From Chloroflexota bacterium (GTDB lineage: Bacteria > Chloroflexota > Limnocylindria > Limnocylindrales > CSP1-4), in assembly GCA_003171255.1 (NCBI GenBank), contig PMYK01000040.1, positions 1 to 35,303 on the forward strand: a DNA stretch of 35,303 bases, read 5' to 3'. Positions 1 to 35,303 of the stretch are shown in pieces. The translations under genes and the position numbers were made by a program. The notes beneath the pieces are model-generated. The model ran no database searches. It was not told the origin of the DNA and saw nothing but the letters and a program-made list of their open reading frames with translations. Within the stretch, counting starts at the first letter, position 1. Each line of letters begins with the position of its first letter.

Positions 1-115
1 CGCTCGCCGGTCGGGGCCGCTCGTCGGGGCCGCTCGCCGGGGCCGCTCGTCGGGGCCGCTCGTCGGGGCCGCTCGTCGGGGCCGCTCGTCGGTCGGGGCC
101 GCTCGCCGGGGCCGT
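1..115. repeat. GC-rich 13-bp tandem repeat
   Basis: The window opens in an array of a 13-bp unit, ccgctcgtcgggg, with variants in which gtc becomes gcc and one slightly longer unit. About eight copies are visible and the array is cut by the window edge. No gene is supported here. The unit shares the gccgctcg core with the repeats at 22.16-22.30 kb. Confidence 0.85.
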
Positions 116-152
116 CGGTTCGCGCGACATTCAGCCTGTGACTCGCTTGTGG

Positions 153-169
153 CGGGAGGCCCGCTCCCG
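153..169 (-). terminator. Hairpin downstream of the HTH-nuclease gene
   Basis: CGGGAG at 153-158 pairs with CTCCCG at 164-169 around a 5-nt loop. It lies 25 nt past the stop of the minus-strand gene ending at 194. No T-run follows, so it is at most a weak or factor-assisted terminator. Confidence 0.3.
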
Positions 170-193
170 GGTCGATTGAACGTCTGAATCGGG

Positions 194-958
194 TCACGAC
201 CCGTTGCCGAAGCCCGAATCGGTGTCCCGGGCACGCTTTCGCCCTCGCTTCAACCGGAACTCACCACTGAAATCCCCCCGGCGAGTCACGGTGTGAATGT
301 CGCGAACAAACCAGATAGCATGCAGGTCCGATTCGGGCCGGGCAAGCCAGCGGCTGACATCGTGGGTCCTGCCGGGAAGGGCGACGCCGAAGATCGCCGG
401 GTGTCGCGCCACCACGCCTCGATGAACCGTGGCCTCTGGCAGCACCAGGACCGACGCCACGTTGGCCGGCTTCCACCCCCGCTCCGTCGCCCATAGGCCT
501 GGGACCACCCGTCGCTTCCGATTGATCGAGGCGAGCAAGTCCTGAACGTCGACGATCCGGGTCTTCACTTCGACGAGAATCAGCGCGGCTGGTTCAGTAT
601 GCCACCCGACCACGTCCACAGACCCACGATCGCCAAAGTGGTTGAACGAATACTCCAGTTCGACCAGCCAGCCGCCGGCAAGCAGAGCCTCAGCAACCAG
701 CCCAACCAGGCGGGCGTGTCTGGCGTCCAGCAACCGATCGAGCTGCGGACCGCGCCATCGAACATCGATCTGGATCCAGGCGTCGAGGCAGGAGGCGACG
801 GACTCGATCGACTCCAGACCGATTCCGGCGAGCCGACCGCGCTCGATCCTCGAGACCATGGACTGGCTCAAGCCGGCGCGTTGGGCCAGATCGGACTGGC
901 TCAAGCCGGCATGCAGCCGGATGGCGCGCAACGACGAACCGAGCTTGGAGTGCTCCAC
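194..958 (-). CDS. XRE-family HTH fused to a PD-(D/E)XK nuclease-like domain
   Basis: 254 aa, GTG start at 958. Residues about 8-60 form a Cro/C1-type helix-turn-helix (LSQSDLAQRAGLSQSMVSRIERG). The C-terminal part contains D115 in GSVDVVGW and then LVEVKT with E130 and K132, the D-x(n)-E-x-K pattern of the PD-(D/E)XK restriction-endonuclease fold, preceded by acidic residues E100 and E102. The tail is basic. It is therefore a DNA-binding protein that may also cleave or grip DNA; a purely regulatory role with a vestigial nuclease fold is equally possible. No methyltransferase or toxin partner is adjacent. It lies 56 nt downstream of the lhr-nei2 operon on the same strand. No clear ribosome binding site precedes the GTG, but a perfect 11-bp direct repeat sits just upstream and could be its own operator. 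Confidence 0.8.
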   Translation of the reverse strand: MEHSKLGSSLRAIRLHAGLSQSDLAQRAGLSQSMVSRIERGRLAGIGLESIESVASCLDAWIQIDVRWRGPQLDRLLDARHARLVGLVAEALLAGGWLVELEYSFNHFGDRGSVDVVGWHTEPAALILVEVKTRIVDVQDLLASINRKRRVVPGLWATERGWKPANVASVLVLPEATVHRGVVARHPAIFGVALPGRTHDVSRWLARPESDLHAIWFVRDIHTVTRRGDFSGEFRLKRGRKRARDTDSGFGNGS

Positions 959-981
959 CGCTTGAGTCTGCGGTCGTCCGA

Positions 982-1003
982 TTACCGCCGGCTTACCGCC
1001 GGC
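982..1003 (-). promoter_or_regulatory. Perfect 11-bp direct repeat upstream of the HTH-nuclease gene
   Basis: TTACCGCCGGC occurs twice back to back (982-992 and 993-1003), 24 nt before the GTG at 958. An 11-bp period puts both copies on the same DNA face, as expected for cooperative binding by a small HTH protein. That the downstream XRE protein binds here is inference. Confidence 0.4.
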
Positions 1004-1014
1004 TGCGCCACGGG

Positions 1015-1287
1015 TCAGCGGCGGCTGATTTCGCGCTCGTACTCGGGGAAGTAGCGGCCGATCACAGACAGGCCAAACGAGCGCAGGATCGATTCCTTCG
1101 GCTCGCGGGCGAGCAGAAACTCGAACGAGCGGCGCACAAGGTCGTACGGATCGGTCGATGCTGGGTCGAAGCGCGAAAGGTCGGCCTCGGAAACCGCGAC
1201 CTCGAACTCAGTGGCCGAGCCGTGGTCGGTGACAGTGACGCAGGCAATCCAGCCGCCGGCGACCGACGAGCATTCGACCGCGATCAC
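1015..1287 (-). CDS. Conserved-looking small protein coupled to nei2
   Basis: 90 aa, starting at GTG 1287-1285. This start overlaps the nei2 stop as GTGA, the classic signature of translational coupling, and ggggagg lies 13 nt upstream. The same frame stays open much further upstream (to about 3018), but that stretch is Arg/Gly-rich antisense-type sequence inside nei2 and lhr; only this end reads as a normal protein. Readable features are a beta-rich N-terminus (GGWIACVTVTDHGSATEFEV) and a C-terminal segment with DPYDLVRRSFEFLLAREPK and RYFPEYEREI. There is no membrane segment, signal peptide or cysteine cluster, so it is probably cytosolic. I do not recognise a named family. Its place in a repair operon suggests an accessory role, but that is inference only. 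Confidence 0.72.
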   Translation of the reverse strand: MIAVECSSVAGGWIACVTVTDHGSATEFEVAVSEADLSRFDPASTDPYDLVRRSFEFLLAREPKESILRSFGLSVIGRYFPEYEREISRR

Positions 1288-2123
1288 GCCAATGGTTGCG
1301 CCTCCCCGGGATCGGGCTGGCAGCCCGGACACCAAAAGGTCCGCCGGTTCAGTCGACCGTGCCGCCGATCGAGAATGGCTGCGCCGCAGCGACGACAAGG
1401 CCTGCCGGCCCGACCATACACCCACAGCCTGCCCGCGCCGCGGCGATCCGCAACTCCCGGATCCGTGGTGACGCGCGCTCCGCCCTCGCGGTTCGCGAGG
1501 AGCAGTCGCCGCGCAGTCAGGATGAGGCGCCCCAGGGCATCGCCATCGACGTCGCCGACGCGGCGGAACGGGTTCACCCGCTCGATAAACAGAACTTCGC
1601 TCTTGTAGATGTTGCCGATGCCCGCGAGTGCCCGCTGGTCGAGCAGCGCCTCGGCGATCGTCAGCGAGGCGCGGGCCGGATCGCGAAGCCGGCGCGCCGC
1701 TTCGACCGCGCCCTCGCCCTCGAACCCGGGCCTCAGGAGGTCCGGCCCGAGGCTCGAGAGAACGGGGTGAATCGACTCGGAACGAGATGCGAAGAGCTCG
1801 ACCGTCGGGGCGTCGAAGCAGACCGCCACCGAGCCGGCGACCTGCAGCACGATTCGGGCGCACGATGGCGGGCGGCGCCAGCGCTCGACGGGCGAGTAGC
1901 GGTGCCACGAGCCGCGCAGACCCAGGTGGGTCCGCAGTTCCAGACCCGAATCGAAGCGGATCAGGAGATGTTTGCCGACCGAGTCGACCGAGGTGATCGT
2001 GGCGCCGACGAGGGCCTCCGCCCGCGGGCCCGGCTGGCGCGCGCTGGCCGCGATCACCGAGCGACCCACCAGATACGGTCGCAGTCCGGCCGCGATCCGA
2101 TACAGCGTGTCGCCTTCGGGCAT
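1284..2123 (-). CDS. nei: Fpg/Nei-family DNA glycosylase (endonuclease VIII type, Nei2-like)
   Basis: 279 aa, a normal length for the family. The protein starts MPEGDT, so after Met removal Pro2 is the Schiff-base nucleophile and Glu3 the acid; the T at position 6 is typical of Nei rather than Fpg. Lys51 (SVGKHLLIRF) is the conserved beta-domain lysine. The H2TH region contains ALAGIGNIYKSEVLF with the phosphate-contacting Asn. A C-terminal zinc finger is intact (C243, C246, C265, C268). The enzyme removes oxidised bases, mostly pyrimidines, and cleaves the abasic site. The ATG lies 3 nt after the lhr stop, and its stop overlaps the next start. The lhr-nei pairing is also known from mycobacteria (Rv3296-Rv3297), which suggests a shared role in oxidative damage repair. 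Confidence 0.93.
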   Translation of the reverse strand: MPEGDTLYRIAAGLRPYLVGRSVIAASARQPGPRAEALVGATITSVDSVGKHLLIRFDSGLELRTHLGLRGSWHRYSPVERWRRPPSCARIVLQVAGSVAVCFDAPTVELFASRSESIHPVLSSLGPDLLRPGFEGEGAVEAARRLRDPARASLTIAEALLDQRALAGIGNIYKSEVLFIERVNPFRRVGDVDGDALGRLILTARRLLLANREGGARVTTDPGVADRRGAGRLWVYGRAGRPCRRCGAAILDRRHGRLNRRTFWCPGCQPDPGEAQPLA

Positions 2124-2126
2124 GGC

Positions 2127-5100
2127 CTAGCGACGCGGACCGGCGCCTGGGCCGCCGAGGCCCGATCGGCCTCGTCGCCAGTAGTCGTCGGCGGCGGCGG
2201 TATCGACCGGTAGGCCCCGGCCGGCCGCGATGACCCGGCGGTTCTGAGGACGGAGTACGTGGCCCCGATAGCCGGCCACGAAACCTGCCTGTTCCATCTG
2301 TGTCCGCCACGGCGAAGCCGCCACGGCCTCGCCGTCGACGCGGCTCACGACCAGCTCGCGAAACCGCCCGTCCTCGACCAGGGCGCGGAGGGCGGCGAAG
2401 GCCGGGCCAGCAACTACCGGATCGTCCAATGCCGGCAGCGTTTGCAGCGAGTGTCCGCCGCGTTCGAGATACAGCGCGGCCGCGCCATCGAACAGGACCA
2501 CGTAGGCACCGGCTGCCCGCTGCAGGGGCCGGCGATCGGCGGCGCCTCGTCGCGGCCAGGCCAGGGCGGCGCCGTAGGGGTTGGCCGGGTCGGCGGCGGC
2601 GAGAAGATGGACGGTCGGGCCGGCCGCCGTGGCCGTGGCGTTGGCCGCTGCCGCTCCGCCGGTCGTCGCCGCTCCGACGGCCGTGGCGCTGGCCGTAGCG
2701 CTGGCGCCCGGCTCGCGCATCGCCCGCAACCGATCCACTGCCCCGGGCAGGGCGAACTGCGCGGCACCGAGCCCGTCGACGAAGTACCCACGGCGTATCC
2801 GACCCGACTCCTCCATCGCCCGAAGTACGGGGTATACGGCGCTGAACCCACCCGCCACGTCCTCTGCGGAAACGGCCTCGCGGGTCAGCACACCGTGGCG
2901 TTCGAGCAGCGCGGTCGCCAGGGAGTGGAGCCGCTGCGTGGCGCGCGTAGCTCCGGGCACCGTGCCGCTCCCCGCCCCCGCGTCGCCGCCGGCGCCGCTC
3001 CCGTCCACGAGTGACCACCGACCGGCAGCCTCAGGCGGGCTCAGCGTCAGTCTCCCCGGCCTGGGTCGCCTCTCGCCCGACGGTCGCCGCCAGCGCAGCG
3101 CCCGCAACGGAGCGAACGTGTCGTTGGTCAACTCGCCGGCCCAGACCAGATCCCACAACGCGTCGAGCACGTCGCGTTCCGAGGCCGAGCCGGCCGCCGA
3201 TTGCAGATCTCGGTAGAACGACGCTCCCCGCTGCCGCAGCCGCTCGCGGATTCGCTCGTGCAACTCCGCCCCCGGGGCAGCCGCCTCACCCGACGTCGGA
3301 TCCAGCACGACCCGCCGGCCCGGTCTGTAGAGGACGATCCGTCCGTCGTCACGACCCAGGCCTCCGGCCCCGACCCAGGCGACCTCGCCGAGGGCGCCGA
3401 GCTCGTCGAGCAGGCGCGGCTGGTAGCCGGCGATTCGAGCCGGCAGAACGTCACGTTCGAGAACGGAGGCCGGGATTGGAACGCCCGCCAGCTGATCGAC
3501 CAACTCCGCCAGTCGCTCCAGGGCCGCCTCGCCCCGAGGCGCCGTCACCGCGCCCTCGCCGATTGGCCTGACGCCCTGCCACGCGAGCAGGAAGCGAGCC
3601 AGCACGACCTGTTCGACCGGCTCCACTTCCCTCCGAAGCCGGGCCAGAGATCGGCGCCGCAGCTGCCGCAGCACGTCCGGATCGCACCACTCCCGCGCCA
3701 TGCCGCCCGGCCGGAACTCGCCGAGCAGGATCGCGCCCGCTTCCAGCAATCCCTCCAGCGCCTCCTCGATCCGAGCAGCCGGAACGGCCCATCGGCGCGC
3801 CGGCTCGCTGGGGTGGAATGGGCCGTGGCTCCGCCCCCACCGAGCCACGAGGCCGGCCAGCGCGTCGGGCACCGACGTGAGGAACGCCGCCGGCACTCCA
3901 ACCAGCAACGCCACTCCCAGGGCGTCGCGGTATCTGGCCGCGTCCTCGATAGCGATCCAGCGCTCCTCGCCGGCGATCCGCAGCGCGATCGCCCGACGCG
4001 AGCCCTCCAGGACGGCAAGCCACTCTCCGGCGGCGAGCGGCTCCACGATCCGAGCCGCCACCTCATCCACCGTCAGATCGCCCAATCGACGCAGCAGGTC
4101 GTGCAGGGCGTCGGCCGATCGCGCCGCCCGTTCCGGCAGCAGCGCCTGGAGCGCCAGCTCCAGATCTGCCAGAGCCTCGGGGTCGATCAGGTCGCGCAGC
4201 TCCTCCTGGCCGAGCAGCTCGCGCAGCAGCTCGCGATCGAGGGCCAGCGCCCCGGCTCGACGCTCCGCAAGCGGCGCATCGCCCTCGTACATGTACGCCG
4301 CGAGGTAGTCGAACAGCAGCGACCCGGCGAAGGGCGAGGCCACGGCCGTCTCCACGTCCCGAACCTCGATCTCGCGCCGCGCCACTCCCCCAAGAACCTC
4401 GCGCAGGGCCGGCAGATCGAAGAGATCGGCCAGACACTCGCGGTACGTCTCGACGATGATCGGGAACGAGCCGTAGCGACTGGCGACGGCCAGCAGCCCG
4501 GCCGAACGCTGGCGCTGCTGCCACAACGGAGTGCGAGACCCGGGCCGGCGCCGCGGCAGCAGCAGTGCCCGTGCGGCGTTCTCACGGAATCGGGCCGCGA
4601 ACATGGCCGAGCTTCCGAGCCGCCCCACCACGAGGTCCTCGACCTCTTCTGCCGACGGGAACAGGAGATCGCGGAGCGCACCACCGGTCGCGGCCTCGCC
4701 CTCGGGTAGCCGGATGGCGATGCCGTCGTCCGACCAGATCGTTTGGGCGCCCTGGCCCAGACGCTCCTCCAGCCGCGCCTCGATGGCCATCGCCCACGGC
4801 GCGTGGATGCGCCCGCCGAACGGCGTCAGGATCACGATCCGCCAGTCGCCCAGCTCGTCACGGAACCGCTCCACCACGATCCGCCGATCGGTCGGCAGCG
4901 ATCCGGCCACTTCCCGCTCTTCCGCGAGATAGCCGAGGACGTTGTCGGCGGCCAGCTCATCGAGGTCGTGGTTCTCGAGCAGCCGCCGCCGGGCCCGGGC
5001 GAGCCCTCGCTCGCCACCGCTCAGGTCGACCTCGAGCTCGCGGACGAACTCGCCAAGCGCCCGGCCCAGCTCGATCGGCCGCCCAAGCCCGTCGCCGTGC

Positions 5101-6890
5101 CAGAAAGGGATCTTCCCGGGCACGCCCGGCGCCGGCGAGACCACCACTCGATCGGGCCTGATCTCCTCGATCCGCCAGCTCGTCGCCCCGAGCGCGATCA
5201 CCTCGCCGACGCGGGCCTCATAGACCATCTCCTCGTCGAGCTCCCCGACGCGCCGGCCGGGCGTACCGGCCTCGCCGACGAGGAACACCGGGTAGAGCCC
5301 GCGGTCCGGGATCGTGCCGCCGCTCGTGATCGCCACGGTCCGAGCGTCGCGCCGCCCCGCAACGACCCCCGTCTCACGGTCCCACACGACTCGCGCCTTC
5401 AGATCGGCGAACTCGTCGGAGGGGTACGCGCCGGCAAGCATGCCGAGCACGGCCTCGAACGCGTCGCGCGTCAGGCTCTCGTATGGGGCGGCCCGTCGCA
5501 CCGTCTCGAACAACTCGTCCGCGGCCCAGGATTCGCGGACCGTCATGGCCACGATCTGCTGGGCCAGCACGTCGAGCGGGTTGCGCGGCAGCTTTGTCTC
5601 TTCGATCGCGCCCTGGTGCATGCGCGCGGTGACAACCGCGGTTTCGAGCAGGTCGCCGCGGTACTTGGGGAAGAAGACGCCGCGGCTCGGCTCGCCGACC
5701 TGATGGCCGGCCCGACCGACGCGCTGCAGCCCGCTGGCGACGCTGGTTGGTGACTCGACCTGGATTACCAGATCGACGGCGCCCATGTCTATGCCGAGCT
5801 CGAGCGAGCTGGTGGCGACGATGGCCGGCAGCCGGCCGGCCTTGAGCGCCTCCTCGATCTGGACGCGCTGCTCGCGGGCGAGCGATCCATGGTGGGCCCG
5901 GACGAGCTCCTCGCCCGCCAGCTCGTTGAGCTTGTTGGCCAGCCGCTCGGCCAGCCGGCGCGAGTTGCAGAAGATGATGGTGGAGTGGTGCTCGCGGATC
6001 AGCTCGAGGATGCGCGGGTGGATCGCCGGCCAGATGCTGTGGCGCGCCTCCGGGCCGCCGACGGGGCCGCCGGGCTGCTCATCGGGCGGCAGCAGCTCGC
6101 CGAGCTTGCTCATGTCTTCGACCGGGACCCGGACCGACAGCTCGAGCACCTTGCGCGAGCCGGCATCGACTATCTGGACGTCCCGGGACTCCCCTGCCCT
6201 GCCGGGCCCGATACCGCCGAGGAAGCGGGCGATCGTCTCCACGGGCCGCTGCGTCGCCGACAGCCCGATCCGCTGCGGCGGCCGCACGGCCAGCTTCTCC
6301 AACCGCTCGAGGCTCAGAGCGAGGTGGGCGCCGCGCTTGGTCCCAGCCACGGCGTGGACCTCGTCGATGATCACGTGCTCGACGCCGCGCAGGATCTCGG
6401 ACGCCTGGCTGGTCAGGATCAGATAGAGCGATTCGGGTGTGGTGATGAGGATGTCCGGCGGGTTGCGGACGAGGTGGCGCCGCTCGTCGGCCGGGGTGTC
6501 GCCGGTCCGGACGCCGACTTCGATCCGGGGCGCCGGCTCGCCCAAACGAGCCGCCTCGAGCCCGATCCCCACCAGCGGCGCCCGCAGGTTGCGCTCGACA
6601 TCGTAGATGAGCGCCTTGAGCGGCGAGATGTACAGGACGCGGACGGTCGGCGTCTTCGGCCGCGGCTCGCGGGCCAGGCGGTCGAGAGTCCAGAGGAACG
6701 CGGCCAGGGTCTTGCCACTGCCGGTGGGGGCGTGGATCAGGGTGTGGCGACCGGCCGCGATGCTCGCCCAACCCTCGGCCTGGGATGGCGTCGGCGCCGC
6801 GAAGGCCGAGCGGAACCATGCGGCCACGGCCGGGCTAAAAAGCGCCAGTGCGTCGCCGGTCTCAGGGGCGGAGCGGGTCGAGGCAGCCAC
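2127..6890 (-). CDS. lhr: Full-length Lhr-type superfamily 2 ATP-dependent DNA helicase
   Basis: 1587 aa, slightly longer than E. coli Lhr (about 1540). Motifs in order: Q-motif-like TPSQAEGW near 34-41; Walker A APTGSGKT at 54-61; TPESL near 151; DEVH box at 176-179; SAT at 211-213; then TSSLELGIDMGAVDLVIQVE and GLQRVGRAGHQ as motifs V and VI. After the RecA pair come the winged-helix and beta-barrel region and the long Lhr C-terminal domain. Lhr enzymes are 3'-to-5' ssDNA translocases that unwind RNA:DNA hybrids and act in DNA repair. Two Gly/Ala/Thr-rich low-complexity stretches lie in the last quarter and may be linkers expanded by GC-rich slippage. It is the first gene of the lhr-nei2-small protein operon. 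The start is GTG at 6890 with no ribosome binding site, but TATACT lies 9 nt upstream, so the mRNA may be leaderless. Confidence 0.95.
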   Translation of the reverse strand: MAASTRSAPETGDALALFSPAVAAWFRSAFAAPTPSQAEGWASIAAGRHTLIHAPTGSGKTLAAFLWTLDRLAREPRPKTPTVRVLYISPLKALIYDVERNLRAPLVGIGLEAARLGEPAPRIEVGVRTGDTPADERRHLVRNPPDILITTPESLYLILTSQASEILRGVEHVIIDEVHAVAGTKRGAHLALSLERLEKLAVRPPQRIGLSATQRPVETIARFLGGIGPGRAGESRDVQIVDAGSRKVLELSVRVPVEDMSKLGELLPPDEQPGGPVGGPEARHSIWPAIHPRILELIREHHSTIIFCNSRRLAERLANKLNELAGEELVRAHHGSLAREQRVQIEEALKAGRLPAIVATSSLELGIDMGAVDLVIQVESPTSVASGLQRVGRAGHQVGEPSRGVFFPKYRGDLLETAVVTARMHQGAIEETKLPRNPLDVLAQQIVAMTVRESWAADELFETVRRAAPYESLTRDAFEAVLGMLAGAYPSDEFADLKARVVWDRETGVVAGRRDARTVAITSGGTIPDRGLYPVFLVGEAGTPGRRVGELDEEMVYEARVGEVIALGATSWRIEEIRPDRVVVSPAPGVPGKIPFWHGDGLGRPIELGRALGEFVRELEVDLSGGERGLARARRRLLENHDLDELAADNVLGYLAEEREVAGSLPTDRRIVVERFRDELGDWRIVILTPFGGRIHAPWAMAIEARLEERLGQGAQTIWSDDGIAIRLPEGEAATGGALRDLLFPSAEEVEDLVVGRLGSSAMFAARFRENAARALLLPRRRPGSRTPLWQQRQRSAGLLAVASRYGSFPIIVETYRECLADLFDLPALREVLGGVARREIEVRDVETAVASPFAGSLLFDYLAAYMYEGDAPLAERRAGALALDRELLRELLGQEELRDLIDPEALADLELALQALLPERAARSADALHDLLRRLGDLTVDEVAARIVEPLAAGEWLAVLEGSRRAIALRIAGEERWIAIEDAARYRDALGVALLVGVPAAFLTSVPDALAGLVARWGRSHGPFHPSEPARRWAVPAARIEEALEGLLEAGAILLGEFRPGGMAREWCDPDVLRQLRRRSLARLRREVEPVEQVVLARFLLAWQGVRPIGEGAVTAPRGEAALERLAELVDQLAGVPIPASVLERDVLPARIAGYQPRLLDELGALGEVAWVGAGGLGRDDGRIVLYRPGRRVVLDPTSGEAAAPGAELHERIRERLRQRGASFYRDLQSAAGSASERDVLDALWDLVWAGELTNDTFAPLRALRWRRPSGERRPRPGRLTLSPPEAAGRWSLVDGSGAGGDAGAGSGTVPGATRATQRLHSLATALLERHGVLTREAVSAEDVAGGFSAVYPVLRAMEESGRIRRGYFVDGLGAAQFALPGAVDRLRAMREPGASATASATAVGAATTGGAAAANATATAAGPTVHLLAAADPANPYGAALAWPRRGAADRRPLQRAAGAYVVLFDGAAALYLERGGHSLQTLPALDDPVVAGPAFAALRALVEDGRFRELVVSRVDGEAVAASPWRTQMEQAGFVAGYRGHVLRPQNRRVIAAGRGLPVDTAAADDYWRRGRSGLGGPGAGPRR

Positions 6891-6899
6891 GAGGCGCCC

Positions 6900-6905
6900 A
6901 GTATA
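6900..6905 (-). promoter_or_regulatory. -10 box of the lhr promoter (near-leaderless)
   Basis: On the minus strand this reads TATACT, followed by 9 nt and the GTG start of lhr. Transcription would begin within a few bases of the start codon. No good -35 box is visible. Confidence 0.5.
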
Positions 6906-6987
6906 TGCGGGCAGCCACGATTAGACCATCCGTTCTACGAGCGGGAGCGCGCCGGGAAACGAACCCCTGGACCGGCCGAAAGGGGGC

Positions 6988-7023
6988 TACGATCCTCGAC
7001 GACGCTTGACGCAGCCGAGGAGG
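6988..7023 (+). promoter_or_regulatory. -10 box and ribosome binding site for the 7034 gene
   Basis: TACGAT at 6988-6993 is a plausible -10 box. GAGGAGG at 7017-7023 lies 10 nt before the GTG at 7034 and decides that start. The promoter would be divergent from that of lhr. Confidence 0.45.
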
Positions 7024-7033
7024 CAACAGCGCC

Positions 7034-7819
7034 GTGCAAAAGGAGTGGCCGTTCGACGGCCTTCGAGGGGTAGTTCGGATGTGGAGCGACCCGGCGCTCG
7101 GGGCCGGGGCGCTGGAGAGATGGATGACCGGCCGGCCACCCGGTAGCGTTGCCATGCTATCGCGCGTCGACTCGCGACCCGGCAGCGGCGAGCCCACGGA
7201 GCCGGACCCAACACCACCGAGTCCTCGTGACCGGATTGTGCGGTTCTGGGTTGAGGGTGGAGAGCGCTGGAGAATCGAGCTTGGGACAGGCGGCGCCGAT
7301 GGGACCTTTGTTTCCGACCACGGCCAATGGCTCCACTGGACCGGATCGACCGCCGTGTCGGGAGAATCGCCGAGCCACCAGCCTCCACCCGGCCTGCCCG
7401 GCGAGGTGCATGCGATGCTCGACCCCGACGAATTGCTGTCGGAGGTGGAGGTGACGCCGACCGGGCGGGTCGTGATCGCCGGACGCGACGCGAGCGGGAT
7501 GATGGCGACGCCCCGCGACCCCGATCACATACTGTGGCCCGGTGCGCAGGAGTTGGGGCTGGCGCTCGACGACCAGATCCGCCTCCTGCTTCGTCTGGAG
7601 CTGCTATTCGAAGGTAAGGCGTTCCACCGACTCGAGTTCGTCGAGCTCGAACTGGACCCGGAGCTTCCGGACGACCTGTTCCGCCTCGATCTGCCCCCGG
7701 GCGTGCCCGTGTTGCGGACTCCGCCGCCGGGTGAACTGGGCCGGGGCAGGCGACCGCCGCGACCCGAGGGTTGGCCCAGGGTCGGCTGGCGGGGAATACA
7801 TCTCCGCTGGAAGAAATAG
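7034..7819 (+). CDS. Hypothetical protein, possibly LolA/RseB-like fold
   Basis: 261 aa, GTG start chosen because GAGGAGG lies 10 nt upstream. There is no signal peptide or membrane segment. A Pro-rich stretch around 50-65 separates a short N-terminal part from a beta-rich body with RIVRFWVEGGERWRIE, DGTFVSDHGQWLHW, VEVTPTGRVVIAGRDASG and FEGKAFHRLEFVELELD. The alternation of long strands, with repeated ways of handling W, D and G, recalls the LolA/RseB half-barrel seen in sigma-factor regulators and lipoprotein carriers, but I cannot confirm the family by eye. The C-terminus is basic (RGIHLRWKK). Its stop is one base before a possible ATG for the following BNR-repeat protein, so the two are probably co-transcribed and coupled. 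Confidence 0.75.
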   Translation: MQKEWPFDGLRGVVRMWSDPALGAGALERWMTGRPPGSVAMLSRVDSRPGSGEPTEPDPTPPSPRDRIVRFWVEGGERWRIELGTGGADGTFVSDHGQWLHWTGSTAVSGESPSHQPPPGLPGEVHAMLDPDELLSEVEVTPTGRVVIAGRDASGMMATPRDPDHILWPGAQELGLALDDQIRLLLRLELLFEGKAFHRLEFVELELDPELPDDLFRLDLPPGVPVLRTPPPGELGRGRRPPRPEGWPRVGWRGIHLRWKK

Positions 7820-7856
7820 CATGTTCGATGATCGACGCCAATTGGAGGGCATCAAC

Positions 7857-9155
7857 GTGGCTGATAGAGACAGGCGACCCCGTCGGGCATCGAGGCCGGA
7901 CGCATCGCGTGGACCGTTGCGAGTGGGCATTGCTGTGCTGGCCACGGGTCTCTTGATAGTCGCAGTCGTCGCCCTGCGTGCGGTCGGGCCATTCGCCTCG
8001 GCGGGTGCGACGTCTTCGCCAACCGCGGCCATGCCATCGGCGGCCGTCGCGGTCGCGACACCGAGCACCCCCGGCTCTTCGGAGGTCCCGTCCATCCAGT
8101 CGCCGCCTCCGACGCAGGCTCCCTCGGCCCCCCCTTTCACCACGTCGGGTGTCACGTCGAGCTGGCAGGGCTTCACCTGGAGCCAGCTCGCCGCCGGCAA
8201 CCCCCTTGTGGCGGCCGACCCCGGCATCCAGATGCTTCAGTGGAGCCGAGGGTTCGTGGTCTACGGGACGACGGGTGGCGGAGCCAAGGCATTCGTCTGG
8301 ACCTCTTCGGACGGCCAAACGTGGACCCAGGTCACCTCGATAACGGTCCAACACGTGCTACTGGCGGCCTCGCCGGCCGGCCTCGTGGCCATCGGCGGCG
8401 ATCCTACCCAGGACGCCGGCTCGCAGAAGGTCTGGACCAGCTCGGACGGGATCAAGTGGTCCGACGCCGGGTCGCCGACGGGACTTGGATTCCTGGACTC
8501 GATCGCCGGTACCTCGTCGGGTCTGGTCGCGGTCGAGCACACAGTCACCGGTTCCGGAAAGCTCGCCACGTCGCAGTACGGAGTCGCCCATTCGAATGAC
8601 GGCATCGCCTGGACGTCGGTGGCAGGCGCGCCGGCGTTGTCGGACGAGGTGATCGTCCCGCGCGTCCAGTCGGGCAGCGGTCGCTACTTCCTGCTCGGCG
8701 CTCCCACTGCGTTGAGCGGCAAGGGCGGCGGGGGTGACCTGTGGTGGTCCGATGACGGACAGAAGTGGACCACCGTCGAGTTGCCTTTGTACCCCGCAAG
8801 TCTGGATTTCGGGCGAGACGGGATCGTCCTCCACACCAGCGCGATGTCGGCTCCCGGCGCCGCGGGCATCGAGCTGTCGACCGACGGTGGTAAGACCTGG
8901 CAGGCTGACAGCAAGTTCGGACCGCTTGGCGCCACGACATGCGGGATCGGCGAATGCAGCGCCGGCCCCGACGGAGTGATCGAGTCGAACGGCACGATCT
9001 TCCTCGCGGTCAAGAGCGACGGCCACGCCTGGACCTCGTATGACGGGCGCACCTGGATGTCGATCTCGTGGACCGGCCCAGCCTCAGGGACAGAGCCGAA
9101 CCTGGTCATGCCGCGGGGCGTGGTCGTTGGAAAATCCTACGGGGCCGCCCAATAG
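7857..9155 (+). CDS. Membrane-anchored BNR/Asp-box repeat protein
   Basis: 432 aa from GTG 7857, which has a perfect GGAGGG 7 nt upstream. An ATG at 7821, one base after the previous stop, would add 12 residues and cannot be excluded. A basic N-terminus is followed by one hydrophobic segment (GIAVLATGLLIVAVVALRAV), so the protein is anchored or secreted with the bulk outside. A Pro/Ser/Thr linker follows. At least five copies of the Asp-box pattern S/T-x-D-G-x-x-W then occur: SSDGQTW, SSDGIKW, SDDGQKW, STDGGKTW and SYDGRTW, plus SNDGIAW. These motifs mark blades of a beta-propeller, as in sialidases and photosystem assembly factors. No sialidase catalytic triad is evident, so a binding or scaffold role is more likely. 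Substrate unknown. Confidence 0.85.
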   Translation: MADRDRRPRRASRPDASRGPLRVGIAVLATGLLIVAVVALRAVGPFASAGATSSPTAAMPSAAVAVATPSTPGSSEVPSIQSPPPTQAPSAPPFTTSGVTSSWQGFTWSQLAAGNPLVAADPGIQMLQWSRGFVVYGTTGGGAKAFVWTSSDGQTWTQVTSITVQHVLLAASPAGLVAIGGDPTQDAGSQKVWTSSDGIKWSDAGSPTGLGFLDSIAGTSSGLVAVEHTVTGSGKLATSQYGVAHSNDGIAWTSVAGAPALSDEVIVPRVQSGSGRYFLLGAPTALSGKGGGGDLWWSDDGQKWTTVELPLYPASLDFGRDGIVLHTSAMSAPGAAGIELSTDGGKTWQADSKFGPLGATTCGIGECSAGPDGVIESNGTIFLAVKSDGHAWTSYDGRTWMSISWTGPASGTEPNLVMPRGVVVGKSYGAAQ

Positions 9156-9201
9156 CGCCGCGAGCGCTTCGGGTCTCTCAGACACAGGAAGGACCACGAC
9201 A

Positions 9202-9906
9202 ATGGATCTCGACGGCGCGGTCGTCATCGTCACCGGGGCCTCGTCAGGCATCGGCGCCGCCACTGCCCGACTCGCGGCCGGACGCGGGGCGAAGGTTGTC
9301 CTGGCCGCCCGCCGCGCCGATCGAATCGAGGCGCTGGCGGCCGAGTTGCCGGAGGCGCTCGCCGTGTCGACGGATCTGCGCGACCCGGCTCAGATAGCCG
9401 GCCTGGTGAAGGCAACGCTCGATCGATTCGGACGCGTCGACGTGCTCGTCAACAACGCCGGCCAGGGCCTCCACGTCCCGGTCGAGCAGATCCAGCTCGA
9501 AGACCTGCGATCCGTTACGGAGCTCAACTTCTACGCCCCGCTCCTGGCCATGCAGGCGGTCATTCCGGCGATGCGCAAGCAGGGCGCCGGCGCGATCGTG
9601 AACGTCAGCTCCATGACCTCGCGCATGGTGCTGCCGGGAGTCGGCGGCTACTCGGCCACGAAGTCGGCACTCAACATGCTCTCCGGGGTTGCCCGCCGCG
9701 AGCTCGCGCCCGACGGCATCGTGGTGTCGCTCGTCTACCCGTCCGTGACCGCCACGGAGTTCCACCAGTCGCTGGCCGCGGGTGGCCGCGTCGGCGGCGG
9801 CAGGTCGCCGGTCAAGCCTCACACGGCGGAATCTGTGGCCGAGGCGATCCTGGGCGTCATCGCGTCCGGCGAGGAAGAGGTCCTCCTCACGCAGGACTGG
9901 GGCTAA
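9202..9906 (+). CDS. Short-chain dehydrogenase/reductase (SDR)
   Basis: 234 aa, ATG at 9202 with aggaagga about 8 nt upstream. The Rossmann cofactor motif TGASSGIG lies at 11-18; AARR at 36-39 after strand 2, with basic residues, suggests NADP(H) preference. NNAG is at 84-87. The catalytic set is complete: N109 region (ELNFYAP), S137 (NVSSMTS), Y150 and K154 (YSATK). This is a classical SDR of normal length acting in the cytosol. The C-terminal half (VVSLVYPSVTATEFHQSL) matches the DltE/YqjQ-like oxidoreductases of broad or unknown substrate. The gene lies 46 nt after the BNR gene; no pathway partner is adjacent, so the substrate cannot be named. Confidence 0.93.
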   Translation: MDLDGAVVIVTGASSGIGAATARLAAGRGAKVVLAARRADRIEALAAELPEALAVSTDLRDPAQIAGLVKATLDRFGRVDVLVNNAGQGLHVPVEQIQLEDLRSVTELNFYAPLLAMQAVIPAMRKQGAGAIVNVSSMTSRMVLPGVGGYSATKSALNMLSGVARRELAPDGIVVSLVYPSVTATEFHQSLAAGGRVGGGRSPVKPHTAESVAEAILGVIASGEEEVLLTQDWG

Positions 9907-9942
9907 AGCCTGGTCGGAGTCACTCGGGGCTCAGCCGCTGCG

Positions 9943-9970
9943 TGGTCGGGGCGAGAGGATTTGAACCTCC
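9943..9970 (-). pseudogene. 3' end of a tRNA gene (T-arm, acceptor strand, CCA), probably tRNA-Pro
   Basis: Read on the minus strand, GGAGG (9970-9966), loop TTCAAAT (9965-9959) and CCTCT (9958-9954) form a proper 5-bp/7-nt T-arm. It is followed by CGCCCCG (9953-9947), discriminator A and CCA. The CGCCCCG-A-CCA end is typical of tRNA-Pro. The matching 5' acceptor strand CGGGGCG, the D-arm and the anticodon arm are not found within the next 120 nt. A tRNA 3' end without its 5' half is the usual footprint of an attachment site left by an integrative element. Confidence 0.6.
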
Positions 9971-10000
9971 GATCACGCAGCCAACGGATGAGACCACAAA

Positions 10001-10030
10001 GAGACGGCGAGCCTTGCGGCCCGCCGTCTC
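10001..10030 (-). terminator. Strong hairpin between SDR and doxX
   Basis: GAGACGGCG (10001-10009) pairs perfectly with CGCCGTCTC (10022-10030) around a 12-nt loop. On the minus strand the stem is followed by TTTG, so it probably terminates the DoxX gene and may also stop plus-strand reads from the SDR gene. Confidence 0.55.
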
Positions 10031-10089
10031 GAGGTGCAGGGGGAAAAGTGTGAGGTAACTCTCCCTGCCTCTGGTCTTCGGAAGAAGCG

Positions 10090-10602
10090 TTATCCGAGCG
10101 CGTACTTGACGACCGGGATGCGCTGCGTGATCGCGAGCTTGGCCACTGCCGTGTCGAGGGCGTAGGCCCCGGCACCGACGAAGGCGATCGTACCGGCGAC
10201 GACGCCGTACATGAGCTGCTCGTTGATCGGGCCGGTCGCGAAGCTCCAGTTGGCCACATAGAAGAGAGCCATCATCACGGCGCCGGCGAGACCGGCGAAG
10301 CGAGTCGCCAGGCCGAGGATCAGCGCGATGCCGACGGCGCACTCACCGAAGACGACGAGCGTGTCGATGAGGGACATGAGACCGGCGTTGCCGGCGAGAG
10401 AGACCCAGAAGGGGTGAGTGGGATTGACGACCGCCTTGGGGTCGCTGCCCAGCCACGCTCCGGTGGTCGCGAACTTGAGGAAGCCGGCCGCCGTGAAGGG
10501 CGTACCGCTGGCCCACATGAAGAACTTGTCGAGGCCGGCAAAGAGGAAGCCGAACCCTACGACTGCCCTTAGAACGAAGATGCCGCGATCCTTCGTTTCC
10601 AC
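10090..10602 (-). CDS. DoxX-family integral membrane protein
   Basis: 170 aa from GTG 10602, chosen because AGGGA lies 6 nt upstream; a GTG at 10617 would add five residues. The sequence shows the DoxX/DoxD layout: a first helix RGIFVLRAVVGFGFLFAGL followed by KFFMW, an extracytoplasmic loop, then three more hydrophobic helices (LIDTLVVFGECAVGIALILG, FAGLAGAVMMALFYVANW, YGVVAGTIAFVGAGAYALD). DoxX-like proteins sit in the membrane, and some are subunits of thiosulfate:quinone oxidoreductase or work with redox partners; no such partner is adjacent. The upstream region is unusually AT-rich and carries two 40-bp repeats, so regulated expression is likely. Confidence 0.88.
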   Translation of the reverse strand: METKDRGIFVLRAVVGFGFLFAGLDKFFMWASGTPFTAAGFLKFATTGAWLGSDPKAVVNPTHPFWVSLAGNAGLMSLIDTLVVFGECAVGIALILGLATRFAGLAGAVMMALFYVANWSFATGPINEQLMYGVVAGTIAFVGAGAYALDTAVAKLAITQRIPVVKYALG

Positions 10603-10617
10603 TGCTATTCCCTGCAC

Positions 10618-10926
10618 CTTTCACTGCCGGTCTGCCATCCCGGGTTATCCCGGGCGCCAGACCCATCAAGTCGATGGCTCGAATGTATAGGACGTAAGTG
10701 TTTAGAAGGGGTGCCGTTGGTCCCAAACGGAGTGGGCCAGTCGGACTCTAAATACCATTGGAGTCAGTGTTTGTTGTTTAGGGCAAGCTGTGGGCGATGA
10801 TCGGTAATGTATATGAGATTAGTTAGCATTCGCCCGAAGTGAGGCGTCGGCGATGCTCGGTAACGTATATGCGCTTAGTTAACATTCGCGCTCACAGAGA
10901 ACCCGACGACTACGACGGGCCGTCCA
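10618..10926. other. AT-rich intergenic region upstream of doxX
   Basis: 309 nt with no supportable gene. It holds a minus-strand TATACA (about 10683-10688) that could be the doxX -10 box, an imperfect CCGTT/AACGG hairpin near 10713-10730, a GACTC/GAGTC pair near 10744-10765, and the two 40-bp direct repeats listed separately. Its base composition is clearly lower in GC than its surroundings. Confidence 0.5.
10794..10889. repeat. Two 40-bp AT-rich direct repeats
   Basis: Copies at 10794-10833 and 10850-10889 match at 35 of 40 positions, with start points 56 bp apart. Both run from gcgatg to cattcgc, so the unit ends form a partial inverted pair, and both carry gtatatg and tagtta cores. The spacing and AT-richness suggest a tandem binding site. 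They lie about 190 nt upstream of doxX. Confidence 0.7.
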
Positions 10927-12759
10927 TCAGCTGGATGCGAGCCAGCCCTGGATGCGGCCGCGGAGGTCTGAATGGGCACCGGGCGGGAGGCGGACGCCGA
11001 CCCGGGCGTCAGGGTCTACGGCCGAAACGCGGGAGGGAGCCGCGGTCACCGCGAAGCCTGCGCTGGTGAGGAGCCGCTCGGCCACTCCCCGGCGCACCGC
11101 CCGGGGCAGCGGATCCAGCGGGTCGCGCTCGGCGACGGCGTGAAGCGCGACCAGCGCGCGGCCCCGGCGGTCCTGCTCGTCGACGAGGGCCCTCAGCATT
11201 GCCGTGGCCAGGCCTCGGCGCCGCCACTCCGGGGCCACGCCCAGCGCCACGAGCCGGTCCACGCCGTCGAGTGGCGCGGGCATCGGCACCGCCAGAGCAA
11301 TGCCCACCAGCCACTCCCCGTTGACGGCGCCGGCGGCCACGCCGCTTTCTCGGAGCGCCGCTTGGAGCAGGGCGGCCCCGACTCGCGCATCGGCCGGGGC
11401 GATGACCCGAGCCGCGACGCGCAGGCGATCGAGCATCTCGAGCGTGAGGGGCGAAACCACGGTCGGCGCGGCCCGCGGCGGCTGGCCGCTCGCCACTCCC
11501 GACCTCGCCACTCCCGACCCGGCCGGCGGCGCTTCTGCTGCCGGCGCTGCGCTGGACGGACTGACCGGCGCGGCCTCGTCGAAGCGCCACCAACCTCGAT
11601 CTTCGGCAACGCTCAGCAGGGCCGGCACCATGACCGATCGAACAAGTTCGACCGTTCGTCCGGCCTTCTCGGCCGCGGCCGGGCTGACGGATCGGGGCGT
11701 CGCCAGGCCTGGCGCGTCGTCAAAGGCCTCGGGCAGCGGGGCGTCGTCCCAGCGAGCGGCGTCGCCTTCCCAGCGCGCTCGCCAGTCCTCCGGCAGCCTC
11801 GACGGCGTCTCCCGGTGCGCGCCTGCCAGCCAGGTCAGCGCCCAGACCCGCGGCACGACGCGGTAGACGGCATAGCCGCCGCCGCCCGTCGCGAGCCACC
11901 GCCCGCCGGCATATCGATGCGCGATCCGATCGACCAGCCGGGCCGCCTCGCCCATCGCCGTTGTCGTCAGCGCCAGGTGCGCCAGGGGATCCCAGACGTG
12001 GCCGTCCGCGCCGTGCTGGCTGACCACGATGTCGGGCCCGAAGGCAGCGGCCAGAGGCGGAACCACGGCCCGCACCGCCGCGAGCCACGCATCGGGACCC
12101 GTGAGCGGCTCGAGCGGCACATTGACCGAGGTCCCCGCCGCGCTCCCCTCCCCTATCTCGCCGACGAACCCCGTCCCAGGGAAGAGCGCCCGGCCCGACT
12201 CGTGGAACGAGATCGTCATGACGCCCGGATCCGTGTAGTGCAGCGCCTGGACGCCGTCGCCGTGATGGACGTCGAGGTCGACGTAGATGACGCGCAGCCC
12301 ATCGCGTCGGGCTCGGGCGATGGCCAGGGCCACGTCGTTGTAGACGCAGAAGCCGCTCGCCCGCGACCGCATGGCGTGGTGCAGTCCGCCGCCCGGCTGA
12401 TAGGCATGCTCCACGTCGCCGCGCAGGATCGCCTCGACGGCCCGGATCGATCCGCCCGCGACCGTCGCCGCCGCCTCATGCATGCCTGCGAAGGCCGGAT
12501 CGTCGCCCGGTCCGATGCCGGCCTCGGGCGGCCCACCCGGGTCGGCGGAGAAGCGGCGCACCGTGGCGATGTAGTCGGCCGTGTGAAGCCACTCCAGCTC
12601 GTCGATCGCCGCGGGTTCGGGCGCGAGACCGGGCTCAGCCCCGACGGCGCGCAGCAGCTCGATCCCCGGCCCGAAACGCCTGGGGCTGAGCGGGTGCCGC
12701 GGCCCGAAGTCGTACGTCAGCGAACGCGGCCCGTAAACCAGGAGCGGACCCTCAACCAT
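10927..12759 (-). CDS. AcuC-type deacetylase fused to a GNAT acetyltransferase
   Basis: 610 aa, ATG start at 12759. Residues 1-390 are a class I histone-deacetylase-like enzyme: RHPLSPRR near 21-28, HH at 127-128 (GGGLHHAM), the zinc site D163 and H165 (YVDLDVHHGDGV), D252 (SQHGADGH) and catalytic Y296 (GGGGY). All expected catalytic residues are present. A Pro/Ala/Ser linker at about 395-433 leads to a GNAT domain (about 445-600) with the acetyl-CoA motif LVALGVAPEWRRRGLATAM at 503-521. In Bacillus, AcuC and the acetyltransferase AcuA are separate proteins that switch acetyl-CoA synthetase off and on; here both activities are joined in one chain. The target is not adjacent and is unknown. 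The linker DNA carries a 15-bp direct repeat, suggesting an expanded hinge. Confidence 0.9.
   Translation of the reverse strand: MVEGPLLVYGPRSLTYDFGPRHPLSPRRFGPGIELLRAVGAEPGLAPEPAAIDELEWLHTADYIATVRRFSADPGGPPEAGIGPGDDPAFAGMHEAAATVAGGSIRAVEAILRGDVEHAYQPGGGLHHAMRSRASGFCVYNDVALAIARARRDGLRVIYVDLDVHHGDGVQALHYTDPGVMTISFHESGRALFPGTGFVGEIGEGSAAGTSVNVPLEPLTGPDAWLAAVRAVVPPLAAAFGPDIVVSQHGADGHVWDPLAHLALTTTAMGEAARLVDRIAHRYAGGRWLATGGGGYAVYRVVPRVWALTWLAGAHRETPSRLPEDWRARWEGDAARWDDAPLPEAFDDAPGLATPRSVSPAAAEKAGRTVELVRSVMVPALLSVAEDRGWWRFDEAAPVSPSSAAPAAEAPPAGSGVARSGVASGQPPRAAPTVVSPLTLEMLDRLRVAARVIAPADARVGAALLQAALRESGVAAGAVNGEWLVGIALAVPMPAPLDGVDRLVALGVAPEWRRRGLATAMLRALVDEQDRRGRALVALHAVAERDPLDPLPRAVRRGVAERLLTSAGFAVTAAPSRVSAVDPDARVGVRLPPGAHSDLRGRIQGWLASS
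11489..11518. repeat. 15-bp perfect direct repeat inside the fusion linker
   Basis: CTCGCCACTCCCGAC occurs twice in tandem (11489-11503, 11504-11518) and codes for the repeated SGVA of the linker at about residues 416-424. Its cgccactc core is also the core of the intergenic satellite at 22.16-22.30 kb. Confidence 0.8.
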
Positions 12760-12855
12760 GGCTCACCACGGTCCAATCATCGCGCACCTCGCGGGTTCCG
12801 TCTGCGGTCGGGGCGCCGGCATTCTGGTGGCTTCATAGGAAGGACGTTGCGGCGC

Positions 12856-12955
12856 GAAACCGGGCCAATCTCCGCTCATCTTCACCGTGGGTGATGCTAT
12901 GGCACCCAACCGGCCGAATCCCCGCTCATCTTCGCGGGGGGCGATATTGCGGAAC
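12856..12955. repeat. Two imperfect 50-bp tandem repeats with a hairpin
   Basis: Copies at 12856-12905 and 12906-12955 agree at about 36 of 50 positions and share the exact core CCGCTCATCTTC. In the second copy CCCCGC (12920-12925) and GCGGGG (12934-12939) form a perfect 6-bp hairpin with loop TCATCTTC. The rest of the 417-nt gap between 12760 and 13176 shows no convincing gene. The function of the repeats is unknown. Confidence 0.6.
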
Positions 12956-13164
12956 CGTGCGGTCGCCTCGGAGGGTGGGCGCATCCTCGTCGACCGGCGG
13001 CCGAGCGTACAAATCTCGAGCGCTCGGGGCGCCACGCCTCGCCCTGGGCTCCCGCGCTCGTGTTGCATCACCGGGGGTGACGATGAGCAATTGGGAGGGG
13101 CGGGCCGGCCGGAGGACCGCCGCCAGGACGCGCCATCGCCTGGCAGCCGGCGGGCGCGCGGGGT

Positions 13165-13170
13165 TACGCT
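13165..13170 (+). promoter_or_regulatory. -10 box directly before the GNAT start
   Basis: TACGCT lies 6 nt before the ATG at 13177, with no ribosome binding site between. This arrangement is typical of leaderless mRNAs. Confidence 0.45.
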
Positions 13171-13176
13171 GCCGCC

Positions 13177-13704
13177 ATGACCGCGCGCCAAACCACGTTC
13201 CTCATCCGCCCCGTTCGTCCCGAGGAGTACGAGGCTCTCGGCGAGCTGATCGTCGCTGCCTACCACTCCCTGCCCGACGTGAGGAACCACCAGGAGAGCT
13301 ACGACCGCCGGCTTCGCGACGTGACCACGCGCACCGAGGTTTCCTCCGTTCTGGTCGCCGTCGGCCCCGGCGTCGAGCTGCTCGGCGGCGTGACCTACGT
13401 CCGCGGCTCCGACGACCCCTACTCCGAAGGGCTGCGCGAGGGCGAGGCCGGCATGCGAATGCTCGCCGTCCATCCGGCAAGACAGCGCCATGGGATCGGT
13501 CGAGCGCTGACGCAAGCCTGTCTGGAACGAGCCCACGCAGCCGGACGGAAGCGCCTGGTCCTGCACACGGGCTCGTGGATGCCGGGCGCGATCCGCCTCT
13601 ACGAGCGAATGGGTTTCGTTCGCAGACCAGACATCGACTTCACTCCGGCGCCCGGAATCGACCTGATCGCCTACTCGTTCGAGCTGAGAGCAGTGACCGA
13701 GTAG
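13177..13704 (+). CDS. GNAT-family N-acetyltransferase
   Basis: 175 aa, ATG at 13177. The GNAT fold is clear: FLIRPVRPEEYEALGELI as strand 1 and helix 1, then VLVAVG and GVTYVRG, followed by motif A MRMLAVHPARQRHGIGRALT, in which Q-R-H-G-I-G forms the acetyl-CoA pyrophosphate loop, and the C-terminal IRLYERMGFVRR (motif B). It transfers an acyl group from acyl-CoA to an amine in the cytosol; the substrate cannot be read from sequence. It ends 17 nt before the convergent MFS gene. The TAnnnT box 6 nt before the ATG suggests a leaderless transcript. Confidence 0.92.
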   Translation: MTARQTTFLIRPVRPEEYEALGELIVAAYHSLPDVRNHQESYDRRLRDVTTRTEVSSVLVAVGPGVELLGGVTYVRGSDDPYSEGLREGEAGMRMLAVHPARQRHGIGRALTQACLERAHAAGRKRLVLHTGSWMPGAIRLYERMGFVRRPDIDFTPAPGIDLIAYSFELRAVTE

Positions 13705-13721
13705 CGCGACAACCGTGCGGT

Positions 13722-15044
13722 CTACCCGCCGATCGGCTCGCGGACGGGCGCCGTCGTTGGGGCGTCTGCTCCACCGCCGCGGCCCTTGCCGATGCCCGCG
13801 ACGCGGCCCTGGAGCACGGCGATCGCGGCGACGACCGTGACTACCGCCGCCAGGGCGCCATCCATGAAGACCGAGACGGGCGTTCCAAAGGTCGCGGCGA
13901 CGCCCCCGGTGAACCCGCTTCCGATTGGCGTGGAGCCCGAGAAGACGGTCGTGTAGACGCTCATGACGCGGCCGCGCAGGGGCCCGGGAACTGTCACCTG
14001 GACCAGTGAGTTGGCGGTCGCAGCCATGGCGATTGCGCCTATGCCGACGAAGAACATCGCCACGAGGGCGATCGGATAGAGCGTCACCGCCGAGAAGATG
14101 ATCTCAGCGACCGACAGCATCGCGGCCCCGCCGAGGAGGACACGGACCATCGGGCGACGCAACGAAGCTACGACGAGGGCGGAAATGAGAGCGCCAAGCC
14201 CCATGGCGGTCGTCAGGAAGCCGAGGCCAACAGGTCCGACATTGAGAACACCGCCGGCCATGGCGGGAAGAATGACGTTGAAGTTCATGCCGAAGGTGGA
14301 GACCAGACCGACGACGCCGACCGCGAGCAGTACGACGGGCGTCCGGCGGACGTAGATCAGACCCTCGGCCAGGTTCTCGCGGACCGCGGAGATGGTCGTG
14401 GGCATGGCCAGGCGATCTGCGGGCACGAGCTCGGAGTCGCGCATCATGAGCAGCCCGATGATGACGGCGATATAGCTGAGGCCGTTCAAGAGGAAACAGA
14501 GCGCCATCCCCACACTGGCGATCAGGAGGCCCGCGACGGCCGGACCCACAATCCGGGCGCCGTTGAAGACGGCCGAATTGAGCGCGACCGCGTTGGCCAC
14601 GTCTTCGCGGCCGACCATCTCAATGACGAACGACTGGCGCGTCGGCATGTCCACCGCGTTGACCACCCCCAGCACGAAGCCGAGGACGAAGATATGCCAC
14701 ACCTGCACCGAGCCGGTGAAGACGAGGACCGACAGAACGAGCGCGAGGATGCCGGCCGCAATCTGGGTGAAGACAATGGTCCGACGCTTCGGCCAGAGGT
14801 CGGCGATCATCCCGCCGAACAATCCGAGCACGAGGACCGGCAGGAACTGGGCCACTCCCAGCAGGCCGAGGAAGAGCGCCCCGTTCGCCTTGCCCACCAG
14901 GCTGAACATCAGCCACTGCTGCGCCAGCGACTGCATCCACGTGCCGATGAGCGAGACAAGCTGGCCGACGAAGAAGAACCGGAAGTTGCGGTGCCGGAGC
15001 GCTCGGCCGCCGGCCGTCATCCGGACTCGCCCGCCTATCATCAT
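13722..15044 (-). CDS. MFS transporter, DHA3/EntS-type exporter
   Basis: 440 aa with about 12 hydrophobic segments. The N-terminus RALRHRNFRFFFVGQLVSLIG and the loop GGMIADLWPKRRTIVFTQ (motif A between helices 2 and 3) are typical of the MFS_3/enterobactin-exporter-like family. The second half has RRPMVRVLLGG and LVQVTVPGPLRGRVMSVYT, also typical of this group. It should export a small molecule or drug using the proton gradient. The ATG overlaps the merR stop by 4 nt (ATGA), so regulator and exporter are one operon. The C-terminus is a short Gly/Pro-rich tail. Confidence 0.93.
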   Translation of the reverse strand: MMIGGRVRMTAGGRALRHRNFRFFFVGQLVSLIGTWMQSLAQQWLMFSLVGKANGALFLGLLGVAQFLPVLVLGLFGGMIADLWPKRRTIVFTQIAAGILALVLSVLVFTGSVQVWHIFVLGFVLGVVNAVDMPTRQSFVIEMVGREDVANAVALNSAVFNGARIVGPAVAGLLIASVGMALCFLLNGLSYIAVIIGLLMMRDSELVPADRLAMPTTISAVRENLAEGLIYVRRTPVVLLAVGVVGLVSTFGMNFNVILPAMAGGVLNVGPVGLGFLTTAMGLGALISALVVASLRRPMVRVLLGGAAMLSVAEIIFSAVTLYPIALVAMFFVGIGAIAMAATANSLVQVTVPGPLRGRVMSVYTTVFSGSTPIGSGFTGGVAATFGTPVSVFMDGALAAVVTVVAAIAVLQGRVAGIGKGRGGGADAPTTAPVREPIGG

Positions 15045-15517
15045 CGGGCGCTCTCCGGTCCGCTCGACTCGAGCTCGTTGATCCTCGCGGCCGTCCCGGT
15101 CCGACGGCCTTCGGTCTCGTCCACCATCGCCTGGAGTCGCTCGATCTTGGTCCTCAGCATCTCGATCTGGTGGTCGAAGCGGGCGAGTCGATCGTGCAGG
15201 ATCCGCATCCGCTCTACGGGATCTGTGGTGGCGTGGTACTCGGCGTGGCCGCGCTCGCGGGCGGCCTCGTCCTCGAGCATCTGGGCGATCTCGGCGAGCG
15301 AGAAGCCTGCGTCGTCGCGCAGGGCCTTGATGAAGCGGAGCCGCTCCACGTCCGTATCGTCGTAGAGTCGGTAGTCGCCGTCCGAACGGGCGGCGGGCTT
15401 GAGCAGCCCCAGCTCCTCGTAGTAGCGCACCGAGCGAGGCGTCAGCCTGACCTCGGCGGCCGCCTCCTGGATGCGTATCAACCGGCCGGCCGCGACCGGT
15501 CCTTCTTTCGTGGTCAT
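15041..15517 (-). CDS. MerR-family transcriptional regulator
   Basis: 158 aa, ATG at 15517. The N-terminal winged helix (about 14-80) has IQEAAAEVRLTPRSVRYYEE followed by LGLLKPAARSDGDYRLYDD, the canonical MerR pattern. The region 80-150 is a heptad-rich dimerisation coiled coil (RMRILHDRLARFDHQIEMLR, TKIERLQAMVDE). There is no metal-binding Cys set, so the signal is probably an organic molecule sensed through the protein or its exporter partner. It is translationally coupled to the MFS gene and probably controls it. TAGGAT ends 6 nt before the ATG, and a palindrome lies immediately upstream, pointing to autoregulation of a leaderless mRNA. Confidence 0.94.
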   Translation of the reverse strand: MTTKEGPVAAGRLIRIQEAAAEVRLTPRSVRYYEELGLLKPAARSDGDYRLYDDTDVERLRFIKALRDDAGFSLAEIAQMLEDEAARERGHAEYHATTDPVERMRILHDRLARFDHQIEMLRTKIERLQAMVDETEGRRTGTAARINELESSGPESAR

Positions 15518-15523
15518 GGTCGA

Positions 15524-15561
15524 ATCCTACCCCAACCTTGCCGTTTACGTGAGAGTTGGGG
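15524..15561 (-). promoter_or_regulatory. merR promoter and operator palindrome
   Basis: On the minus strand TAGGAT (15529-15524) lies 6 nt before the merR ATG. Directly upstream, CCCCAAC (15530-15536) and GTTGGGG (15555-15561) form a perfect 7-bp inverted repeat around an 18-nt spacer. The spacer contains a second imperfect palindrome, TTGCCGTTTACGTGAG, of the kind MerR proteins bind. Binding by this MerR is inference. Confidence 0.6.
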
Positions 15562-15769
15562 TTGCGGGTGGCGAGCGAGGGGCGGCGACGCGAGGGCCGG
15601 CCGGCACTCCCAGACGCTGAGCTATATCGTCAACCGAAAGGTTGGCCGAGAAACGCAGCACGACGACGATGCGCCGATCGGGGTCGAAGGAGGCGAGGGC
15701 GCTGCCGAGGATGTCGCGATCGACTGCGGCCTCCGTTTCGTTCGACGTCCAGACGGCGGGTGAGTCTGT
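15545..15769 (-). pseudogene. Remnant of an ECF sigma factor (region 4 only)
   Basis: Read on the minus strand, the open frame from 15769 to the stop at 15545 contains AVDRDILGSALASFDPDRR, IVVVLRFSANLSVDDIAQ and RLGVPAG. This is the sigma-70 region 4 pattern (RxxVVVLRF-x-xLSVDDIAxxLGVPAG). The expected TVKSRLHRA recognition helix is missing; the frame instead runs PRVAAPRSPP and ends inside the merR operator. There is no start codon and no region 2. A stop (15772-15770) closes the frame upstream. It is best explained as a decayed 3' piece of an ECF gene, lying back to back with the intact ECF gene at 15827. Confidence 0.55.
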
Positions 15770-15796
15770 TCAGAGAATAGCCGACGAAAACACGTA

Positions 15797-15820
15797 AACG
15801 TTGCGGCTCAGCGAGGCGTT
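15797..15820 (+). promoter_or_regulatory. Candidate ECF-type autoregulated promoter
   Basis: AAC (15797-15799, within GTAAAC) and CGTT (15817-15820) are separated by 17 nt, matching the AAC-N16/17-CGT layout of ECF sigma promoters. The predicted start of transcription falls near the GTG at 15827. The rest of the 309-nt gap from 15518 holds the merR operator and the sigma remnant. Confidence 0.45.
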
Positions 15821-15826
15821 AATACT

Positions 15827-16360
15827 GTGGCAGCGGTTGCCCGGCGAGAGCACGCAGGTGATTGGTTGAACGGTGACGCGACGGTCGAGCCTTTCGAGGC
15901 CTTCTATGCGCGCTCGCTGGACTCCGTCTTCCGAGCGGTGCTCGTCACGACTCGCCATTCGGAGCGCGCCGAGGACGCAGTCCATGAGGCGTTCGCGAGA
16001 GCCCTGGCATCGTGGGACAGCGTCGGACGCCACCCGAATCCGCTCGCGTGGACGATTCGGGTCGCACTCAACTTCCACGCTTCGAGCTGGCGCGTCTGGC
16101 GTCGCGAACAGCCCGAGCCGCCGGAGGTCGCCGTGGCCGACGAGTTGCCGATCGATCCGTTCCTGCTGCGAGCAGTCTGGAGGCTGCCTCGCCGACAGCG
16201 GCAGGTGGTCGCCCTGAGGGTCCTGGCCGACCTGAGTGCGGAGCAGACGGCGGACATCCTCGGCATCAGCGCGGGAACCGTCGGAGCCCACCTTCATCGA
16301 GCGCTGGGGAAGTTGCGGGAGAACCTCGCCGCGACAGACTACGCGGAGGCCCTGGGATGA
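15827..16360 (+). CDS. ECF-family RNA polymerase sigma factor
   Basis: 177 aa from GTG 15827. Region 2 spans about 23-92 (FEAFYARSLDSVFRAVLVTT, then AEDAVHEAFARALASWDSVG and PLAWTIRVALNFHASSWRVW) and region 4 about 112-165 (AVWRLPRRQRQVVALRVLAD, LSAEQTADILGISAGTVGAH, LHRALGKLRENL). This is a SigE/Rv-type ECF sigma of normal length without a C-terminal extension. An in-frame TTG at 15866 has a weak AGG upstream, but the ECF-like promoter places the transcript start near 15827, favouring a leaderless GTG. The stop overlaps the next gene's ATG (ATGA), pairing it with a probable membrane anti-sigma factor. Confidence 0.93.
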   Translation: MAAVARREHAGDWLNGDATVEPFEAFYARSLDSVFRAVLVTTRHSERAEDAVHEAFARALASWDSVGRHPNPLAWTIRVALNFHASSWRVWRREQPEPPEVAVADELPIDPFLLRAVWRLPRRQRQVVALRVLADLSAEQTADILGISAGTVGAHLHRALGKLRENLAATDYAEALG

Positions 16361-17151
16361 ATGACGAGCTGCTCGCGGCGGAGCTCAAGCGGGTCTTCGG
16401 CCGATACCGGGCCGGTGCGGTGAGTGTCGATGACCTGGCGGCCGCTCGAAGTCGCGCGTGGAAGTCGCCCGGTCGGCCTTCGGTCCTCGGCCTCAGCGCG
16501 GGCGTTGTGCTGGTGGCCGCTTGCCTCGCCAGTGCGGCCCTCGTCCTGCAGCCCTTCGCCCCTAGCCCGCAATCTGCCTCTGTCTTTGGGTCGTGGCGGC
16601 GAGTCCCCACCTCGCCCGACCCGGCAATGGCCGGCTGGGCCTCGAGCCACTGCACCAACACGACCCTGCCGTTGCTCATTCAGGATCAGCGCGGAACTGC
16701 CAGCCTGTTCGTGTTCCGGCAAGGCTCGACCTACCTCGACTGCATAGTCTGGACGGTTGACACGCCGACCGAGAAGGGCTGGTTCTCGTCATCGAGCACG
16801 GGCCACGTCGACGACTCCGCAAAGCCGATGGAGTTGTGGTCGGAGATGGGGATGCAGGTTGCCGACCAGAGTTCGATCGAGACCGCCCTCGGTCAGGCTC
16901 CCGGTGCGGCATCAGTCGTGATCGTGACGGCGGAAGGGGCGGAGGTCCAGGCATCACTCCGCGACGGAATCTTCGCCGCGTGGTGGCCGACGAGCGGCCT
17001 CCAGAACCCCAGCATTCGCGAGGTTCGAGCGTACGGCCCGGACGGAACCCTGCTCGGCCAGGTGGAAGTACCACCCGCGAGCGGCCCACCGCAAGCACCC
17101 TGGACGCCCGAGCCGCCTCCCAGCGGACTGCCCATTCCGCCTGCGAACTGA
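16357..17151 (+). CDS. One-pass membrane protein, probable anti-sigma factor
   Basis: 264 aa, ATG at 16357 overlapping the sigma stop by 4 nt. The same frame is open further upstream, but only inside the sigma gene. About 42 cytosolic residues (MNDELLAAELKRVFGRYRAG) precede one transmembrane helix at about 43-65 (VLGLSAGVVLVAACLASAAL), and the rest is outside. The external part has a few Cys residues, a VVIVTAEGAEVQASLRDGIF segment and a Pro-rich end (PEPPPSGLPIPP). There is no HxxxCxxC zinc anti-sigma motif. Position, coupling and topology support an anti-sigma role; the fold itself is not recognised. The external domain would be the sensor. Confidence 0.75.
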   Translation: MNDELLAAELKRVFGRYRAGAVSVDDLAAARSRAWKSPGRPSVLGLSAGVVLVAACLASAALVLQPFAPSPQSASVFGSWRRVPTSPDPAMAGWASSHCTNTTLPLLIQDQRGTASLFVFRQGSTYLDCIVWTVDTPTEKGWFSSSSTGHVDDSAKPMELWSEMGMQVADQSSIETALGQAPGAASVVIVTAEGAEVQASLRDGIFAAWWPTSGLQNPSIREVRAYGPDGTLLGQVEVPPASGPPQAPWTPEPPPSGLPIPPAN

Positions 17152-17257
17152 GGATCGGCCGCTTAGGCAAACCCACCGATTAGGCGCGGGCGACCCTGAC
17201 CCCGGCGCATGGGTGAAGCGCAGCTTCGCGACTGACTCGGGATTCCCGGCCGTGGGC

Positions 17258-17263
17258 TATCGT
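17258..17263 (+). promoter_or_regulatory. -10 box directly before alkA
   Basis: TATCGT lies 9 nt before the GTG at 17273, the same spacing as at lhr, with no ribosome binding site. A short hairpin GAAGC/GCTTC (about 17216-17228) lies just upstream and might close the sigma operon. Confidence 0.4.
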
Positions 17264-17272
17264 CCGTGAACC

Positions 17273-17968
17273 GTGGTAGCAACTCGCGCGCGTTTGACCG
17301 AGGAAACGCTCGACCTGGCCGTCCGAGCGCTGGCGACCCGCGATCCCGATCTGCGAGCCATCGTCGAACGTTTCGGGCTGCCGCCGCTGTGGGATCGGCC
17401 TCCCGGCTTCGCGACGCTGGTTCACATCGTGCTCGAGCAGCAGGTGTCGCTGGCTTCGGCTCAGGCCGCCTTCGACCGGCTTTACGCCGCCGTGGATGTG
17501 CTGGCTCCTGACCGATTTCTCGAGCTCGACGACGCCGAGCTGCTGTCCATCGGCTTCAGTCGCCAGAAGGCTCGATACGTTCGCGACCTGGCTCGAGCCG
17601 TCGCCGCCGGGACGCTCGACCTCGAGAATCTGGCCAGCCTGCCAGACGAGGACGTCCATCGGGCGCTGGTAGCGCAGACCGGAATCGGACCATGGACGGC
17701 CTCGATCTACTTGCTGATGGTTCTGGGGCGGCCGGACGTGTGGCCCTCAACGGACATGGCGCTTGCGGCGGCTGTGGCCGAGGTCAAGGGCCTGGCGCGC
17801 CGACCCGACGCCACTCAGATGCAGGCCCTGGCAATTGCGTGGGCGCCGTGGCGATCTGTCGCGGCCCGGCTCTTCTGGCACGACTACCTGGGACGCCGCG
17901 GGCGGAACACGCCCCGCCCTATTCCAGCGAGTGGCCTTCCGTCGGCGCCCGCCAGGCCGGTCGGCTGA
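17273..17968 (+). CDS. alkA: DNA-3-methyladenine glycosylase II (AlkA-type, HhH-GPD)
   Basis: 231 aa, GTG start at 17273. The helix-hairpin-helix TGIGPWTAS lies at 136-144 and is followed by RPDVWPSTDMAL, with D161 as the catalytic Asp of the HhH-GPD family. The earlier segment LVHIVLEQQVSLASAQAAFD and GFSRQKARYVRDLA are also family signatures. It removes alkylated purines such as 3-methyladenine, leaving abasic sites. There is no N-terminal AlkA TBP-like domain, so this is the short form. The last 50 nt overlap the convergent CPBP gene, and the Pro-rich tail may be dispensable. It opens a repair-rich stretch that includes the DUF2130-like nuclease and Ku. Confidence 0.93.
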   Translation: MVATRARLTEETLDLAVRALATRDPDLRAIVERFGLPPLWDRPPGFATLVHIVLEQQVSLASAQAAFDRLYAAVDVLAPDRFLELDDAELLSIGFSRQKARYVRDLARAVAAGTLDLENLASLPDEDVHRALVAQTGIGPWTASIYLLMVLGRPDVWPSTDMALAAAVAEVKGLARRPDATQMQALAIAWAPWRSVAARLFWHDYLGRRGRNTPRPIPASGLPSAPARPVG

Positions 17969-18752
17969 CGACGATCCAGAGCGCCACGAGCACGTACAGC
18001 GTCATCGGCACGATCCCCGACTCCCCGCCGATCCCGTCGAGCGTCCCCGCCGAGCCCACGACGAGCGCCTGGAGCTGGAACCAGATCCCGTTGTGGGCGC
18101 CGTGGAACACGACCGCCGGCCACGTGCTCCCCGACGCGACCCGCAGCTCGTTGGCCACGAAGCTCATGGCCACGATCGTGATCGTGAACGGAACCATGTA
18201 GAGCGGGCCGGCGCCGCCGTGGTAGGCAGCGGCGATGTAGATCAGCGGAACGTGCCAGAACGCCCAGAGGAGTCCGCTCGCCAGCCCGGCTCGGACACGA
18301 CCATAGCCGACCAACCTCGGCAGCAGAAAGCCGCGCCAGCCGAACTCCTCGCCGATCGCCTCGAGCGACCCGGCGCCGATGATGAGGATTGTTGTGGCCG
18401 CGAACACGAGCACCGATGTGCCCTGAAGCCCGAGCTTCACCACCCCGAGCGCCCACGCGGCGACGTAGCCCGAAGTCAGCACGACGGTCGGGATCGCGAC
18501 CGCAGGGACCCAGGCCCGCAGACCGGCCGGCCGAGCGGCGAATCCGTTCCAGGCGGCTCGTGAGAGCGCTCGGCCGCCGAGCGCGAGGACCACGACGGCC
18601 GCGGCAAGCGGGATCCAGCCGTACGGGTCGACGAATCGCCCGCCCAGGATCGAGGTCGCCAGGCCGAGGCCGAGTGCCAGGACCGCGAACAGCACCGCCT
18701 CACCGCGACGTCCGAGTCTGCGCAACGCCTCCTCCGAATCTGGGATCGCCAC
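17919..18752 (-). CDS. CPBP (CAAX/ABI) family intramembrane metalloprotease
   Basis: 277 aa with about 7-8 hydrophobic segments. The three CPBP motifs are intact: EEFGWRGFLLP with E135, E136 and R140; ASGLLWAFWHVPL with H167; and FHGAHNGIW with H217, H220 and N221. These form the glutamate/histidine active site buried in the membrane. Bacterial members process or protect against peptides (for example bacteriocin immunity) or have unknown substrates; no peptide gene is nearby. The start is GTG at 18752. It is convergent with alkA (50-nt overlap) and divergent from the nuclease gene across a strong inverted repeat. Confidence 0.92.
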   Translation of the reverse strand: MAIPDSEEALRRLGRRGEAVLFAVLALGLGLATSILGGRFVDPYGWIPLAAAVVVLALGGRALSRAAWNGFAARPAGLRAWVPAVAIPTVVLTSGYVAAWALGVVKLGLQGTSVLVFAATTILIIGAGSLEAIGEEFGWRGFLLPRLVGYGRVRAGLASGLLWAFWHVPLIYIAAAYHGGAGPLYMVPFTITIVAMSFVANELRVASGSTWPAVVFHGAHNGIWFQLQALVVGSAGTLDGIGGESGIVPMTLYVLVALWIVVSRPAWRAPTEGHSLE

Positions 18753-18842
18753 AGAGTAGCGCCCGAGCCGTCGCGGGCGACGAGTCCGCGCGCGGATCCC
18801 GGGGCAATCGGTCGAACGGCAGTCGGCTCGGGCCGGCCCTCT

Positions 18843-18863
18843 TGTGACACGCTAGCTGTCACA
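18843..18863. promoter_or_regulatory. 7-bp perfect inverted repeat between divergent genes
   Basis: TGTGACA (18843-18849) and TGTCACA (18857-18863) form a perfect inverted repeat around a 7-nt spacer, 21 nt before the ATG at 18885 and about 90 nt from the CPBP start. It looks like an operator. The half-site spacing is too wide for a CRP/FNR site (TGTGA-N6-TCACA). No regulator gene is adjacent. Confidence 0.6.
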
Positions 18864-18884
18864 GGCTCGGCCCAGTCTCGGGCC

Positions 18885-20150
18885 ATGGAAACCGCCCGGT
18901 TGGTCCAGCTCCCGTCGACTGCGAGCCGTCAGGCAAGCATTCGCCTCGAGGCCGATCGGCTCGTGGTCGAGCATCTCGTCCTCGACGACCCGGCGCTGGC
19001 CGCATTCGTGGCCGATCGCCCGGTCGAGGAACGGGCCGCGCTGATCGAGCGGGCGCTGCGGGTCGGCCTCACCGCGATCCAGAGCGTCGGCGTCACGGTC
19101 AACGTGGATGCGGTGCGGGCCGAGTTCCAGGGGCTGCTGCGGCAGACCGAGGCTGCCAACGAGCGGGCCGCCGTGGCCCTGGACGGCGTCCTGCGGCAGA
19201 ACTTCGCGGATGGCGATGGGCGGCTGCCGCGGACGCTGGAGCGGTTCCTCGGAGACAAGGGCCAGCTGCGGGGCTTCGTGGACGAACTCTTCGACGAGGG
19301 CAAACGTGACAGTGCCATCGGCCGAATGAAGGTGCTGCTGGGCGCCTACTTCGATGGCGACGCGTCTCGACTCGCGCAGCTGCTCGATCCCACGCGGTTG
19401 GGCTCGCCGATGCACCAGTTCCGGGTCGAGATGACGGATGGCTTCGCCAGGCTCAACGAGCGGCTGGCGGGACTCGAGGCTGCAGGCGCGGCGCGGGCGT
19501 CGGAGCGGGCGAGGTCAACGGCCAAGGGCGCGGACTTCGAGAGTGTCGTCGAGGCGATGCTCGGCGACCTGGCCCGAGGATCGGGCGATCTACTGGAACG
19601 AATCGGCAACGAGACGGGCGCGCTGATCGGCTCCAAGAAGGGCGACTTCGTCCTTACGCTCAACTCCGAGGGCACAGCCGGGTCCGAGCTGCGGGTGGTG
19701 GTCGAGTGCAAGGATCGCTACGTCTCCGGCCGAGCCATGCGCGACGAGTTGCGCGGGGCCAAGACGAATCGCGATGCGGCCGTAGCCCTGGTCGTGTTCA
19801 CGGCGGCGCATGCCCCCGCGGGGATTGCCCCATTCGATGTCCGAGCAGGGGACGTCTACTGCGTCGTGGACCCGGCCGCGCCGGATCCGGCCACGCTCGA
19901 GGCCGCCGTCCGGCTGGCTCGGTTGCTGGCCTTGCAAACGCTTCGCGACCACGACGTCGAGGTGGATGCGGCGGCCGTGGCGGAAGCCCTGAAGGGTGTG
20001 CGTGAACAGCTGGAGACACTGCGGGCCCTCAAGCTGACGCTGACGTCGATCGGCACGAGCGCCAAGGAAGTCTACGCAGGCCTCGACCGCCTCCGGGACG
20101 GCATCCTCGCCAGGCTGACGGAAGCCGAAACCGAACTCCGCCGCAAATGA
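18885..20150 (+). CDS. DUF2130-like protein with PD-(D/E)XK nuclease motifs
   Basis: 421 aa, ATG at 18885 without a clear ribosome binding site. The N-terminal half is helical (heptads around 80-200). The region KGADFESVVEAMLGDL (214-229) is followed by KKGDFVLTL with D254 and LRVVVECKDR with E274 and K276, giving the D-x(n)-E-x-K nuclease signature with an upstream Glu (219 or 223). The tail ALVVFTAAHAPAG and GDVYCVVD resembles the end of DUF2130 domains, and another helical segment follows (LEAAVRLARLLALQTL, then EALKGVREQLETLRALKLTL). RmuC-like proteins share this helical-plus-nuclease design and act in recombination. A role in DNA repair or genome defence is inferred from the fold and from neighbouring alkA and ku; it could also be a structural DNA-binding protein. 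Confidence 0.78.
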   Translation: METARLVQLPSTASRQASIRLEADRLVVEHLVLDDPALAAFVADRPVEERAALIERALRVGLTAIQSVGVTVNVDAVRAEFQGLLRQTEAANERAAVALDGVLRQNFADGDGRLPRTLERFLGDKGQLRGFVDELFDEGKRDSAIGRMKVLLGAYFDGDASRLAQLLDPTRLGSPMHQFRVEMTDGFARLNERLAGLEAAGAARASERARSTAKGADFESVVEAMLGDLARGSGDLLERIGNETGALIGSKKGDFVLTLNSEGTAGSELRVVVECKDRYVSGRAMRDELRGAKTNRDAAVALVVFTAAHAPAGIAPFDVRAGDVYCVVDPAAPDPATLEAAVRLARLLALQTLRDHDVEVDAAAVAEALKGVREQLETLRALKLTLTSIGTSAKEVYAGLDRLRDGILARLTEAETELRRK

Positions 20151-20160
20151 GATCGCCGGT

Positions 20161-20328
20161 CGGACGGCGCATTGCGTCGTTGGCGCCTGTGCTCCTCGCT
20201 CACGGACGTTGAGTCCGCTCGCTCCGGGTGCTCGGCTCCGCCTAGCACTGCGCTCGTCGGACCGACGATCGGGTTGGGCGGGGGTTCAGTCGGACGGCGC
20301 ATTGCGTCGTTGTCGCCTGTGCTGCTCA
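20161..20328 (-). repeat. Structured dispersed repeat, copy A (minus orientation)
   Basis: A 168-bp element with end repeats at 20161-20202 (42 bp) and 20291-20328 (38 bp, with a 4-bp deletion), both in the same orientation, around an 88-bp core. Read on the minus strand it matches copy B at 22629-22797 along its full length, with 40 of 42 identities in the best end repeat. The core carries a small hairpin, CGGAC/GTCCG, that is conserved by compensatory change in copy B. It fills most of the gap between the DUF2130-like gene and ku. No protein is supported. Confidence 0.82.
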
Positions 20329-20452
20329 CGGATCGCGCTGCCGCGCGTCACGCGGAACGGTCCGCTCGGCGCTCTGGACGCCAGGCGACGCCGCGCTATG
20401 CTCGCGCTTCGCGGACTCAGCGAGATGAGTTCACGCAGCGAGGTGTTGTCCG

Positions 20453-21370
20453 GTGGCGCGATCGATGTGGAAGGGGGCAATCCAGTTCGGACTGGTGACG
20501 ATTCCGGTGAAGCTGTACCTGGCCACGGAATCGAAGGGCGTGAGCTTCAACATGCTCCACGCCGACTGCCACGGCCGGATCCAGATGAAGACCTACTGCC
20601 CCACGGACGACGCCTACATCGAGCGGAGCGACACCGTTCGCGGCTACGAAGTCGCGCCGGCTCAGTACGTCGTCGTCGACGACGAGGATCTGGCGGCAGT
20701 GCCGTTGAAGACCGTTCGCTCCATCGAGATAGAGCAGTTCGTGCCGGTCGACTCGGATGCCGAGGCAACTCGATTCATCAAGCAGGCCTACTACCTCGAG
20801 CCCGAGCCCGTCGCGCGGAAGGCCTTCTACCTCCTGAAGCAGGTACTGGCGGAGCGAGGCTTGAGGGCCATCGCCAAGGTCGTGATGAGGGATCGCGAGC
20901 AGCTGGCCGCAATCGACCCCTTCGCATCGACGATGCTCCTCTCGACGCTCTACTGGCCCGACGAGATCCGCTCCGTGGCGGAGCTGTCGCTGCCCGAGTC
21001 CGAGGTCGAGGTCAAGCCCGCCGAGCGAGCCATGGCGGAGCTGCTCATCGATGCCATGACGCACGAGTTCGAGCCGGCGGCCTACCACGACGAGTACCGT
21101 GAGGCGCTGCTGGCGATCATCGAAGCCAAGGCCGCCGGCGCCGAAACAGCCGCACCGGTAGCGGCACCTGCGGCTGGCATCGCCGACCTGATGGCCGCCC
21201 TCGAGGCCAGTGTCGCCACCGCGAAAGCTGCCCGGACCGGCCCCGCCCCGGAGACCATGGCGGAGGCCAAAGCCCGACCATCGCGCAAGACGGCACCCGT
21301 CCCGGTCATGGCAGCCGAAGCCACATCCGGCGCCGAAGTTGCGCAGGCTCGCCGCCGCAAGTCGGCCTAG
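20453..21370 (+). CDS. ku: Ku protein (bacterial non-homologous end joining)
   Basis: 305 aa, GTG at 20453 with GAGG about 9 nt upstream. The N-terminus ARSMWKGAIQFGLVTIPVKL and the segments SFNMLHADCHGRIQMKTYCP, GYEVAPAQYVVVDDEDL, TVRSIEIEQFVPV and ARKAFYLLKQVLAERGLRAI are hallmark Ku sequences. The protein forms a homodimeric ring that binds DNA ends and recruits LigD. The C-terminal 50 residues are Ala/Pro/Lys-rich (RPSRKTAPVP, ARRRKSA), like the extended basic tails that aid DNA binding in other bacterial Ku proteins. No ligD is in the window, so the ligase must be elsewhere. The gene is bracketed by inverted copies of a dispersed repeat. Confidence 0.97.
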   Translation: MARSMWKGAIQFGLVTIPVKLYLATESKGVSFNMLHADCHGRIQMKTYCPTDDAYIERSDTVRGYEVAPAQYVVVDDEDLAAVPLKTVRSIEIEQFVPVDSDAEATRFIKQAYYLEPEPVARKAFYLLKQVLAERGLRAIAKVVMRDREQLAAIDPFASTMLLSTLYWPDEIRSVAELSLPESEVEVKPAERAMAELLIDAMTHEFEPAAYHDEYREALLAIIEAKAAGAETAAPVAAPAAGIADLMAALEASVATAKAARTGPAPETMAEAKARPSRKTAPVPVMAAEATSGAEVAQARRRKSA

Positions 21371-21459
21371 CGCAACCCCGACACGGCAGCCTGACTCGAG
21401 TCTCGACGTCACTCCGGTGGCAGCGGGAGTCGTGCGACTCTCGCCTTTGCCGCCTGCGC

Positions 21460-21465
21460 TACCCT
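21460..21465 (+). promoter_or_regulatory. -10 box directly before the RimJ/RimL-like gene
   Basis: TACCCT lies 7 nt before the ATG at 21473 with no ribosome binding site, again consistent with a leaderless transcript. Confidence 0.42.
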
Positions 21466-21472
21466 TTCGGCT

Positions 21473-22144
21473 ATGTCCGGACACCCCTGGCCGCTCTTCG
21501 ATCTGCGCCTTCGAACGCCGCGCCTCGAGCTGCGCCTGCCGACGGACGACGACCTGATCGAGCTGGCTCGAGTCGCCCGTGCGGGCATCGTCGACCCTGA
21601 CCGAACGGTCTTCCTGCTCCCCTGGCACAAGCTCCCCTCCCCCGCCTTCGAGCGCCAGTTCCTGCTCCACTGGTGGGGCGAGCGCGGCCGGTGGAGCCCG
21701 ACCGCATGGTCACTGGCACTCGTGGTAACCGATAACGGCGTGCCGATCGGGGTCCAGGAGCTCATGGCCCGCGACTTCGCCATCAAGCACGTCGTCAACT
21801 CGGGCAGTTGGCTGGGTCGTGAGTTCCAGGGCCACGGACTGGGAACGGAGGCCCGGGCCGCAGTTCTCGCGTTGGCGTTCGACGGCCTTGGCGCGGATGC
21901 CGCCGAGTCGGGCTACATCGAGGGCAACGCCGCCTCGGCTCGAGTGTCGGACAAGCTCGGCTACCGCGTCAGCGGCGACGAGGTCTTCGCGATCGAGGGC
22001 AAGCGCGAACTGGAGATCAAGGTGCGCTGCACCCGCGAGACGTGGCGGCGCGACTTCGTCCCGGTCACGATCGAAGGCCTCGAGCCGTGCCTGAGTCTGT
22101 TTGGCGTCGGCGTACTGAGCCCCGACGACTGGGCAACGTTCTAG
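21473..22144 (+). CDS. RimJ/RimL-like GNAT acetyltransferase
   Basis: 223 aa, ATG at 21473. The N-terminus FDLRLRTPRLELRLPTDDDL is the typical start of the acetyltransf_3 (RimJ/RimL) group. The acetyl-CoA loop lies in GSWLGREFQGHGLGTEARAA (Q-G-H-G-L-G), followed by SGYIEGNAASARVSDKLGYR, which matches motif B with the conserved N and S. Relatives acetylate or succinylate N-terminal amines, spermidine or small amines. The acceptor is not predictable. A C-terminal extension of about 35 residues (VTIEGLEPCLSLFGVGVL) goes beyond the core fold. It lies 102 nt after ku, both inside the pair of inverted repeats. Confidence 0.92.
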   Translation: MSGHPWPLFDLRLRTPRLELRLPTDDDLIELARVARAGIVDPDRTVFLLPWHKLPSPAFERQFLLHWWGERGRWSPTAWSLALVVTDNGVPIGVQELMARDFAIKHVVNSGSWLGREFQGHGLGTEARAAVLALAFDGLGADAAESGYIEGNAASARVSDKLGYRVSGDEVFAIEGKRELEIKVRCTRETWRRDFVPVTIEGLEPCLSLFGVGVLSPDDWATF

Positions 22145-22158
22145 ACATTCGGCGCCGC

Positions 22159-22303
22159 GGCCGCCACTCGGCCGCTCGCCACTCGGCCCCGTGCCCGCCA
22201 CTCGGCCGCTCGCCACTCGGCTCCGTGCCGCCACTCGGTCCCGTGCCCGCCTCCCGGCCCCGTGCCGGCCACTCGCCACTCGCCACTCGCCACTCGCCAC
22301 TCG
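22159..22303. repeat. Degenerate gccgctcgccactcgg repeat with a 7-bp satellite
   Basis: The region is built from variants of gccgctcgccactcgg and ccccgtgcc, ending in five perfect tandem copies of CCACTCG at 22269-22303. The 7-bp unit would shift a reading frame with every copy gained or lost, so it is not coding. It starts just after the GNAT stop and is the first of three repeat types in the 665-nt gap 22145-22809. Confidence 0.85.
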
Positions 22304-22402
22304 TCGAACGCGGCGCCGACCGGGCCCCCGCCCCGAATGCCACCGGAGGCGCCGACCGGCGACTCCGGACCGCCTCGTCGTCTCTTGCGACGGCCAGGTT
22401 CG

Positions 22403-22607
22403 AGCTAACACCGATGGCGGCGGTACTAAGTTGAAGCTCGGCCTGCGAGGGCGCCCGGGTCGGGGCCGTTCGCCTCTTCAGCGTCGATTCTGGGCGCGAA
22501 TCTGAGCAGAGCCGACCAGATGCGGCCCGGTTGGGGCGTATCGAGCCACTCGCACCCGTCGCGATGGCGGCACCTTCGGTTTAGTACCGCCCGTATCGGT
22601 GTTAGCT
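22403..22607. mobile_element. 205-bp MITE-like element with 34-bp terminal inverted repeats
   Basis: The left end (22403-22436) and the reverse complement of the right end (22574-22607) agree at 28 of 34 positions, both beginning AGCTAACACCGAT and sharing CGGTACTAA. The interior has no transposase. Size and structure fit a miniature inverted-repeat element moved in trans, or a long imperfect stem-loop. No clear target-site duplication is visible at the borders. Confidence 0.6.
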
Positions 22608-22628
22608 AGAAATAGGACGCCTCGCAGA

Positions 22629-22797
22629 TGAGCGAGGAGCGCAGGAGCCAACGACGCAGTGCGCCGTCCGGCTAAGGCCCAGAACCCGCTCGCCGGTCCG
22701 ACGAGCGCAGTGCGAGGCGGAGCAGAGCACCGGAGCGAGCGCACCTCAAGGTGCGTGAGCGAGGAGCGCAGGAGCCAACGACGCAATGCGCCGTCCG
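22629..22797 (+). repeat. Structured dispersed repeat, copy B (plus orientation)
   Basis: A 169-bp element: end repeats at 22629-22670 and 22756-22797 (41 of 42 identical, direct orientation) around an 85-bp core. The core shares a long block with copy A, including gtccgacgagcgcagtgc, and carries the hairpin CGCACC/GGTGCG, where copy A has a different but still paired stem. It ends 12 nt before the BioY stop. No protein is supported. Confidence 0.82.
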
Positions 22798-22809
22798 ACC
22801 CGCGAGCGA

Positions 22810-23475
22810 TTAGCGGTCGTCGGCCCGGCGGCCTACCAGCCACCACGCGAACGGGAAGATCCCGGCGGCGATGGCGAGCTTGATTGCATCGCCGACGATG
22901 AACGGGGTGAGGCCCATGGCAATGGCGTCGCCAGGCGACAGGTGGAGCGAGATTGCCAGCCACGGCACGCCTATGACGTAGATGACGACCTCGCCGAGGA
23001 TCATCGCGCCAATGGCGCCGCCGATATGGCGATCCCAGCCCATCTCGGCCAGCCAGCCAACAAGGGCCCCGGCGAAGAGGAAGCTGATCAGGTAGCCGCC
23101 GACCGGCGAGAGGGTGAGCCCGCCGGCGCCGAAGCTCGCGATCGTTCCAAGGCCGTGGGCCTGGTGCGCGTATACCGGCAGGAAAAAGCCCAGAACCAGA
23201 TACAGCGCGATCGATAGCGCGCCACGACGGAGACCGAGCGCACCGCCAACAACCAGGGCCGAGAGGGTCTGGCCGGTGATCGGGACGGGGTTGTTCGGCA
23301 GCACGATCGCCACGTTCGCGGTCAGGGCGACGAACGCCGCACCGATACAGATCAGGGCGATGTGGCGGAGCCGGGCGCTCATGCGCTCGCCGATCCGGAT
23401 CGGAACCAGGAAATCGGCGATCGTTATGCCGCGTTCGGCGGCGGGGAGGCGGTTCAGCTGGTGGGTCGCGAGCAT
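22810..23475 (-). CDS. bioY: BioY, biotin-specific S component of an ECF transporter
   Basis: 221 aa from ATG 23475, chosen because AAGGA lies 10 nt upstream; the same frame is open to a GTG at 23619, but that extension is low-complexity and lies over the promoter. Six hydrophobic segments and the BioY signatures are present: NNPVPITGQTLSALVVGGAL, then GALSIALYLVLGFFLPVYA and LTLSPVGGYLISFLFAGALV, followed by GDAIKLAIAAGIFPF. BioY binds biotin in the membrane and works with EcfA/EcfT, which are not here; the ABC genes next to it are of another type. The N-terminal 30 residues before MSARLRH are unusual and may not all be translated. Confidence 0.92.
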   Translation of the reverse strand: MLATHQLNRLPAAERGITIADFLVPIRIGERMSARLRHIALICIGAAFVALTANVAIVLPNNPVPITGQTLSALVVGGALGLRRGALSIALYLVLGFFLPVYAHQAHGLGTIASFGAGGLTLSPVGGYLISFLFAGALVGWLAEMGWDRHIGGAIGAMILGEVVIYVIGVPWLAISLHLSPGDAIAMGLTPFIVGDAIKLAIAAGIFPFAWWLVGRRADDR

Positions 23476-23552
23476 GCGTCGTTGATCCTTGTGCGGCGCG
23501 GCTGCGGCGCTGGTACAACCGGGAGCACGACTTTCGGGCCCGGATGGAGGCG

Positions 23553-23558
23553 AGTGTA
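23553..23558 (-). promoter_or_regulatory. Candidate -10 box for bioY
   Basis: On the minus strand this reads TACACT, giving a leader of about 70 nt before the ATG at 23475. It lies between the permease stop and bioY, so bioY need not depend on the ABC operon. No convincing biotin-repressor operator was recognised. Confidence 0.35.
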
Positions 23559-23628
23559 GCAAACGAGAAGACCGATGCGGAGCGGCGGGCCGGAACTCGG
23601 GACCTTCACTCTCGTGCACGTCGGCCGG

Positions 23629-26220
23629 CTACTGGTGCTGGAGGGCCCTGACAATCGAGATCCGACTGGCCAGGCCGGCCGGATAGATGGACGCGATGAT
23701 GCTGATCAGGACCCCGAAGCAGAAGGCCAGGGCTATCGAAGCCCACGGCGGATCGAAGACGAGCCCGAAGCCACCGCTCGACCAGGCAACGAGCAAGGCG
23801 CCGACGACCAGCCCGACGGCGACACCGATGATCGACCCGATGACTCCCAGGACCCCGGCCTCGATGACCACCATGCCCCACACCTGGCGGCTGGTCATGC
23901 CCGTCGCACGAAGCACGCCGATCTCACGAATGCGCTCGAAGACGCTCATGGAGAACGTGTTGACCATACCCAGGCCGGCGACCAGAACCGCAATCAGAGC
24001 CAGCGCATCGAGCAGCCGGAAGATGCGATCCAGAGCATCGCCCACCGTCCCCGAGACTCGATCGAGGTCGTTCGGCACGAGGGCATACGAGGTGGCCATC
24101 TTGTCGAGCGCCAACCTGGCGGTCGATTCCTGGCCGGCCACATACCGGACGGCGTAGAAGTCGGCCCCGGTGACCCCGAACTTCGACAGCGCATCGGACC
24201 AGCCGACGAGGATCGCCTCCTGGTCCTGGGCCGGTATCGAATGGGCCACGATGCCGCTGACGCGGAGTGGCGTGGTCGAGAGGCCGATCGCGAACTCTAC
24301 GGAGTCGCCCACTTTGATGCCCGCCTCATCGGCGAGTGACTTCGGCAGGACGACTGCGCCGCCCGAGTCGAGTGCGGCCAGGGCAGCCGTGCGATCGCCG
24401 GAGGTGAAGTTCAGGCGGCCGTCGTCGAGATAGTCGCGGCCGACGATCGCCGCCGCCTCCTGGCGCACGACCGACTTCTCTTTTCGACTGCCACCCTGCG
24501 AGGTGGAGACGAACGGGACACCGAAGAGCCCGACCGGCGACACGGACTTCACCCCCGGTACGGCGGCCAGCTCTCCGCGGATCGGGTCGGTCGTCGAGAC
24601 CGGTCGAATCGAGGTCAGCAATTCGCTGCCGGGGATCGTCTCGGCCAGCCAGTTCGTCCCGATCTTGCGAACGTCCTGGGCTGCTGTCCCGAGGGCAACG
24701 ACCATGGCCAGCCCGACGACCAGGGCGCCGACCGTCAGAGCAGTCCGGCTGCGATCGCGAGTCAAAGAGCTGCGCGCCAGCCGCTCCTCGTTGCGGAAGA
24801 AGCGGAACGGCAGTCCGGCGACTCGCCCCAACGGCCCCAGCAGGCGCGGCAGTAGCAGGACGGCGAGGAGCAGCAGGCCGTAGATGACGAGCGGCCCCAA
24901 CGATCCGGAAATGACGTCGGCGTTCACCGGGCCCGTGCCGGCGTTGCCGTTGGGCCAGATGGCGAGTGCCGCCGCGGCCAGAACGCCGAAGACGACCAGC
25001 AGCCAGCGCAGCCGAGCCGCGCCCGCAGCAACTCCCGCGGGACCGCGCTGCAGCGCCTCGACGGGTGGGATTCGACCGGCTCGCCATGCCGGCTCCAGCG
25101 ATGCCGCCAGCGTGATGGCAATTCCGATGATGAGGGCCAGGGCGATCGAACCCACCGAAAGCGAGGGCGCAGCTGGCGCCATCGGGCCCGCCGAACGGAC
25201 CCACGTCAGCGTCCACGCCGCCAGACCGACGCCCGCGGCAACGCCGGCTACGGCGCCGGCCACCCCGAGCGCGAGAGCCTGCAACAGGATGAGGTTCATG
25301 ACCTGGGACCGAGTCGTCCCGGCCGCCCTCAGCAGACCGACTTCGCGCGTGAGTTCGGCAACCGTCATGGACAGGGTGTTGAAGATGAGGAACGCGCCCG
25401 CGAACAGGACCACCGCGGCCACCATCAGGAGAGCGCCGCGGAAGTCTGCCATCTCGGACCGCAGCGAGGCAGCGAGGTCTTCGGTGCGAGAGATCAGGTA
25501 TGGCTCGGTCTTGATGGTGACGTCGAATTGGCCGACCAGCTCGTCGACCGACATGCCCGCGGCCAGACCCAGGTCCACGCGGGTCACGCCGTCCGTCCCG
25601 AACAGGGCCCGGGCCGACGCAAGCGGCATGAAGACGAGCCGGCCCCCGGCCTCGGGGAGCGGCCCATTGCCGTCTACGATGCCGACCACCTTGTATGTCT
25701 GAGGACCCGCGGCGACGGTGCCGTTGAGCGATATCGAATCCCCGACGCCCAGGTTCTCCTGTTCGGCGAGCGTCTGCGCTATCAACGCCGAGCCGGGGTC
25801 CTCGGCCATCAGCAACCGACCGGAGGCGAGGGGCATGTCATGGAGTTCCACCTCACGGACCGGGTCGATGCCCAGAACCGTGACGGGAGGCGGCAGTCCG
25901 ATGGAGGTCGTCTGGCTCTGCCTGGCGGCGAAGTAGGTCTGGCGCTCCAGGGCCGGAGCGGCGACGGAGACGCCCGCCGATCTGGTGATCACGTCCACCG
26001 TAGCCTGGCTGAGGCCACGCTCTTCGAGCGCCTGGACGCGGAGGTCGGAGTGGCCCATCTCGTCGGCGGCGGCACTGGCCACCGCAGCATCCATCGTGGC
26101 CCCGGCCGATAGAGAGGCGAACAGGACCGCGACTCCCAACGCAATGCCGGCTACGGTCAGGAAGCTGCGCAGCTTGCGTGAGCCGAGAGTCCGCCAGGCG
26201 AGCGATGAGAGGCGCCGCAC
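23629..26220 (-). CDS. ABC transporter permease, FtsX/MacB type with two FtsX units
   Basis: 863 aa, GTG at 26220, 3 nt after the ATPase stop. Layout: basic N-terminus and first helix (SRKLRSFLTVAGIALGVAVL), a large external domain, three helices at about 265-380 with the FtsX pattern (LIFNTLSMTVAELTREVGLL, RAAGTTRSQVMNLILLQAL), two linker helices at about 410-470, then a second unit beginning RSRTALTVGALVVGLAMVVA, a second external domain, and three C-terminal helices (NTFSMSVFERIREIGVLRAT followed by GMTSRQVWG). This 10-helix duplicated form is usual in Gram-positive and Chloroflexota LolD-type systems. Such mechanotransmission transporters move lipids or peptides or control cell-wall enzymes rather than import solutes. 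Neighbouring secreted CAP and esterase genes fit an envelope role. Confidence 0.93.
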   Translation of the reverse strand: MRRLSSLAWRTLGSRKLRSFLTVAGIALGVAVLFASLSAGATMDAAVASAAADEMGHSDLRVQALEERGLSQATVDVITRSAGVSVAAPALERQTYFAARQSQTTSIGLPPPVTVLGIDPVREVELHDMPLASGRLLMAEDPGSALIAQTLAEQENLGVGDSISLNGTVAAGPQTYKVVGIVDGNGPLPEAGGRLVFMPLASARALFGTDGVTRVDLGLAAGMSVDELVGQFDVTIKTEPYLISRTEDLAASLRSEMADFRGALLMVAAVVLFAGAFLIFNTLSMTVAELTREVGLLRAAGTTRSQVMNLILLQALALGVAGAVAGVAAGVGLAAWTLTWVRSAGPMAPAAPSLSVGSIALALIIGIAITLAASLEPAWRAGRIPPVEALQRGPAGVAAGAARLRWLLVVFGVLAAAALAIWPNGNAGTGPVNADVISGSLGPLVIYGLLLLAVLLLPRLLGPLGRVAGLPFRFFRNEERLARSSLTRDRSRTALTVGALVVGLAMVVALGTAAQDVRKIGTNWLAETIPGSELLTSIRPVSTTDPIRGELAAVPGVKSVSPVGLFGVPFVSTSQGGSRKEKSVVRQEAAAIVGRDYLDDGRLNFTSGDRTAALAALDSGGAVVLPKSLADEAGIKVGDSVEFAIGLSTTPLRVSGIVAHSIPAQDQEAILVGWSDALSKFGVTGADFYAVRYVAGQESTARLALDKMATSYALVPNDLDRVSGTVGDALDRIFRLLDALALIAVLVAGLGMVNTFSMSVFERIREIGVLRATGMTSRQVWGMVVIEAGVLGVIGSIIGVAVGLVVGALLVAWSSGGFGLVFDPPWASIALAFCFGVLISIIASIYPAGLASRISIVRALQHQ

Positions 26221-26223
26221 CGA

Positions 26224-27048
26224 CTAGAGGCCGAGTTGTGCGAGGCGGGCGATCAGCGGTCCGGCGTCACGATTCGTGCGTCGTCCCAGCTCGATCTCGT
26301 CGCGGATGCGGCCATCGCCCACGACCAGGACGCGGTCCGCATGGGCCGCCGCTCGAGCGTCGTGGGTCACGAGAACGATCGTCTGGCCTAGCTCATCGCA
26401 GGAGCGCCACAGCTCGTCGAGGATCTCGCCGCCGGTGGCGTAGTCGAGATTGCCCGTTGGTTCGTCGGCGAGCAGGATGGCCGGCCGACCCACGAGTGCA
26501 CGCGCCAGCGCGACGCGTTGCTGCTCGCCGGCGGACAGCTGGTCGGGTCGGTTGTGCTCGCGGCCGAGCAGGTCCACCAGCTCGATGACGTTGTGGATGC
26601 GGGTGGCCGCGTCGCCGTGCCGTGGATCGACGCCGGCGATCGTGAAAGGCAGAGCCACGTTCTCGTACACATTGAGGAGCGGGATGAGATTGAAAAACTG
26701 GAAGACAAAGCCCGTCTTCTCGCGTCGGAGGCGGGTGGCCTGGGCGTCGCTCAGGCGGCTGATGACTTCGCCGTCGAGCACCACCTCTCCGCTGGTCGGC
26801 TGGTCCAACCCACCGAGGAGCTGCAGGAGTGTGCTCTTGCCCGAGCCGGACGGCCCCATCAGGGCCACGAACTCACCGCGACGGACCTGCAGTGACACGC
26901 CGCGCAGCGCATCCACGTCGCGACTGCCGAGCCGGTAGCGCTTGGTCAGGTTGCGGGCTTCGAGGATCGTCCCGTCGCCACCGCCTCGGTCGCGCGACGC
27001 CTTGATGGACCGGGCCTCGGATGGCGTAACGAACGGCTGGGTCGGCAT
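26224..27048 (-). CDS. ABC transporter ATP-binding protein, LolD/MacB type
   Basis: 274 aa, ATG at 27048. Walker [10 protein letters not shown] at 65-73, Q-loop [10 protein letters not shown] with Q116, signature LSAGEQQRV at 170-178 (LSAGE instead of the common LSGGQ, as often seen in this subfamily), Walker [10 protein letters not shown] at 190-198 with NLD after it, and switch H228 (LVTHD). It powers the FtsX-type permease downstream, with which it shares an operon (3-nt gap). An N-terminal extension of about 28 residues ([20 protein letters not shown]) precedes the fold. TACACT ends 6 nt before the ATG and there is no ribosome binding site, so a leaderless mRNA is likely. Confidence 0.95.
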
Positions 27049-27054
27049 CCACGC

Positions 27055-27060
27055 AGTGTA
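27055..27060 (-). promoter_or_regulatory. -10 box of the ABC operon
   Basis: On the minus strand this reads TACACT, 6 nt before the ATG at 27048. It marks the operon promoter and a probable leaderless start. TTGAC overlaps just upstream but is too close to serve as a normal -35 box. Confidence 0.5.
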
Positions 27061-27110
27061 GTCAATCGGTCACTCAACGGACCATACGGGGTTAGGACGA
27101 AACGGCGGCC

Positions 27111-27137
27111 GGCCTCGCCATGTGGGCGGCGAGGGCC
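27111..27137 (-). terminator. GC-rich hairpin after the CAP gene
   Basis: GGCCTCGCC (27111-27119) pairs with GGCGAGGGCC (27128-27137) with one bulged base. It lies about 40 nt past the stop of the CAP gene. No clean T-run follows, so it may be factor-dependent or only stabilise the 3' end. Confidence 0.4.
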
Positions 27138-27177
27138 AGAACCGAAGATGGCCGGAGAACCAGTCGAGCCAGGCGGC

Positions 27178-28104
27178 CTACCAGCCGAAAAGGCCGCCGA
27201 AGAGGGAGCGGAACAGCGAGTCGATCGGGCCTCCCGAAGCCGGCTTCTCGTGAACCCGCAAGCTGGTCACCGTGCCCGGAGTCGCGACCGTGCCCGCATC
27301 GGGGAGATCCGGTGACTTCGACGCGTCCGCTGTCGGGACGATGGGCTCCTGTGAGGCCATGGGCGTCGGGCTCAGGCTCGGGGCGGCAGTCGGCAAATCG
27401 GAGGCGCTTGGCGAGGGGGTGGCCTCCGGCGTACGGGTGGGGATGGTGGTTGCCACCGGTGGGACAGTCGCCTGCGATATCGGTTTGGCCGTCGGCCGCG
27501 GCGTTGGAGCGACTACCGGCGCAGGTGTCGTAACCGGGGTCGGGGCCGGAACGCTGACTCCACACGGAACGGAGAACAGGACGGCGTACAGCTTGCGCCC
27601 GTCGGCCGCCTTGTACGCCCCGACGCCAATACGGGCCCAGGTGCCCATGATGTTGTCCCTGTGCGTCGGCGACCCCATGAAGGCGATCTCGATGTGGCTC
27701 GTTGCATCGCCGTCGCCGTAGGTGCTGAGGCCGATGTTCTCGCCTGCCACGTTGAAGCAGTACCCGTCGCTCTGCATGTAGGTGAAGACCATGGCGTTGT
27801 CCGGCGGGATCGCGTGCGAGAAGTAGTTGCGATCGCCCATGTCCTGGGCCCGCCACTCGGCCTTGCTCTGGAGATAGGAGTCATTGACAAGGGCGTTGAG
27901 CCCGGCCGAGGCGCGGTCCTGGTTGGTCAGAGTCATGAGGAGCTGCTCATCGTCGGGGCTGAAGGCCGACGCGTCCCAGGCGAACGCGGTACCGGCGCTG
28001 CCAACGACTGCCACGGCGGCAAGCGCGAAGGACAAGCACGCGATTCGCAGGCTGCGTAGCGAATGGCGTGACGCGGAGGCGGTCAGGGTGGTGAAGCCCA
28101 GCAT
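27178..28104 (-). CDS. Secreted CAP-domain (SCP-like) protein
   Basis: 308 aa from ATG 28104 (a TTG at 28140 would add 12 residues). A signal peptide is clear: RHSLRSLR, hydrophobic core IACLSFALAAVAVVG, and AFA before WDAS as the cleavage site near residue 42. The CAP domain (about 50-175) shows LLMTLTNQDRASAGLNALV, AEWRAQDMGDRNYFSH, AGENIGLS and SPTHRDNIMGTWARIGVGAY, the usual CAP motifs with the two His and the Glu. A Pro/Thr/Ala-rich spacer of about 90 residues and a short C-terminal tail ending FRSLFGGLFGW follow; the tail might aid surface retention. The catalytic role of bacterial CAP proteins is mostly unknown. It lies downstream of the esterase gene on the same strand. Confidence 0.92.
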   Translation of the reverse strand: MLGFTTLTASASRHSLRSLRIACLSFALAAVAVVGSAGTAFAWDASAFSPDDEQLLMTLTNQDRASAGLNALVNDSYLQSKAEWRAQDMGDRNYFSHAIPPDNAMVFTYMQSDGYCFNVAGENIGLSTYGDGDATSHIEIAFMGSPTHRDNIMGTWARIGVGAYKAADGRKLYAVLFSVPCGVSVPAPTPVTTPAPVVAPTPRPTAKPISQATVPPVATTIPTRTPEATPSPSASDLPTAAPSLSPTPMASQEPIVPTADASKSPDLPDAGTVATPGTVTSLRVHEKPASGGPIDSLFRSLFGGLFGW

Positions 28105-28264
28105 TTCGGCGATCTCATCCCATTTACCTTGATGCTGCAAGGTTGACTGGGAATCGTCGTCGCGGCCCTCGCCCGCAGGTCCGGAGAGACTCCCTCAGCT
28201 GGTACCAAGCGGTCCTGCGGCTAATGCAGGTGATCCCACCTGGGAGAGAGGCCGGCGCAACCGG
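28105..28264 (-). other. Leader with hairpin before the CAP gene
   Basis: This 160-nt gap is rich in inverted pairs. The clearest is ACCTTG/CAAGGT (28126-28131 and 28138-28143, 6-nt loop), just upstream of the CAP start. A regulated 5' leader is possible. I found no match to a known riboswitch; the run cagtcaacc before the hairpin loosely recalls the end of c-di-AMP (ydaO) riboswitches, but the other conserved parts are absent. Confidence 0.35.
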
Positions 28265-30046
28265 CTAGTCGAAGACCCCCAGCTCTGCCTGGCGCTCCGC
28301 CACGAGAGTCAGAGCCTGAGCGAACGTATCGCGGACCTGCGCCCAACCGTGCGGCTGCGAGGTCTCGATGAAGTCCTGCTTGATGCCTGCGGCAACCAGG
28401 GCTCTCTGATAGTCCTCGGCCTGGGATCCGTAGAAGTCCTGGATTCTCTGAGCCACCAGCACCGCATACAGACCGGGCATGACGTCCGGATCGAGCCTGG
28501 GCACCAGGTAGATGGGGGAATCATTGTTGATGAGCGCCGGGTTGTTGCCGAATGGGTATTTGGCGCTGGCACTGCTCAGACCGGCCGTGAAGTAGCCCGA
28601 GAACGATATCTCCGACCCGAAGACGTCCGGGTGATGGAGCGACAGGATGGCGGCGCAGTAGCCTCCCTCCGACATGCCCATCACCGCCCGCGCGGATGCC
28701 TTCGCGATGGTCCGGTAGTGCTTGTCGATGTAGGTGGGCACGGTCGTGCCCATGAACCGATCGACCTTCTCGACGCCGTCGTATGTGTCTGCGCACTGGG
28801 TGTCGACGTACGGGCCACCGTACGCGCTCATGAAGATGAACAAGCTCGGTGGGATCTGACCCTCGTTGATGAGCCCATCGAGGGTGGCTTTGACGTGCAT
28901 CCCGCTATTCCACAGGTTGAAGTAGAACGGCGCCTCGTAGATCGCCGGATAGAGCTTGGAGCCGCTCGTGTCGTAGCCGGGCGGCAGGTAGACAGCCACT
29001 TCCACGGTGGTCGATCCAGCGCCCGACCACGGCCCCGTAAAGGCCAGGTATTGCATGCGACCCTGCCCGGAAGGAGGAGAGGACTTCCATGGAGCCGGGA
29101 CCGACGTGGCGGTTGGCGTGAGGGTGGGCGTGGCGGTTGGGGTGGGCGACGCTGATGGGCTCGAGCTGATGCTCGGCGCTGCGACCGGCGACGAAGACGG
29201 CAGTGGGAGCGGAGGAATGTCACCGCCCGGCAGCCCTTGAACATCAGGCACGAGTCCCTGGCGGGGCGGACCTCCGGCGACCATGAGCGCGTCGGCACCA
29301 TAGTTGAACAGGGCTCCGGCGGCCGGCAGAGTGGCCGCCAGCAGGCCGATAACGAGGAACGTGGCGATGGCACGTTCCCACGATCCTCGGCTCACGGAGC
29401 GTCGCCTTGCCACGTCAACAACCGCCGCAATGGTCGCACCCAGCTCGCGGCGAACAGGCCGGGCGCAGGTCGCGCAGACCCACGCCGTCAGCAGTCCGAT
29501 CACGACTAGAGCCAGCAGAGTCTGCGTCCAGCCAAGCGCATCGAACGCGCCGGTGGCACCACTGGCGGCCAGCGCGTTCTCGGTCTCGAGCGCGAACGTT
29601 GATCCGAAGAGCGCCGCGGCAACGCTGAAACCAAGGCCAACAGCCGCCCAGCGAACCGCTCCCGACAGGTACGCCAGTATCGCGGTGATGCCGCCGAAGA
29701 TGAGCGCCGTGATGAGCTGCGCTCTGTCGGGGTCGAATCCGAAGCCGACCAGGATGGCGTTCGTCCGATCCATGGGCCCGAGGGCGATCGCCCCTGCCAA
29801 TGTCAGGACGGCGGCCGCTATCGAGACGAGCAACCCAAGGTGGGGGCGGATGCCGCGGGCGAACGAGCCGGCTACGCGGCGAGCTCCAGGAGGGACCGGC
29901 GCCTCGAGGGACGCCTGAGTCCCGGTCGGGCTCTCCTCGGGCGCAGGCGCCTCGGCCGGGCTCTCTCCGCTCGCCGGCTGGCCCGCCCTGGTCGCTCGAC
30001 CCGTGGACCGGGTAGTCGGCATAGTCCGGCCTTCGCTCCTCAACAT
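28265..30046 (-). CDS. Polytopic membrane protein with an external esterase domain
   Basis: 593 aa, ATG at 30046; a second ATG at 30022 has GAAGG 7 nt upstream and may be the true start. A disordered Pro/Ala/Glu N-terminus (to about 60) is followed by five hydrophobic helices (about 70-90, 112-130, 133-152, 173-193, 226-246), a Ser/Pro/Thr linker (280-325), and an alpha/beta-hydrolase of the esterase-D/mycolyltransferase type. The nucleophile is S459 in GMSEGGYCAA, and H566 in SQPHGWAQVRD is the likely catalytic His. YLPPGYDTSG and YPAIYEAPFYFNLWNSG are also typical. The active domain should lie outside the cell and act on an envelope ester or a polymer. It precedes the CAP gene in the same direction. 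TAGACT (30069-30064, minus) is a candidate -10 box. Confidence 0.9.
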   Translation of the reverse strand: MLRSEGRTMPTTRSTGRATRAGQPASGESPAEAPAPEESPTGTQASLEAPVPPGARRVAGSFARGIRPHLGLLVSIAAAVLTLAGAIALGPMDRTNAILVGFGFDPDRAQLITALIFGGITAILAYLSGAVRWAAVGLGFSVAAALFGSTFALETENALAASGATGAFDALGWTQTLLALVVIGLLTAWVCATCARPVRRELGATIAAVVDVARRRSVSRGSWERAIATFLVIGLLAATLPAAGALFNYGADALMVAGGPPRQGLVPDVQGLPGGDIPPLPLPSSSPVAAPSISSSPSASPTPTATPTLTPTATSVPAPWKSSPPSGQGRMQYLAFTGPWSGAGSTTVEVAVYLPPGYDTSGSKLYPAIYEAPFYFNLWNSGMHVKATLDGLINEGQIPPSLFIFMSAYGGPYVDTQCADTYDGVEKVDRFMGTTVPTYIDKHYRTIAKASARAVMGMSEGGYCAAILSLHHPDVFGSEISFSGYFTAGLSSASAKYPFGNNPALINNDSPIYLVPRLDPDVMPGLYAVLVAQRIQDFYGSQAEDYQRALVAAGIKQDFIETSQPHGWAQVRDTFAQALTLVAERQAELGVFD

Positions 30047-30182
30047 GGTCTTGCCTCGAGGGCAGTCTACCGGTCCGGCCGGCCGGGCATCGGGCGAGTC
30101 GATTCGCCAGACGCCAGCGTCGACGGGAACCTCTGCCCGGTCGGTTCCGGACTGCTCGCTACTCCAGCCCTCGAACAGCCGC

Positions 30183-30188
30183 TATACT
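30183..30188 (+). promoter_or_regulatory. -10 box of the tRNA-His gene
   Basis: TATACT, a near-consensus -10 box, lies about 58 nt before the tRNA. No good -35 box was seen. It is divergent from the esterase promoter. Confidence 0.45.
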
Positions 30189-30246
30189 CCCCGTCGCCCC
30201 TCAGCTGGCGCGACCGAAAGGACGCTGCGCCCCGGGGGCGGGCGAT

Positions 30247-30323
30247 GGTGGCCTTAGCTCAACCGGCAGAGCAGCGGACTGTGGATCCGCAGGTTACGGG
30301 TTCGACCCCCGTAGGCCACCCCA
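30247..30323 (+). tRNA. tRNA-His (anticodon GTG)
   Basis: A full cloverleaf: acceptor GTGGCCT (30248-30254) pairs with AGGCCAC (30313-30319); D-arm GCTC/GAGC; anticodon stem GCGGA/TCCGC with loop CTGTGGA giving anticodon GTG; T-stem ACGGG/CCCGT with loop TTCGACC. The extra G at 30247 (position -1) opposite discriminator C at 30320 is the histidine identity mark. The 3' CCA (30321-30323) is encoded. Confidence 0.97.
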
Positions 30324-30414
30324 ACTCCTATCGGCGGGGTCTGGCTGCCGCGTGGAGGCCGGGCCGACCGGGCACCGAAGGCCCGGCCGAGGGCTCACTC
30401 GACGCCCGTCGGAT

Positions 30415-30444
30415 TTGCCTGTGCCAACTAGCCGGTGTTACCCT
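30415..30444 (+). promoter_or_regulatory. Promoter of the Ig-like/CAP surface protein gene
   Basis: TTGCCT (30415-30420) and TACCCT (30439-30444) are separated by 18 nt, the best two-box promoter in the window. AGGAGA at 30482-30487 lies 8 nt before the TTG start at 30496. Confidence 0.5.
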
Positions 30445-30495
30445 GCCGAGGCCTATCCGCCTGGGACTGCACTCCCTGAACAGGAGACCGGCAGA

Positions 30496-32124
30496 TTGCG
30501 GAATCTCGCAGCCATTGCGTTTGCCCTCCCCGTGCGTGTCGTCGCCCGCGTGGCGTCGAGGATTCACAACGCGGCCGCGATTCAGTTCGCGATGATCGCG
30601 GGGGCGATCGCCCTGTTGGTGGCTGGGCTCCTGATCGGCTTGCCGGTCAAGACAGTGGCCGGGCAGTCACTTCCGACATTTGCCCCGCTGGCGCCCCAAG
30701 CCGCTGCTCATCGCGCGGAGAGCAATCTCCCTCTCGACGTGCCGTTCCGGGTCCAGTTCACCAAGCCAATGAACGAGAGCACAGTGGCATCGGCCCTGAC
30801 GATTACGCCGCCGATCGATGCCGGGCTCCTCTGGGACGCCACCGGGCAGGTCCTCTCGATCGAACCTCAACCGTACTGGGCGCCGTACACCCAGTACACC
30901 GTCGACATCTCCAGCGAGGCCTCCGACCAGGAAGGTTTGGGCCTGACCACGACGGTTCACGCGTCGTTCCAATCCGGATCCCCGACGGCCGGCACGATCA
31001 CAGCCACCAGGGTGGTCGGTGACCGAATCGCGCCCACGACCGCCTTCCAGGTCACGTTCACCCGACCGGTGAAGCTGGCCACCGTCATGCTGCGGTTCGG
31101 CATCAGTTCGCAGATCGCCTTCTCGGTCGTGGGCGACGATCCGACCGACGCCGCGTCGCAGGTCTTCACCGTTACACCGAAGAATGCGCTGGCGACAGAT
31201 ACGGCCTACGTCGTCAGCCTGACCGACGGTGGCACCGACGCCGCTGGTGCGACGCTCCAGACGGTTGCCCCACTCGAGATCAAGACCCTGCAGACGCCTA
31301 CGGTCGTCAAATTCGGCCCCCAGGACGGAGTCATCACCTACGACACGAACCAGCCGATCTCGGTCCAGTTCTCTCTTGCGATGGACGAGAAGTCGGCTGC
31401 TGCCGCGCTGTCGGTGACGATCAGTGGACGAGCCGTCCTGGGCTCCACTTCCTGGACCGACGACGCCACAACGCTGGTCTTTACGCCGAGGAGCTCGTTC
31501 TACGTCGGCGCCAGGGTCTCCGTCAGGGTAGAGGCCTCGGCCCGCTCGGCAGGCGGTCTGAGCATGGCCAATGTTGCCGGTATCACCTTCACGGTGTCTC
31601 AGCCCAAGAAGCGCATCTACGCGACGACCACGAGGATCCCGTTCAGTGGCGCGATCGGAGCCACGCAGTGGAGCGGGTCGGAGCAGTACTACCTGAGCCT
31701 GATGAACTGCACCCGAACCGGCGGTTGGGTGACGTCGGGCGGAGATTGCTCGACGGCCACGCACCACACCCTGCCGGCGCGGGACGCGCTGCGATTCAAC
31801 GAGGGGATCGCCGCCACGGTATCGAGGCCCTACGCCAAGGCCCTGGCTGACCTGGGTGTGCTCACTCACACGCTCAACGGCACGACGACGCACAGCAGGC
31901 TCTCGGCCCAAGGCTATCCCAGCGCCTCCTGGGGCGAGAACATCGCGTCACCGAGCAACTCCGGCTCCGGCGGCATGATCGCGATCGAACTCTTCTTCCA
32001 GGACGAGTCCGGATATCGCGGCGGGCACTACAACAACATCATGAACGGGTACTTCCGCTCGGTTGGCATCGGCGTCTGGGTATCGAACGGTCGGACCAGG
32101 GTCGTCATCGACTTCTACGGCTGA
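30496..32124 (+). CDS. Membrane-anchored protein with Ig-like repeats and a CAP domain
   Basis: 542 aa from TTG 30496, chosen for AGGAGA 8 nt upstream and the promoter just before it; the frame is open to an ATG at 30352, but that lies upstream of the promoter. One membrane helix at about 30-50 (QFAMIAGAIALLVAGLLIGL) anchors the protein. Three Big_5/SbsA-like repeats follow, each with a strand like VPFRVQFTKPMNESTV, TAFQVTFTRPVKLATV or QPISVQFSLAMDEKSA and ending in VFTPxxxxxxxAxxxV. The last 150 residues are a CAP domain: LRFNEGIAATVSRPYAKALA, YPSASWGENIAS and YRGGHYNNIMNGYFRSVGIG. The whole should face outward as an adhesin-like or cell-wall protein. Together with the 27.2-kb gene it gives two CAP proteins within 5 kb. 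Confidence 0.88.
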   Translation: MRNLAAIAFALPVRVVARVASRIHNAAAIQFAMIAGAIALLVAGLLIGLPVKTVAGQSLPTFAPLAPQAAAHRAESNLPLDVPFRVQFTKPMNESTVASALTITPPIDAGLLWDATGQVLSIEPQPYWAPYTQYTVDISSEASDQEGLGLTTTVHASFQSGSPTAGTITATRVVGDRIAPTTAFQVTFTRPVKLATVMLRFGISSQIAFSVVGDDPTDAASQVFTVTPKNALATDTAYVVSLTDGGTDAAGATLQTVAPLEIKTLQTPTVVKFGPQDGVITYDTNQPISVQFSLAMDEKSAAAALSVTISGRAVLGSTSWTDDATTLVFTPRSSFYVGARVSVRVEASARSAGGLSMANVAGITFTVSQPKKRIYATTTRIPFSGAIGATQWSGSEQYYLSLMNCTRTGGWVTSGGDCSTATHHTLPARDALRFNEGIAATVSRPYAKALADLGVLTHTLNGTTTHSRLSAQGYPSASWGENIASPSNSGSGGMIAIELFFQDESGYRGGHYNNIMNGYFRSVGIGVWVSNGRTRVVIDFYG

Positions 32125-32125
32125 C

Positions 32126-32140
32126 CCGACGGACCGTCGG
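32126..32140 (+). terminator. Short hairpin just after the CAP/Ig-like gene
   Basis: CCGACG (32126-32131) and CGTCGG (32135-32140) form a perfect stem with a 3-nt loop, 2 nt after the stop codon. No T-run follows. It may protect the mRNA end or act with Rho. Confidence 0.35.
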
Positions 32141-32185
32141 AAGCTGACGGGCATCCCCGGCCGGGCTGAGTCGCCTCGGGTCGGC

Positions 32186-32191
32186 TACGAT
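32186..32191 (+). promoter_or_regulatory. -10 box before the leader ORF
   Basis: TACGAT lies 6 nt before the GTG at 32198, placing the transcript start at or next to that codon. Confidence 0.4.
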
Positions 32192-32197
32192 CGCCGG

Positions 32198-32227
32198 GTG
32201 ACAAGACTCGCCGATCGGCACCGATGA
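32198..32227 (+). CDS. Nine-codon leader ORF coupled to the TauE/SafE gene
   Basis: GTG at 32198 opens a nine-codon frame (MTRLADRHR) whose TGA at 32225-32227 overlaps the ATG of the exporter (ATGA). A -10 box lies 6 nt upstream, so the GTG may be at the very 5' end of the mRNA. The exporter's ATG has no ribosome binding site of its own, which fits translation by coupling or re-initiation. The peptide is probably not functional in itself; it is too short for coding statistics, so the call rests on the arrangement. Confidence 0.4.
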   Translation: MTRLADRHR

Positions 32228-32973
32228 CGCCTCTCGAGATCGGCGCAATCTTCTGCGCCGGTCTGGCCGCCGGGACGATCAACACGATCGTCGGCTCGGG
32301 CTCGCTGATCACCTTCCCCACGCTCATCGCGTTCGGCTTCCCCCCCCTCGACGCCAACGTCTCCAACACGGTCGGCCTGGTGCCTGGATCGCTCAGCGGG
32401 GCGGTTGGCTACCGGCGCGAGCTTGTCGGTCAACGGCCGCGGGCAGTCAGACTCGGCCTCGCGTCGGGCGCGGGTGGGTTGACCGGCGCCGTGCTCCTGC
32501 TCGCGTTCCCGGGCGCGTTCGCGGCCGTCGTGCCGATCCTGATCGCCGTGGCGCTGATCCTCGTCGCGGCGGGGCCGTGGTTGTCGAAAGCGCTGGCGAG
32601 CCACCGCCACGCCGAGTCTCACCGGTCATGGTCGCTCGCGGCCCTCTTCTACGCCACGGCCATCTACGGCGGCTACTTCGGCGCGGGAATGGGCATCATC
32701 ATGATCGCCCTGCTGACGATCTTCGTGCCCGATGACATCCAGCGCCTCAACGGCCTTAAGAACGTGCTGGCGGCCTTGATCAACGGGGTGGCCGGAATCC
32801 TGTTCATCCTCATGGCCCCGGTCCACTGGGATCTGGTGCTCCTGATCGCCACCGGCTCCATCGTGGGCGGCCAGGTCGGAGCGGGGGTCGGGCGGAAGCT
32901 ACCCGCGCCGGCGCTCAGGCTGACGATCATCTGCGTGGGCGTCGCGGCCGAGGCCCGACTGCTGTTCGGCTAG
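32224..32973 (+). CDS. TauE/SafE (TSUP) family sulfite/anion exporter
   Basis: 249 aa with about eight hydrophobic segments. The first half contains GLAAGTINTIVGSGSLITFP and VSNTVGLVPGSLSGAVGYRR, the second GGYFGAGMGIIMIALL and LNGLKNVLAALINGVAGILF, the paired TSUP repeats. Family members export or import sulfite, sulfoacetate or related organosulfur anions across the inner membrane; the substrate here is not shown by context. Translation probably depends on the overlapping leader ORF. The stop overlaps by 4 nt (at a CTAG) with the stop of the convergent sensor kinase. Confidence 0.93.
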   Translation: MTPLEIGAIFCAGLAAGTINTIVGSGSLITFPTLIAFGFPPLDANVSNTVGLVPGSLSGAVGYRRELVGQRPRAVRLGLASGAGGLTGAVLLLAFPGAFAAVVPILIAVALILVAAGPWLSKALASHRHAESHRSWSLAALFYATAIYGGYFGAGMGIIMIALLTIFVPDDIQRLNGLKNVLAALINGVAGILFILMAPVHWDLVLLIATGSIVGGQVGAGVGRKLPAPALRLTIICVGVAAEARLLFG

Positions 32974-34493
32974 CTTGCGGGCGGCTCACTTGCGGGCGAC
33001 TCGGGCGGGGCGGACGTCCCGGGCCGTCCCCATGCCTCGGGCTCGGCCGGCTCATCGGGTCCGCGAGCAATATCCGGCCCCGTCGCCGCCGTCCACGCGC
33101 CGGCATCCTCGGCTGATCCCGGAATCGTCACGTTCGGCAGTCGAGCCCAGAAACCGGCCCCGCCTTCGGGCCTGTTGAAGGCGCCGATCGTCCCGCCGTG
33201 CTGCTCGACGATCCACTTGGCGATGGCCAGGCCGAGACCCGTGCCACCGGCCGGGGCGTCGTCGGCCCGCCAGAACCGCTCGAAGAGCCGCGGCAGATCA
33301 TCGGGCTTGACGCCGGGCCCATGGTCGTCGACTTGCAGAAGCGCGCCCCCCGGCTCCGGCCGAACCCAGACAGTCACTGTCGATCCGGCCGAACTGTGCC
33401 GAATTGCATTGTCGGCCAGGATGGTCACGAGCTGGCGGAGTCGGAGCGGATCGCCTGTGACCGAGGCAGGCAGCGGATCGAGCATCACGTTGACGCCGCG
33501 TTCATGCGCGAGCGTCGTCAGCACCGACACCGCCTCCGCGGCTATGTCGCTGAGGTCGAGCGGGACTCTGTCTATCTGAACAACGCCGGAGTCGGTTCGG
33601 GCGAGCAGGAGCATGTCCTCGACGAGGGCGGTCATGTGCCGCACCTCGGCATCGATGTCGCCCAGGGCTTCACCCACGTCCTGGACCCTGCTGCGGCGGT
33701 TGCGTTGGAGGTCCACGACGCTCGCACCGATCACGGTGAGTGGCGTGCGCAGCTCATGGCTTGCGTTCGCCGCGAACTCGCGCTGGCGCTGCAGCGCCGC
33801 CTGCCTCCGCTCGATGGATGCCCTGATCGGAACGAGCGCTCGACCGGCGTATAGGTATCCGGCGAGGAGAGCGGCGAGAAGGGCAAGCAGGCCGCCACCG
33901 AACATGACCGTGCCCAGGATGCTCAACAGGCTGACTTCACCCGCTCGGCTCTGGACGAGTTGGACCTTGTAGTTGGCGAATCGAGGATCGCCTGAGAAGT
34001 AGCTCATCACCCGGCACGGCGTGCCGTCGGGAAGCGTGATCTCTCGGACGTCCAGATCGAGGGCCCCGGTCACGGCGGCGAGGCTGGCCTTGTCTGGCAG
34101 GCCGGTAGGGAGCGTAGGCAGGCCGGGGTACGGAACCGGGTTGCCCTGAGGATCGATGAGAATCCTCGTAACGCCAGCCCTTGGCCCCGCAAGGGAGTAG
34201 CCGTACGAGTCGTCGCCGGATTGCTCGTGGATTCCGGCGATTCCGTTCAGCTGGTCGCGGGCGGCGGTCTTGACCCGGTCAGAGACGATCGTGTAGACCG
34301 CCCCTTCGAGGACGATGAGGATCAGCAGGGTCACGAGGCCACTGACGCCCATCAGCCGAAGGCGCGTGTGACGAAGGAGACGAAGGTCTTCCTCGGTGCC
34401 GCTCCGCCGCGGCGAGACCTCGGCCGCGTCGGTGTTTCGGCCGCGCAGGCGCCATCGCCACGGCCGCGGGAGGGACGGGCGCGGGAGCTTCAT
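32970..34493 (-). CDS. Sensor histidine kinase of an OmpR-type two-component system
   Basis: 507 aa, ATG at 34493, 3 nt after the response-regulator stop. Two membrane helices (about 47-70 and 188-214) enclose an external sensor domain of about 117 residues. A HAMP-like linker (GRALVPIRASIERRQAALQR) leads to the H-box FAANASHELRTPLTV with phospho-acceptor H246, then the N-box ILADNAIRHS, G1 VDDHGPGV, F-box LFERFWRA and G2 GGTGLGLAI. All catalytic boxes are intact. The sensor domain has RILIDPQGNPVPYPGLP and no known ligand. The last 50 residues are a Pro/Glu/Ala-rich tail not needed for the kinase fold. Confidence 0.95.
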   Translation of the reverse strand: MKLPRPSLPRPWRWRLRGRNTDAAEVSPRRSGTEEDLRLLRHTRLRLMGVSGLVTLLILIVLEGAVYTIVSDRVKTAARDQLNGIAGIHEQSGDDSYGYSLAGPRAGVTRILIDPQGNPVPYPGLPTLPTGLPDKASLAAVTGALDLDVREITLPDGTPCRVMSYFSGDPRFANYKVQLVQSRAGEVSLLSILGTVMFGGGLLALLAALLAGYLYAGRALVPIRASIERRQAALQRQREFAANASHELRTPLTVIGASVVDLQRNRRSRVQDVGEALGDIDAEVRHMTALVEDMLLLARTDSGVVQIDRVPLDLSDIAAEAVSVLTTLAHERGVNVMLDPLPASVTGDPLRLRQLVTILADNAIRHSSAGSTVTVWVRPEPGGALLQVDDHGPGVKPDDLPRLFERFWRADDAPAGGTGLGLAIAKWIVEQHGGTIGAFNRPEGGAGFWARLPNVTIPGSAEDAGAWTAATGPDIARGPDEPAEPEAWGRPGTSAPPESPASEPPAS

Positions 34494-34496
34494 CGA

Positions 34497-35168
34497 TCAG
34501 CCGGCTCGAAGCCGGTAGCCGACCCCACGGACGGTTTCGACATGGTTCGCCGCATCATCGCCGAGCTTCTCACGGAGGAGGTGGATGTAGGCCTCGACGG
34601 TGTTCGGTGTGAGCGCCACGCCATACGGCCAGGCGTAGTCGAGCAGCTGATCGCGCGACAGGACCTGACCGGGCCGGCGCAGCAGGCACTCCAGGATGGA
34701 GAACTCGCGCTGGCTGAGATCGACCGACTTGCCGGACACTGTGACCCGGCGGGTCGTCTCGTCGAGTTCGATCGGCCCGGCCTTGAGCGCCGTCGACTTG
34801 CGAGTCGGCGGACGCCGGCCGAGTGCCCGCAGCCGAGCCAGCAGCTCCTCGTAGGCAAACGGCTTGACGAGATAGTCGTCCGCGCCGGCATCGAGACCCT
34901 CGACTCGGTCGCTGACCGAATCGCGGGCCGTGAGCATGAGAATCGGCACCTGCGAGCCCTTCTTTCGGAGCGTCCGAGCCACCTCGAAACCCGACTTGTC
35001 GGGCAGACCGACGTCCAGGATGATGGCGTCTAGCTCGAGGCTGGAGGTCGCGGCCTCCAGCCCTTCTGCGGCCGTGAGGGCCGTCTCGACGACGTGTCGA
35101 TCCTGGGTCAGGAGCCGCTTGAGGAGGCGGCTGAGGCGGGCGTCGTCCTCGACGACTAGCAGGTGCAC
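34497..35168 (-). CDS. OmpR/PhoB-family response regulator
   Basis: 223 aa, GTG at 35168 with AGGAG 6 nt upstream, a strong ribosome binding site that decides the start. Receiver domain: acidic pair D8 and D9, phospho-acceptor D52 (IILDVGLPD), T80 (LMLTARD) and K102 (LVKPF). The C-terminal winged helix has LDETTRRVTVSGKSVDLSQR and ALTPNTVEAYIHLLREKL, and ends in ETVRGVGYRLRAG. It is activated by the kinase encoded just downstream. The operon probably begins with the gene whose 3' end lies 9 nt upstream, so regulator and kinase may be the second and third genes. Confidence 0.96.
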   Translation of the reverse strand: MHLLVVEDDARLSRLLKRLLTQDRHVVETALTAAEGLEAATSSLELDAIILDVGLPDKSGFEVARTLRKKGSQVPILMLTARDSVSDRVEGLDAGADDYLVKPFAYEELLARLRALGRRPPTRKSTALKAGPIELDETTRRVTVSGKSVDLSQREFSILECLLRRPGQVLSRDQLLDYAWPYGVALTPNTVEAYIHLLREKLGDDAANHVETVRGVGYRLRAG

Positions 35169-35177
35169 TTTTGGCTC

Positions 35178-35303
35178 CTACGGGTTGGTGATCAGAACGT
35201 CCTTAGCGGAAAGAGTACGGCCGCCGAGGGCTCCCGATGCGTTCGGATTGGGTGACTCGCTCGCCAGGGCGCTGGTGTCGATCTGGACGGTCACGCTCGT
35301 GCC
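35178..35303 (-). CDS. 3' end of a gene upstream of the response regulator (cut by the window edge)
   Basis: A frame open from the window edge to TAG at 35178-35180 codes for 41 residues, including GTSVTVQIDTSALASES and LSAKDVLITNP. Third codon positions are mostly G or C, as in true genes here. The stop lies 9 nt before the regulator's GTG, so the genes are probably co-transcribed. The VTVQID and VLITNP pieces suggest a beta-rich, perhaps exported protein, but the family cannot be named. Confidence 0.6.
   Translation of the reverse strand, partial: GTSVTVQIDTSALASESPNPNASGALGGRTLSAKDVLITNP

Follow-up and report, generated by a model that had tools for sequence, protein, structure and literature searches.

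A Chloroflexota gene joining an AcuC-type deacetylase to a GNAT domain with a predicted AcuA-like fold

The balance between AcuA and AcuC is a question of current interest in research on bacterial acetylation. In Bacillus subtilis, AcuA, AcuC, and AcuB, which belong to the acu operon and act on AcsA, are separate proteins, whereas at the locus described here an AcuC-type deacetylase and a GNAT domain form one chain. For B. subtilis AcuA, sections of PMC11255334 describe E102 as the general base and W140 as the cofactor-stacking tryptophan, with E102 mutants and the W140A mutant both abolishing AcsA acetylation, and a salt bridge between R108 and D141 that holds acetyl-CoA in place. On the deacetylase side, AcuB was reported in 2026 to inhibit AcuC (parts of PMC13121692 and PMC13039410), and for the Bacilli the former describes, in part of its text, an AcuC restrained by AcuB as a separate energy sensor. 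Our search of openly licensed papers found no description of an AcuC-AcuA or AcuC-GNAT fusion, and none is mentioned in the examined sections of PMC11532494 (a 2024 survey of bacterial deacylases), PMC11255334, PMC11910552, PMC13039410, and PMC13121692.

The gene is located on the minus strand at positions 10927 to 12759 of the window, the whole 35,303-nucleotide stretch of DNA that was analysed; the first-pass annotation had named no strand. It is one open frame with an ATG start, encoding 610 amino acids plus the stop. The Hist_deacetyl (AcuC) domain (residues 22 to 309, positions 11833 to 12696, minus strand), with a Pfam E value of 1.5e-76, is followed on the same strand by an AcuC C-terminal tail (residues 310 to 392, positions 11584 to 11832), which was delimited by alignment and is present in unfused relatives too, then by a linker of low pLDDT (residues 393 to 430, positions 11470 to 11583), and finally by the GNAT domain with its predicted AcuA fold (residues 431 to 610, positions 10930 to 11469). 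The AlphaFold2 model of the full chain has a mean pLDDT of 88.5 and a pTM of 0.91, the sole segment below 50 being residues 400 to 426 in the linker. A Pfam scan of the window protein placed Acetyltransf_1 at residues 474 to 534 (E value 1.5e-5), scoring above its cut-off. Imperfect direct repeats, recognized by eye, are present in the two flanking spacers, at about positions 10790 to 10895 and 12870 to 12940.

The proposed union of deacetylase and GNAT in a single polypeptide was borne out by its relatives. From a full-length profile scan, the best 80 of 302 relatives were kept, nearly all of them Chloroflexi/Chloroflexota, including Candidatus Limnocylindrales and Chloroflexi bacterium CSP1-4. 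Among these best 80 of 302, this GNAT is found behind AcuC in 42, with 41 in one frame and L072 split over two, so the fusion is not an artefact. The one-frame recurrence led us to reject a frameshift or assembly error as its source, and with it falls the objection that relatives might carry two separate genes joined here by such an error. The GNAT of L106 is in frame with only the later portion of AcuC, the rest of the deacetylase being in another frame. The "unfused" set (n = 38) includes L119, where AcuC is joined to a canonical AcuA that fell below the search threshold, and the contig-end loci L052, L084, L091, L099, and L115. Across the class, the GNAT profile matches in 48 of 177 genomes, all from one family and representing 17 of 46 genera, and 45 of the 50 matches are in open frames of at least 562 amino acids. 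Two loci have unusual arrangements: L070 has a second frame (7899 to 8645) with part of the same GNAT just downstream of the fused gene, and in L120 a frame of 1726 amino acids (5953 to 11130) joins an AcuC fragment to the downstream Lhr helicase, by deletion or assembly error.

Fusions of AcuC to canonical AcuA occur in other Chloroflexota, namely, in L119 and in 26 of the 30 loci L144 to L173. Their deacetylases and those of the window lineage form neighbouring groups within an 83-row clade (SH-aLRT support, 97%), where the half holding the window lineage has 83% support and includes the long-branched Thermaceae row L122. Contig-end, split, and near-duplicate rows and two distant deacetylases were dropped beforehand (18 of 79 rows in the first set and 19 of 65 in the second). 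On the resulting 107-row deacetylase tree the fusion state needs at least 6 changes, and the tree does not discriminate between one and two fusion origins. An earlier 79-row tree with 4 changes was made without L106 and L120, and contig-end rows and L119 were scored as unfused in it. The genome G305 contains two sister AcuC copies (L174 and L194), one being fused to AcuA and the other unfused.

The description of the first half as an AcuC-type deacetylase with its zinc and catalytic residues in place holds. Nine positions, picked as what we take to be the equivalents of HDAC8 residues (D86, H127, H128, G136, D161, D163, H165, D257, and Y296), are invariant in 42 of 42 rows, comprising the window and 41 relatives, with L106 omitted because its AcuC is broken across frames. 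The same nine are invariant in all 32 rows of AcuC-AcuA fusions, some of which are duplicates, and in unfused rows D86 is kept in 69 of 70 and D257 in 68 of 70, so that two positions are not invariant there. The deacetylase is under strong constraint, with a dN/dS of 0.107 (Nei-Gojobori, 66 pairs among the window gene and the nearest fused named loci, of which 11 of 13 were used, L072 and L092 being omitted), and the AcuC tail (residues 310 to 392) has a value of about 0.34. The segments PGGGLHH and GGGGY fit the motifs of the AcuC cluster (cluster 2c) in PMC11532494, part of which describes XGGLHH and (G/A)GGY in place of RPP and XGGY. Judging from the invariant residues, the deacetylase half should be active.

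The structure comparison of the predicted GNAT model gives AcuA as the nearest fold, with 180 of 182 residues aligned at an rmsd of 2.1 Å and 13% identity, and on the strength of this fold the GNAT half is probably derived from AcuA. For the residues, we used a merged alignment in which 38 domains are window-type and 26 AcuA-type, the latter taken from 22 fused frames and 4 AcuA-only frames (one of these at a contig end), and AcuA numbering was carried over by counting along the AcuA alignment. The acetyl-CoA loop region GVAPEWRRRGLA corresponds to residues 507 to 518 (positions 11206 to 11241, minus strand) and includes the loop R513-R-R-G516-L-A518, whose arginine is found in 38 and whose glycine in 37 of the 38 window-type domains. 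Judged on residues only, the AcuA pair R108 and D141 (window R513 and D546) is kept in all 64 domains; the AcuA spacing of 33 residues between them is found in only 19 of the 38 window-type domains, and R513 counts for little because it is a generic GNAT loop residue. The claim of an intact GNAT domain is thus right for the acetyl-CoA loop but not for the two residues essential for AcuA catalysis. The E102 position (window G507, mapped without gaps from R513) is glycine in 38 of 38 window-type domains and glutamate in 26 of 26 AcuA-type domains, and the W140 position (window R545, where the mapping crosses a loop of varying length) is arginine in all 38 and tryptophan in all 26. An AERD motif (residues 543 to 546, positions 11122 to 11133, minus strand) takes the position of the AcuA WHWD, and its residue 544, at the position of AcuA H139, is glutamate in 35 and aspartate in 3 window-type domains. 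The AcuA C-terminus enters the CoA site of AcsA, and such a feature was sought in the window protein; AlphaFold2 predicts a helix at the end of the chain (residues 597 to 609), but this end differs among relatives in both its length and its sequence.

The genes around AcuC, counted by targeted searches, differ between fused and "unfused" loci. A divergent pat-type gene adjoins acuC in 18 of the 38 "unfused" loci and acs follows in 10 (16 and 10 of 33, respectively, without the five contig-end loci), whereas neither is found beside the fused gene in any of the 42 fused loci, 33 of which have at least 3 kb upstream and 34 at least 2.5 kb downstream; the Fisher values, which ignore kinship, are 0.0005 and 6e-6. 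A divergent pat-acuC-acs cluster is present in the unfused relatives L086, L087, L090, L093, L097, L098, L101, L114, and L116. Three acuC-linked Pat-type proteins that we scanned contain GNAT, CoA-binding, Succ_CoA_lig, and ATP-grasp domains, and the window's genome encodes elsewhere a Pat-type protein with the same four domains, 61% identical to an acuC-linked one. A canonical AcuA gave no match in this genome at an E value of 1e-6. Of the loci in the best 80 of 302 relatives, 30 of the 42 fused and 13 of the 38 "unfused" ones have an lhr helicase gene downstream, and conserved neighbours such as this one do not suggest a shared pathway. A second GNAT gene (positions 13177 to 13704, plus strand) is found divergently beside the fused gene, and its homologue flanks 20 of the 42 fused loci; for the 13 nearest ones the figure is 12.

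The window's genome encodes two AMP-binding_C proteins, AcsA with the sequence PKTRSGK and an acyl-CoA ligase with PKGGTGK, both showing the GK lysine motif. AMP-binding_C proteins are present in all 21 genomes of the genus, and no sirtuin was found in these 21, the control search giving hits in 10 of 14 known genomes. AcsA (TIGR02188, E value of 1e-140 or better) was matched in only 6 of the 16 genus genomes with this GNAT, 5 of them over the curated cut-off, and no match was obtained in the other 10, or in 12 of the 21 genus genomes overall. Outside the genus, all 32 GNAT-bearing genomes have a match, 27 over the curated cut-off. Single gene absences mean little because the genomes are incomplete; the ten GNAT-bearing genus genomes without a match are 73 to 92% complete, which makes ten losses by incompleteness alone unlikely. 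For the AcsA of the genus (entry G000:C48:12243-14069 and relatives), a separate branch is seen: the sequences from two fused, GNAT-bearing members, L127 and L128, are 54 to 55% identical to four other AcsA of the class, which share 66 to 79% mutually (L126 was excluded, its frame being antisense).

From these domains, residues, conservation patterns, and the fold match of the model, we infer, with some hesitation, a lysine deacetylase of the AcuC type with an acetyl-CoA-binding domain like AcuA that controls or targets it, and with Pat as the writer. The GNAT half, which retains its fold together with the acetyl-CoA loop and R-D pair but lacks the general base and cofactor-stacking tryptophan, would bind acetyl-CoA but would not acetylate as AcuA does. 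Since the residues needed by Bacillus AcuA are lost, it may sense acetyl-CoA instead of adding tags, and it could tune the deacetylase to the acetyl-CoA level, or target it, in analogy to AcuB, which as a separate protein tunes AcuC to the energy state in Bacilli. Writing would fall to the Pat-type protein that the genome encodes at another locus. The substrates are probably catalytic lysines of acyl-CoA ligases and not AcsA alone, because most congeners keeping this GNAT have no AcsA match; a fusion that is kept without AcsA indicates further substrates besides the textbook one. On the simplest view, an acetyl-CoA-binding fold was retained for control or docking, with writing left to Pat. For the history of the gene, a possible scenario, which we put forward loosely, is that AcuA and AcuC were joined in the Chloroflexota and that in the window lineage, with Pat present, the writer half turned into an acetyl-CoA-sensing pseudo-acetyltransferase controlling the eraser.

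The same residues allow a different and more doubtful explanation, a self-contained writer-eraser whose GNAT is active through a re-wired residue such as E544 and whose two halves both act on acyl-CoA ligases. Many GNATs function with no glutamate where AcuA has its base, and with residue 544 being acidic in all 38 window-type GNATs, another catalytic acid is possible. The retained fold and cofactor loop, the purifying selection on the GNAT core, the AcsA matches in all 32 GNAT-bearing genomes outside the genus (27 over the cut-off), and the fusions of other Chloroflexota, in which AcuC is joined to an AcuA with E102, R108, W140, and D141 kept, agree with such an enzyme. However, every window-type domain lacks two residues that B. 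subtilis AcuA cannot do without, the genome encodes a separate Pat-type protein, and no AcsA match was obtained in 10 of the 16 genus genomes that carry this GNAT. These three observations also leave the earlier suggestion that one chain both acetylates and deacetylates acetyl-CoA synthetase unsupported for the window gene. What survives of the idea of opposing activities in one chain is the AcuA-like fold and the union of AcuC with canonical AcuA in other Chloroflexota; a simple switch acting on AcsA is not supported here.

By sequence, the kinship to AcuA is far less apparent than by fold, as fold comparison alone set AcuA apart from other GNATs, and the HMM, hhalign, and PDB profile searches were nonspecific. 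With the AcuA HMM, the median score was 7.9 bits (best, 24.3) for the window-type GNATs versus 7.1 bits (best, 18.4) for generic GNATs, and a third group of two sequences gave no match. In hhalign, a generic GNAT family scored better (E value of 5.3e-8 over 81 columns) than AcuA (4.8e-7 over 145 columns). The best PDB match by sequence profile is the putative D-alanine acetyltransferase 2r7h (E value of 2.8e-6), ahead of AcuA 2q04 (0.0053), and 34 of the 38 window-type members match Acetyltransf_1 at an E value of 0.01 or better. An ordinary GNAT of this kind might act on an unrelated small amine or a protein N-terminus, the fusion coupling only expression or location. We consider this improbable, since the predicted fold resembles AcuA well above other GNATs and the domain order agrees with that of the AcuC-AcuA fusions in other Chloroflexota, the deacetylases of those fusions grouping adjacent to those of the window lineage.

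The GNAT core has a dN/dS of 0.296 in the same 66-pair set, a weaker but clear constraint with faster change than in the deacetylase. That the GNAT is a decaying leftover without function is very improbable, for although this difference in dN/dS and the relatives that lack the GNAT beside the same lhr gene would fit such decay, it is kept in the 17 genera mentioned above, is confidently folded in the prediction, and has six residues (G507, V508, R513, R545, D546, and P550) that are the same in all 38 window-type domains. Within the gene, constraint is lowest in the linker, with a dN/dS of about 0.74 (56 usable of the 66 pairs), and the alignment shows that its length and sequence differ between relatives. 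The perfect 15-bp repeat noted in its DNA is real and tandem (positions 11489 to 11518, minus strand). Its 15-mer is absent from all 42 fused loci among the best 80 of 302 relatives and thus private to the window gene; in the nearest relative, this spot adjoins unread bases. The repeat therefore says nothing general on the hinge, and the growth of the hinge by slippage, which was proposed from it, is not borne out.

The canonical and altered AcuC-AcuA fusions are matched natural variants. The canonical ones are suited to testing whether one chain writes and erases the same mark, and the altered ones to testing whether a former writer gauges acetyl-CoA for the eraser. If our reading is true, the window protein would be a deacetylase with a built-in acetyl-CoA gauge. 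Compared with the AcuC-AcuA fusions of other Chloroflexota, it has the same domain order, but all 26 aligned rows of AcuA-type domains keep E102, R108, W140, and D141. It differs from the B. subtilis acu system, beyond being a single chain, in the replacement of AcuA E102 and W140 and in the lack of acs in the flanks of the 34 fused loci with at least 2.5 kb downstream. Pat-type acetyltransferases combine a GNAT with ADP-forming CoA-ligase domains, whereas the window protein has no CoA-ligase domain among its Pfam matches up to an E value of 1. Human O-GlcNAcase is likewise an eraser with a GNAT-like domain, described in part of PMC12494797 as a pseudo-histone acetyltransferase; it differs in modification, enzyme fold, and ancestry, so that the likeness is an analogy only. 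Seen against these systems, the window protein is made of known parts in a new arrangement.
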